Shown: piece after piece, positions 1 to 40,814 of the stretch | Layout of the letters: the number at the start of each line of letters is the position of its first letter | How positions within the stretch are numbered: the stretch's first letter is position 1 | Made by a program: the position numbers and the translations under genes | Virus record (IMG/VR): IMGVR_UViG_3300025889_000274 | Location: 1 to 40,814 of that record | From: a virus | Reading direction: 5' to 3' (one strand) | Length of the DNA stretch: 40,814 nt | The notes under the pieces: model-generated | What the model saw: the letters and a program-made list of their open reading frames with translations, nothing else | Databases searched by the model: none | Told to the model about the DNA's origin: nothing

Positions 1-2
1 CT

Positions 3-65
3 CCTGTTTAAAGAACATCATCGCCTGTTTAAAGAACATCATCGCCTGTTTAAAGAACATCATCG
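3..65. repeat. 21-bp tandem repeat, three copies
   Basis: Three perfect head-to-tail copies of a 21-bp unit beginning CCTGTTTAAAGAAC, at 3-23, 24-44 and 45-65, followed by the diverging CCTGTGTATTG. The same array occurs at the other end of the window with only two copies. It is in non-coding DNA downstream of the leftmost minus-strand gene. The role is unknown; packaging or terminus recognition, a regulator-binding array, or slippage-prone DNA at the closure point are all possible. Confidence 0.9.
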
Positions 66-152
66 CCTGTGTATTGTAGCAACTGGATTCATATGCTCGT
101 TATCATGCCGCCTTACTCTCAGCGCAACACAACAGACGACGATGTATAACCT

Positions 153-611
153 TTACGCTGTTTCTGATGCTTCAGCTTCGTCCGAAAAATACATCCCAAA
201 TTTTTGCAGAAAATATTTTTTCTTTGTTTCCTCAACTTCGAGTTCGGCGCGTTTAGCTTCTATTTTTTTGTTCATCTTATCGACCATTGACGCCTTATCT
301 AGTGATAGCATAGTGTCACTGCTAGTAGCCACAATTTCATATTTATCTCTGCTCTTTGCGTTAACGTGAGCAAACTTTAGTTCTGTGTCCCAATAAGAAA
401 TTCCAACATAAGCCACTACAATAGTCGGAAGTGATTGGAAATTTTCAAAATCAACAATCACCCCATATTTCACTTCAGATGTGTTTGTTTCTGTTATTAG
501 CAGCTTAACGGCATCGCCAACCTTAAATTGGTCAATTCGTTTTGCTGTTCTTAAATCTACTTCCATCTTAATGCCGTTAATCTCGATAATCTGTTTGTTT
601 TCTTCGTTCAT
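153..611 (-). CDS. Conserved phage hypothetical protein, 152 aa
   Basis: Function unknown. The N-terminal part (about residues 10-100) is predicted beta-rich, with alternating hydrophobic stretches such as KVGDAVKLLI and YGVIVDFENF. The last 50 residues are charged and helical (KMNKKIEAKRAELEVEETKK). The pattern resembles a widespread small phage protein of unknown role, recognised only by its general look. The start is supported by AGGAG eight nucleotides before the ATG. It is separated from the upstream gene by a terminator at 655-698, so it probably needs its own promoter, which I could not place convincingly. Confidence 0.75.
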   Translation of the reverse strand: MNEENKQIIEINGIKMEVDLRTAKRIDQFKVGDAVKLLITETNTSEVKYGVIVDFENFQSLPTIVVAYVGISYWDTELKFAHVNAKSRDKYEIVATSSDTMLSLDKASMVDKMNKKIEAKRAELEVEETKKKYFLQKFGMYFSDEAEASETA

Positions 612-654
612 TTCTCTATCTCCTAATTACTGTCCATAATAGGTCTTTTATGGT

Positions 655-698
655 TTAAAAATAAAGGCTGTGTGCCATAGGAGTAACACACAGCCTTT
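655..698 (-). terminator. Rho-independent terminator
   Basis: On the minus strand a perfect 12-bp stem (arms 687-698 and 663-674, AAAGGCTGTGTG / CACACAGCCTTT) with a 12-nt loop is followed by ATTTTTAAA. It sits just after the stop of the 722-1252 gene and ends the leftmost early transcription unit. Confidence 0.88.
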
Positions 699-721
699 CG
701 ATAGTAACACTTAGTAGAGTG

Positions 722-1252
722 TTACCCAACTACCTCTTCAGAGTAATCTTCATCGAACTCATCACTTACAGATGCCTCTTTCTTCTTACGAGGATTAGCC
801 TCGTTATACGCTTTACGATCTTCATCAATAGATGATGTTTCACTTACCATGGAATCCAGCAGTTCAAACATCGATGATGCATCGTCTTCATCGTAATCGT
901 TAGTCGGCGTATCGGTACCTCTGATTTTGCCTTCAGCGATATTCTTACGCAACTGGTCTTTAGCAGTTTCAATATCTGATTCACTGAAGGTAGTACCTTC
1001 ATGTAGATATTTGAAGTTACGATTTGTACGAATATCCATAATCTTGCCTGCTGTTGTGAAGAACTTTCTTGCAACAGCCGAATCAGGTTGATGTGCTATA
1101 ACCACATTACCATCTTCGTCTATATCTTCATAATCATAACTCTCTTTAAAGCGAATATGCCATACGAGTGGTAGTGGCATACGACCACGGATCAATTTAG
1201 CTGGACCTGCAGGCGCTTTCTTTACTTCTACTTCTTCTACGATATCATTCAT
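722..1252 (-). CDS. Acidic hypothetical protein, 176 aa
   Basis: No recognised family. The N-terminal third is mixed (KLIRGRMPLPLVWHIRFKES), then the chain becomes strongly acidic (DYDEDDASSMFELLDSM, DEFDEDYSEEVVG at the C-terminus) and probably partly disordered. It is the first gene after a strong sigma70-type promoter at 1308-1336 and the last before a terminator, so it is likely made early and abundantly. GGAG eight nucleotides upstream supports the start. Acidic early proteins in phages are sometimes DNA mimics or host-takeover factors; that is speculation here. Confidence 0.75.
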   Translation of the reverse strand: MNDIVEEVEVKKAPAGPAKLIRGRMPLPLVWHIRFKESYDYEDIDEDGNVVIAHQPDSAVARKFFTTAGKIMDIRTNRNFKYLHEGTTFSESDIETAKDQLRKNIAEGKIRGTDTPTNDYDEDDASSMFELLDSMVSETSSIDEDRKAYNEANPRKKKEASVSDEFDEDYSEEVVG

Positions 1253-1307
1253 TTTATGATCTCCGGTTGTGTTATCTGCGTTATTGCAGAATTAATTTTC
1301 AAGTATA

Positions 1308-1336
1308 ATTATACTGCGTAGTATTTACATTGTAAA
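1308..1336 (-). promoter_or_regulatory. Sigma70 promoter, minus strand
   Basis: Minus-strand TTTACA (1331-1336), a 17-nt spacer and a perfect TATAAT (1308-1313). It fires into the 722-1252 gene. The palindrome AAGATCTT lies 12 nt upstream of the -35 box (1349-1356), the same geometry as the promoter at 2204-2232. Confidence 0.85.
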
Positions 1337-1354
1337 CAGCTTTGCTCAAAGATC

Positions 1355-1558
1355 TTAATAATCTCCAGGAAATAGCTCATCCTTCAAGCCATTAAGATCT
1401 TTTATTACTTTGTAAAGATGCATTCGTACCTCATTCCTTGATGTAGCATCCCAATCCTTACGACCTTCGTTTATCTGAAATAATATATAAGAGCATCGGG
1501 TCAGTGGCCCGCAAGGTGCCTCGATGCGCTCGCTCAACGATTCAAAATCATGTTCCAT
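1355..1558 (-). CDS. Small hypothetical protein, 67 aa
   Basis: Unknown function; no clear motif. It is charged, with several aromatic residues (CSYILFQINEGRKDWDATSRNE) and two cysteines close together (CGPLTRCS). The start is supported by GGAG eight nucleotides upstream. It is the last of four tightly packed minus-strand genes read from the promoter at 2204-2232. Its stop overlaps the AAGATCTT box of the next promoter. Confidence 0.65.
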   Translation of the reverse strand: MEHDFESLSERIEAPCGPLTRCSYILFQINEGRKDWDATSRNEVRMHLYKVIKDLNGLKDELFPGDY

Positions 1559-1563
1559 AGTAT

Positions 1564-1767
1564 TTACTCCGTTACAATTATCTCAACTAAAGACGTACCA
1601 TAAGTCTCAAACTTCATAACATATGCCCCACCATTGGAGATTGTCTTGGCTATGAGTTCTTGCTCCTCTTTATCCATCGTAAAACAATTCGCATCCAAGA
1701 ACTCCATTATGGTTGAGTAAACCAACGGCCTCGCCGTTTGGTCTTTCTTAATCTGATACATTTTCAT
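1564..1767 (-). CDS. Small hypothetical protein, 67 aa
   Basis: Unknown function. A mixed alpha/beta sequence with no transmembrane segment or known motif. The ATG at 1767 is preceded by GAGG at a somewhat long spacing, and a second ATG follows two codons later. It is separated by only a few bases from both neighbours, so it is part of the same small-gene operon. Confidence 0.65.
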   Translation of the reverse strand: MKMYQIKKDQTARPLVYSTIMEFLDANCFTMDKEEQELIAKTISNGGAYVMKFETYGTSLVEIIVTE

Positions 1768-1769
1768 CT

Positions 1770-1961
1770 TTATTCATACCTCGCTATGGTTAAAATTGCA
1801 TCAATGGTTTCTCCACCTACTTCGCTCACCTTCCATGGTTTTAATCCTAATTGATAGTCCCTATCATTATAGTAATACAAATGCCATCGCCCCTCGCCCG
1901 ACGGCACTAAATCAATGATCAACCCATTCTCAAACTGCAACGTCTCTGCTTTAAAATCCAT
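1770..1961 (-). CDS. Small hypothetical protein, 63 aa
   Basis: Unknown function; rich in aromatic residues (GRWHLYYYNDRDYQLGLKPW) and probably a small beta-rich fold. I place the start at 1961 rather than the longer ATG at 1976: the GAGGG that serves as ribosome-binding site lies nine bases before 1961 and overlaps the 1976 codon itself. The gene starts just inside the stop region of the upstream gene, suggesting translational coupling. Confidence 0.62.
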   Translation of the reverse strand: MDFKAETLQFENGLIIDLVPSGEGRWHLYYYNDRDYQLGLKPWKVSEVGGETIDAILTIARYE

Positions 1962-1965
1962 CGTC

Positions 1966-2151
1966 TTAGCCCTCATACTCTGTTACACGATAATCATACA
2001 CTCCATCAAGCTCAACTGCTTCGCTATCTATGTCATACATATAATCACGAATCTCATTTGCTTCCTCAATGGTATCATAAGGACCATCGATTATTATCCA
2101 CTCACGGCCTCGAAGAGGACCTTTAACAATCTTCATCTCTATTATATACAT
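1966..2151 (-). CDS. Small acidic hypothetical protein, 61 aa
   Basis: First gene after the promoter at 2204-2232. It is short and acidic, with several tyrosines (RDYMYDIDSEAVELDGVYDYR). No family recognised. GGAG with a good spacing precedes the ATG. Its stop overlaps the start zone of the next gene, so the two are probably coupled. Confidence 0.65.
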   Translation of the reverse strand: MYIIEMKIVKGPLRGREWIIIDGPYDTIEEANEIRDYMYDIDSEAVELDGVYDYRVTEYEG

Positions 2152-2203
2152 GTGTTTAGCTCCTATGTAAAATATGGTTTATGATTTAATTAATCATGTA
2201 GCC

Positions 2204-2232
2204 ATTATATTCTACTTTGTTACCATTGTAAA
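2204..2232 (-). promoter_or_regulatory. Sigma70 promoter, minus strand
   Basis: Minus-strand CTG-TTTACA (-35 at 2227-2232), a 17-nt spacer and a perfect TATAAT (2204-2209). AAGATCTT lies 12 nt upstream of the -35 box (2245-2252), as at 1308-1336. It drives the four small genes from 2151 to 1355. Confidence 0.87.
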
Positions 2233-2260
2233 CAGTTGAGCGCGAAGATCTTTAATCGTT

Positions 2261-2397
2261 CGTAGTTATCGTAAAAGTAGCGGATAACTACAAATATAAC
2301 TATTATGATAACTACGAAGATTTTATCATGTGCTATTGTGGACGTGGTTGCCTTCGTAGTTATCGTTTAGTTAAAAATAGTTATCGAGCGTAGTTAT
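2261..2397. repeat. Iteron-like repeats, core GTAGTTATC in both orientations
   Basis: The core GTAGTTATC occurs at 2262-2270 and 2356-2364 (plus), at 2282-2291 and 2307-2315 (minus), with partial copies near 2379-2386 and 2389-2397. GATAACTACGAAG (2307-2319) and CTTCGTAGTTATC (2352-2364) form a perfect 13-bp inverted repeat. Repeated binding sites in AT-rich, gene-free DNA resemble a replication origin or a regulator array. No DnaA box or known origin motif was recognised. Confidence 0.75.
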
Positions 2398-2484
2398 ATT
2401 TGGGAGGAACTCGAGGTGGCGGCACGGCGGCACAACTAGTTTTAAAACAATAACTTATGGGTAATCTTCTTTATTGTTATTCTT

Positions 2485-2612
2485 CTTAGTTATATAGTTA
2501 TAAAAAGAGTAGTTATGGAGAAAGGCAGTCCCCCATGTATAAAAATGATTGTAGAACATAGTATTTTATATTTACTAAGTTAAACTTTAAAAATTATAAC
2601 TATATAACTAAG
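2485..2612. repeat. Perfect 19-bp inverted repeat around a 90-bp AT-rich centre
   Basis: CTTAGTTATATAGTTATAA at 2485-2503 is the exact reverse complement of 2594-2612. The arms reuse the AGTTAT core of the neighbouring iterons. The centre is AT-rich with no gene. The arrangement fits an origin or cruciform-forming site; it is not followed by a U-run, so it is not a simple terminator. Confidence 0.75.
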
Positions 2613-2803
2613 CGTGGTGCCGATGTGCCCCTTTATGGGTGCCGATGTGCTCTTTATGAGTTCTATGCTATAAGGATCATCGCACAACGGCACGACGATC
2701 TTAGAACCGTGGCATAGATCGTAGCAGAAAACCGTCCACGCAGGGGTGGCTCTCCTCAGAGAGGCTTTATAGAGCGGCCGTCCTTAGCCGCTTAGTAGTC
2801 GTC

Positions 2804-2992
2804 CTACTTACGGTACTCGTTGCGGTTCAATTCATCCTCGCATTCCTTAAGTTCCTCGATAGTTACAAGATACCTTGTGCCGTTGTCAGTCATTTCGTCA
2901 ATCACAACCATCTGCCAGTCATCGACCGAAGGGATCACGATACATTGACGACATAGTGATTGATAGATAGTATTGTACAAATATTTCATCAT
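2804..2992 (-). CDS. Small hypothetical protein, 62 aa
   Basis: Unknown function. It has a neutral N-terminal half (MMKYLYNTIYQSLCRQCIV) and an acidic C-terminal half (IEELKECEDELNRNEYRK), with three cysteines. GAGG nine nucleotides upstream supports the ATG. It follows the HTH-type gene at 3043-3366 on the same strand and probably shares its transcript. No terminator with a U-run follows; the downstream DNA has several hairpins. Confidence 0.6.
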   Translation of the reverse strand: MMKYLYNTIYQSLCRQCIVIPSVDDWQMVVIDEMTDNGTRYLVTIEELKECEDELNRNEYRK

Positions 2993-3042
2993 GGTTATTA
3001 TCCTCGTTGGTTAAGGGCACGTCCCTGTGCCGTTGTGTTAAG

Positions 3043-3366
3043 TTATTTATTTAATGAACGTTGAGCTCTGCGTTCAGTGATTCGCTTAGCTAGCTGATGA
3101 ACCGGTTTGAAGGTATAACCGCCTGTTAAGCTGTACACTTGACCCTTACTGAACCCTAATTCCTCAGCGATCTTCTTCGTTGTCCACTTACGATATCTAC
3201 CAACCAATATCCTTAGTGCGTAGTATTCATCCATTGGTCGTTGACTATCAGGACCATAATCCCTCGCTTTTGGTGCCGATGTGCGTTGTGCTTTGAGCTC
3301 TTCGACCATCGCTTTAAGTTCATCAACTTGCGCTTCAAGTGCTTCGATTCGTTGTGTATTGTTCAT
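3043..3366 (-). CDS. HTH/coiled-coil DNA-binding protein, probable phage regulator
   Basis: A 107-aa basic protein. Residues about 5-28 form a short coiled coil (RIEALEAQVDELKAMVEELK) fit for oligomerisation; a linker follows; residues about 60-85 read as a helix-turn-helix (KWTTKKIAEELGFSKGQVYSLT), and the tail is strongly basic (KRITERRAQRSLNK). I chose the ATG at 3366 rather than 3372 because GGAG is then 7 nt upstream. It lies beside the divergent control region with a palindrome (3404-3422) just upstream of its start, so autoregulation and control of the late promoter are reasonable guesses. A specific family is not recognised. Confidence 0.7.
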   Translation of the reverse strand: MNNTQRIEALEAQVDELKAMVEELKAQRTSAPKARDYGPDSQRPMDEYYALRILVGRYRKWTTKKIAEELGFSKGQVYSLTGGYTFKPVHQLAKRITERRAQRSLNK

Positions 3367-3403
3367 TGTCATACTCCTATGTATGTTGATTAAATTAATA
3401 TAT

Positions 3404-3422
3404 ATGATGATAATTTCATCAT
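3404..3422. promoter_or_regulatory. Palindromic operator upstream of the HTH gene
   Basis: ATGATGA-TAATT-TCATCAT: two 7-bp arms around a 5-bp centre, about 40 bp before the HTH gene start, where a repressor would block the minus-strand promoter. Direct evidence of binding is absent. Confidence 0.5.
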
Positions 3423-3468
3423 GGATTAATTATCTCACACAAAAATGCATTTGTACACAGAAAAATTT

Positions 3469-3555
3469 TTATATGCATATAAATAATTTTTATATATCTA
3501 AGTTATTGATTTATAAGCATATATATGCATATAAATCAATTTTATATGCATATAA
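3469..3555. promoter_or_regulatory. Three TTATATGCATATAA palindromes
   Basis: The 14-bp perfect palindrome TTATATGCATATAA is at 3469-3482 and 3542-3555, with a one-mismatch copy at 3521-3534. Start-to-start distances are 52 and 21 bp, close to five and two helical turns, so all three would face the same side of the DNA. This is typical of operators bound cooperatively by a dimeric regulator. They lie between the divergent early and late units. Confidence 0.65.
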
Positions 3556-3589
3556 GCGTTGCTAATCGTATGCTTCGAACGCCCAAGAT

Positions 3590-3675
3590 GTGGGGGGCCT
3601 TTTGAATATTGTCGAAGACAATGCTGTGCCGTGGACGTCGGGAGCGCCCCACCTTTCATCCCACGTGCCGACGTG
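3590..3675 (+). ncRNA. GC-rich hairpin cluster, possible structured RNA
   Basis: Within very AT-rich DNA this stretch is GC-rich and foldable. GTGGGG (3590-3595) can pair with CCCCAC (3647-3652), enclosing the hairpin ATTGTC-GAA-GACAAT (3608-3622). A second hairpin CACGT-GCCG-ACGTG follows at 3662-3675. Both strands have short open frames here, but they use poor starts without ribosome-binding sites. Whether it is transcribed is unknown; a remnant of foreign DNA is the alternative. Confidence 0.35.
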
Positions 3676-3723
3676 TGTTGTGTTTTGTTTCAAAATTTCC
3701 AGGAATCCGGAAGACTCAACGTG

Positions 3724-3755
3724 AGATCTTTGCAAAGAACTTTGTAAAAAGATCT
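3724..3755. repeat. Inverted repeat containing two AGATCT boxes
   Basis: AGATCTTT (3724-3731) and AAAGATCT (3748-3755), with inner arms CAAAG/CTTTG (3733-3737, 3740-3744). The AAGATCTT box is the same one seen upstream of the promoters at 1308 and 2204. It ends 8-9 bp before the -35 box of the late promoter, so it is a good operator or activator-site candidate. Confidence 0.65.
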
Positions 3756-3764
3756 TCCCTGCTA

Positions 3765-3793
3765 TGTACATAATGAACCATACGCAGTATAAT
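3765..3793 (+). promoter_or_regulatory. Promoter for the packaging/structural genes
   Basis: TGTACA (3765-3770), a 17-nt spacer and a perfect TATAAT (3788-3793). The spacer end plus -10 box, TACGCAGTATAATTA, is almost the same as in the minus-strand promoter at 1308-1336. It is followed after 30 nt by the first packaging gene. Confidence 0.8.
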
Positions 3794-3823
3794 TAATCAA
3801 TAGATTAATTATTTGAGGCGCCG

Positions 3824-4141
3824 ATGTCAAGCTTTAAGACCGGAGAACAATTGTTGGACTTAATTCAGGACAAGTACCCAGGATATCACCCAATAGTTCA
3901 TGCAGCGGATATAGCTCATGACGAAACAGCCTCGGCCGGCGTGCAGTTGGATGCAGTAAAGACGATGTTAAAATACACCGTACCTGACGTTAAGAGCATC
4001 GACATCTCGGCACGGATTGGCGGCAACATGGATCAGTTGGAGTTAATCGCTTATGGCTTGACGCATGAAAGCGAAGATGATGACGAAGAATACTCTAGTA
4101 TTATAGAAGGAGAGTATGATAAGGTAGCAGATGAAGGTTAA
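3824..4141 (+). CDS. Probable terminase small subunit
   Basis: A 105-aa protein directly before the large terminase, which is the main reason for the call. The first 75 residues look helical and carry a stretch seen in small packaging proteins (YPGYHPIVHAADIAHDE, then VQLDAVKTMLKYTVP); the C-terminus is very acidic (ESEDDDEEYSSIIEGEYDK). Small terminases bind the packaging site and recruit the large subunit. GAGG lies just upstream of the ATG. Its 3' end overlaps the large terminase start by 11 bp. A DNA-binding helix-turn-helix is plausible but not certain. Confidence 0.65.
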   Translation: MSSFKTGEQLLDLIQDKYPGYHPIVHAADIAHDETASAGVQLDAVKTMLKYTVPDVKSIDISARIGGNMDQLELIAYGLTHESEDDDEEYSSIIEGEYDKVADEG

Positions 4142-5534
4142 ATATAAACCATCTCCTACCTTAATGAAGTTCCATGAATCGTCAGATATGGAAGACGCAT
4201 TTGTAAGAGGGGTTAAAGGGCCGATTGGATCAGGTAAATCAGTCGCAATGTGTATGGAGATTATGCTTCGTGCGCAGGATCAGAGGCCGTATAAAGGAGT
4301 TAGACGGTCTAGATGGGGCGTAATAAGGAACACGTATAGGGAATTAGTCGACACGACCATAAAGACATGGATGGACTGGTTCCCGGAGCATTTAGGGGTG
4401 TGGTCGACTGGCAATATGTGCCACACGATCGTACAGAGATTACCGGATAATACTATATTATATTTAGAAGTATTATTTAGGGCATTAGATAAACCGAACG
4501 ATGTTAAGAAGCTATTATCGCTTGAATTAACTGGAGGATGGATAAATGAAGCAAAGGAGATACCTAAAAGCGTCTTAGACATGTTACAAGGTCGTGTGGG
4601 TAGATACCCTCCGCCGTTTAAAGGCGGCGCATCATGGTTCGGTGTTATAATGGACACTAACCCACCTGATAACGACCATTGGTGGTATAAAATTTTTGAG
4701 GAAGATTGTCCTGATAATTGGAAGCATTTTGCACAACCTAGTGGGTTATCAGATGAGGCCGAAAATCTAGAAAATCTTCCCAAGAATTATTATAAAAACC
4801 TTATCGGTGGTCATGATAAGGAGTGGATAAACGTATTTGTACATGGGATATATGGATTCGTGAGCGACGGTAAACCAGTATGGCCAGAGTATAAGGATGA
4901 TATACACTATCATGCGGAAGAGCTTCCACATAGTGGTGCTTCTACTATCTATGTTGGTATTGATTTTGGTCTTACTCCGGCGGCTGTCATTGGACAACTT
5001 ACGGCGACCGGACAACTACAAGTGATAGATGAACTAGTTACCGAAGACATGGGTGCCATGAATTTTGGTCTTTTACTTCACCAGAAGCTTTCTAGAGAAT
5101 ACTGTGGTTGTACCTTAGAAATTTACGCTGATCCAGCAGGTGAGCAGCGATCCCAAACAGATGAAACTACTCCTTTTATGATTCTTCAGAACCAAGGTAT
5201 TGACGCCTGGCCTACATACACTAACGATTTCACAATTAGACGAGAAGCTGTAGCCGATTATATGCAAAGACTTGATTTTGCAGGTAAACCTGCATTCATC
5301 GTTGGTCCAAAAGCTAAAATGTTACGAAAAGCATTAGCTGGAGGCTATAAATATAAGAGAATGCAGGTAACTGGCGATGCCAGATTTATGGATAAACCAG
5401 ATAAAGGCAGATATTCTCATGTCGCTGACGCCCTCCAATATATGGTTCTTGGAGCTGTTGGTGGAGAAAGAGTTATCGGCGGTTACGGTAATAAGGCGAT
5501 AGATTATTCGTCTATTAATAGGCTAATAAAATGA
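4131..5534 (+). CDS. terL: Terminase large subunit
   Basis: A 467-aa packaging motor with ATPase and nuclease parts. Walker A is GPIGSGKS (residues 30-37); the Walker B region is LTGGWINEAKEI (about 133-144, with Glu140). The RNase H-like nuclease has the three expected acidic positions: VGIDFGLTP (Asp278), YADPAGEQRS (Asp334) and HVADALQYM (Asp433). The length is normal for the family. The start overlaps the upstream gene and is preceded by AAGG. It cuts and translocates concatemeric DNA into the prohead through the portal encoded next. The sequence style is closest to epsilon15/SU10-type podovirus terminases. Confidence 0.95.
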   Translation: MKVKYKPSPTLMKFHESSDMEDAFVRGVKGPIGSGKSVAMCMEIMLRAQDQRPYKGVRRSRWGVIRNTYRELVDTTIKTWMDWFPEHLGVWSTGNMCHTIVQRLPDNTILYLEVLFRALDKPNDVKKLLSLELTGGWINEAKEIPKSVLDMLQGRVGRYPPPFKGGASWFGVIMDTNPPDNDHWWYKIFEEDCPDNWKHFAQPSGLSDEAENLENLPKNYYKNLIGGHDKEWINVFVHGIYGFVSDGKPVWPEYKDDIHYHAEELPHSGASTIYVGIDFGLTPAAVIGQLTATGQLQVIDELVTEDMGAMNFGLLLHQKLSREYCGCTLEIYADPAGEQRSQTDETTPFMILQNQGIDAWPTYTNDFTIRREAVADYMQRLDFAGKPAFIVGPKAKMLRKALAGGYKYKRMQVTGDARFMDKPDKGRYSHVADALQYMVLGAVGGERVIGGYGNKAIDYSSINRLIK

Positions 5535-7807
5535 ATATAGATGACCAAATAGATTCGGTATCACAAGAATTGTTAAATACAGACGATTCTAAAAAAGATA
5601 CATCTAGTGAACAAGTAAAACAGCGATTAATGTCTTTATTAGAGACAGAATTAAGCAACTCCTCAGAATGGGATCATCTAGAAAACTCTCTAAACTTATA
5701 TTTAGGCAAACCAGATGGATCTGAGATAGAGGGTCGATCCCAAATAACATCGACCGACGTTGCTGATGCAATCGAATGGATTATGCCTCAAATAATGAAG
5801 TCATTTACTCAGAATAATGAAATTGTTGAGTTCGATCCAGTACATGAAGGTGATGAGAAGCAGGCCGAGTTAGAATCTCAGTATGTGTACGAAGTGTTGA
5901 TGAAACAAAACGATGGTTTCATCATTTTACACCAATTTATAAAAGACGCATTAATGCAACGATTTGGCGTACTAAAAGTATACTATGCCGAAGAAGATAA
6001 AGCTAGATTTAGTAGTTGGACAGGTATAAACGAAGAACAACTCAATATTTTGTTATCTAAAGATGATATAGAGATACTAGATCTTGTTGAGTATGTAGAC
6101 GATACCTTGACTATGATGAAACAACAAGATATTCAAATGAAAATGTCTCAGATGCCTCCTGAGCAAATGACAGATGAATTGATCGATAAATTGCAAACAG
6201 AATTACAAACACCCGTAATGAGTTTTAATGTAGATGTTAAAGTATCTCGTAAAAAGGGTAAAATTTACATTGATCCAGTTCCACCTGAAGAATTTAGGAT
6301 AAATAGTAGACATAATTGCATTAGTACTAAAGGAGCTAGATTTACAGCCCATCATACCCGTATGACTATAGGTGATGTAATATCTGAGTTTGACATATCT
6401 TTCTCTAAAGCTAAAGAATTACCCACATCTACTAATTGGGAAGACTCGGATTATCGTTTCGAATATAATTCTGCTTCTATATTATATACAGAATCAGACG
6501 ATGAAGCTTTAAAGGAAGTCAATATTTATGAGTGCTTCCTCCGTGCCGATATACAAGAAACAGGAGTACTAAATCTTTATAAAATAACAGCTGCAGGAGA
6601 AGATGATACTGTATCAGAGATATTAAGTGTTGAGGAAGTATCAGATTTACCTTGGGTAACCACTACAGCGTTTATTATGTCGCATAAATTTGAAGGCTTA
6701 TCTATCACAGATAGACTAGAACAAATTCAGGGTCAGAAGACTCAATTATGGCGAAATATTCTTGATAACGTATACTTACAAAACAATCAAAGACATGCTG
6801 TATTAGAGGGTCAAGTAAATGTAGATGATTTACTGGTATCTAGACCCGGTGGAATTATTCGTGTCAAAAATATGGGTGCAATACAGCCCCTTATTACCCC
6901 ACCTTTAACTCAAGATGTTTATAATTCTATTGAATATCTAGATAAGGTTAGGGCAGCTAGAACAGGTGTCGAAGCCGATGGACCTGCTACACCCCAAAAT
7001 ATAGGTGATAGAGTAGGTTCTGAAGGCGTAGATCGCTTGATGAATGCTAAGGAAGAGCTTGTAGGGCTAATTATACGAGTTGTTGCAGAAACAGGTATTA
7101 AATCATTATGCTGTAAAATACGTGACATATCTATGATGCATATAAATGCCGTCATGGATTTTCGATTCAGAGGTGAATGGCATAAGATAAACCCATCGGA
7201 ATGGTTTGAACGTACATCTACCACTGTAAGAGTTGGTACAGGTACGGGTAATCATATGCAAAAGTTAGGAGCCCTTCGTGAGGTACTAACTATACAAGAG
7301 AAATTGGCCGCATCGCCAGCTCAAACAGTATTACTAGATGAGCAAAAGACATTCAACGCTTTAGACGATTTTTGTAAGCTTTCAGGATTAAATGGGGCAA
7401 GTAGATACTTCCTAGATCCATCATCCTCTCAAGGACAACAAAAATCTCAACAAAACTCTATGGCACAACAAGAAGCCAATGAAGTACAGAAACAGATGCA
7501 AGCTCAGTTAGTAGAAGCTCAGAATAAGATTGCAGAGGCTGAGCAAGGTAAATCTATTGCTCAACAACAATCAGCTGCAGCTAAGGCTAGAATCGACTAT
7601 ATGAATACACAAATAAAAGGATTAGAGAATCAAATAAACTCTATAACTAAAGATAGAGAGTTAACATTAAAAGAGAATCAAATGGCTAACGATGTAGCGT
7701 TAAGATTAACGGAGTTAGAGGTTGAGGCTGAGAATAAAGATTTAGAGCGTGAATTTAAAAGTAATAAGGGCCAAGTAAATGGACAAAGACACAGAACAAC
7801 ACTATAA
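5531..7807 (+). CDS. Portal protein
   Basis: A 758-aa protein overlapping the terminase end by four bases (ATGA). The N-terminal region carries EGRSQITSTDVADAIEWIMP, a stretch typical of podovirus portals. The middle is a mixed alpha/beta body, and the last 150 residues are a Gln/Glu-rich coiled coil (NEVQKQMQAQLVEAQNKIAE), comparable to the barrel of long portals. As a dodecamer it forms the entry vertex, docks TerL and later the adaptor and nozzle. Position after TerL and before the scaffold is the standard order. Confidence comes from context plus the N-terminal pattern. Confidence 0.88.
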   Translation: MNIDDQIDSVSQELLNTDDSKKDTSSEQVKQRLMSLLETELSNSSEWDHLENSLNLYLGKPDGSEIEGRSQITSTDVADAIEWIMPQIMKSFTQNNEIVEFDPVHEGDEKQAELESQYVYEVLMKQNDGFIILHQFIKDALMQRFGVLKVYYAEEDKARFSSWTGINEEQLNILLSKDDIEILDLVEYVDDTLTMMKQQDIQMKMSQMPPEQMTDELIDKLQTELQTPVMSFNVDVKVSRKKGKIYIDPVPPEEFRINSRHNCISTKGARFTAHHTRMTIGDVISEFDISFSKAKELPTSTNWEDSDYRFEYNSASILYTESDDEALKEVNIYECFLRADIQETGVLNLYKITAAGEDDTVSEILSVEEVSDLPWVTTTAFIMSHKFEGLSITDRLEQIQGQKTQLWRNILDNVYLQNNQRHAVLEGQVNVDDLLVSRPGGIIRVKNMGAIQPLITPPLTQDVYNSIEYLDKVRAARTGVEADGPATPQNIGDRVGSEGVDRLMNAKEELVGLIIRVVAETGIKSLCCKIRDISMMHINAVMDFRFRGEWHKINPSEWFERTSTTVRVGTGTGNHMQKLGALREVLTIQEKLAASPAQTVLLDEQKTFNALDDFCKLSGLNGASRYFLDPSSSQGQQKSQQNSMAQQEANEVQKQMQAQLVEAQNKIAEAEQGKSIAQQQSAAAKARIDYMNTQIKGLENQINSITKDRELTLKENQMANDVALRLTELEVEAENKDLEREFKSNKGQVNGQRHRTTL

Positions 7808-8060
7808 GAATGAGATAGCTAGAGCCCAACATGCTCAAAAATCGTATGATAACTTTATCAAACCATTTATACATGAACGGAGAGAGGTGATGTTTGACGC
7901 ATTTCAAACTGCATCCGTAACCGATCAAAATGGTATAATGGAGATAAAAAGACAACTAATGGTTGTCAATGCATTGGAAAACGAAATCTTAGAAATTATT
8001 GCAACGGGTAAACTTGCGGCCAAGTCTTTAGAGACCGCCGCTAAAGGAGATAAAAAATGA
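7779..8060 (+). CDS. Small head-module hypothetical protein, 93 aa
   Basis: A charged, all-helical 93-aa protein between portal and scaffold, overlapping the portal 3' end by 29 bp and ending inside the scaffold start (ATGA overlap). No enzyme motif. Small helical proteins here may help prohead assembly, but no family was recognised. Confidence 0.7.
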   Translation: MDKDTEQHYKNEIARAQHAQKSYDNFIKPFIHERREVMFDAFQTASVTDQNGIMEIKRQLMVVNALENEILEIIATGKLAAKSLETAAKGDKK

Positions 8061-9187
8061 GTATACAAGCAAAATCTACCAATAGAGGCGATGATGCTAA
8101 AACCACTGAAATAGCAAATCTATTAAGTGGTAAAGTGAACGACAACATCGAGGATTCACAAGACGACGAAAGTCTATCAGATGAATCAACTAAGAGTGAG
8201 TCAAGTAACTCTGATGAGGTCGCAGATGAAGAAGAGATTGAGTTTGATGAAGAGGATGAGGAAGGCGAATCCGAAAAGGATGACGATGAATCAGAATCTA
8301 ATGAAGATGAAACCTCTGATGAAGAAGTGACCTGGGATAACGTACTTGGAGTACCAGCTGACAAGATTAAGTTAGACGAAAATGGTGATTTTGAAGGGTT
8401 GATATCTAAAGTAAATGGTGAGACAGAAGTGATTTCAGTCGAAGATTTACTATTTGGTTATCAAAACAATAAATCGAATACCCTTAAGTCTCAAGAACTT
8501 TCGGCTGATAAGAAGGAATTTGAATCCCAAAAGGAACAAGTGATTAGTGCATTATCTGAAAAGTTTCAAAATCTTGAAACTCTAAGTAAGTATCTGGATG
8601 ACCAATTCATGGCTGAATACGAGTCTATTGATTGGGCTACTCTTCGTAAAGATGATCCAGCTAGGGCTGCTTTATTGCAACAAGACTTCGCTATAAGAGT
8701 GAACAATCTTGAAAAGGTAAAACAGACTTTAGATCAAGAGAAGCAAAGTATTTTAGAAGAGCAGAATGCTGCTGGAACTAAAAAGCTTGCTAACTATATT
8801 TCTTCAGAAAAAGCTAAAATGTTGGACAATAATCCAGCATGGAACGATCCAAATGTCTTTAGACGAGATATGGAAGACCTTCGTGATTTCTGCATAGATA
8901 AATATGGCGCAACTGAAGATGACTTTAAGCAAGTATTTGATTCTCGAATAATTGAGATGATCAAGGATGCTAAAGCTTATCATGAAGTCAAGAAACCAGT
9001 AGATAAGAAACTTATGAAGAATAAATTCGCTAAGAAAGTTCCTAAATTCCAGAAGAGTTCTGGACGTGTTCAAAAGAAGATGTCCAAACTTGAACGTTTA
9101 ACTAAGGCAGCAAAGAATGCGAAGACTGGAGATGATAAACGAGATCTTCAAAGTTCTGCGATTGCCGAACTTTTAGTAGGTGGATAA
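8057..9187 (+). CDS. Capsid scaffolding protein
   Basis: A 376-aa protein directly before the major capsid gene. Residues about 30-95 are extremely acidic and Ser-rich (DEEEIEFDEEDEEGESEKDD), then comes a long helical, coiled-coil body, and the C-terminus is basic (KKVPKFQKSSGRVQKKMSKLERLTKAAKNA has this character over about residues 315-350). An acidic N-terminus and a basic C-terminal tail that binds coat protein are hallmarks of phage scaffolds. It would guide capsid assembly and then leave the prohead. The gene ends two bases before the capsid gene. Confidence 0.85.
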   Translation: MSIQAKSTNRGDDAKTTEIANLLSGKVNDNIEDSQDDESLSDESTKSESSNSDEVADEEEIEFDEEDEEGESEKDDDESESNEDETSDEEVTWDNVLGVPADKIKLDENGDFEGLISKVNGETEVISVEDLLFGYQNNKSNTLKSQELSADKKEFESQKEQVISALSEKFQNLETLSKYLDDQFMAEYESIDWATLRKDDPARAALLQQDFAIRVNNLEKVKQTLDQEKQSILEEQNAAGTKKLANYISSEKAKMLDNNPAWNDPNVFRRDMEDLRDFCIDKYGATEDDFKQVFDSRIIEMIKDAKAYHEVKKPVDKKLMKNKFAKKVPKFQKSSGRVQKKMSKLERLTKAAKNAKTGDDKRDLQSSAIAELLVGG

Positions 9188-9189
9188 TT

Positions 9190-10224
9190 ATGAGTACAGC
9201 AAACTTAGATAGCGCAGATCTTAAAGGCGTAAATTACGGAGGTTTAATCCGTGAAGATGTCATGGAGAAGATTTGGGATATTTCTAAAATCCCTCTTCCT
9301 TTCACTGATATGATTGGTTCAGGTAAAGCCAGAAACTCTTTTCGTGAGTGGACAACTGATGAACTGGCGGCTCCAGACGTAACGAATGCAGTTGTAGACG
9401 GTGCCGACGCATCTGGTAACAATACTGCAACAGGTCTCCGCGTTGGGAACCATTGTCAAACCTCTGATAAAGTGGTTAAAGTGTCTTATCGTGCTGATGC
9501 ATCAGACATTATTGGTCGTTCGAAGGAACTAGCTTATCAACTTATGCGTCGTCAACAAGAACTGCGTCGTGACGTCGAAGCTATCGCTCTAGAAAACCAG
9601 GCATCTGTCGCCGACGATGGTAACTCTACAGCAGGTAAAGCTGGTGGCCTTCCAACATGGATCGTAACCAACTCACAAAATGGTACAGCTGGCGGCTTCA
9701 ATGTTTCTGACGGTCTTACGGATGTGTGGACATCTACTGGTGCAGTTGTAACTCCTACTGAGACTTTGGTTCGTAACGCCGTTGAAGGTGTTTATAACGA
9801 AGGTGGTGAATCAACTAAATTGATGAGTATTCCTGGAATCACTCGTCGTTTTTCTGAGTACTTATTCACTTCATCAGCCCGAGTTGGTACTATCATGAGT
9901 GACCAAGGTAAATCTCGAGAAGCGGCCGCAGCTGTTGGTTCGATTAATATATTTGTTACCGATTTTGGTACTCTTGATATTGTACCAAATCGTCTACAAC
10001 AGAAACAAACTGCCGCAGCTGCTAACGATTCAGCGTTTATCTTTATCTTAGATCCTATGCAATTAGCTATTGATTACTTATATGGTTATCGTACTGATGT
10101 ACTAGCTAAGACAGGACTCGCTGAAAATCGTCAGATGGCGGTTGATTGGACTCTTCGTGTAGGCAATCAGAAAGCTCAAGCTATGATTGGTGATATCGGT
10201 GTTGCTACAGCTTGGACTGCATAA
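9190..10224 (+). CDS. Major capsid protein (SU10/epsilon15 type)
   Basis: A 344-aa HK97-fold coat protein. The start (YGGLIREDVMEKIW, PLPFTDMIGSGKARNSFREW) and the later GVYNEGGESTKLMSIPGITRRF, IFVTDFGTLDIVPNR and DAFIFILDP-like segments follow the SU10-type major capsid family (DUF5309). The coding sequence shows the more selected codon use expected for a highly expressed gene. It follows the scaffold by two bases and is followed by a hairpin that may trim read-through. No separate protease gene is seen, matching scaffold-based assembly. Confidence 0.92.
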   Translation: MSTANLDSADLKGVNYGGLIREDVMEKIWDISKIPLPFTDMIGSGKARNSFREWTTDELAAPDVTNAVVDGADASGNNTATGLRVGNHCQTSDKVVKVSYRADASDIIGRSKELAYQLMRRQQELRRDVEAIALENQASVADDGNSTAGKAGGLPTWIVTNSQNGTAGGFNVSDGLTDVWTSTGAVVTPTETLVRNAVEGVYNEGGESTKLMSIPGITRRFSEYLFTSSARVGTIMSDQGKSREAAAAVGSINIFVTDFGTLDIVPNRLQQKQTAAAANDSAFIFILDPMQLAIDYLYGYRTDVLAKTGLAENRQMAVDWTLRVGNQKAQAMIGDIGVATAWTA

Positions 10225-10233
10225 ATCTAAATA

Positions 10234-10251
10234 CCCCCTCTTCGGAGGGGG
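10234..10251 (+). terminator. Hairpin after the capsid gene
   Basis: CCCCCTC-TTCG-GAGGGGG: a perfect 7-bp stem with a very stable TTCG loop, ten bases after the capsid stop codon. It is followed only by AAATTT, so termination is probably partial; it could also stabilise the capsid mRNA 3' end and set capsid above downstream genes. Confidence 0.7.
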
Positions 10252-10268
10252 AAATTTAAGGAGTTTTT

Positions 10269-10478
10269 ATGACTGAAGATAAAGCTAGAGCTAAAGTTAA
10301 ACCAAAAACTGTACTAACAGAAGTCGAAAAGAAAATTGCCCCTTCCGATCTTGTTTCTGTGGAAAATTATAGTAAAGATCGTGTATGTGTATCTACCGGT
10401 ATACTTATGCCTGGTGATAAAGGTGAATGTACGTTGGCCGAAGCAAATTCGTACAATAGAAAATTAAGGAGACTATAG
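10269..10478 (+). CDS. Small head-module hypothetical protein, 69 aa
   Basis: Basic N-terminus (DKARAKVKPKTVLTEVEKK) followed by a short beta-rich part (RVCVSTGILMPGDKGECTLAEA). Located directly after the capsid gene, where decoration or head-completion proteins often lie, but no family was recognised. AAGGAG upstream of the ATG is good. Its stop overlaps the GTG of the next gene. Confidence 0.65.
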   Translation: MTEDKARAKVKPKTVLTEVEKKIAPSDLVSVENYSKDRVCVSTGILMPGDKGECTLAEANSYNRKLRRL

Positions 10479-10831
10479 TGATATACCCGGATGAGGTAAT
10501 TAGAAGCAGGATTCATTACCAGGAACATACGGATACTATTACGCATGTTACAGATCAACCAACTGAAGATCTGATACTTAATCGTAATGCGGAATTACGT
10601 AAAAATCCGGGAGCTATTCGTGACCTTGGAAAAGGTACCCAAACATGGGGTCGACAATTATGTTCTATACCATTTATCATGTATGAAAAAGCGTTACGTG
10701 ATGGGTATCAGCTAAATGCTACAGACAAACAATTTCGATCAGATGAATTATACAGATATTTACGTAGTGAAGAAGGGCGTAAATGTTTAATCAATGATGA
10801 ATTACTTATTACTAAGCGGAGGACTAAATAA
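10478..10831 (+). CDS. Head-module hypothetical protein, 117 aa
   Basis: The only good start is GTG at 10478, one base into the previous stop, with AAGGAG at the right distance. It is a mixed charged protein without known motifs (QTWGRQLCSIPFIMYEKALR in the middle). It overlaps the next gene by one base. A conserved structural or assembly role is inferred only from position between capsid and adaptor. Confidence 0.7.
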   Translation: MIYPDEVIRSRIHYQEHTDTITHVTDQPTEDLILNRNAELRKNPGAIRDLGKGTQTWGRQLCSIPFIMYEKALRDGYQLNATDKQFRSDELYRYLRSEEGRKCLINDELLITKRRTK

Positions 10832-11082
10832 TGGCTGGTAAAATGGAATCAGGGTATACAGTTACTTCAGCAGACCGTAGATTGGCTCAAGCATATTGTG
10901 AAGGTATGGCTCATCGCATTCAAGGGACTGCGCTAGCTTTTCCTATTACTGATAACCCTTATTCAGACCCTGACGGTGAATTAGAAACTGCTTGGGATGC
11001 TGGGTGGAACTCAGCGAATGGTGACGCTGGTGGAGTTTTAGACCCTAAAAATTGTGCGTTAAGTGGGAACGTTTCAGCATGA
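10831..11082 (+). CDS. RMF/CrpP-like small protein, 83 aa
   Basis: The core AYCEGMAHRIQG, then NPYSDPDGELETAWDAGWNSA, matches the pattern of the ribosome-modulation-factor/CrpP-like small fold (A-Y-x-x-G, then N-P-Y, then W-x-x-G-W-x-x-A) that many phages carry. In bacteria RMF binds ribosomes; the role of phage copies is unknown, and its position among head genes hints at a virion or assembly role instead. The 3' end overlaps the next small gene by four bases (ATGA). Confidence 0.7.
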   Translation: MAGKMESGYTVTSADRRLAQAYCEGMAHRIQGTALAFPITDNPYSDPDGELETAWDAGWNSANGDAGGVLDPKNCALSGNVSA

Positions 11083-11228
11083 AGACTTTACTTATGATGA
11101 AGACACGAAGTCTTATCTCTCCTATGGTACAAAAGTTTAGCTCTCCAGTTAAACCCACTACTATTACACAAAGACGAGGCATCCGTTCAACCGGTGGATA
11201 TCGCATCTATAAGGTGTTAAACCCGTAG
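11079..11228 (+). CDS. Very small basic protein, 49 aa
   Basis: An open frame too short for usual cut-offs. It starts at an ATGA overlap with the previous gene and ends 7 bp before the adaptor gene. The 49 residues are basic (TQRRGIRSTGGYRIYKVLNP at the C-terminus) without acidic residues. Exact fit between two genes, coupling overlap and absence of another use for these 150 bases support it as real. Function unknown. Confidence 0.6.
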   Translation: MKTLLMMKTRSLISPMVQKFSSPVKPTTITQRRGIRSTGGYRIYKVLNP

Positions 11229-11235
11229 GTGATAT

Positions 11236-11853
11236 ATGAATTATACTGAAATTAAAAACGCAGCTTTAGCTTATGCTGATAAAGCTACCCACACGGAAAC
11301 ATCAGATAGTATGGATGATTTTCTTAGGGTGGTAGAGGCTCGTGTTAACCGGCATTTAAAGACTAATGATATGTCAAAACAGGCAACGTTAACGTCTTTA
11401 GATGGAAAATATTATTATGGCTTGCCTGATGATTTTAATGGTTTAAGAGGTGATCCACAAGTCCCTGGTGCTAATAACACTATCCAAACTTTTAGATTTA
11501 TGACACCAGAACAGATGAACAATATTAATCATCTTTCTAATGTTAGTGAACACTATTATACGATTATAGCAGATCAATTTCGCATCTTTCCAGATTTAGA
11601 CGCTGAAGTAATCACTATAACGTATTACCAAAGGATTGTAGCCTTAGATGGTACAAATACCTCTAATTGGCTGAGTACGGATAATCCTGATGTTTATATC
11701 TTTGGTTGTCTTGTTGAAATTGCTTCATTCAACAAAGACGCTGTTGCTAGAGAAATATGGGACGCACGATTTAAAGAAGCACTTAATGAAGTATCAATCC
11801 ATGATCAAATGATTAGATGGTCTAGTAACACAATGCAAACCAGACCTGGTTAA
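11236..11853 (+). CDS. Head-tail adaptor protein (SU10/epsilon15 type)
   Basis: A 205-aa protein with the order and residues of podovirus adaptors: a helical start (NYTEIKNAALAYADKATHTE, then FLRVVEARVNRHLKT), a beta-rich centre (YYYGLPDDFNGLRG, YYTIIADQFRIFPDL) and a helical end (EIWDARFKEALNEV). Adaptors ring the portal exit and receive the nozzle. No adaptor-like second gene was seen. The position four small genes after the capsid is usual in this group. Confidence 0.82.
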   Translation: MNYTEIKNAALAYADKATHTETSDSMDDFLRVVEARVNRHLKTNDMSKQATLTSLDGKYYYGLPDDFNGLRGDPQVPGANNTIQTFRFMTPEQMNNINHLSNVSEHYYTIIADQFRIFPDLDAEVITITYYQRIVALDGTNTSNWLSTDNPDVYIFGCLVEIASFNKDAVAREIWDARFKEALNEVSIHDQMIRWSSNTMQTRPG

Positions 11854-11869
11854 ATTTAGGAGATAAATA

Positions 11870-12331
11870 ATGGCACAAGGTGATGTAACAATGTTTAATC
11901 AGTTTTGGGAAGATCTCGGAGATAAACTCCACAATCTTTCCACTGATACATTTAAAATGGGAATTGTAACTAATACTACAGTACCAACTTCAACTACAGC
12001 AGACCCTCGTTGGGGTGCTGGCGGTACAACAAATTTTTCAAGTAATGAAGTGACCCCTGGTGGTAACTATTCAACGGGTGGCCCAACAGTTCATGATGGC
12101 GCACCCGATGGTTGGACACGATCAGTAGCTACTACTACATTTGATTTAGAAGATGTTAGTATAGCTCAATCTGGAACTAATCCTTCAGGAGCTTACTGGG
12201 GTATCATTTATAACGATACTGATACAGGTAAACGAGCTATTGGGTTTATTGATTTAGGTGGCCCAATTGATCTAAGTGCTGGTGCGTTCTCTATTACCTG
12301 GCACGCCAATGGCTTATTCCAGCAATCCTAA
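11870..12331 (+). CDS. Probable virion protein, 153 aa
   Basis: A beta-rich, Gly/Thr/Ser-rich protein (GGNYSTGGPTVHDGAPDGW, then YWGIIYNDTDTGKRAIGFID). No signal peptide. Proteins of this look commonly sit after the adaptor in podovirus genomes and are found in virions. It has a good AGGAG upstream. AT-rich codon use matches the head genes and contrasts with the next three genes. Confidence 0.65.
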   Translation: MAQGDVTMFNQFWEDLGDKLHNLSTDTFKMGIVTNTTVPTSTTADPRWGAGGTTNFSSNEVTPGGNYSTGGPTVHDGAPDGWTRSVATTTFDLEDVSIAQSGTNPSGAYWGIIYNDTDTGKRAIGFIDLGGPIDLSAGAFSITWHANGLFQQS

Positions 12332-12355
12332 AGAGAGATCATAGGAGGTAGTTAT

Positions 12356-12805
12356 ATGGCATTTGACAGAACAGACCCGACAGACGTTTCTGCGTTAAAA
12401 TCAGAGTTGACAACAGACCCGATTGGTATGGGTTACGCAGCCGAAACTAATACGCAAAAAATATTGGCTTTACTCAATGACCCATCGCTAAACGTTGGTG
12501 GTGATACAGTCGGCGCAGATTTTACCTATGACTTACTTTTAACTGTGATTGACCCTAACGAGCTAACCGCAGGCGGACAGACAAGCACAGGCGAAGTGGA
12601 ATGGATAAAAATGCTTATGTCGGGCATCTCTGACGACATTGCGCAGCACGAAACAAAATTCAGGGCAGTTATTGCGTCGGGGTTTAGTAATACGCTAGCT
12701 TCGTTAAATGCGCAACAAAAACCAATAAGCCGCGCAGAAGTGTTATTTGGTGTTGATACTGTACTCGTCAAAGAGGATTACTACGCGGCGAGGGATAACA
12801 CATGA
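12356..12805 (+). CDS. Hypothetical protein, tail-fibre locus, 149 aa
   Basis: No recognised family. It is helical with repeated Ala/Leu (FRAVIASGFSNTLASLNAQQ) and has a very strong AGGAGG ribosome-binding site. Base composition is clearly richer in GC than the head genes, and this continues through 14.1 kb, suggesting the block was acquired together. It overlaps the next gene by four bases. A role in the tail or receptor-binding complex is inferred from the adjacent fibre gene. Confidence 0.65.
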   Translation: MAFDRTDPTDVSALKSELTTDPIGMGYAAETNTQKILALLNDPSLNVGGDTVGADFTYDLLLTVIDPNELTAGGQTSTGEVEWIKMLMSGISDDIAQHETKFRAVIASGFSNTLASLNAQQKPISRAEVLFGVDTVLVKEDYYAARDNT

Positions 12806-13305
12806 CGCAGCAAATACAGATACAGGCAGGCACTGCACTTAAATTTAACGGCGAGGCAGGGGCAGACGTTGCTTTTAGCATGGAAGGTGTTGCAGATGGT
12901 GCGGGCAGAGTTTCGGCGCAATACGATTTAGGTGCAGACCCGCGAGACTTTCAATTTAAGTGGACGGGTGAGGTATTATTTCAGGCAACGCCGACACAAT
13001 ACGCAACACTTGATTTTTACATTGCTACTGCACCAGATAATGATTCAACGATGATAACCGGCGATGTCGGCGCAAGTGATGCCGCGCTTGGCGATTTAAA
13101 CCAATTGAGAAACTTAACATACATAGGCTCTATAATTTGCGAACAAGCTGATACCACTAAAATGGTTGGCTCGGGTGTGTTTACCTGTCTTGAGCGATAC
13201 TTGACGATAGTCGCTGTCAATAACAGCGGCGCAACAACTAACGCAACGGATTCAAATTTTATATTTAACTTGATACCGTACAACCTACAAGGTCAGGCGA
13301 CCTAG
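12802..13305 (+). CDS. Probable virion/tail-associated protein, 167 aa
   Basis: A beta-rich protein of about 167 residues (AGADVAFSMEGVADGAGRVS, DFQFKWTGEVLFQ, TCLERYLTIVAVNNSGATT). No known family was identified, but the composition is typical of phage surface proteins. It lies between a small coupled gene and the LamG-type fibre gene, within the same GC-richer block. The ATGA start supports co-translation with 12356-12805. Confidence 0.65.
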   Translation: MTQQIQIQAGTALKFNGEAGADVAFSMEGVADGAGRVSAQYDLGADPRDFQFKWTGEVLFQATPTQYATLDFYIATAPDNDSTMITGDVGASDAALGDLNQLRNLTYIGSIICEQADTTKMVGSGVFTCLERYLTIVAVNNSGATTNATDSNFIFNLIPYNLQGQAT

Positions 13306-13306
13306 T

Positions 13307-14977
13307 ATGGGTCACTATCGAGACTTAAACGCACTCGCTCTCACGCCGGAGCTACTTGCTGAAAACGCAACGGGACACAAGTGCGTTAAGCCTTCGTCAA
13401 ATTCTGGTGTCAGAATTAATTGGGCTAATCCAATTACTCGAAAGCTGGTCGGTGCGTGGTTGCTCAATGATAGAGGAGGCGCTACAGCGCGTGATTTGTT
13501 AGGCAAAAACCACGGCGCAATTTCTGGTGCGACATGGACGCCGTATGGTCTTGAGTTCGCAGAATCCGACACGAATGACGTGGGTTTAGGTACGTCGAGC
13601 GAATGGGAAGGGCATCACTCTGGCGCTATCTTTGCGCGTATTAAACCCGACGATTTCAGTTCTTCTGGCGCGGTCTTTTGTCGTGACCCTGCACATTCGG
13701 GCCGTGGGCAATCGTTTTATATAAACAGCTCGGGCAATGTAGCGTGGTCTGCGCGGTTTGCATCAACAACATACACGGCATCAACTACCGCAGCACTCAC
13801 GGCGGGAAGGTGGTCAAACGTCGCCGTCAGTTGCGCAGGACAATCTGCCGATTATCATTTTCTTGTTAATGGTAAGATTGAAACTGCTACGTTAAATACG
13901 TCTGTAGACGGTTGGTGGACAGATGAACCAGATTCGGTTAGCGCGTATGAAATCGGGCACCACAAACGTGGCGACTCAAGCCACTATTTCGACGGTGTAA
14001 TCGGCTTCGTGTATTTATTTGGCGCAGATACGGATAATCTAGGAAATCTAACCGACGCAGAACTGCTGTCATTAGACAAAGACCCGTATCAATTGTTAAT
14101 GATTGAGCCGACTTTCTGGATGCCGCAAGCGGCCGCAGGTGGTGGTACCAGTATCAATGCTACTTCAGCTAGTAGAACAAACACTGCTAATAATGCAACC
14201 GTACAAGCAGATGTTGATATTAATATTTCTGCTACATCAGCTAGTAGAACAAACACTGCTAATAATGCAACCGTACAAGCAGATGTTGATATTAATATTT
14301 CTGCCACATCAGTTAGTAGAACGAATACCGCTAATAACGCTGTTGTAAGTTCCGGTACAGACACTAATATAGCGGCTACTTCTGCAAGCAGAACAAATAC
14401 TGCTAACAATGCAACTGTACAGGCTGACGTTGATATTAATATTACGGCGACTTCTATTAGTCGTACTAATACAGCAAATAACGCGGTTGTAAGTTTAGGC
14501 ACACCAACAAACATTTCTGCCACCTCTGTTAGTAGAACTAATACAGCAAATAATGCTACTGTTGATGCCCAAATTGACATTAATATAACAGCTACTAATG
14601 CTACCAGAACTATAACACCACTTAATGCATCCGTACAAGCAGATATAGATATTAATATAACAGCAACTAGTGTATCAAGAACTAATGCTGCAAACAATGC
14701 TGTAGTTTTTCTTGGCAACAATATTATAGCACTAAATGTTGCTAGAACTAATACGGCTTACAATGCGACGGTAGACGCTCAAGTAGATGTAAATGTTGCG
14801 GCTACTTATGTGAGTAGAGGTAATACAGCATTAGCTGCAGCAATATCTTATTATGTACCAGGTTATACGATTATTTGCCCAGATAGTGATTCGTGGTCAG
14901 CAGTAACTAAAGATTCATCGTCCTGGACAGAGATTAGCGTTGATTCAAACGAAGGTAATGTAACTGATAATTGTTAA
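13307..14977 (+). CDS. Tail fibre-like protein: LamG-type domain plus 24-residue repeats
   Basis: A 556-aa chimeric protein. Residues about 45-250 look like a concanavalin/LamG jelly-roll (VGAWLLNDRGGATARDLLG, SGAIFARIKPDDFSSSGAVF, YHFLVNGKIETATLN, YFDGVIGFVYLFGADTDN). Residues about 283-510 are about nine tandem 24-residue repeats of the type ATSASRTNTANNATVQADVD, predicted beta-rich. The C-terminus (SDSWSAVTKDSSSWTEIS) is a short unique end. The DNA changes from GC-richer to AT-rich at about 14.13 kb, at a Gly-rich joint. Likely a receptor-binding or host-surface adhesion protein. Confidence 0.75.
   Translation: MGHYRDLNALALTPELLAENATGHKCVKPSSNSGVRINWANPITRKLVGAWLLNDRGGATARDLLGKNHGAISGATWTPYGLEFAESDTNDVGLGTSSEWEGHHSGAIFARIKPDDFSSSGAVFCRDPAHSGRGQSFYINSSGNVAWSARFASTTYTASTTAALTAGRWSNVAVSCAGQSADYHFLVNGKIETATLNTSVDGWWTDEPDSVSAYEIGHHKRGDSSHYFDGVIGFVYLFGADTDNLGNLTDAELLSLDKDPYQLLMIEPTFWMPQAAAGGGTSINATSASRTNTANNATVQADVDINISATSASRTNTANNATVQADVDINISATSVSRTNTANNAVVSSGTDTNIAATSASRTNTANNATVQADVDINITATSISRTNTANNAVVSLGTPTNISATSVSRTNTANNATVDAQIDINITATNATRTITPLNASVQADIDINITATSVSRTNAANNAVVFLGNNIIALNVARTNTAYNATVDAQVDVNVAATYVSRGNTALAAAISYYVPGYTIICPDSDSWSAVTKDSSSWTEISVDSNEGNVTDNC
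14159..14840 (+). repeat. 72-bp coding repeats in the fibre gene
   Basis: About nine in-frame units of 72 bp. The first two (14159-14230 and 14231-14302) differ by one base, showing a recent duplication, while later units are diverged at DNA level but keep the S-R-T-N-T-A-N-N core. Unit number is likely to vary between related phages. Confidence 0.85.
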
Positions 14978-14986
14978 GGAGGCAAT

Positions 14987-15412
14987 GTGTTTTCATTTAT
15001 AAAGAGTTTATTTGGGACTAATGAGAATAATAGTAAAGTAGTAGAGCGCGCTGCTGATGGTATTTATAATGGCCTTGATAAATTGATTTATACAGAAGAG
15101 GAAAAAGCGGATGCTTTTCAAAAAGGTCGTGAAGCATTTCTGGAGTTTGTAAAAATCACACATGATCAGAATTCAATTCGTTCAGTAACAAGACGTTGGC
15201 TGGCTTTCCTGGTGATTGCACCTGTTATGCTGTTTTTTGTTATGTCTGGATTGACTAAGTTTGTTGGTATATTTGTTTCTAACTCTGTGCAGTATACAGA
15301 GGCAGCAGACTTTTTGTTTAAGCTTGTTGTTGAGATGTCTCCATGGGCAGCGGGCATTCTTGCTTTTTACTTTGGCTCACACATATTGAGCAAGTTACCA
15401 GGAAACAGGTGA
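14987..15412 (+). CDS. Holin-like protein (3TM type)
   Basis: A 141-aa protein with a charged N-terminal half and a membrane C-terminal half: hydrophobic segments at about residues 68-90 (RWLAFLVIAPVMLFFVMSGL) and 115-130 (WAAGILAFYFG), preceded by SIRSVTRRW. This follows the 3TM phage holin pattern. The start is GTG at 14987, supported by AAGGAGG; the nearby ATG is in a frame that stops at once. It opens a row of membrane and exported proteins, so a role in lysis is likely. Confidence 0.72.
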   Translation: MFSFIKSLFGTNENNSKVVERAADGIYNGLDKLIYTEEEKADAFQKGREAFLEFVKITHDQNSIRSVTRRWLAFLVIAPVMLFFVMSGLTKFVGIFVSNSVQYTEAADFLFKLVVEMSPWAAGILAFYFGSHILSKLPGNR

Positions 15413-15417
15413 AAACA

Positions 15418-15762
15418 ATGGCTGGCGAAAACAGAAGCATCGAAACATTCTCAAATCACTTTCACCGATTTCTGACGGTTATCATTACAGGGTTGTGCGT
15501 CTGGATGGTGACAACGATAAATGAGAATCAGTTGAAGCAGAACACCGTAGGACAGAAGATCGTCGCGTTAACCGAGAAAATAGATGGATTGACGGTTGAT
15601 CGTTACTACGGCAGAGATGCGGCAAGGGACTTTCAATTAAGGGATGCGGCACTGTCCAACCTCACCGACCTGTATAAGCTAATGAAAGATGAAATGAAAG
15701 ACCTGAAAGTCAGGGTCAGGGACTTGGAACGCGCCATTGATAAGAAAGGAACAAACAGATGA
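15418..15762 (+). CDS. Single-pass membrane protein with helical tail
   Basis: A 114-aa protein, one N-terminal membrane segment at about residues 16-36 (FHRFLTVIITGLCVWMVTTI) followed by a long charged helix (NLTDLYKLMKDEMKDLKVRV). I place the start at 15418; a longer frame to 15343 overlaps the holin-like gene and lacks a better ribosome-binding site. The layout resembles an inner-membrane spanin or an accessory holin. It overlaps the next gene by four bases (ATGA). Confidence 0.68.
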   Translation: MAGENRSIETFSNHFHRFLTVIITGLCVWMVTTINENQLKQNTVGQKIVALTEKIDGLTVDRYYGRDAARDFQLRDAALSNLTDLYKLMKDEMKDLKVRVRDLERAIDKKGTNR

Positions 15763-16169
15763 AACACATACTTGTATTAACACTATTATTAATCGGAGGT
15801 TATAGTCATGCGGACAAAATATCTTATTATGGGTGTTGTTATGATAGCCGCTCCAATTCTGCTGTTATTAGTAATAGTGTTGTTGAAAACAGCAGAGGTA
15901 TCGCATCCTCTATCGCACTCGGTCAACACTCATATTATTGGGGAGCAAGTACACTTCAAATGTTTGCCGGTTTCGGGTACGACGACAGGTCTGACTCAAA
16001 AGCATTCGCCATCGGTGCGGCTCAAGTGTACAAAGATGTCATCATTAACATCGGAGCAGCAATAGAACAGAACTATGAATATACAGCAACAACTAGGCCA
16101 AATGAATTTGTAAGGTCGGAGAATTCCGACTGGTCAATCGGTGCCGGTGTTACGTGGTTAGTCAAATGA
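15759..16169 (+). CDS. Exported protein, outer-membrane-like, 136 aa
   Basis: A clear signal peptide (KHILVLTLLLIGGYSHA, cleavage probably after SHA) is followed by a beta-rich chain with regular aromatic/Gly pattern (GIASSIALGQHSYYWGASTL, MFAGFGYDD, WSIGAGVTWLVK) that recalls a trimeric-autotransporter anchor or a small outer-membrane barrel. An 85-codon frame with a strong ribosome-binding site lies inside it in another frame (15808-16065). The role is unknown; surface exclusion or lysis are possible. Confidence 0.68.
   Translation: MKHILVLTLLLIGGYSHADKISYYGCCYDSRSNSAVISNSVVENSRGIASSIALGQHSYYWGASTLQMFAGFGYDDRSDSKAFAIGAAQVYKDVIINIGAAIEQNYEYTATTRPNEFVRSENSDWSIGAGVTWLVK
15808..16065 (+). CDS. 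Possible embedded small membrane protein, 85 aa
   Basis: An open frame nested in the 15759-16169 gene. It has CGGAGG eight bases before its ATG and begins with a basic residue then a long hydrophobic stretch (YLIMGVVMIAAPILLLLVIV), so it would insert in the inner membrane. Nested lysis genes exist (Rz1 in Rz). Against it: the GGAGG also encodes Gly-Gly of the outer frame, and the second half (HPLSHSVNTHIIGEQVHF) looks shadow-like. Confidence 0.35.
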   Translation: MRTKYLIMGVVMIAAPILLLLVIVLLKTAEVSHPLSHSVNTHIIGEQVHFKCLPVSGTTTGLTQKHSPSVRLKCTKMSSLTSEQQ

Positions 16170-16432
16170 GTGACGCGCTTGACTGGGTAAAGTTTATATT
16201 TGAGAACAAGAAGTTTCTATTCTCTGTCTTAATGTCTCTGGTCAGCGGTCTTGGATACCAGTCATGGAATGTTTTTGAAAAAGAAAAGACTATCATGTCA
16301 GAACGCGAAGCAACAACGCAAGCAATTGTCTATACACTACAGCAGACAAAGCCAGAAGTTGAGGAAGTAAAGGATAGTTTTGAAAAAAGACTTAAACGAC
16401 TTGAAAATAGAGTACAGGAGAAACATCCATGA
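16166..16432 (+). CDS. Spanin-like membrane/coiled-coil protein, 88 aa
   Basis: Starts at ATGA overlapping the previous stop. One membrane segment at about residues 14-34 (KKFLFSVLMSLVSGLGYQSW), then a charged coiled coil (EEVKDSFEKRLKRLENRVQE). This topology fits an inner-membrane spanin, the protein that with an outer-membrane partner disrupts the Gram-negative outer membrane at lysis. No lipoprotein partner with a clear lipobox was found nearby. It overlaps the next gene by four bases. Confidence 0.6.
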   Translation: MSDALDWVKFIFENKKFLFSVLMSLVSGLGYQSWNVFEKEKTIMSEREATTQAIVYTLQQTKPEVEEVKDSFEKRLKRLENRVQEKHP

Positions 16433-17028
16433 GTATAAGAGTAAAAATACTGCTATCCATATTATTTATTGAATTGGTTGTGTTGGTACTAATGCCATCA
16501 CCAGTAAAGGCACAGGACGCAATCTGTAATGATACAAACGTGGCTACATTCGCCAATCTAACTGATTTTGACTTCAACGTGATAGATGGAACTTATGTTC
16601 TTGCATTTAGACTGCTAACCAGCGGTGTTGCATGTTGTGGAGGTAAGTTCAGTGAAGTAGGTGCTCACTTTGATAATCTGAAACAGCAAACAAGATTACA
16701 AGGGGAAGACCTTGAGTCATTCGTGCGACGATATGCAAAGACAGTTACTTGGGGTGATTTAACCTCCGGTCAGCAAACAATGTGCAATGTGATGTTCACA
16801 AAGTACCCTAAGGTTGAATGGGTGGTGACAGAGAATTATTATCGAGGGGAGCTAAAACCAGATAGACCTCGGTATGCAAATACACCTGAGTTTCCAAGCG
16901 TTAAAAAAGAGATAGGACGCGCAACATTGGGCGAACCGTGTGGTCAGTTTGTTGCTAATTATGGTAACAGCACTGATTATGAATGGCGGACCAATGCTGA
17001 TGGTGTGACTGCCTGTAGGAAAAAATAG
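16429..17028 (+). CDS. Periplasmic Cys-containing protein, 199 aa
   Basis: N-terminal signal peptide (VKILLSILFIELVVLVLMPS, ending VKAQ) then an exported domain with about six cysteines (AICND, ACCGG, TMCNV, GEPCGQ, TACRK), probably disulphide-linked in the periplasm. No known family. In the place where an endolysin would be expected, but no lysozyme, amidase or peptidase motif is visible. It is a candidate for a new lytic or superinfection factor, by position only. GC-richer than the head genes. Confidence 0.65.
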   Translation: MSIRVKILLSILFIELVVLVLMPSPVKAQDAICNDTNVATFANLTDFDFNVIDGTYVLAFRLLTSGVACCGGKFSEVGAHFDNLKQQTRLQGEDLESFVRRYAKTVTWGDLTSGQQTMCNVMFTKYPKVEWVVTENYYRGELKPDRPRYANTPEFPSVKKEIGRATLGEPCGQFVANYGNSTDYEWRTNADGVTACRKK

Positions 17029-17030
17029 TG

Positions 17031-17414
17031 ATGGCGCAAATAGCCAAAGAAAGAAAGGATGTTGTTCGATTTTTTCAAAGAGTTTTGCAAAATAAGCATT
17101 GGGCTGCGCCTATCACGATAAGTGATGCCAACAGATTGCTTGACTACATATATGGTGAGGGTCACCCTTACCTAAGATTAAGGGAGTATGAAGCCCATGA
17201 TGGGGAAACAACACAGAAAGAACGAAGCGAAGATAGTGCAGGGGCAATACTACGGGGACGCCGTGCTACAGATAAACGGAAAGAAAGTGGAGAACGTGTT
17301 TATACTGGGATGGGAAACTATGTCCAACGGTGTGACGGTTGCCAAAATTGCATGTACCCAGAGCGATGTGAGATTGCCAAAGAAGGGTGCGATGGTAGAC
17401 AACCACAGGAATAG
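17031..17414 (+). CDS. Hypothetical protein, 127 aa, overlapping the next gene
   Basis: ATG at 17031 (a GTG at 17028 overlaps the previous stop). The first 55 residues look like a normal folded protein (AKERKDVVRFFQRVLQNKHW, ITISDANRLLDYIYGEGHPY). The rest overlaps the 17197-17448 gene and is hydrophilic, ending with a Cys cluster (CDGCQNCMYPERCEIAKEGC). The late part may be real, giving a metal-binding tail, or the reading frame may just run on by chance. Function unknown. Confidence 0.55.
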   Translation: MAQIAKERKDVVRFFQRVLQNKHWAAPITISDANRLLDYIYGEGHPYLRLREYEAHDGETTQKERSEDSAGAILRGRRATDKRKESGERVYTGMGNYVQRCDGCQNCMYPERCEIAKEGCDGRQPQE

Positions 17415-17448
17415 GTGTTTAGTAACTAACGAGGAATTAGAGATATGA
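17197..17448 (+). CDS. Hypothetical protein, 83 aa
   Basis: The frame could begin at 17188, 17197 or 17200; the GGGAG at about 17180-17187 fits 17197 best. It reads as a compact beta-rich domain (GQYYGDAVLQINGKKVENVF, TMSNGVTVAKIAC). Its stop overlaps the ATG of the next fibre gene as ATGA, good support for this frame. It overlaps the previous gene by about 220 bp in a different frame. Function unknown. Confidence 0.6.
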   Translation: MMGKQHRKNEAKIVQGQYYGDAVLQINGKKVENVFILGWETMSNGVTVAKIACTQSDVRLPKKGAMVDNHRNRCLVTNEELEI

Positions 17449-18458
17449 CTGTAGAAACAGCTACTCATTTAGACGATTTAGACATTACATTACCTCTTGC
17501 AGGCGATAATATATCTGAAGGTGATAATCATTTACGGCTTATAAAATCAGTTCTAAAGACTGTATTCCCGGGTAGTGGTGGTTCAGGATTTAGTACCCCA
17601 ATTACAGCATTAGAAGCGGATATTAATTTACTTGCTGGTCTAGCTGCTGGAGGGTTAACTAACACTGAGTTATCCTATATCAATACATTGACATCTAATG
17701 CACAGACACAGCTAGATGCCAAACAGCCACTTGATGCAGACCTTACAGCTATAGCTGCATTAGCAACAGCAGCATATGGCCGTTCTCTTTTGGAAACTGC
17801 TTCAGAAGCTGCGTTTAAAGCTTTAGTTAATTTAGAAATCGGAACTGATGTACAGGCATATGATGCAGACTTGTCGGCTATAGCTGCACTAGCTACAAAC
17901 GCTTACGGCAGATCATTGCTAACAGTTGCTTCAGAAGCTGCGTTTAAAGCTTTAGTCAATTTAGAGATTGGTACAGATGTACAAGCGTATGATGCAGATC
18001 TAGCTGCTATTGCCGCATTAACTACACAAACATTCGGAAGGTCTTTATTAACACAAGCAACTGCTTCAGCAGCAAGATCCACATTAGGGATAGATGGCAC
18101 AAGTGGAAACATAGCCAGTGGTGATATTGCAAATGACGCTATCGACGCTGCACATATTAGTTTTACAAATACGACAACTGGTACTTTGACTGTTCCTTTC
18201 AATGGCTCTGTTACTGTTCCAGAAGGTTTTTATGTAGTCCTTGCACCAGACAGTGCTGGCAGTAACTGGAGTTCTATAGATTTAGTGGTTACTTCTCACC
18301 AAAGTGGCACACCTACCTTTGTAGTAGGGAATTTTGGAACGGCAAGTAGTTCTACTAAAGGATTTTCAGGAATATACTCGGACGGGTCTAACGTTACAAT
18401 TACTGATACTTCTAGTGCTGGCCCTAAAACAATTTATTATAGAAGGTTAAATACTTAA
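17445..18458 (+). CDS. Tail fibre/collar-type protein with repeats
   Basis: A 337-aa protein. Residues 1-95 carry a start common in phage tail fibres (ISEGDNHLRLIKSVLKTVFP). Residues about 97-205 hold three 43-residue repeats built on DADLSAIAALATNAYGRSLL, then SEAAFKALVNLEIGTDVQAY, a motif typical of fibre shafts. The C-terminal 120 residues (FNGSVTVPEGFYVVLAPDSA onward) are beta-rich and probably the tip. Codon use is AT-rich again, unlike the preceding lysis-like genes. It likely forms the host-contact fibres. Confidence 0.75.
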   Translation: MTVETATHLDDLDITLPLAGDNISEGDNHLRLIKSVLKTVFPGSGGSGFSTPITALEADINLLAGLAAGGLTNTELSYINTLTSNAQTQLDAKQPLDADLTAIAALATAAYGRSLLETASEAAFKALVNLEIGTDVQAYDADLSAIAALATNAYGRSLLTVASEAAFKALVNLEIGTDVQAYDADLAAIAALTTQTFGRSLLTQATASAARSTLGIDGTSGNIASGDIANDAIDAAHISFTNTTTGTLTVPFNGSVTVPEGFYVVLAPDSAGSNWSSIDLVVTSHQSGTPTFVVGNFGTASSSTKGFSGIYSDGSNVTITDTSSAGPKTIYYRRLNT

Positions 18459-18967
18459 TGCAGTTTATCCATATTCCAAAAACAGCTGGTAAATCGGTTC
18501 ATGCGGTGTTCCCTAGGACTCCTCCTTTTGAGAGACATCACCAACCGATGTCTTACTATAAGGATGAGACAGAGTTCTATACGACCATAAGAAACCCGTA
18601 CGATAGATTGGTAAGCTTATTTTGTTATATAAACAGAGACCAACCTAACTATAATGAGATACATAACCCAGAATATTTTTATTGGTGGTTTACTGTGGGG
18701 AAAGATCAGGAACCCAAGATGGCTAATCCTAATGTGTTTAATACTATGTCATGGTATTTAGATGTCCCTGAGAAACCTGTGAAGATATTAAGATTCGAGA
18801 CAGTCGGACAAGATTTTAAAGAACTGTTTGGGCAGGATTTACCTCACGTAAATGAAAATGAACATCCACCTTATCAGGGGTATTATGATAAGAAAATGAC
18901 AGAGTTAGTAAGAGATTATTACTCTGAGGACTTTATACGCTTTAACTATAGCGAGGAATTGGTATGA
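18458..18967 (+). CDS. Sulfotransferase-like protein, 169 aa
   Basis: Shows the two PAPS-binding signatures of the Sulfotransfer_2-type family: FIHIPKTAGKS near the N-terminus (5'-phosphosulphate loop, residues 3-13) and TTIRNPYDRLVSLF (3'-phosphate loop, residues 42-55), with a C-terminal YYSEDFIRFNYS typical of the family end. Short compared with cellular enzymes (about 250), so a minimal version. It overlaps its neighbours by one and four bases within the tail operon. It could sulfate a host surface glycan after infection or a virion component; a PAPS source must come from the host. Confidence 0.8.
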   Translation: MQFIHIPKTAGKSVHAVFPRTPPFERHHQPMSYYKDETEFYTTIRNPYDRLVSLFCYINRDQPNYNEIHNPEYFYWWFTVGKDQEPKMANPNVFNTMSWYLDVPEKPVKILRFETVGQDFKELFGQDLPHVNENEHPPYQGYYDKKMTELVRDYYSEDFIRFNYSEELV

Positions 18968-19233
18968 GTTTACGAAGTAGATTATTTGATGTAATAAAAG
19001 CGGATAAAATAAAAAATGCTTCACCTAATTTATTAACTGACGTTTGGTCTGGTCTTACATTAGGTCAAAAAACTAAACTCGTAAAAGGCTTACTTACAGA
19101 GCCTCATATATTTGGTGAAAAATTAAGGGATGAATTATTTAAAAATATTGAATCTGAAGTTAATGCTGAATTAGATACTCTATTAGCACAAGCTACAATA
19201 GATAGAACGTTTCTTGAAGGATTATTTTCATGA
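18964..19233 (+). CDS. Small hypothetical protein, 89 aa
   Basis: ATGA overlaps at both ends place it firmly in the tail operon between the sulfotransferase-like and nozzle-like genes. Predicted mostly helical (SLRSRLFDVIKADKIKNASP, GEKLRDELFKNIESEVNAEL). No motif recognised; function unknown. Confidence 0.7.
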   Translation: MSLRSRLFDVIKADKIKNASPNLLTDVWSGLTLGQKTKLVKGLLTEPHIFGEKLRDELFKNIESEVNAELDTLLAQATIDRTFLEGLFS

Positions 19234-20795
19234 AAATGTTTAGTATTAAAAATATAGGGGTTAGCGGTTTAAATACCGATTTAGCTCCATGGGAATTAGA
19301 TTCTGGGCATCTTACATATGCCGCTAATTTCCGTTCAGCCGGAAATGCTGTTAAATCAGGGGGAAACTATCTAGCATGGGCTACCCCAGGTACCGATTTT
19401 AATGCAGGTAATTTAATCCATGTAGGTGAGCTTGCTAACGGGTATTGGATGGTTATGGGCCGCTCTGCAGTATATGTGTATAATGGTACCTGGTACGATA
19501 TAAGTAATGCTGCCGGATATGCGGGCATTAGTGCAGATGACGAATTACTTTGGACAGCTTGTAAGCTAGGTAGAATACCTATTATCAACAACCCGCAACA
19601 TTATCCTGAATACTGGTCTCCGCAATCCACAGGTCAGGTAATGCAATATCTTAATTTTGATGCTGGGAATACTTGGGCTAGTTTAGGATACACATGTAAA
19701 GTAATGAGGTCGCATAAAGATTATTTATTCGCGCTTAACCTAACAGAAGGAGCTACTGAATTACCCAATTCTTATCGTTGGTCACACCCTGCAGTAATTA
19801 ATGGATTACCATTTTCTTGGGACGAAACAGATACATCTAGTCTAGCTGGAAAGTCTCAATTAGGAGGTGATAGTGGAGACTTGATAGACGGATTATCATT
19901 AAGAGATTCTTTCTGTTTATATGCAGAGAAAGGTATACATATATTAGACCCGTCTAATGACGAATCTGTTTGGAATCGTAGGCAGCTATCTTCAACTGTT
20001 GGGTTAATATCGTCTAACACAGTAGCCCAAGTGAACAACATCCATTTCTTATTGGTTGATGGAGACTTTATATCTAACGATGGAAATAATATTGTATCTA
20101 TAGCACACAATAGAATTAGAACTAGATTGCTTTCTAACCTTAATGAAACTTACTACAACCGTTCATATACGATCAATAATAGAGCTCTGAAAGAGTTATG
20201 GTTTTGTGTCCCTGAAGGCGACGCTACATATCCTAACATGGCATATATTTATAATTGGAGAGATGATAAATGGGGCGTAATTGATTTACCATCTAATACG
20301 GCGTTTGCTGCATATGGTCCAAAAACAATAGTTACAGATACTTGGTCAAATATTGTAGGCACTTGGGCTACCACATTATTAAAATGGACAGGTCAATCAA
20401 TTACTCCTTTGAACGACTCCATAATTTCAATTAGCACTTCTAATAGTGGTCTTGTAGAAATTGACCCAGAAGCTGGAACTGGGACAGCAAATACTGGTTG
20501 TAGATTAGAAAGAACTAATCTCGTTATAGGGGATATAACTAAAACTAAAACCGTTACTAGAGCTTACCCTAAAATGAACAGTACTTCACCAGTGACTGTT
20601 CAAATTGGTTCTCAGCAGACGCCAGATGGCGCTGTAGAATGGGAGACTGCTGTGACGTTTACACCTGGTACGGATAGAAAAGTTGATTGCAGATCTACGG
20701 GCTTCTTACACGCATGGCGAATAGATTCTGTAGCTGGTGGTAATGTTAACTGTAGCGGTATTGATTTTGAATATGAAGATGCAGGTGAAAGATAA
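19230..20795 (+). CDS. Tail nozzle-like protein
   Basis: A 521-aa beta-rich protein with repeated propeller-type strands (GYWMVMGRSAVYVYNGTWYD, YLFALNLTEGATELPNSYRW, DSFCLYAEKGIHILDPSNDE, NMAYIYNWRDDKWGVIDLP). This arrangement, and its place before the internal virion genes, matches the podovirus nozzle/gp10-like tail tube component that docks under the adaptor. Such proteins form a hexamer through which DNA leaves. It overlaps both neighbours by one to four bases. Confidence 0.78.
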   Translation: MKMFSIKNIGVSGLNTDLAPWELDSGHLTYAANFRSAGNAVKSGGNYLAWATPGTDFNAGNLIHVGELANGYWMVMGRSAVYVYNGTWYDISNAAGYAGISADDELLWTACKLGRIPIINNPQHYPEYWSPQSTGQVMQYLNFDAGNTWASLGYTCKVMRSHKDYLFALNLTEGATELPNSYRWSHPAVINGLPFSWDETDTSSLAGKSQLGGDSGDLIDGLSLRDSFCLYAEKGIHILDPSNDESVWNRRQLSSTVGLISSNTVAQVNNIHFLLVDGDFISNDGNNIVSIAHNRIRTRLLSNLNETYYNRSYTINNRALKELWFCVPEGDATYPNMAYIYNWRDDKWGVIDLPSNTAFAAYGPKTIVTDTWSNIVGTWATTLLKWTGQSITPLNDSIISISTSNSGLVEIDPEAGTGTANTGCRLERTNLVIGDITKTKTVTRAYPKMNSTSPVTVQIGSQQTPDGAVEWETAVTFTPGTDRKVDCRSTGFLHAWRIDSVAGGNVNCSGIDFEYEDAGER

Positions 20796-21043
20796 TGGCC
20801 TTTATTCCAGTTGAACAACCACCAACGGAATTTTCGGATATTCAAAGAGAATACCTGAATCGGATGGTTTTAAACATTAATTTAGCATTTGCATCAGTTT
20901 ATAAATTGCCTATTTTATACACATTAGAAGAAAAACCTTTAATTGGAAAAGTTTACTATTATGGTGCAGCTATAGCCACTACAGCCATAACAAGTGAAGG
21001 GTTCTGGGGTTATACCTCAGGTGGATGGTCAAAACTAGGATAA
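20795..21043 (+). CDS. Small tail-module protein, 82 aa
   Basis: Overlaps the nozzle gene by one base. The first half is helical (FSDIQREYLNRMVLNINLAF), the second is a short beta-rich tail ending in aromatic/Gly residues (TSEGFWGYTSGGWSKLG). Small proteins of this shape commonly follow the nozzle gene in this phage type; their exact role is not known. Confidence 0.7.
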   Translation: MAFIPVEQPPTEFSDIQREYLNRMVLNINLAFASVYKLPILYTLEEKPLIGKVYYYGAAIATTAITSEGFWGYTSGGWSKLG

Positions 21044-21047
21044 TAAT

Positions 21048-21485
21048 ATGAAATTAACAATTGCCGCTGTGCCAGTAACATTAGTTGAACATATGTTTCC
21101 TAAATGTGAGAAACATTTGCAGAAAGTCGTAGATAAGGCTTCAACGGATATCTCTTTGGAAACCATTAAAAACGACTTACTTCAAGGTGGACATATGCTT
21201 ATCACTATATCAGACGGTGCAGAGGTTGTAGCCGTAAATGTAGTGACTGCAAATCAAATGCCAACAGGGTATAGGGTACTTTGGATACCTATAACTGGTG
21301 GAGAAAGAATGGATGAATGGTTAGATGATTTTATGAAGCTTGCCCAGCAATTAGCAGTTGATCAAAATTGTAACGAAATTAGAGGAATGGCTTGTAGGAA
21401 AGGCTGGTTAAGAGCCTTAAAGGAACATGAATGGTATCCTATCCATGAAGTCATTGGTTGTAAAGTTAAAGTAGAGGAAAATTAA
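21048..21485 (+). CDS. GNAT-fold-like tail-module protein
   Basis: A 145-aa protein with the order expected of a reduced GNAT fold: GGHMLITISDGAEVVAVNVV, VLWIPITGGERMDEWLDDFM and ENQNCNEIRG-like to RKGWLRALKEHEWYPIHEV. The last block (arginine-Gly-Trp, then a C-terminal strand) recurs in phage acetyltransferase-like proteins found between tail and internal virion genes. The acetyl-CoA loop is not clear, so enzymatic activity is uncertain; a structural use of the fold is possible. Confidence 0.65.
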   Translation: MKLTIAAVPVTLVEHMFPKCEKHLQKVVDKASTDISLETIKNDLLQGGHMLITISDGAEVVAVNVVTANQMPTGYRVLWIPITGGERMDEWLDDFMKLAQQLAVDQNCNEIRGMACRKGWLRALKEHEWYPIHEVIGCKVKVEEN

Positions 21486-21486
21486 T

Positions 21487-22404
21487 ATGTCAGGTGCATT
21501 AGGAAAATCAGAATCACAAGCCCAACAACAGGCTCAGCAACAGGCACGTACACAGTCAGATGCTGCTTCACAACAGCAATTTGATCAAAACGTTTGGGCA
21601 CCACAAGGTCAAGCATTACAAAATATGTATGGTAATATCAATGGTCTGTTTGGTAACACTATAGGTAATTCCGCTAAAGGAAATACTAAAGGCGGAACTA
21701 GTGCAGCTCACAGCGTATTTAGCCCGCTATCAAGTGCTATGTCTAATAATATGGCCGGTGGAGCTTATCAGAATCTTGATTTACAAAATCAATTTACTGA
21801 TTCTATTAACCAATCGGCTAATAACCCGTCGGCTATGCAACAAATTAATAGTATGATTATGGGTGGCTCCGGAAATAATTATGCAGATGCTATGAGAGAC
21901 CAGTATATAGCTGATGCAAATAGAGCCCAGCAACTTATGTTGAGAAACCTAGATGCTCGTGCTTCAGCTGCTGGTCATTCTGGCCAATCACCATATCAAC
22001 GATCTGTGGCAGAAGGTATGTATGATATTAACCGCAATCTTCAGCGCAATCTAGCTGAGACTGGATACAGTACGTTTGAGAAAGATTTAGATAGAAAGCT
22101 TGGTATAGCTAGTCAAGCAGATGCCAACACATTTCAAAGGCAGCAGTTGTTAAGTAATATGATTGGTAATCAGCAAGGTACCATGAATCAAGGGTATAAT
22201 CAAGGTCTACAACTTGGTGGGTACGGGCAGTCCGTAGCTAATATTCCTTGGCAACAAGCACAAATGTATGGTAGTCTATTTGGTGCGCCGACAGTACTAA
22301 ATTCAGGATCAGGGTCTAGTAAACAGTCTTCTAAAGGTGAACAATCAGGAAGCTCTTCTGGGTTTTCAGATTCTAAATCCTTGGCGGGTCAACTAAAAAT
22401 CTAA
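21487..22404 (+). CDS. Probable internal virion protein, Gln/Ser/Gly-rich, 305 aa
   Basis: Gln-rich N-terminus (QAQQQAQQQARTQSDAASQQ), a central helical part with GHSGQSPYQRSVAEGMYDIN and a Ser/Gly-rich C-terminus. First of three large proteins that follow the nozzle, a position held by ejection or internal virion proteins in podoviruses. Low complexity and amphipathic helices agree, but no direct family recognition is possible. Confidence 0.65.
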   Translation: MSGALGKSESQAQQQAQQQARTQSDAASQQQFDQNVWAPQGQALQNMYGNINGLFGNTIGNSAKGNTKGGTSAAHSVFSPLSSAMSNNMAGGAYQNLDLQNQFTDSINQSANNPSAMQQINSMIMGGSGNNYADAMRDQYIADANRAQQLMLRNLDARASAAGHSGQSPYQRSVAEGMYDINRNLQRNLAETGYSTFEKDLDRKLGIASQADANTFQRQQLLSNMIGNQQGTMNQGYNQGLQLGGYGQSVANIPWQQAQMYGSLFGAPTVLNSGSGSSKQSSKGEQSGSSSGFSDSKSLAGQLKI

Positions 22405-22424
22405 GATAAATTTTGGAGAACTAT

Positions 22425-23729
22425 ATGGACTTAGGTACTTTATTAAACTTTATTAAACCACAGGCATTTAATCCGGCCCCATCGTTACCTCAAATGAGTA
22501 TGAACATGGGTCAACAAATGCCTCAAGCACAAGCTCAAAGTTTGGGTGACCTTATGTCTATGGTTAAACAGACGCCGGACCCTACAGAGTTGGAGAGGTA
22601 TAAGCAGATTATACTAAGTAAACACCGTGCCGATGCTGCAGATAAATACGGAGATATAATATCTAGTGTTTCACAATCAACAAATCCGTATCAAATGGGT
22701 GAAAATGAGTTGTTCCCTGGAGAAGCATCTATACCTGGACTTCGTGAAAAGATGGATTTGAAAGATAGAATCGCTCTTATGAATCAAAAAATGATCGAGT
22801 CAGGTAATCCAATACTTCAAAAACAGGGTTTAGAAAATCTGGCTAAGATACAGGCTGAAGATATTAAGAGCCAAGCTATGATGGATCGAGAGCAATATAA
22901 GATCGATAATCAGAGAAGCACAGCCCATCGTATGGCTATAGAACAAAATCTTGTACCAGGTACAAAAGAATATATTGACTTCATTAATAAGTACGCATTA
23001 AAACAGAATTACGAATCATCATTCTCTAAACCATTTACTGTGAGTGAAGCTGGAAATCTTATGTACTCTGACGGTACACCGGTTAATCCAGGTGATTCGT
23101 ACGAATCTGCAATGAGGGCAGGTAAAAAGGTTGTGCTACGAAATAATTTATCTGGTGATGCGGCTGCTAGAGCTTCTTATATATCTAATGCAGACAAATC
23201 ATTCTCGCAAGTTAAAAGTCTATTGTATGGAGCACCTGATGAAGGTGGCAATTATACAGGACCTATTAACAGGAGAGTTATTACTGACGCTTATGTTACT
23301 AGATACGATCCTACAGGCGGACTATTATCGAACCTGATAACTACACCTGAAGGTCAGAAATTTGCTCAAGCCTTAGAAACTGTGGTTCAGAATATGTTGC
23401 GATTTGAAACAGGTGCGACTCTCGGAAACAATGAAATGGATAATATTCGTTTACGTATTCAACCTATTCCTACTGCTAGTGATGAAGTTATTAATCAGCA
23501 AATGGGTGCAATAGATTACTTCTTGAAGAATGCTAAAGCATTTATCGATCCAATTAAACGTCAGAAAATTAAAGAGTTGAAAACAAGGGGTGAAGCTGTA
23601 CCACCAGAGTTATTACAGGATCTGGTATTAGAAGGATGGGAAAAAGCTCGAGCTGCTTATAGTACAAAATTAAAGAAAGATGATGAACCTCCATTACCCA
23701 ATGGCTATAGTGAGGAGCCCACTCAATGA
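22425..23729 (+). CDS. Probable internal virion protein, 434 aa
   Basis: I place the start at ATG 22425, with GGAG 6-7 nt upstream, rather than a TTG at 22413. The N-terminal region is Gln/Met/Pro-rich (LPQMSMNMGQQMPQAQAQSL) and the rest is helical (LERYKQIILSKHRADAADKY, YFLKNAKAFIDPIKRQKIKE). Second gene in the likely ejection-protein set; no lytic transglycosylase motif is seen. It overlaps the next gene by four bases. Confidence 0.65.
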   Translation: MDLGTLLNFIKPQAFNPAPSLPQMSMNMGQQMPQAQAQSLGDLMSMVKQTPDPTELERYKQIILSKHRADAADKYGDIISSVSQSTNPYQMGENELFPGEASIPGLREKMDLKDRIALMNQKMIESGNPILQKQGLENLAKIQAEDIKSQAMMDREQYKIDNQRSTAHRMAIEQNLVPGTKEYIDFINKYALKQNYESSFSKPFTVSEAGNLMYSDGTPVNPGDSYESAMRAGKKVVLRNNLSGDAAARASYISNADKSFSQVKSLLYGAPDEGGNYTGPINRRVITDAYVTRYDPTGGLLSNLITTPEGQKFAQALETVVQNMLRFETGATLGNNEMDNIRLRIQPIPTASDEVINQQMGAIDYFLKNAKAFIDPIKRQKIKELKTRGEAVPPELLQDLVLEGWEKARAAYSTKLKKDDEPPLPNGYSEEPTQ

Positions 23730-25855
23730 GTAATTACAGAAAAGCATTTAAAGGCACTGAACCAGTTATTCTTATGCTACACGTTGACCCAGAAACTGGT
23801 AATAAATCTTGGACTCCTACGGAGTATAAGACACTAGAAGAAGCTCAGCAATATGATGCTTCGCAGTTATCTAGTGAACCGGAGTTTAAGGACCCATTAC
23901 CTCAAAACTACAACAATCCAAAAGCACGTATCAATATCAATTCATCGTTTAAAAGACATAAGGCTGAGTTGATGGGTATACCTGAGGATAAGTCTGCAGT
24001 CGATAGATATAATGAAGCTAGAAATATGCCTTTTATAGAAAAGGCTCCTATAGTACTGGGTAGACAACTAGATAAATTGGGCGCAGGAACTATGGATATG
24101 TTTAATATAGTAGACAAGTATACTAGTCCTACACAAGCAACACGTGATGAGTACGACAAAGCAATGGTTGATAGAGCTAACGATCAAAGAATGAAAGATG
24201 AATTGTATAAACAGATGGGTCAAAATGAAGGTGCCGCAACACTTATGAACATCGTACCATATATCGGGACTGGCGTGACTTTAGGGCCAAAGACCGCTCA
24301 ACTCGGTGCTAATACATTAAAAGGCATAAACACAACCAAACAGATGATAGCTGGCGAAGCTGGAGGTCTCACAGTAAAAGGTATCGAATCTTTGGCACAA
24401 AAACCTGGAATAATAGGTAAAGCTGCTGAGAGAATTAATCGTGAATCAGTAGCCCCAAGAGTTAGAGCTGCAGCACAGGCTAAAGCTCAGCCACCAATTA
24501 GTAATCCTTACTTTGAAAATTTAGGTGGTAGATTGTTAGGCGATGCAGCTCTAGGTGGTATAGAAGGACTACTGCACTACGATGAAACTCCTTTAGGTGG
24601 ATTAATTAGTTCGTTGGCTGGCTCTGCTGTAGGAGCTAAACTTAAACCGTCAGTCTCTAAATCACCGGATTTTTGGGATGCGGCTGAGAGAGATGTTCGT
24701 GATTGGGCTAAGGACCAAGGTATGAAATTTTTACCTGGTACAGAGAAAGGAATCAATTCAGCACACATGTTTGAAGAGGGACTAAGAAGTGAATCATCGT
24801 GGTCAGATCTTGTAAAAATGTATGACAGACGAAATGCTGTTGTAGCAAACAAGGTTGGGTACAGGGCTATGGGGTTAGTAGATACAAAAGGAAATCCTTT
24901 AGACGTTACGCCGGATATGTTACGCGAACATATGGATAGCCTTCGTAAGGAGTATCAAGATCTTGAGATTAAGACCAGAGGCAGAATTGATAGAAATGAT
25001 ATATCTCAACTTGAAAAAGAGATTGGTGCATTAAAGAATTCTATATCGAAAGAAGATGAGAAAGCATTTAAGGAAGTAGTGCCGTTCTTTGAAAAACTGA
25101 AAAAGGCATCTAAAGTTACACGTAATGCTAGAGGTAGATTTGTTAAAGCTACATTCCCTGGTAAAGACTATCAAGCTTTGAGTTCTGATTTGCAGAAGAA
25201 AATAAATAGTATGAAAGAAAATAATCATCTTACGGCTATGAATAAGTTGATAGAGTTTAAAAAGATACTTGATACAGGTATTGAGCGTGGTATTAAGGAT
25301 ATGGGTGGTGAACCTACTCTAAACGCTTGGAAAGATCTTAATGAAAGATATGCCATGACCAAGTTAATGATGGACCATGGTCTTGATGCAAATATGAAGG
25401 TCAATCCCCAAAGACTACACAACTTCTTCATGTCAAATGATTCTGAAAGGTTATTGCAAGGTAAAGGTGGTAGAGTTAAAGATCTCCATAATCTAGCAAA
25501 GGTATGGCAAATGCAGACCACTTTACCTGGTAATGCTAATCGTACGGCTAGCGTAGGTAATCCAGCCACAGTATCACCTGGAAGACGCTTCTTATTACCT
25601 GCATTATCACATACAATGGTAGGTAAACCTTTGGCTAATTTATATATGAAGGCTTATCAAAGTAAGTATTCTCCAGTTATTAATGGATTAGGTATGGAGT
25701 TGGACGATAATAGTTTATGGAATTCTATATTTTTAGGTCGTGCATCCGGTCAAGGTTTAGACATCCATAGAAAAGCGATGGATGCGGGTAAAGATACCTA
25801 TGATTATTTTGAGAGACTACTCTCTAGCCCAGATAAGGAAAATGAGAATAAGTAA
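23726..25855 (+). CDS. Probable large internal virion (ejection) protein, 709 aa
   Basis: The last structural gene. It is mainly helical with Gly/Ala-rich hydrophobic stretches that could cross membranes (LLGDAALGGIEGLLHYDETP, LGGLISSLAGSAVGAKL at about residues 275-310). The C-terminal half is long charged helix. This fits a channel-forming ejection protein released with the DNA. No enzyme motif is visible. A terminator lies about 20 bp after its stop. Confidence 0.68.
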   Translation: MSNYRKAFKGTEPVILMLHVDPETGNKSWTPTEYKTLEEAQQYDASQLSSEPEFKDPLPQNYNNPKARININSSFKRHKAELMGIPEDKSAVDRYNEARNMPFIEKAPIVLGRQLDKLGAGTMDMFNIVDKYTSPTQATRDEYDKAMVDRANDQRMKDELYKQMGQNEGAATLMNIVPYIGTGVTLGPKTAQLGANTLKGINTTKQMIAGEAGGLTVKGIESLAQKPGIIGKAAERINRESVAPRVRAAAQAKAQPPISNPYFENLGGRLLGDAALGGIEGLLHYDETPLGGLISSLAGSAVGAKLKPSVSKSPDFWDAAERDVRDWAKDQGMKFLPGTEKGINSAHMFEEGLRSESSWSDLVKMYDRRNAVVANKVGYRAMGLVDTKGNPLDVTPDMLREHMDSLRKEYQDLEIKTRGRIDRNDISQLEKEIGALKNSISKEDEKAFKEVVPFFEKLKKASKVTRNARGRFVKATFPGKDYQALSSDLQKKINSMKENNHLTAMNKLIEFKKILDTGIERGIKDMGGEPTLNAWKDLNERYAMTKLMMDHGLDANMKVNPQRLHNFFMSNDSERLLQGKGGRVKDLHNLAKVWQMQTTLPGNANRTASVGNPATVSPGRRFLLPALSHTMVGKPLANLYMKAYQSKYSPVINGLGMELDDNSLWNSIFLGRASGQGLDIHRKAMDAGKDTYDYFERLLSSPDKENENK

Positions 25856-25875
25856 AGAATTATGGCGCAGGTTTA

Positions 25876-25900
25876 GGGGCTCTTACGAGCCCCATTTTTT
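25876..25900 (+). terminator. Rho-independent terminator of the late operon
   Basis: GGGGCTC-TTAC-GAGCCCC (25876-25893) is followed by ATTTTTT. It ends plus-strand late transcription before the convergent ligase gene. The minus-strand reading lacks a U-run, so it works mainly in one direction. Confidence 0.92.
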
Positions 25901-26933
25901 ATATATCATCTCGCCATCTAATAGCAACACAGTGAAAAGGTATACCGTCATTAGTTAGTTCAGCATATTCACATGTGACCAACTTTCCGATATAGTCCTC
26001 TTTATTATCCAGCACATGCCTCTTTTCCATATGATTACCTGGTGCCGAAGTTTTAAAAGCATTACCATTTCTGGCCTCCAGAATCAAAATACCCCAACCT
26101 TCCTTAGAAGGTTCTATGTCTATACATTTAAACTCATCATCTTCTCTAAGCTTGATTTTAATTAAGTGAGGACTACGTTTACCAATACTGTATTTACTAG
26201 AACCTAATCTTATAATAGCCCCTTCATATCCTTGTTCTCTATACATTCTGCACAACTTATGAGGATCTGTTCCAGTTCTAAGTTTGTGTGTATTAACTAT
26301 TTTGATTTTATCTGTCACTGTAACATTGTCTTGTATAAACTTAAATCGATCTTCAAAAGACATATTCTCATTAACAACGTCGTATATATGGTATTCTAAG
26401 CGAAGTGTTTTAATTTGTCTACGTTTTGCCCAAGAAGCAATAGTCTGTAATGGTGCACCGTGGTAATACAGTTCACCATCAAATATTACCCCTTCAGGTA
26501 CATGTAAATCGTCAATAATTTCTGGTATGGTATCTATTATTTTACCTTGTCTTGAATATGCGCCTTGTCTACTTATCATACATCTATGACCGTCAAGCTT
26601 TGGTTGAGCATACCACTTATCAAATAATAAACCTTTAACACGTTTAAGTGGATGAGCTAACATCGGTGCTGGCAATCCTAACTGATTCGTAACAAACTCA
26701 CCTAACTCTTCACGAGATTCCTTAAACCCAGCATCTCGTTTCTTCCTCGCTCGCGCTTCGACGCGGAGTTTTATTTGCTCCTCTACGGATCTACCGGCCT
26801 TCCCACAAGGTACGTCTTCCGTAAAATGGCATCCGTTAGCATAAATATGGATAGTATTACCTTCACTATAGATTTTCCAAATATTTATACTGTGAACTCC
26901 ATGGCCGTATAGTGTAAGTTCATTTTTCCGCAT
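25899..26933 (-). CDS. ATP-dependent DNA ligase
   Basis: A 344-aa ligase. The adenylated lysine is in AQPKLDGHR (Lys112), followed by FDGELYY (Glu154), GYEGAIIR and HLIKIK, the ordered nucleotidyltransferase motifs. C-terminal residues about 270-344 form the OB-fold. Residues 1-65 precede the usual catalytic core and start like a WGR-type DNA-binding segment (INIWKIYSEGNTIHIYANGC). It seals nicks during phage replication and repair. Last gene of the minus-strand replication unit; GAGG upstream of the ATG. Confidence 0.92.
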   Translation of the reverse strand: MRKNELTLYGHGVHSINIWKIYSEGNTIHIYANGCHFTEDVPCGKAGRSVEEQIKLRVEARARKKRDAGFKESREELGEFVTNQLGLPAPMLAHPLKRVKGLLFDKWYAQPKLDGHRCMISRQGAYSRQGKIIDTIPEIIDDLHVPEGVIFDGELYYHGAPLQTIASWAKRRQIKTLRLEYHIYDVVNENMSFEDRFKFIQDNVTVTDKIKIVNTHKLRTGTDPHKLCRMYREQGYEGAIIRLGSSKYSIGKRSPHLIKIKLREDDEFKCIDIEPSKEGWGILILEARNGNAFKTSAPGNHMEKRHVLDNKEDYIGKLVTCEYAELTNDGIPFHCVAIRWRDDI

Positions 26934-26936
26934 GAT

Positions 26937-27407
26937 TTATCCTCTATATTGTTCGTATACAACGGTGCCGAAGTGCTTGGCACCAGGGTATGGATCTTCA
27001 TAAACAACACGCTTACATCGAGTGTTGGCTATCATCTTACTACAATGAGTACATGGTTCTGCAGTACAATAGATTGTATGAATCTTATTTACATCTGATA
27101 CTTGCATAAGAAGATTCATTTCCGCATGCACTGCGGCACATTGATCTAATCTAGTACCACTAAGTGCCGACGCACCAGAACAAGCATACGGGTAACGTAC
27201 CTGTATTGGTTGATTTGGACCAGATTGAAACGTATGTTCTTCATTACAATGCTTTTCACCACATGGTACACCGTTATATCCTGTACCTATAACTAATCCG
27301 TTCTTATCTAGTGCCAAGGCGCCGACGGCACGACGTAAACAAGTAGTCCTCATGGCTATATCGCTAACGATACGCATGTATAATTCATCTTTGGATATTC
27401 TACTCAT
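26937..27407 (-). CDS. dCMP deaminase
   Basis: A 156-aa zinc deaminase. The catalytic HAE motif is VHAEMNLL (His94, Glu96) and the zinc cysteines are EPCTHC (Cys119, Cys122), as in dCMP deaminases. A second metal site (Cys49, Cys54, HTF) is also suggested. It converts dCMP to dUMP for dTMP synthesis and drains unmodified dCMP. It lies just downstream of the structured element at 27460-27550, outside the modification cassette proper. GGAG before the ATG is good. No thymidylate synthase of the ThyA type is present, so the dUMP would be handled by the host. Confidence 0.92.
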   Translation of the reverse strand: MSRISKDELYMRIVSDIAMRTTCLRRAVGALALDKNGLVIGTGYNGVPCGEKHCNEEHTFQSGPNQPIQVRYPYACSGASALSGTRLDQCAAVHAEMNLLMQVSDVNKIHTIYCTAEPCTHCSKMIANTRCKRVVYEDPYPGAKHFGTVVYEQYRG

Positions 27408-27459
27408 GTATAATCTCCGTACTATTTATATTATTTAAAAGTTATAAATCTAATGTATC

Positions 27460-27550
27460 CCGGAGCTATCTAGAACTATCTGAACATTCCCTGGGCTAGT
27501 AGCCCGTAGGCTAATATAAGTTCAATTTTAACATCCTAGGATAGCTCCGG
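27460..27550 (-). ncRNA. Structured element, copy A
   Basis: A 91-nt intergenic element with an 11-bp perfect closing stem (CCGGAGCTATC at 27460-27470 with 27540-27550), an inner stem TGAAC/GTTCA (27481-27485 with 27520-27524) and, on the minus strand, either AGCC-UACG-GGCU (a very stable UNCG loop) or GGGCT-ACT-AGCCC, which exclude each other. Copy B is at 32212-32300. It starts about 6 bases after the stop of the 27556-28320 gene. Not a simple terminator because no U-run follows. Confidence 0.7.
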
Positions 27551-27555
27551 TTAGC

Positions 27556-28320
27556 TCAGGATTTTAGCCACTTACCAAAATCTGATTTAAAGGTAAGACT
27601 TAACAAATCGTGTACATCTGTGATAGGTGGATATTCTACTTCTAAAAAACCATCACCTTCGCATGCGGCAACCTCATTCATATATGGCCAATAGTTTTCA
27701 TATACGTGTAAACTATCAGTACTAAAAATGAATTGGCCTTTCGGCACGCCTAATTCATGCGACATCATCTCATGTAACCACCAAAAACATGGCCAATCGA
27801 TACTAGAACCTATGGCTAAATCGCTTGACCGCATATCAGCGTGCATGATTAACTCACCTTGTACTATACGAAAAGTAATCCCTTTAGTACATACTACATC
27901 CTTATTATCTGCAAACATATGTTCATGACCCAACATCGGTATATAAGCACGACGGCTGTCTGGGTCTTCTATCAGGGTTTTTACCACTCTATCAAAATCT
28001 GTAAGACCATCGGCGTCCTTTCTGATAAACCAATAATACCCATAGTTAGAAAATATTCTACCATCAGGTTGTACTATGGTTTTCCATATACTTGCCTCAT
28101 CACAGATAGAGTTATCGTATGGGTCTCCTTTTAGATACCACATAAATTCTTTCTTGATATAGGCAAGATTATCCCTTGGTCTAAAAGTAAAACTATGAAA
28201 TGGTTGGTTTACAGTAATGGAATAAAAAGGGATTTCTTTAATCAACAAATCCCTTGGTTTAGATATTTCGCCCCATGATGCTACATCACTAAAAGCTTGA
28301 ATCACTGAATTAAATTCCAT
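27556..28320 (-). CDS. dCMP hydroxymethylase-type thymidylate-synthase homologue
   Basis: A 254-aa member of the thymidylate synthase superfamily. It has the folate/nucleotide frame motifs EFMWYLKGD (Glu58), the catalytic cysteine in VVCTKG (Cys144), RSSD (Arg164, Asp167) and the LHVYENYW end. Where ThyA has Asn177, this protein has Asp175 (SSID), the change that in T4 gp42 and related enzymes selects cytosine nucleotides. So it most likely makes 5-hydroxymethyl-dCMP from dCMP with methylene-THF rather than dTMP. The kinase gene is immediately upstream, four bases away. GGAG supports the start. Confidence 0.85.
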   Translation of the reverse strand: MEFNSVIQAFSDVASWGEISKPRDLLIKEIPFYSITVNQPFHSFTFRPRDNLAYIKKEFMWYLKGDPYDNSICDEASIWKTIVQPDGRIFSNYGYYWFIRKDADGLTDFDRVVKTLIEDPDSRRAYIPMLGHEHMFADNKDVVCTKGITFRIVQGELIMHADMRSSDLAIGSSIDWPCFWWLHEMMSHELGVPKGQFIFSTDSLHVYENYWPYMNEVAACEGDGFLEVEYPPITDVHDLLSLTFKSDFGKWLKS

Positions 28321-28323
28321 AAT

Positions 28324-28815
28324 CTACTCCTGTACCCGCATATTTATCTCGTTTAACAAGTCATCCATAGGCATATCTGTATAATCATAGTGGATATGGT
28401 CTATAGACGTCATCACAGAATGATAATTAGCTTTGATAATGTCTCTATTTTCAGTTATATGTTTGATATGCTCATCTGTATCATATTCTTTAATTTCATG
28501 AACTTCATTAGGAACTGTAGTCCATATAAATATACAGGAACTTTCTAAGTATGAAAGATCTCTTAAAAGCATAGCACGATGTAATTCATTCATATCAAGT
28601 TCATAACACAATCTAGATATACATGTAACTCTATCAAATATAGCTAACGAATGTTTGGCAATCAAACATTGATACCGCGACATTTCTTCTGCAATATCAT
28701 TAGACTTAGGCTTACCACCTATAACATGGATACCTAAATTATAAAATCTACCTAATTGTTTTGCTAAAGTAGATTTACCGCATCCGTCAAATCCTTCTAT
28801 TATTATGCTTTTCAT
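28324..28815 (-). CDS. P-loop deoxynucleotide kinase
   Basis: A 163-aa kinase with an N-terminal P-loop GFDGCGKST (residues 8-16), a typical DR-type signature in IFDRVTCISR (about residue 60) and a small all-in-one fold of the thymidylate/deoxynucleoside monophosphate kinase type. Between the hydroxymethylase and the pyrophosphatase, it is well placed to phosphorylate 5-hydroxymethyl-dCMP to the diphosphate, the job of T4 gene 1. Substrate is inferred from neighbours. It overlaps the upstream gene by four bases. Confidence 0.85.
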   Translation of the reverse strand: MKSIIIEGFDGCGKSTLAKQLGRFYNLGIHVIGGKPKSNDIAEEMSRYQCLIAKHSLAIFDRVTCISRLCYELDMNELHRAMLLRDLSYLESSCIFIWTTVPNEVHEIKEYDTDEHIKHITENRDIIKANYHSVMTSIDHIHYDYTDMPMDDLLNEINMRVQE

Positions 28816-29237
28816 GAGTCATAGTCCATATTCTGAGTTTCTATGGCGCTTAAGATATTTGCGATACGAGTTTCCGGGGATACCCATCCATCTGGTTTAA
28901 CTGCATCTGCAGCTTCACCATTTCCTCGTTTTGTATTGACACCCAATCGCTTACTCATGTTAGCATCATGGACAGAAGAAAATAGTTTTTCATACACACC
29001 ATGGTCTATCCCCATTTTATATAAAACACCATGAGCAAAATACATGAGGTCAATGACGGCATCAACTGTACCTATAAAATCATCATTTTTATACGCCTCT
29101 AAAAACTCATTACATTCCTCAATAAGGCTTGCATAAGATATGTCAGCCTCCGCTTGTGATAATGTAGATATTGGTCTTTTACCTATACCCAATATTTCAC
29201 GATTAAATTCAACCACCTGAAGGTATTGTTTAGACAT
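28812..29237 (-). CDS. MazG-like all-alpha NTP pyrophosphatase
   Basis: 141 aa from the ATG at 29237, chosen because AAGGAG lies six bases upstream; the longer 29264 frame overlaps the carbamoyltransferase end. It has the metal-binding helices of the all-alpha NTP-PPase superfamily: SLIEECNEFLEAYKN followed by DFIGTVDAVIDLMYFAHG (E-E-x-x-E then D-x-x-x-D). In a hydroxymethylcytosine pathway an enzyme of this superfamily removes dCTP (T4 gp56), and this is the favoured role here. House-cleaning of other nucleotides or of ppGpp is the alternative. Confidence 0.82.
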   Translation of the reverse strand: MSKQYLQVVEFNREILGIGKRPISTLSQAEADISYASLIEECNEFLEAYKNDDFIGTVDAVIDLMYFAHGVLYKMGIDHGVYEKLFSSVHDANMSKRLGVNTKRGNGEAADAVKPDGWVSPETRIANILSAIETQNMDYDS

Positions 29238-29247
29238 GTGTTTCTCC

Positions 29248-30834
29248 TTATTTAATTTCTTCATGATAATTAGTTAATATGAGATTATGAATTATTTTCC
29301 AATTATCGTGTTTTTGTTGATAATCTATACACTCTATTAAATCTTTATTGCTAAAGATAATAGGTACACCATGTATATTAAAACTGGTATTAATAAGTAT
29401 ACCAAACTCTTTAAGGGCAGGTCCCATGATAGATAACGTTTCTTTGTCATCGTCTGGTACTACCTGAGGCCTACCAGTGTAACCATCTCGTGTAGGTAAT
29501 CCGTGTGCCGCACCTCTATAATCATGTTTAATTTGGAAATATTCCTGAGCTAAAACCATATAGTGATTGCTTTTAACAACACGATCCATGTCATCAAACA
29601 ACGTATATGCTACTTCTTCTGATACTACTGGAGCCATCGGCATTACAGTATCACGTCCGTTACATTTATTGATATAGTCGACATTTGCAGTCACAGGTAA
29701 AGCTATGGTAGATGTACGACACAATGCCCTAGCGCCGAATTCCATATTGCCCCAGACTATGTTTACTATTTTAGCTTCTTTCAATAATTCCAATAACCTA
29801 TTAGCCATATCTGATTTGTTATTAAACCACTCAGTACGATCTCTATTAAAGGTTGGTTTTATATCTCTAAAACCCCAACATAAATTTTTAGGCATTTGCC
29901 AATCTGGATTATCTCTCTTATATAATCCTAATGGAGCACCTTGGTCACCACATAAAGGCATAACAGATAACATTCCAGGAATAGCCTCTAATACTTTGTA
30001 GTTTGCTTTAACATTCATAAACACACCACCCACCAATATAACGTTATCTATATTATATTTTCTGATTATGGCAACCAATATACGTTCAAGGGCTGTCTGT
30101 ACCACATGAGCTACCAAGTGTTTCATCCTTTCACATGGTGCCAAAATTTTATCCCACATTAGTTGTGTTTCAACCAGGGCTTCAATCTTGTATAGTGGAT
30201 CAGTATCATTAAATAACCGTTTATTATTTATGTGATTCGTGAATTTTTGCAATATATCTAAAACTATAGGTCCAAGATATTGCTTATCTACATTAGAGCA
30301 TGAGTTTTCATAACCTAATAACTTATACTCATCTTCATTCATTTTCATACCAAGATTGGCTACTGCATACTGATACATTAAACCAAGAGATGCATCATAT
30401 CCGTATACTCGATTAACTAACTCATCTTGTGGATTATAAATGGATATAGTCTCACCAAAATTACCGAATCCATCAGCAACTATAGTCCATGATGGAGGCA
30501 TTTCATCTCCGACAAAAGCTTTAGCACTCATCATATGACAATCATGGTGCGTGAAATTTTTATCCACGGTTACTATATTTTTATGTGTAGGCAATAGTTT
30601 ACGATTAAAGTGCTTTAACTTCATATTATCAAGATTACCAAAAGGATCCCAATGAGATATGTAAATACTATCATATTCTTCGATACCTATTTGACGTATA
30701 GCATTAATTGGAAATGCACTATCAGATTTAATTCGTGTTAATCTCTCCTCTTCATAACCATTAATAATACGGCCGTCCACAATAGCGACGGCCGATGAAT
30801 TATGTCCCAATGACAGTAATAAATCTGTACTCAT
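29248..30834 (-). CDS. NodU/TobZ/CmcH-type carbamoyltransferase
   Basis: A full-length 528-aa protein. The N-terminal Kae1-like domain opens with SLGHNSSAVAIVDG, has the metal-binding HHDCH (residues 96-100) and VADGFGNFGE (Asp121), and GGVFMNVKAN (269-278). The C-terminal YrdC-like domain carries MEFGARALCRTST and, near the end, INTSFNIHGVPI. Such enzymes transfer a carbamoyl group from carbamoyl phosphate, via carbamoyl-AMP, to a hydroxyl. Beside a cytosine hydroxymethylase, the obvious acceptor is the 5-hydroxymethyl group on DNA or nucleotide. Confidence 0.9.
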   Translation of the reverse strand: MSTDLLLSLGHNSSAVAIVDGRIINGYEEERLTRIKSDSAFPINAIRQIGIEEYDSIYISHWDPFGNLDNMKLKHFNRKLLPTHKNIVTVDKNFTHHDCHMMSAKAFVGDEMPPSWTIVADGFGNFGETISIYNPQDELVNRVYGYDASLGLMYQYAVANLGMKMNEDEYKLLGYENSCSNVDKQYLGPIVLDILQKFTNHINNKRLFNDTDPLYKIEALVETQLMWDKILAPCERMKHLVAHVVQTALERILVAIIRKYNIDNVILVGGVFMNVKANYKVLEAIPGMLSVMPLCGDQGAPLGLYKRDNPDWQMPKNLCWGFRDIKPTFNRDRTEWFNNKSDMANRLLELLKEAKIVNIVWGNMEFGARALCRTSTIALPVTANVDYINKCNGRDTVMPMAPVVSEEVAYTLFDDMDRVVKSNHYMVLAQEYFQIKHDYRGAAHGLPTRDGYTGRPQVVPDDDKETLSIMGPALKEFGILINTSFNIHGVPIIFSNKDLIECIDYQQKHDNWKIIHNLILTNYHEEIK

Positions 30835-30837
30835 GGA

Positions 30838-31662
30838 TTAATCCCAACTTTCCAGAATATTGTCTACCTCTTCTGATGATACTTTAGAAGGTTTCTCAGC
30901 CTCAGGTTCAATTACTTCTACCGATGGTAATGCTTGCTTATTGCCTCCACTAGGTAATGCTGGTGTAGTAGATGAGAAGTTATCCCATTCTTTTTCTTCA
31001 GCAATTTTTAGTGAGGTTTTAACCATGTCTTTATTTAGTATGCCCAATAATTCGAACGTTAATTTAGGATAATCAGCATCATCATCAAAACCTAAACGAG
31101 ATATTACTACCGAAGGAGTTGTGATCCCGGCCTTCTTAAGATCCGTACTATAATTATTTAATGGCTTAAGACTTGATACGGTAACATTAAGTAACCAGTA
31201 TGGAGGCCGTTCAGACTCCTTCATATCTTTAGCTTTGACAATATATAAGCGCTTACTATCTCGGCACGCCTTCGATTTCTTACCGCCTATACTAATGGCT
31301 GAACCAAATTTGTTATTAGGGCATGTAGCACATGTTTGACTTACAGGATTACTAACCCAAGAATCTGGAGATATACCATCAGATGAGCTACAGTTTGGTG
31401 GATCTGAACTATTTGAGTCATACACTCCTTCATAATATGTTTTGGCTGTACCATGTGTAGGCATCATACCTACTATAACACAGTCAAGATTATCTTTCAC
31501 AACTTCAACTTCTTCACCTTCAGACTTGAAGCGGAACTTGCCACCTTTAAGTGATATTCTAGGTACTGACATACCACCACTCATCATATCATCAGTTTTA
31601 GGTGCCGATGTGTTTTCCATCATATCTTTTAAATAATCTGGGATTTGTATATCTTTGGACAT
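30838..31662 (-). CDS. Probable ssDNA-binding/replication protein, 274 aa
   Basis: Beta-rich middle (VVKDNLDCVIVGMMPTHGTA, PPYWLLNVTVSSLKPLNNYS), a Cys-rich probable zinc knuckle (CATCPNNKF then KACRDSKR) and an acidic tail (VSSEEVDNILESWD). An OB-like core with an acidic C-terminus is typical of phage SSBs, which use the tail to bind partner proteins. Located between the replication and modification genes. AGGAG upstream. Direct family recognition is lacking, so the function is inferred. Confidence 0.6.
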   Translation of the reverse strand: MSKDIQIPDYLKDMMENTSAPKTDDMMSGGMSVPRISLKGGKFRFKSEGEEVEVVKDNLDCVIVGMMPTHGTAKTYYEGVYDSNSSDPPNCSSSDGISPDSWVSNPVSQTCATCPNNKFGSAISIGGKKSKACRDSKRLYIVKAKDMKESERPPYWLLNVTVSSLKPLNNYSTDLKKAGITTPSVVISRLGFDDDADYPKLTFELLGILNKDMVKTSLKIAEEKEWDNFSSTTPALPSGGNKQALPSVEVIEPEAEKPSKVSSEEVDNILESWD

Positions 31663-31665
31663 TTT

Positions 31666-32079
31666 TTACTCTCCTTTAGAGGACTTGGTTGGTTTACGTA
31701 CTTGAATAACATCTTCTCGTACGTAATCTATTCCCATTTCAGCGGCTGATATACCGCTATCCATGAGTTCTTTAACAGCCAATTTAGATATATGGCTGGT
31801 AAATATCTGCGTGTTGCCAGTCTTTAGTACCCACTCATCAACTATTTCTCTGGCACCTGGTGCTATTCGAGCATAATCTTTTTCAGTACGGAAAGCTGTA
31901 CCGGCCGCGGTCTTGAATGAGTCTACACCTGTCTCATTAGATATCTCTAATATTTGGGCTTCAAGATCCGCTAATTCCGCTTTACAACCATCTTCAAATG
32001 ACTTGAAATCACTTCGTTTTTCATTTAGAGTATCGCGTATACTAATATACTCATTAACTAAATCAACAATTTTAGACAT
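31666..32079 (-). CDS. Gp157-like hypothetical protein, 137 aa
   Basis: An N-terminal coiled coil (ISIRDTLNEKRSDFKSFEDG, then ELADLEAQILEISNET) followed by a small beta-rich end with the pattern SFKTAAGTAFRTEKDYARIA. That resembles the phage Gp157-type layout, often linked to recombination or SSB genes. It opens the cassette behind its own promoter, with AAGGAG before the ATG. The function is not known. Confidence 0.6.
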   Translation of the reverse strand: MSKIVDLVNEYISIRDTLNEKRSDFKSFEDGCKAELADLEAQILEISNETGVDSFKTAAGTAFRTEKDYARIAPGAREIVDEWVLKTGNTQIFTSHISKLAVKELMDSGISAAEMGIDYVREDVIQVRKPTKSSKGE

Positions 32080-32103
32080 AAATTACTCCTTGATAAAACA
32101 TAT

Positions 32104-32133
32104 ATTATATATTCATTGTTTATTCTTTGTAAA
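32104..32133 (-). promoter_or_regulatory. Sigma70 promoter for the modification cassette
   Basis: Minus-strand TTTACA (32128-32133), an 18-nt spacer and TATAAT (32104-32109), about 25 bp before the 32079 start codon. It would drive the genes from 32079 to at least 27556. The AAGATCTT box seen at other promoters is not present in perfect form. Confidence 0.78.
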
Positions 32134-32211
32134 TATCTTTACATAAAGTACTTAGTAACACGTTATCTCCTGTAAAATATAATATAATAAGTACTTAACA
32201 CACTGCTATAT

Positions 32212-32300
32212 TAGAGCTAACCAGACTTATCCAGGACATCTCTGGGCTAGTAGCCCGTAGGCTAATATAGGTCCAATTTTAACATCCTAGGATAGCTCTA
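32212..32300 (-). ncRNA. Structured element, copy B
   Basis: Shares a long identical core with copy A at 27460-27550 (for example GGGCTAGTAGCCCGTAGG). The closing stem keeps pairing although its bases differ: two C-G/G-C pairs of copy A are T-A/A-T here, and the inner stem changes an A-T pair to G-C. It begins six bases after the stop of the helicase gene and precedes the promoter at 32104-32133. Compensatory changes argue for a functional folded RNA. Confidence 0.72.
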
Positions 32301-32305
32301 GTAAA

Positions 32306-33712
32306 CTACAAATTAGTATACATATCCAATATATCTTCATTAGTCAACGTGCCGGAGTCCAACTTACGATATAATTCTTTCTCTATTTTACAAGATATGA
32401 GTTTAATTATATGTTGATTTTCAGATTGTCCGGCACGACGTACCCGCCCTATACTTTGGACATACTTCTCAACACCCATCACAGGTGTCCAATAAAGTAT
32501 ATAGCTAGCTGAAGTTAATGTAACACCGTGGCTTGCTGTGGATACTTGAGCTATTAGTACCTCTGTATCAGCATGTTGAAAATCTTTAAATATCTTAGCT
32601 CTTTGGCTCACCGGCACTTTGCCAGATATGGACGATACATTGTACTTCTTATCTTTTAAGTATCTTTCTATTAGAGTTATCTGTGCTACAAACTGGCAAA
32701 ACACAATTAACTTATTACCTGATTCTTGAATAACAGAAATTAACTCATTAAGTTTAGAATTACATGGTAAACTATGGATATTACCTTCTTCATCTATAGC
32801 TGTACCACCAGCTATTTGTAGTAGCTTACTAAACTTAACACCTGCATTAACCGCCGTTATAGTGCCTGTTTTTAATTCGTGTAACTGCTCTTTTACCATA
32901 TTATTATATGCTTCTTCCGTTTCCTTAGGCATATTAACTATTCTGGTTTCGAATGTTATAGGGGGCAAATCAATACATTCTTCTGTCTTGAATCTTATCG
33001 CTGGTTGAAGGGCATTATGAACCACAGTTTCCCACCCTTCTTTATGTTCGTAATTATACATATCGATTTGATACATTACCATGTTTCTAAATTTAGTCAT
33101 ATAAGGTGTAGGTAATTTTGATGGGTTAACAGCTAGACCTAATCCATAAGCATCCATCGCGCCTGTAGTGATAGGTGTACCTGTCATACCCCAAACAGAC
33201 TTAACTGCTTTAGATATACGCCTCATTGCTCTTGACCTTGAACTATTGTGCTTGAATGCAGTTAACTCATCGATAACTATAATATCGAAATTAGTTTGTA
33301 TTATCTCTTCCCAATATGTGCGTACACAATCATGGTTAGTAATAACTATATTCGCATTTGATTTTAAAGCTTGTAATCTGCTTTCTTTAGGACCATGCAT
33401 TATTGTTGGCCGTAAGTGCGGTGCAATATTGCGAACCTCTTCAAGCCATACGGTTTCAAGGATAGATAGAGGTGCTATAACAAGCATACGCTTTACTTTA
33501 TTAGTATATCTTAATATATCATATGCCCATATGGCGGATGCTGTCTTACCACTACCTAATCCGTTAAATACATAGGCTCTCTTATTTCTAAGGAGAAATA
33601 AGATCGTAGTTAACTGATGTTCGAAAGGTTTAAAATTATAAAATCCGTAACCTATTTTATCGAACGGCGGAACTGTGATTTGAGATGTAGGCTTTAATTT
33701 GACTAATGACAT
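32306..33712 (-). CDS. SNF2-type DNA helicase/translocase
   Basis: 468 aa from ATG 33712; the longer 33769 frame overlaps the VRR-NUC gene and has a worse ribosome-binding site. Superfamily 2 motifs: Walker A GLGSGKT (51-57), DELT of motif II (148-151, VIDELTAFKH), GMTGTPI, and near the end QSIGRVRRAGQ (motif VI). N-terminal FEHQLTTILFLL matches SNF2-family starts. It would move on or remodel DNA in replication or recombination. The 56-bp overlap of the alternative start with the nuclease supports a functional pair. Confidence 0.87.
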   Translation of the reverse strand: MSLVKLKPTSQITVPPFDKIGYGFYNFKPFEHQLTTILFLLRNKRAYVFNGLGSGKTASAIWAYDILRYTNKVKRMLVIAPLSILETVWLEEVRNIAPHLRPTIMHGPKESRLQALKSNANIVITNHDCVRTYWEEIIQTNFDIIVIDELTAFKHNSSRSRAMRRISKAVKSVWGMTGTPITTGAMDAYGLGLAVNPSKLPTPYMTKFRNMVMYQIDMYNYEHKEGWETVVHNALQPAIRFKTEECIDLPPITFETRIVNMPKETEEAYNNMVKEQLHELKTGTITAVNAGVKFSKLLQIAGGTAIDEEGNIHSLPCNSKLNELISVIQESGNKLIVFCQFVAQITLIERYLKDKKYNVSSISGKVPVSQRAKIFKDFQHADTEVLIAQVSTASHGVTLTSASYILYWTPVMGVEKYVQSIGRVRRAGQSENQHIIKLISCKIEKELYRKLDSGTLTNEDILDMYTNL

Positions 33713-33977
33713 TTTCGTCCTTACCAAACATAAATGAAAAGAATCCACCGGCTTGTTGAACGTCGGCACCGAACTTTTTTTGTAAAGCTGTAGGTCTACC
33801 TTTTTCAGTCTTAACTTCGATAGCTATATACAGACCATGAATGCAGAATATCAAGTCAGATACACCGCGACTAGAATATTGACTAGCCGGATATTTTATA
33901 TATACACAATGTTGGCCGTATATATCTTTTAAACGTGATCTAGCCCATGATTGAATAACGTTTTCACTATTACTCAT
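33657..33977 (-). CDS. VRR-NUC nuclease
   Basis: A 106-aa minimal VRR-NUC domain: YSSRGVSDLIF followed by YIAIEVKTEKGRPT gives the D, E and K of the PD-(D/E)XK core, with a typical QKKFGADVQQAGGF end. Stand-alone phage VRR-NUC proteins resolve branched DNA. Here it directly precedes and overlaps an SNF2-type helicase, as in other phages. AAAGGA upstream supports the ATG. Confidence 0.9.
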   Translation of the reverse strand: MSNSENVIQSWARSRLKDIYGQHCVYIKYPASQYSSRGVSDLIFCIHGLYIAIEVKTEKGRPTALQKKFGADVQQAGGFFSFMFGKDENVISQIKAYISNHSSAVR

Positions 33978-33979
33978 AG

Positions 33980-34165
33980 TTAATCCTTTATTAGTATCAA
34001 TGGTTCTGGAGCATTTATCAATTCGTGTTCTATTAGTAGTGCAGCTATCTCGTCTGTGGTTATAAAAAACAGGTGCTCAAAATCTTTAGGTGGAATCATG
34101 TCAACCTGAAAATCACCATAATCTAAAATTATACGTTTTGGTTTCTTTAAACCGGAGATATTCAT
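33980..34165 (-). CDS. Small hypothetical protein, 61 aa
   Basis: Between two nuclease genes; its ATG overlaps the previous stop (TAATG). Acidic, with a hydrophobic helix-strand pattern (KRIILDYGDFQVDMIPPKDF, EIAALLIEHELINAPEPLIL). No motif known. Its tight spacing suggests a small partner or inhibitor of a neighbouring nuclease, but that is only a guess. Confidence 0.62.
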   Translation of the reverse strand: MNISGLKKPKRIILDYGDFQVDMIPPKDFEHLFFITTDEIAALLIEHELINAPEPLILIKD

Positions 34166-34869
34166 TATACACCCTTCTTAAACAATGGACACTTATCTTT
34201 TATCAAACAAAATCCACAATACTTATGTTTGGTCGGTTTAAATTCTTCATCAGAATTAACTTTCTCATATTGTTCATCGAAATAATCCATTTCTTTTTGT
34301 AAATCTTTTCTATGAAGTGTTATAGTTATCGATTGCTTATGGTCTACAAAAAGATATGAATTTATAATTTTCTCCATATTAGGCATGACATTTAATATCA
34401 TTGCGGCAGACAAATGCAATTGACCATGGTCACTATCATATGGTCTGACCTTTCCAGTTTTAAAATCTAAAGAGGTTACGAAATCAGGGTATACCGCAAG
34501 AGAGTCAACAATACACCGATACTTTACTACATCAGGCTTATCAAACCAATCACATTTGTCCCACGACATATTAGTGGCAATCTGTCTTTCAGGAGTCATA
34601 GTATCACATTGATTATGGATCTTATCTATTATTGGTACGACATTCTGACTTTCGGCACTCATTGCTGGAGGATTTTGAATTTGTCCACTTTTGGTATTGA
34701 GATAATTGATATAGTGCTCAAGTTGCTTATGAATACGAGATCCTCTAGCAAAGTGTGGATTGTCACTGTCATCAGGATAAGATTTATCTATATATTGAGC
34801 CTTAAATTTCATAGGGCATTCAAGATAAGAGCTTAGTCTAGACCAAGATAAGGCTATAGGTATCTTCAT
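34165..34869 (-). CDS. Cas4/RecB-like PD-(D/E)XK nuclease
   Basis: A 234-aa protein with the start LSWSRLSSYLECPMKFKAQY, then FARGSRIHKQLEHY, TSLDFKTGKVRPY (catalytic D-x-K), and a C-terminal CGFCLIKDKC. The first cysteine (about residue 18) plus the three C-terminal ones are spaced as in the Cas4/AddB iron-sulfur nucleases. It likely degrades or processes DNA ends in recombination-linked replication. AAGGAG is present before the start. Confidence 0.88.
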   Translation of the reverse strand: MKIPIALSWSRLSSYLECPMKFKAQYIDKSYPDDSDNPHFARGSRIHKQLEHYINYLNTKSGQIQNPPAMSAESQNVVPIIDKIHNQCDTMTPERQIATNMSWDKCDWFDKPDVVKYRCIVDSLAVYPDFVTSLDFKTGKVRPYDSDHGQLHLSAAMILNVMPNMEKIINSYLFVDHKQSITITLHRKDLQKEMDYFDEQYEKVNSDEEFKPTKHKYCGFCLIKDKCPLFKKGV

Positions 34870-34878
34870 GTTTTCTCC

Positions 34879-36735
34879 TTATATTTGTGTTATCTTACCG
34901 AAACTATCATCAGAGTATCCACCATCAAATGGAAACTTGATAGGTAAAGGTTTATTAAAAATGTGCTCATATACGTCGGTATTAGTAATTTGACACATAC
35001 TTTTTAAAGTATATTCGGTCTTTTCTTTAGGACAAAAGTAATATAAACCATCATGTAGTTGTAATACTAATATAGCCCATGGGAACATATCGTTCATCAG
35101 ATTGATTGTCGCATACGTATGGTCAGCACCACTTCCTTGTATAGGAAAATTGATTGCTGAGGATTCACCGGACCAATCGAATTTGGAGATCTTAAAACGA
35201 CGGCCTCCCACAGTCTCGGCGTATCCTTTACTACGTGCATTTTCAATGGCAGTATCCCAGTATCTAACCACTCCTGGATACTGTCTCTTATAGAGAGAAA
35301 GGTATCTTCTCGCTGTGCCGATATCAATATTCTTCTCGTAGTTGGTGAAGAATTTTTCCGCAAGAGCTGGAGGGCCAATTCTATACTGACACGATAAATT
35401 AAGGAGTTTGCCGGATTGCCTTTCTTCAACGATCTCTTTAATGTCGTCTTTATTTCCTTTAACCACTTCTTCATACGGTCTCCCATAAATGGATGAAGTC
35501 ATGTCTGAATGTAAATCTAGACCTTTTTGATACCCTTGTAATAACTTTTCATCACCAGACTTTTCTGCTACCCACCTTAATTCTTGAGAGTTAGCATCAA
35601 TCGCTAATAATGAGTATCCTTCTGGTATTTTCATACAGTGTTTTATGGATTTAGCTTTTCTAGGTACTTGATGCAATGCTATAGAACACTGATGTATTTG
35701 CTTTTTCGTAGTTTTATTTGAGTAAGTCATTCTGCCAGTATATGTGCCGAAGATACGAGGTGCACCATATAACTTATTCTCACCTACATATTCGGCACTA
35801 CGCACGAATCCGGATGTGTATTTATTTTGGATAGTAGCTATCTTGATGGCTGCCATAAGTTTATCAAATCTTGGATCGTTTAAATCCTGATGTAATCTCA
35901 TAAGTACCTCATGTGCAGTCGATGGTGCACCTGATGGAGTACGTTTTGTAGGTCTAATACCCCACCGATTATAAATGAGATTTTGTTTTTGTTTAGGAGA
36001 GGTAAGTACAGTTGTCGGCACGCCTAATGATTTACATAACTCTACTTTCTTGGACTCTAACTTTTTGTGTAAATCTTTAGCAAATTCTAAATCAAATGGT
36101 ATACCATGTACCCAACCTCTAGCAATAGGTGCGATACATTGTTGTTCTATAAGATACCCTTGACGTTGTTCCTCAGGCAACTTGGCCCACATTGCTTTAA
36201 ATAAATCGAGAGTCATCTGTGTATCAAACACGTTACGTTCTAACCAATATTCTATATTATCACCTGGTTTTATATTCATATTTTTAATATCATTAAATCT
36301 TTCTAAACGTGGATCCCCACGTAAATGTCTGTTACAGCATTCAATCAAACTATGACTTAATTTAATCATCTCTGCATGTTGGCTATTTGATAACCATCTA
36401 GATAATAACATAGTATCTAACCACTTTATGCTTCTGATTATGTCATACGCATCTTGTTCTGGCTTAAGTTTACATACTTCAGCAAATAACCATGCAACAT
36501 CAAACAACGCATTATGGCATACTACATATTCATTAGATAACTCTATAAGGGTAGGTACTATATCTGTGGCTTTTTGGTCTTTTGTTATTGTCTTTATAGA
36601 TTTGTTTACTACAGTGAGACACGTGATCTCGGCTTTACCTTGAGAACATCTCCAAGGTTCTAATGCATATGGATTATCTGTTTTTACTGTTGGAGCGGTC
36701 TCTACGTCAAGAGCTGAAATATCTTCTACTTGCAT
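34879..36735 (-). CDS. DNA polymerase I family (family A) with 3'-5' exonuclease
   Basis: A 618-aa replicative polymerase. Exonuclease: LDVETAP (Asp10, Glu12), CHNALFDVAW (Asp79), FDTQMTLDL (Asp171). Polymerase: motif A LLAIDANSQELRW (Asp380), motif B RQSGKLLNLSCQYR with Arg439, Lys443, Leu447 and Tyr451, motif C QLHDGLYY (Asp562, with Gly in place of the usual Glu). Leu447 is the site equal to E. coli Phe762. No 5' nuclease domain. AAAGGA before ATG. It would copy the phage DNA, probably with hydroxymethyl-dCTP. Confidence 0.93.
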   Translation of the reverse strand: MQVEDISALDVETAPTVKTDNPYALEPWRCSQGKAEITCLTVVNKSIKTITKDQKATDIVPTLIELSNEYVVCHNALFDVAWLFAEVCKLKPEQDAYDIIRSIKWLDTMLLSRWLSNSQHAEMIKLSHSLIECCNRHLRGDPRLERFNDIKNMNIKPGDNIEYWLERNVFDTQMTLDLFKAMWAKLPEEQRQGYLIEQQCIAPIARGWVHGIPFDLEFAKDLHKKLESKKVELCKSLGVPTTVLTSPKQKQNLIYNRWGIRPTKRTPSGAPSTAHEVLMRLHQDLNDPRFDKLMAAIKIATIQNKYTSGFVRSAEYVGENKLYGAPRIFGTYTGRMTYSNKTTKKQIHQCSIALHQVPRKAKSIKHCMKIPEGYSLLAIDANSQELRWVAEKSGDEKLLQGYQKGLDLHSDMTSSIYGRPYEEVVKGNKDDIKEIVEERQSGKLLNLSCQYRIGPPALAEKFFTNYEKNIDIGTARRYLSLYKRQYPGVVRYWDTAIENARSKGYAETVGGRRFKISKFDWSGESSAINFPIQGSGADHTYATINLMNDMFPWAILVLQLHDGLYYFCPKEKTEYTLKSMCQITNTDVYEHIFNKPLPIKFPFDGGYSDDSFGKITQI

Positions 36736-37090
36736 ATTTAGGTTCCTTTGGCAATACGTACATTCGTTTTAAGTCTACATTCAAACTCAAATAGTTTGCT
36801 ATTTGTTTTAATGTATCTTCTTGTTCTTCATTTAATTGTACTATTATACAACGTAATAATATTTTGTAAACAGTTGTGTTCCAAAAACTTAAAGTAAGGT
36901 CCTCTGTAAGGTCTTGTGCATAAACGTAATGATTTCTAACAATATGTGGAATACTACAATTCCTAAGGTATACTTTAGGAATTGTATCTCTTCTTACCTT
37001 ATATAACCCTGTAGATTCCGATTCATTATTAATCGACAGCAATAGGCTTACTACCTGATTTGAGAGGTCCGTTTTTGCTGATTTCATCAT
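36707..37090 (-). CDS. Hypothetical protein between polymerase and primase genes
   Basis: A 127-aa frame overlapping the primase 3' end by 62 bp and the polymerase start by 29 bp. It reads as plausible protein (VYLRNCSIPHIVRNHYVYAQ, WNTTVYKILLRCIIVQLNEE). The ATG at 37090 has no good ribosome-binding site and an internal start is possible. A promoter sits inside it (36843-36870). It may be a small replication accessory, but existence is less sure than its neighbours. Confidence 0.45.
   Translation of the reverse strand: MMKSAKTDLSNQVVSLLLSINNESESTGLYKVRRDTIPKVYLRNCSIPHIVRNHYVYAQDLTEDLTLSFWNTTVYKILLRCIIVQLNEEQEDTLKQIANYLSLNVDLKRMYVLPKEPKYASRRYFSS
36843..36870 (-). promoter_or_regulatory. Sigma70 promoter for the polymerase gene
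   Basis: Minus-strand CTG-TTTACA (36865-36870), a 16-nt spacer and a perfect TATAAT (36843-36848), about 110 bp before the polymerase ATG. Both hexamers and the CTG before the -35 box match the early promoters. Confidence 0.75.
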
Positions 37091-39278
37091 CTAACACCGT
37101 TTTAAAATCATCGTCTTGAGCTCTTTTAAGCCACTTATCATGGTCTCTTACTATTAACACAGCTGTCTGTGATTTCTTACCCACCAAATAAGCATTTTGT
37201 ATTGGCAAACCATCGTTGGCCAGTTTATAGTCGATATTTTCGATATTGTATCGTTTTATTTGATGAGGATTTTTAATTGTAGGTGAGGGGATTTTCTTAA
37301 TGAGTCCAGTTTCAAAACATTCTCTAATTACTTTATTGTAGTTAGCCATTCCGAAATGCATACGGCTATAGTACTCAAATTGTGATTGAGTTATTATATT
37401 GGCTTCGAATATATCATGTTCATTATCTATATCGTCTTTGACCTTTAATGCATTTGGAGACATGTATACGTCGCTTTCTGCAGATAATAAATCATCTGTC
37501 TTACGTGCCTCACCTTTAGGGTTAAATGATTCATTAATGGTGCAATCTACATTATCTAATATCCATTGCATAAACATGTGAGTACTATCTTGGTCAAACC
37601 TAATAAGGTCACCAACTTCACTCATTAGTTTTATTTGTTTTTCAGTTTTAGGATTAACATCATGGTATACTAAGAATCGTCTACTACCTCGGTTTATTTC
37701 TAAAGCTGTACGGTCATTGGAAAATATATACATAAAGAAATAAGATTCTATACCTAAATCCTTTTCTTTATTCTTTCCTTCAACAGTCATTGTATCTTCA
37801 GTAATGATACGTTTTAATGCGTTCATCATAGAATTACGAGCTGCTCTCGTGATTACACCATGAGCTTCGTCTACTAAAGCGAATGTACATTCTGAATATC
37901 GAATATTAAATCTCTGATTAAACTCGCTAGTATTAATGGCCATACAATTTTGTGAGCCAAATATCTTTTCCGTGAATCTCCATGATAGACCTTTACCTGT
38001 GCCTTCTTCTAAAGATGTGACATATATACACCATGAGAATTTTACATGTGGATTGAGGTATTTGTATTTTATAACCTTTAACCAATCCTCGTATATAGGA
38101 CCAAACGTGCGTTTGAATACCTGTTGAAATTTGGCAATTACTATATCATCCATAGGTCCGCTATAAGCCACCTTCGGCGCACGGTAACTATTAAAGTATC
38201 TGACAAAATTACGCTCGAATATATAATCATCGCATGGTCTATAACCAAGCTTATGTGCCGTCATCTTTGATGGTGAGTCTAACCATACTTGGCCCAATTT
38301 AGATAATGGAAAGTTACCATATTGAGTTAAAGGTTTGTTTATATTCGGTGTTAGTTGAGGGAATACGTTGCCGATACTATTGGCATTAAATGATGGTGCT
38401 ACTGGATTGGTGATACTTTTAACTGAGTTATTCTCTGTCAAGAATACTAGATCTTCCAATAAATCGTCTAATGTTTCACCTACAACAAATTTAGCCTCTG
38501 CATCATCATACTGTGCTGAGGCTTCTTGCAACGTCGGCAGCCCATCAGATTGGTCACATTTGCTTATAGCTAGCTCTGCTATAGCTAAAGCTTCAGCCTT
38601 AGGTATACGTCGTTTAACTAAAGATGCCATCAAGCGTAATATTGTATCATGTCGTTTACCCGATGGTATACCATTAGATAGTATATCCTCAAGTATGGTA
38701 GATCTCTTGTCTTTCTTATCTACGGTTCTTTCGCCGATATATTTAAGCGTTTCTAATAGGTCGTCAGGTGCAATAGCTATATCTTTCTTAACTGTAAGGT
38801 TATACCCTTCACTGCCCACACCTACAAAATAAAATGGAGATTTGTATACGATATCGATACCTGGATATGGTGCATGTTTAAATTCATGACCTATAGGTGC
38901 CCATAAATAATAATGTATACCGCCTGAAGGCGTGGTAACTGTAAATGTCTCAGGTATATTTAATAAGTGTAAATGTTCACGTCCATCAGTCTTATGACCT
39001 CCTTCCGACGGCACATCGACATCAATCACGAACAATTGTTTTTTGATATTTGGGTTATATTTAGGTGATGTAACTAATCCATAATAATCAGCGTTATCCC
39101 ATGAATTAAGATATTCTTTATCGCCTAATCTAAATATGTTTTCGGGTTGATTTTTGATTTTAACCATCGGGCGCTTAACGCCATTCTTGATGGTTATCGG
39201 TATTATTCCATATGGTTCTTTAAGATATCGTAGAAATTTAAGACCTGCTTGTAATGCTGACGGTACTATTGTACTCAT
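37029..39278 (-). CDS. Primase-polymerase/helicase
   Basis: A 749-aa fusion. N-terminal prim-pol domain: FVIDVDVP (Asp86, Asp88), TTPSGGIHYYLW (about 115-126), PGIDIVYKSPFYFVGVG (about 139-155). C-terminal SF3-like helicase/DUF5906-type domain: Walker A EEGTGKGL (424-431), Walker B FALVDEAH (466-473), then SNDRTALEINRGSRRFLVY. It lays primers and unwinds DNA, comparable in layout to the NrS-1 type phage proteins. AAGGAG and a long hairpin-rich leader precede it. Likely the initiator acting at the origin. Confidence 0.9.
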   Translation of the reverse strand: MSTIVPSALQAGLKFLRYLKEPYGIIPITIKNGVKRPMVKIKNQPENIFRLGDKEYLNSWDNADYYGLVTSPKYNPNIKKQLFVIDVDVPSEGGHKTDGREHLHLLNIPETFTVTTPSGGIHYYLWAPIGHEFKHAPYPGIDIVYKSPFYFVGVGSEGYNLTVKKDIAIAPDDLLETLKYIGERTVDKKDKRSTILEDILSNGIPSGKRHDTILRLMASLVKRRIPKAEALAIAELAISKCDQSDGLPTLQEASAQYDDAEAKFVVGETLDDLLEDLVFLTENNSVKSITNPVAPSFNANSIGNVFPQLTPNINKPLTQYGNFPLSKLGQVWLDSPSKMTAHKLGYRPCDDYIFERNFVRYFNSYRAPKVAYSGPMDDIVIAKFQQVFKRTFGPIYEDWLKVIKYKYLNPHVKFSWCIYVTSLEEGTGKGLSWRFTEKIFGSQNCMAINTSEFNQRFNIRYSECTFALVDEAHGVITRAARNSMMNALKRIITEDTMTVEGKNKEKDLGIESYFFMYIFSNDRTALEINRGSRRFLVYHDVNPKTEKQIKLMSEVGDLIRFDQDSTHMFMQWILDNVDCTINESFNPKGEARKTDDLLSAESDVYMSPNALKVKDDIDNEHDIFEANIITQSQFEYYSRMHFGMANYNKVIRECFETGLIKKIPSPTIKNPHQIKRYNIENIDYKLANDGLPIQNAYLVGKKSQTAVLIVRDHDKWLKRAQDDDFKTVLDDEISKNGPLKSGSKPIAVD

Positions 39279-39309
39279 TGTGTTATTGGCTCCTTAAGAT
39301 TGGCACCTC

Positions 39310-39393
39310 CGGTCAAGTACATGAGCCTATATACCTGACCGAAGGAACCTGTTGAGAGAGATCAGCTCTCGACAAAGTAACGACTAATAGTCG
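39310..39393 (-). promoter_or_regulatory. Hairpin-rich leader upstream of the primase gene
   Basis: Three adjacent hairpins: a 12-bp stem with 8-nt loop (39310-39321 with 39330-39341, including CGGTCA/TGACCG and two G-U pairs), GTTGAGAG/CTCTCGAC (39351-39358 with 39366-39373) and CGACT-AAT-AGTCG (39381-39393). No U-run follows. A weak TATAAT-type box at about 39400-39410 would place them in the 5' leader. They may control translation or processing. Confidence 0.5.
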
Positions 39394-39452
39394 AATTTAT
39401 AATTATATAATATAAAAACCCAAAAATACATACACAAATTTTAAGTTCTTAG

Positions 39453-39680
39453 TTAGGTATCAACCACTGCAATAGTCGCATTATTAATTACGACATTTTC
39501 GGTTAATACTTTTCTTCTTGTTGTGTGATACCATTCGTAAAATCCTGGATTGTGTTTTATGCCTTCGTGCAGTGGAATATACTTGGCTACAGTAAGCATA
39601 TCTTTTAGGTCTGTCACGTATAGGCCTGTTATTTTTTGGATAGTCTCTCTAGCTTGCGAATCAGTACAAGGTATTCTCAT
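39453..39680 (-). CDS. Small hypothetical protein, 75 aa
   Basis: Starts at an overlap with the previous stop (TAATG) and GGAG eleven bases upstream. Mixed composition (KITGLYVTDLKDMLTVAKYI, GFYEWYHTTRRKVLTENVVI), no membrane segment. Function unknown. It is the last gene of the small right-end operon before the primase leader. Confidence 0.65.
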   Translation of the reverse strand: MRIPCTDSQARETIQKITGLYVTDLKDMLTVAKYIPLHEGIKHNPGFYEWYHTTRRKVLTENVVINNATIAVVDT

Positions 39681-39895
39681 TATAACTTCTCCATAAATTT
39701 ATTAATTGATGATACAGCAAAATCAAATATCACGAGTATCGGCACGATGCATATAAATACCTTAGATACTGGATTATTTATTTCATCAAAATCAAATCCA
39801 CACGCTGTTAAAAGGCCGTAACCGATACAGCACCAGATATTTATAAAAGTTACGAATACCAGTAATCCCTGTATTTGTGATATGATGTCTGCCAC
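39680..39895 (-). CDS. Small membrane protein, 71 aa
   Basis: Two hydrophobic segments (IQGLLVFVTFINIWCCIGYG, then VFICIVPILVIFDFAV) separated by a short acidic loop. The start is GTG at 39895 with AAAGG upstream. A small two-helix membrane protein in the early region could act in superinfection exclusion or lysis control; no family was recognised. Confidence 0.65.
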   Translation of the reverse strand: MADIISQIQGLLVFVTFINIWCCIGYGLLTACGFDFDEINNPVSKVFICIVPILVIFDFAVSSINKFMEKL

Positions 39896-39896
39896 G

Positions 39897-40136
39897 TTAA
39901 TTTACCTTTATTTTTGGTTTGGCCATTTCGGATACTTGTTTACGGGCTTCATTTTCTGCAACGTTCCAAGCATTTATTGATTCTGATAATTGATTCATTG
40001 TAGATGGTAAAGCACTTTGAACAACGTTTATAAGGTTATTCAATACCTGACCTTGTATATTGTTGTACATACCCAACAACTCAATCTTTAATGTGTCGGA
40101 TAAATCCTTAAAATTTATATCTTCTGAATCTTTCAT
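39897..40136 (-). CDS. Small helical hypothetical protein, 79 aa
   Basis: I place the start at ATG 40136, with GAGG eight bases upstream and an ATGA overlap with the previous gene, instead of 40190. It is predicted helical and amphipathic (LSDTLKIELLGMYNNIQGQV, VAENEARKQVSEMAKPKIKV). Function unknown. Confidence 0.65.
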   Translation of the reverse strand: MKDSEDINFKDLSDTLKIELLGMYNNIQGQVLNNLINVVQSALPSTMNQLSESINAWNVAENEARKQVSEMAKPKIKVN

Positions 40137-40318
40137 GGTTTTGACCTCATTTTGGTTGATACATTTTTCCACTCTTGTACATATCGCCACACCGGCATGC
40201 CGAATTCTTTGGCATCAGCAATCTCTTGGTCTGTGGCATGGCACCATAGTTGTAGGTCTCTATCTGCGTCGTAACTAGCTAAAACCCATGGTCTTGGTGA
40301 ACCTGTTTTTACGTTCAT
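40133..40318 (-). CDS. Small hypothetical protein, 61 aa
   Basis: Rich in Trp and acidic residues (SPRPWVLASYDADRDLQLWC, FGMPVWRYVQEWKN). AAGGA precedes the ATG, and the stop overlaps the next start as ATGA, so translation is coupled. Function unknown. Confidence 0.65.
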   Translation of the reverse strand: MNVKTGSPRPWVLASYDADRDLQLWCHATDQEIADAKEFGMPVWRYVQEWKNVSTKMRSKP

Positions 40319-40426
40319 AATGTGTATCCTTCTGATAATGTGATAATTATTAACATCTTAGCTATATTTGATACCTTTCTGGATATTTTGTAGCCTGCGG
40401 CTTATAGTCGTCGCTTGCGGTTTTGC

Positions 40427-40663
40427 CTATACCTTCTCGTAAGTCGCGGCGAAAATATCAGGCTTGCAAGGGTAAAGCTCTCCTTTAACTCCCTGAATGA
40501 TATAATCATCAAATGTAACCTTATAAACACCCTCTAGTGTCCCAAGCCATAGTTGTTCGCCGCCATCTTCACACCACAAACCGCCTTCGCTTGAGCTGGC
40601 TTGCCAAGCCATGTTTAACCATTCAGGCCACTCGTTGTTATCCCATCGCCTTTCTTTTGTCAT
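40427..40663 (-). CDS. Trp-rich small hypothetical protein, 78 aa
   Basis: Acidic, Trp-rich protein (RRWDNNEWPEWLNMAWQASS, GGEQLWLGTLEGVYKVTFDD) with GAGG eight bases before the ATG. Small proteins of this look are common in phage early regions, but I recognise no function. It is the first gene after the terminal repeat on this side. Confidence 0.65.
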   Translation of the reverse strand: MTKERRWDNNEWPEWLNMAWQASSSEGGLWCEDGGEQLWLGTLEGVYKVTFDDYIIQGVKGELYPCKPDIFAATYEKV

Positions 40664-40723
40664 CTGAAATGCCTCGATAATAACGGGCTTTTTCTGTAGC
40701 TATAGTTTGTCATCTCTCTATCT

Positions 40724-40765
40724 CCTGTTTAAAGAACATCATCGCCTGTTTAAAGAACATCATCG
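40724..40765. repeat. 21-bp tandem repeat, two copies at the right end
   Basis: Two perfect copies (40724-40744, 40745-40765) of the same 21-bp unit found three times at 3-65. Both arrays are preceded by CT and followed by the same 49-bp unique sequence, so they are the same locus seen twice with different copy number. Confidence 0.9.
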
Positions 40766-40814
40766 CCTGTGTATTGTAGCAACTGGATTCATATGCTCGT
40801 TATCATGCCGCCTT
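40724..40814. repeat. Terminal redundancy, identical to positions 24-114
   Basis: The last 91 bp are identical to positions 24-114. Either the contig is a circular assembly with overlapping ends, or the virion DNA has a short direct terminal repeat. The seam passes through the 21-bp repeat array, where short-read assembly often stops. Sequence alone cannot separate the two possibilities. Confidence 0.9.

Follow-up and report, generated by a model that had tools for sequence, protein, structure and literature searches.

A divergent phage gene module predicted to make 5-carbamoyloxymethylcytosine DNA

Layout of the locus

The stretch of DNA analysed here, referred to throughout as the window, is an IMG/VR virus contig of 40,814 bases. 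A 95-nt repeat, 99% identical and containing a 21-nt tandem unit, lies at both ends (1-114 and 40720-40814), so the genome, at ~40.7 kb, is probably near-complete. Its structural genes include those for terminase, portal (phrog_1216), scaffold and major head protein, and its replication genes, found on the minus strand, encode primase, DNA polymerase, exonuclease, a resolvase-like nuclease and helicase. A region of higher GC carries repeats of 72-nt spacing (24-aa units) at 14144-14719 on the plus strand, housed in a 556-aa open reading frame (13307-14977) for which no PHROG match was found.

A sequence-only reading of the window had singled out four co-directional genes, and open reading frames occur at exactly the borders that it gave, all on the minus strand. 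These encode a carbamoyltransferase (CT; 29248-30834, 528 aa, phrog_1601), a PRA-PH/MazG-like pyrophosphohydrolase (28812-29264, 150 aa, PF01503), a P-loop kinase (28324-28815, 163 aa, matching phrog_761, thymidylate kinase, at 6e-10) and a thymidylate synthase (TS) homologue (27556-28320, 254 aa, PF00303, phrog_160). Adjacent genes of this set overlap or are 3 nt apart, a spacing as in one transcription unit. The four genes are present as described, but the unit is larger than the four-gene extent first proposed. Downstream, also on the minus strand, are a dCMP deaminase (26937-27407; PF00383, phrog_174), which adjoins the TS gene in relatives, and, at the end of the module, an ATP-dependent DNA ligase (25899-26933; PF01068, phrog_114), whose position is conserved. 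Upstream of the CT, two further minus-strand genes keep their position in relatives: that of a conserved 274-aa protein directly upstream (30838-31662) and that of a conserved 137-aa protein (31666-32079; phrog_13900), which is the first gene of the unit and keeps this position in 20 of the 64 related loci.

The carbamoyltransferase and its clade

The window CT matches each of the two Pfam domains that make up NodU/TobZ enzymes (PF02543 and PF16861), in keeping with its earlier description as a complete enzyme of this type. It has in common with the TobZ, NodU and GdmN O-carbamoyltransferases the two-domain architecture and the conserved His, Asp and Arg residues; it differs from them in having Thr for Arg423, and its predicted acceptor is a nucleobase hydroxyl. 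A 5-hydroxymethylcytosine carbamoyltransferase of sewage phage origin was purified in the MetaGPA study (Yang et al. 2021, eLife, PMC8670742), so the report of phage 5hmC carbamoylation to which the sequence-only reading referred is a real one. The MetaGPA enzyme is described as carbamoylating 5hmdC in DNA, 5hmC in RNA and the free triphosphates, using carbamoyl phosphate and ATP as donors and giving 5cmdC as the product, with a preference for single strands and with no activity on 5mdCTP and 5hmdUTP (PMC8670742). The sequence of the purified enzyme was taken from that paper for comparison, and the window CT is 39% identical to it over ~545-547 columns (E 4e-110), across both Pfam domains. A maximum-likelihood tree groups 61 CTs, including the window CT and the purified enzyme, in one clade with support of 100/100. 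All seven outgroup sequences, namely three cyanophage-type CTs, those of XacN1 and RAS14, and two from genome contigs, fall outside it. The sister of the window CT in this tree comes from another IMG/VR contig, L007, and is 53% identical.

According to the MetaGPA paper, most CTs of modified contigs form a separate tree branch, and the residues that best separate them are those at TobZ W408, G421 and R423 (PMC8670742). The corresponding residues of the window CT, located by means of the surrounding shared motif, are I359, C372 and T374, and the purified enzyme has identical letters there. Thr is found at the R423 position in all 61 clade CTs, and Arg in 7 of the 7 outgroup CTs. Thr for TobZ Arg423 in MEFGPRAL-C/G-x-T is a one-residue signature separating the clade CTs from the others in the examined set. 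On these sequence grounds, the window CT is very probably a 5-hydroxymethylcytosine O-carbamoyltransferase.

A thymidylate synthase homologue of predicted dCMP type

The TS homologue was aligned with E. coli ThyA, T4 gp42, SPO1 gp29 and relatives. Cys144, Thr145 and Asp175 of the window protein fall at ThyA C146, H147 and N177, and this alignment agrees with the placing of Asp175 at the Asn177 site in the sequence-only reading. The same triad is found in T4 gp42 as Cys148, Thr149 and Asp179, the last of which pairs with Asp175, and Asn occupies the 177 position in both ThyA and SPO1 gp29, a dUMP hydroxymethylase. The best solved-structure match is a CMP 5-hydroxymethylase (5b6d), and the T4 dCMP hydroxymethylase is among the top matches. 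The active-site residues and these best solved relatives together predict dCMP as the substrate. Positions 147 and 177 of ThyA are also those reported to differ most between modified and unmodified contigs (PMC8670742).

Conservation of the gene set among relatives

No match was returned by a DNA-level search of the phage collection or by a single-sequence scan of IMG/VR. An alignment-based scan succeeded: CT relatives turned up in 54 IMG/VR loci and 5 genome contigs, and 5 phage records bring the total to 64 loci. A TS homologue is linked to the CT in 57 of them. As for the other seven, four end beside the CT (L030, L043, L049 and L060), two hold outgroup CTs (L064 and L065), and L016 alone has no TS in the 7 kb to either side of the CT. 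The linked TS copies, which number 61 after removal of one duplicate record, have Asp at ThyA-177 without exception and Thr at 147 in 58 cases. The TS genes played no part in finding the loci, and Asp177 is therefore an independent check, although the patterns of the CT search did favour this CT clade.

The order polymerase, helicase, 137-aa protein, 274-aa protein, CT, PRA-PH, kinase, TS, dCMP deaminase and ligase is found in about 20 loci, including Xanthomonas phage Xp15, Acinetobacter phages HHU4, Effie and MD-2021a, and about 15 IMG/VR contigs. Because this order recurs so often, the gene set is not a chance association. Some clade members have no PRA-PH or kinase homologue near the CT, which implies that genes for the pyrophosphatase and kinase steps do not always accompany it. 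In the case of Bacteroides phage BF503P1 (L005), two TS homologues lie beside the CT (10456-11262 and 13335-14015), both with Asp177. Two TS homologues occur as well in several IMG/VR loci (L035, L036, L039 and L041).

Kinase, pyrophosphatase and the 274-aa protein

A confident model of the kinase (pLDDT 94.7) has YorR, thymidylate kinases and deoxynucleoside kinases as its closest fold matches. G8, G13, K14 and R62 of this P-loop protein are conserved, and no T4 gp1 structure was among the fold or sequence matches listed for it. From its place in the pathway, this P-loop deoxynucleotide kinase probably acts on hm-dCMP. The nearest solved relatives of the pyrophosphatase are 3nl9 and DR2231, and its metal-binding acids (E49/E50/E53 and D68/D72) are invariant in 20 sequences. 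DR2231, the nearest named one, is presumably a dUTP enzyme, and this counts against a dCTP role. Nevertheless, the pathway suggests that the all-alpha NTP pyrophosphohydrolase probably removes dCTP/dUTP. There is precedent in MazZ of phage S-2L, a MazG-like enzyme that feeds a base-replacement pathway (PMC8342488).

Homologues of the 274-aa protein are found in 22 of the 64 related loci, nearly all immediately upstream of the CT. Cys91, Cys111, Cys114 and Cys133 are invariant in 19 sequences, and the acidic tail of the protein carries a Trp close to its end. The model is of medium confidence (pLDDT 69), and a fold search with it gave no significant match. The protein may, tentatively, be considered a candidate zinc-containing single-strand DNA-binding protein.

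Predicted pathway and competing readings

We consider it likely, with a probability of roughly 0.88, that the module makes 5-carbamoyloxymethylcytosine DNA. The sequence-only reading had arrived at carbamoylated hydroxymethylcytosine, and the identity of the CT to the purified enzyme and their common clade, the dCMP-type TS residues, the uniform Asp177 of the linked TS copies and the conserved linkage all agree with it. In the proposed scheme, the TS homologue would use methylene-tetrahydrofolate to place a one-carbon unit on C5 of dCMP, with water adding to give 5-hydroxymethyl-dCMP, which the P-loop kinase together with host enzymes would raise to the triphosphate. The MazG-like pyrophosphatase would cut dCTP, and perhaps dUTP too, back to the monophosphate, depriving the polymerase of plain dCTP and feeding the hydroxymethylase, and the dCMP deaminase would divert surplus dCMP to dTMP synthesis. 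The CT would form carbamoyl-adenylate from carbamoyl phosphate and ATP and then pass the carbamoyl group to the 5-hydroxymethyl oxygen, the acceptor being either hm-dCTP or newly made single-stranded DNA. In a variant that we regard as rather unlikely, carbamoylation would precede polymerisation, with the kinase and pyrophosphatase tuned to hydroxymethyl- or carbamoyl-dCMP and the polymerase using carbamoyloxymethyl-dCTP. If true, this would be a fully pre-replicative base-replacement pathway, encoded in one short operon in many phage lineages.

Carbamoylated cytosine should block most cytosine-reading restriction enzymes, and we infer that the window phage may replace cytosine fully and be protected from restriction. 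Such protection is proposed, rather than tested, in the MetaGPA paper (PMC8670742). GATC is rarer in the window than expected (100 versus a Markov estimate of 181), the strongest deficit of the 4-letter palindromes, and this counts against full protection, because a fully protected genome would not need such avoidance. Avoidance of 6-letter palindromes does not discriminate, with values of 0.93 for those with C and 0.96 for those without.

The strongest competing explanation concerns the choice between hydroxymethyl and methyl. The TS homologue could be an Xp12-like dCMP methylase, Xp12 being the known 5mC phage, in which case the DNA would contain 5-methylcytosine and the CT would act on something else. 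ThyA N177D yields 5mdCMP (PMC8670742), so Asp177 alone is also compatible with dCMP methylation, and this counts against a firm hydroxymethylase call. The CT clade, however, includes an enzyme that is specific for 5-hydroxymethylated cytosine and does not act on 5mdCTP, the best solved relatives of the TS homologue include the CMP and T4 dCMP hydroxymethylases, and TS and CT are almost always linked, and a methyl group offers a carbamoyltransferase no acceptor. A methylase is improbable on this evidence, and the chief reason for favouring water addition, with a hydroxymethyl product, is that the linked CT requires a hydroxyl.

A second competing explanation is that the module serves chiefly in dNTP salvage, with modification confined to free nucleotides or reaching just part of the cytosine. 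It draws on the ordinary dNTP-pool character of the dCMP deaminase, kinase and pyrophosphatase genes, as well as on the remaining under-representation of GATC. This reading is nonetheless very improbable, as no salvage role is known for a CT of the MetaGPA clade and as such contigs came out of the MetaGPA enzymatic selection for modified cytosine (PMC8670742). Decoration of a sugar or surface polysaccharide, which context suggests for the NodU-like genes of cyanophages and giant phages and which fits the sugar-nucleotide or glycosyltransferase genes adjoining other phage CTs, is scarcely credible for the window CT and was rejected on the tree and the gene context, since those sugar-context CTs are not members of the clade and retain Arg at R423, and the window CT lies between replication and dNTP genes, with no recognised sugar genes nearby.

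Comparison with described systems

The reading of the module as a source of carbamoylated hydroxymethylcytosine places it beside the MetaGPA system, in which TS, PRA-PH and dCMP deaminase are the usual neighbours of the CT on modified contigs and DNA ligase is also associated (PMC8670742). The clade of the CT, a TS with Asp177, and PRA-PH, dCMP deaminase and DNA ligase domains are common to that system and the window. The two differ in that the CTs are only 39% identical and the phages are different, and the parts of that paper considered here make no mention of a linked P-loop kinase. Because MetaGPA had already reported the CT and its usual neighbour domains, the window is, on good support, a divergent further example of the system described in 2021 and not a new system. 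Within the literature searched, the term 5-carbamoyloxymethylcytosine was found only in PMC8670742. The residue, tree and neighbourhood tests confirm the 2021 carbamoyl-cytosine system as a module conserved across many phage lineages.

Xp15 and the Acinetobacter phages have the gene order of the window, but their CTs are only 35-38% identical to that of the window. A literature search for the bases of Xp15 DNA found no report. Xp15, HHU4 and Effie are isolated phages and offer virion DNA for analysis. The glucosyl-hydroxymethylcytosine pathway of T4 (gp42, gp1, gp56 and beta-gt) has a dCMP hydroxymethylase with the same active-site residues as the window TS, and the two pathways follow the same plan, in which a kinase works alongside an enzyme removing dCTP and the hydroxyl is capped. 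The T4 cap is glucose, whereas that predicted for the window is carbamoyl. The window kinase and pyrophosphatase are likened to gp1 and gp56 by function, and the T4 proteins would be functional analogues only, as none of the listed sequence or fold matches connects the window pair with them.

An intergenic hairpin

The minus strand of the window has two copies of a hairpin element of ~95 nt, one between the TS and dCMP deaminase genes (27460-27552) and the other in the intergenic space immediately upstream of the 137-aa gene (32210-32304). A third copy lies in the TS-deaminase gap of the sister contig L007 (about 10245-10335). An Rfam search with the intergenic hairpin gave no family match. 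One further match to the hairpin pattern, outside L007, lacks module genes in its surroundings and looks fortuitous. As a guess, the element might be an RNA processing site or a regulatory hairpin bounding the operon. Its folding is better than that of shuffled sequences, with z of -5.3 and -3.0 for the window copies and -4.6 for that of L007. Judged by eye across the basal stems of the three copies, about four pairs appear to be maintained by changes in both strands of the stem, and the core, TATWAGCCTACGGGCTA, is conserved.

Follow-up and report, generated by a model that had tools for sequence, protein, structure and literature searches.

The gene at positions 27556–28320 (minus strand) of the 40,814-nucleotide stretch of viral DNA analysed here (IMG/VR record IMGVR_UViG_3300025889_000274, referred to as the window) very probably encodes a folate-dependent dCMP 5-hydroxymethylase that feeds the synthesis of 5-carbamoyloxymethylcytosine (5cmdC). 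The open reading frame starts with ATG, and its 254-residue product, a protein of the thymidylate synthase (TS) superfamily referred to below as the TS homologue, is predicted to be a dCMP 5-hydroxymethylase from its match to PF00303 (Pfam, E 2.5e-19), its solved relatives, its residues, and its fold.

Active-Site Residues of the TS Homologue

Read codon by codon, Arg164 (27829–27831) is followed by Ser165, Ser166, and Asp167, and then by Gly171, Ser172, Ser173, Ile174, and Asp175. In two MAFFT alignments, the segment of E. coli ThyA that extends from Arg166 to Asn177 corresponds, with no gaps, to Arg164–Asp175 of the TS homologue. The specificity switch proposed in a preliminary description of this DNA is borne out, as both alignments place Asp175 (codon GAT, 27796–27798; Asp179 in T4 gp42), and no other residue, at the site of ThyA Asn177, where Asp is assigned to the selection of cytosine (PMC6400193, PMC8670742). 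The same alignments agree with two further claims made there, namely that Pro175-Phe176 of ThyA is changed to Ser173-Ile174 and that the catalytic nucleophile, Cys144 (codon TGT, 27889–27891; ThyA Cys146), is kept. Since Asp is invariant in this column of the 20-sequence alignment A4 and is also present in 26 of 26 window-type or carbamoyltransferase-linked rows of a larger residue table, its occurrence in the TS homologue is not due to chance. Asn177 in that table either accompanies Leu143 and His147, as in the ThyA type, or belongs to SPO1 gp29, a dUMP hydroxymethylase.

The forecast that automated annotation would label this protein a thymidylate synthase is correct for Pfam and PHROGs but fails for NCBIfam, whose thymidylate synthase equivalog models all score far below their cut-offs. 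Apart from the names given by Pfam and PHROGs, which would speak for an ordinary TS with an odd active site, the evidence runs against such an enzyme, not only through these scores but also through Asp175, Asp141, Thr145, and Ser91, which stand in place of Asn177, Leu143, His147, and Pro92 of ThyA, and its probability is practically negligible.

Base Preference and Hydroxymethylation

According to PMC8670742, which cites Hardy and Nalivaika, Graves, and others, replacement of Asn177 by Asp shifts the preference from dUMP to dCMP, and TS homologues on cytosine-modified phage contigs mostly have Asp177 (Yang et al. 2021, PMC8670742). The Asp at this site determines base preference (dCMP over dUMP), not which product is made. 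AXL1 gp63, which stood in for Xp12 (MT664984) in the residue comparison and comes from a phage closely related to Xp12, a 5-methylcytosine phage (PMC9206674), also has Asp at position 177, and Asp175 by itself is therefore no proof of hydroxymethylation. The earlier statement that this residue marks a cytosine hydroxymethylase and not a TS stands overall, on further residues and on the genomic context, but not in the form in which Asp175 alone decides the matter.

The signature of hydroxymethylases derived from the ternary complex of T4 gp42, in which an Asp precedes the Cys by three residues and Ser-x-Tyr is also present (PMC6400193), is found in the TS homologue as Asp141-Val-Val-Cys144 and Ser91-Asn-Tyr93. 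Asp141 (27898–27900) is equivalent to Asp145 of T4 gp42, the water-activating residue of hydroxymethylases, and to Leu143 of ThyA, and the remaining part of the signature, Ser91-Asn92-Tyr93 (28042–28050), corresponds to Ser94 and Tyr96 of gp42 (PMC6400193 for both roles). As far as sequence can tell, Asp141 and Ser91-x-Tyr93 indicate that the enzyme would hydroxymethylate its substrate. Although only 21% identical to T4 gp42, the TS homologue matches it at all 15 active-site positions compared (E58, W80, S92, Y94, R126, R127, D143, C146, T147, R166, S167, D169, D177, H207, and Y209 in ThyA numbering), among which ThyA itself departs at P92, L143, H147, and N177.

The Asp shared with AXL1 gp63 would be compatible with a dCMP C5-methyltransferase giving 5-methyl-dCMP, as in phage Xp12, but gp63, whose methylating role is itself deduced from the relationship with Xp12, has Asn in the alignment at the position of T4 Asp145, three residues before the Cys, where the TS homologue keeps Asp. 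Moreover, a DHFR gene is located two genes away from AXL1 gp63 and none is present in the window, and 5-methylcytosine would offer no hydroxyl to the adjoining carbamoyltransferase, with 5mdCTP being no substrate (PMC8670742). A methyltransferase is thus highly unlikely.

Enzymes that hydroxylate the ring directly, the 5-hydroxy-dCMP synthases of RB69-type phages with arabinosyl-hydroxycytosine, also belong to the TS superfamily (PMC13390438), and the flavin-dependent TS-fold structure 9iqc matches the predicted fold with a Z score of 21.8. However, RB69 ORF048, the one representative compared, which on homology and neighbours is likely such a synthase, departs at 5 of the 15 active-site positions (Ala80, Thr92, Glu143, Asn169, and Phe209), including the loss of the folate-binding Asp169, whereas the TS homologue keeps Trp, Ser, Asp (Asp141), Asp169 (Asp167 in its own numbering), and Tyr209. 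Sugar transferase genes are absent from the cassette, and the assignment of the TS homologue to this class is exceedingly improbable.

Predicted Structure

The AlphaFold2 model of the TS homologue, for which the window protein and 19 relatives served as the input, has a mean pLDDT of 93.5 and a pTM of 0.91. Its best fold match is MilA (Z 25.7, rmsd 2.4, 246 residues), followed by thymidylate synthases and T4 gp42 (Z 21.8, rmsd 2.9, 217 residues), with MilA and T4 gp42 being the best solved relatives. Used as a check, as suggested in the preliminary description, the modelled fold confirms membership in the TS superfamily and does not separate substrates.

Selection of the Sugar

The preference of MilA for CMP rests on Lys133 and Ala176 and is reversed by the substitutions A176S/K133R, the double mutant being without CMP activity (PMC5175136). 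At the equivalent sites (ThyA 126 and 167), the TS homologue has Arg123 and Ser165, as do T4 gp42 and ThyA, and this Arg and Ser pair is the one that, by the rule given in PMC5175136, selects deoxyribose. Because the residues responsible for CMP selection in MilA, sought in comparison with the CMP hydroxymethylases MilA and BcmA, are missing, hydroxymethyl-CMP, considered earlier as a possible product, is disfavoured, with Arg123 and Ser165 being of the dCMP type and not of the MilA type.

It is very unlikely that the TS homologue is a MilA-like CMP hydroxymethylase making hydroxymethyl-CMP for modified RNA or for a ribonucleotide product, even though MilA (PDB 5jnh, 5b6d) is its best match in both sequence and fold, with an Asp for cytosine and an Asp before the Cys, and the published carbamoyltransferase also takes 5hmCTP and, weakly, RNA (PMC8670742). 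The residues at the two ribose sites, the loss of CMP activity in the double mutant of MilA, and the surrounding genes, which serve DNA replication and dNTP metabolism, all argue against it; MilA, in contrast, serves an antibiotic pathway. Since no solved structure is closer than MilA in sequence or fold, the TS homologue may have weak CMP activity. It is most improbable that in vivo the enzyme takes CMP besides dCMP and the phage also makes carbamoylated cytosine in RNA as a result.

The Nine-Gene Cassette

The predicted dCMP hydroxymethylase is encoded within a block of nine genes, all on the minus strand. The block starts with an SNF2-type DNA helicase (32306–33769; phrog_62, E 1.6e-90, and synteny) and a Gam/Gp157-like protein (31666–32079; weak match to PF22709 and synteny), followed by a conserved unknown protein that always adjoins the carbamoyltransferase (30838–31662; phrog_27714 and synteny). 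The TobZ/NodU-type carbamoyltransferase itself (29248–30834; 528 residues; PF16861, E 1.2e-23, and PF02543, E 1e-16) is predicted to act on 5-hydroxymethylcytosine. Next come a PRA-PH/MazG-like nucleotide pyrophosphohydrolase (28812–29264; PF01503, E 2e-9, and phrog_671) and a P-loop nucleotide kinase with the Walker A motif GFDGCGKST (28324–28815; phrog_761, thymidylate kinase, E 6e-10). The family matches suggest a candidate dCTPase for the former, a role that we take to be analogous to that of T4 gp56, and a candidate hydroxymethyl-dCMP kinase for the latter, presumably by analogy with T4 gp1. After the TS homologue, the block ends with a dCMP deaminase that has a conserved HAE and PCxxC zinc motif (26937–27407; PF00383, E 8.5e-20, and phrog_174, E 3e-34) and an ATP-dependent DNA ligase (25899–26933; phrog_114, E 1.6e-62, and synteny).

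The carbamoyltransferase is 35–40% identical to the TS-linked proteins of Xp15, Acinetobacter, and Bacteroides phages, and its model has full-length matches to GdmN (Z 34.8), TobZ (Z 31.2), and VtdB, with scores across the three from 34.8 to 29.7. Residues W408, G421, and R423 (TobZ numbering) of such carbamoyltransferases are named in PMC8670742, where one of these enzymes was found to make 5-carbamoyloxymethylcytosine both with 5hmdC in DNA and with 5hmdCTP as the substrate, and less in RNA. Carbamoyltransferase, PRA-PH, and dCMP deaminase domains were found there to co-occur with TS homologues only in modified contigs, and in the window, too, a carbamoyltransferase lies near a TS homologue with Asp177, together with a PRA-PH protein and a dCMP deaminase. 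DHFR and ThyX were sought across the whole virus record and not found, which fits an enzyme that regenerates tetrahydrofolate.

The 274-residue protein encoded at 30838–31662 occurs wherever the cassette is complete. Conserved cysteines (C91, C111, C114, and C133) are found in it along with a CPxNxFGSA motif, and its C terminus is acidic and ends in D-I-L-E-x-W; it is possibly a single-strand DNA-binding protein. Elsewhere in the window, among the structural genes, 18458–18967 (plus strand) encodes a product weakly matching phrog_3347, a galactose-3-O-sulfotransferase family (E 5e-8).

Relatives and Gene Order

A scan of IMG/VR with the single sequence of the TS homologue gave no relatives, and those reported here were obtained with the family alignment as the query. 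The complete nine-gene order is present in 12 other loci. These are Xp15, three phages of Acinetobacter, and eight contigs from IMG/VR (L029, which is Xp15 again, is left out). The order is kept even in distant phages, with TS homologues as little as about 30% identical. In the tree, the TS homologue belongs to a clade of 20 (SH-aLRT 99), 17 of which have the carbamoyltransferase, while the other three (L024, L025, and L027) end within 0.9 kb upstream; all clade relatives with enough upstream DNA thus carry this gene. The tree was made by a quick method, and the placement of T4, SPO1, and one Bacteroides paralogue, all on long branches, is unsure, but the clade of the window is independent of them.

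Bacteroides phages have a related carbamoyltransferase beside dCMP-hydroxymethylase genes of their own, in a different order. In phage BF503P2 (L009), two dCMP-hydroxymethylase paralogues (10456–11262 and 13336–14016) are found beside the carbamoyltransferase; the first has Leu for Glu58 and Tyr for Trp80, and from these replacements it may be inactive. Five other loci (L014, L017, L020, L021, and L026) have a TS homologue with Asp177 and, except for L021 (Glu), Asp143, with no carbamoyltransferase within about 6 kb and no glycosyltransferase among the neighbours scanned. The DNA of these phages may contain plain 5hmC or another hypermodification. A large separate group (L030–L089) comprises short phage TS homologues of about 215 residues that have Asp177, Asp143, Met83, and Asn147 and lack a neighbouring carbamoyltransferase; several of its contigs (L047, L055–L057) also encode a true ThyA.

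Proposed Pathway and Comparison with Known Systems

In the proposed pathway, Cys144 would attack C6 of dCMP, with Asp175 holding and protonating the cytosine ring, and methylene-tetrahydrofolate would donate a one-carbon unit to C5. A water molecule that Asp141 activates and Ser91 and Tyr93 hold in place would then add to the exocyclic methylene, yielding 5-hydroxymethyl-dCMP and tetrahydrofolate. 5-Hydroxymethyl-dCMP would be phosphorylated to the triphosphate by the candidate kinase and host enzymes, and unmodified dCTP would be removed by the PRA-PH protein. The carbamoyltransferase would carbamoylate the 5-hydroxymethyl group, either on the nucleotide or in DNA. We infer that the genome of this phage carries 5cmdC as the outcome, most likely for protection from host nucleases. 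The sequence, the residues, the predicted fold, and the conserved gene order are observations made here, and the activity of the TS homologue in this phage would follow from them and from what is published for homologous systems, namely the association with Asn177Asp, the pairing of TS homologues with carbamoyltransferases, and the carbamoyltransferase reaction.

The window resembles the MetaGPA contigs (PMC8670742) in having Asp177, the carbamoyltransferase, PRA-PH, and dCMP deaminase on one contig, although it belongs to another phage and presents the complete nine-gene order, and the carbamoyltransferase assayed in that study is that of another contig. Xp15 and the Acinetobacter phages MD-2021a, HHU4, and Effie share the whole block, its order, and the active-site residues, but their TS homologues are 29–35% identical to that of the window and have GLGTD where it has GSSID. 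In T4, glucosyltransferases act after gp42, whereas the window has a carbamoyltransferase instead.

Implications

Since both the pairing and the Asn177Asp switch were described by Yang et al. 2021 (PMC8670742), the window is a further member of a published system. The label "thymidylate synthase" of the gene at 27556–28320 is corrected, and the 5-carbamoyloxymethylcytosine pathway gains an example with a complete gene order. Before the product of such an enzyme is named, the residue at the Asn177 site should be read along with the Asp before the Cys and with the ribose residues.
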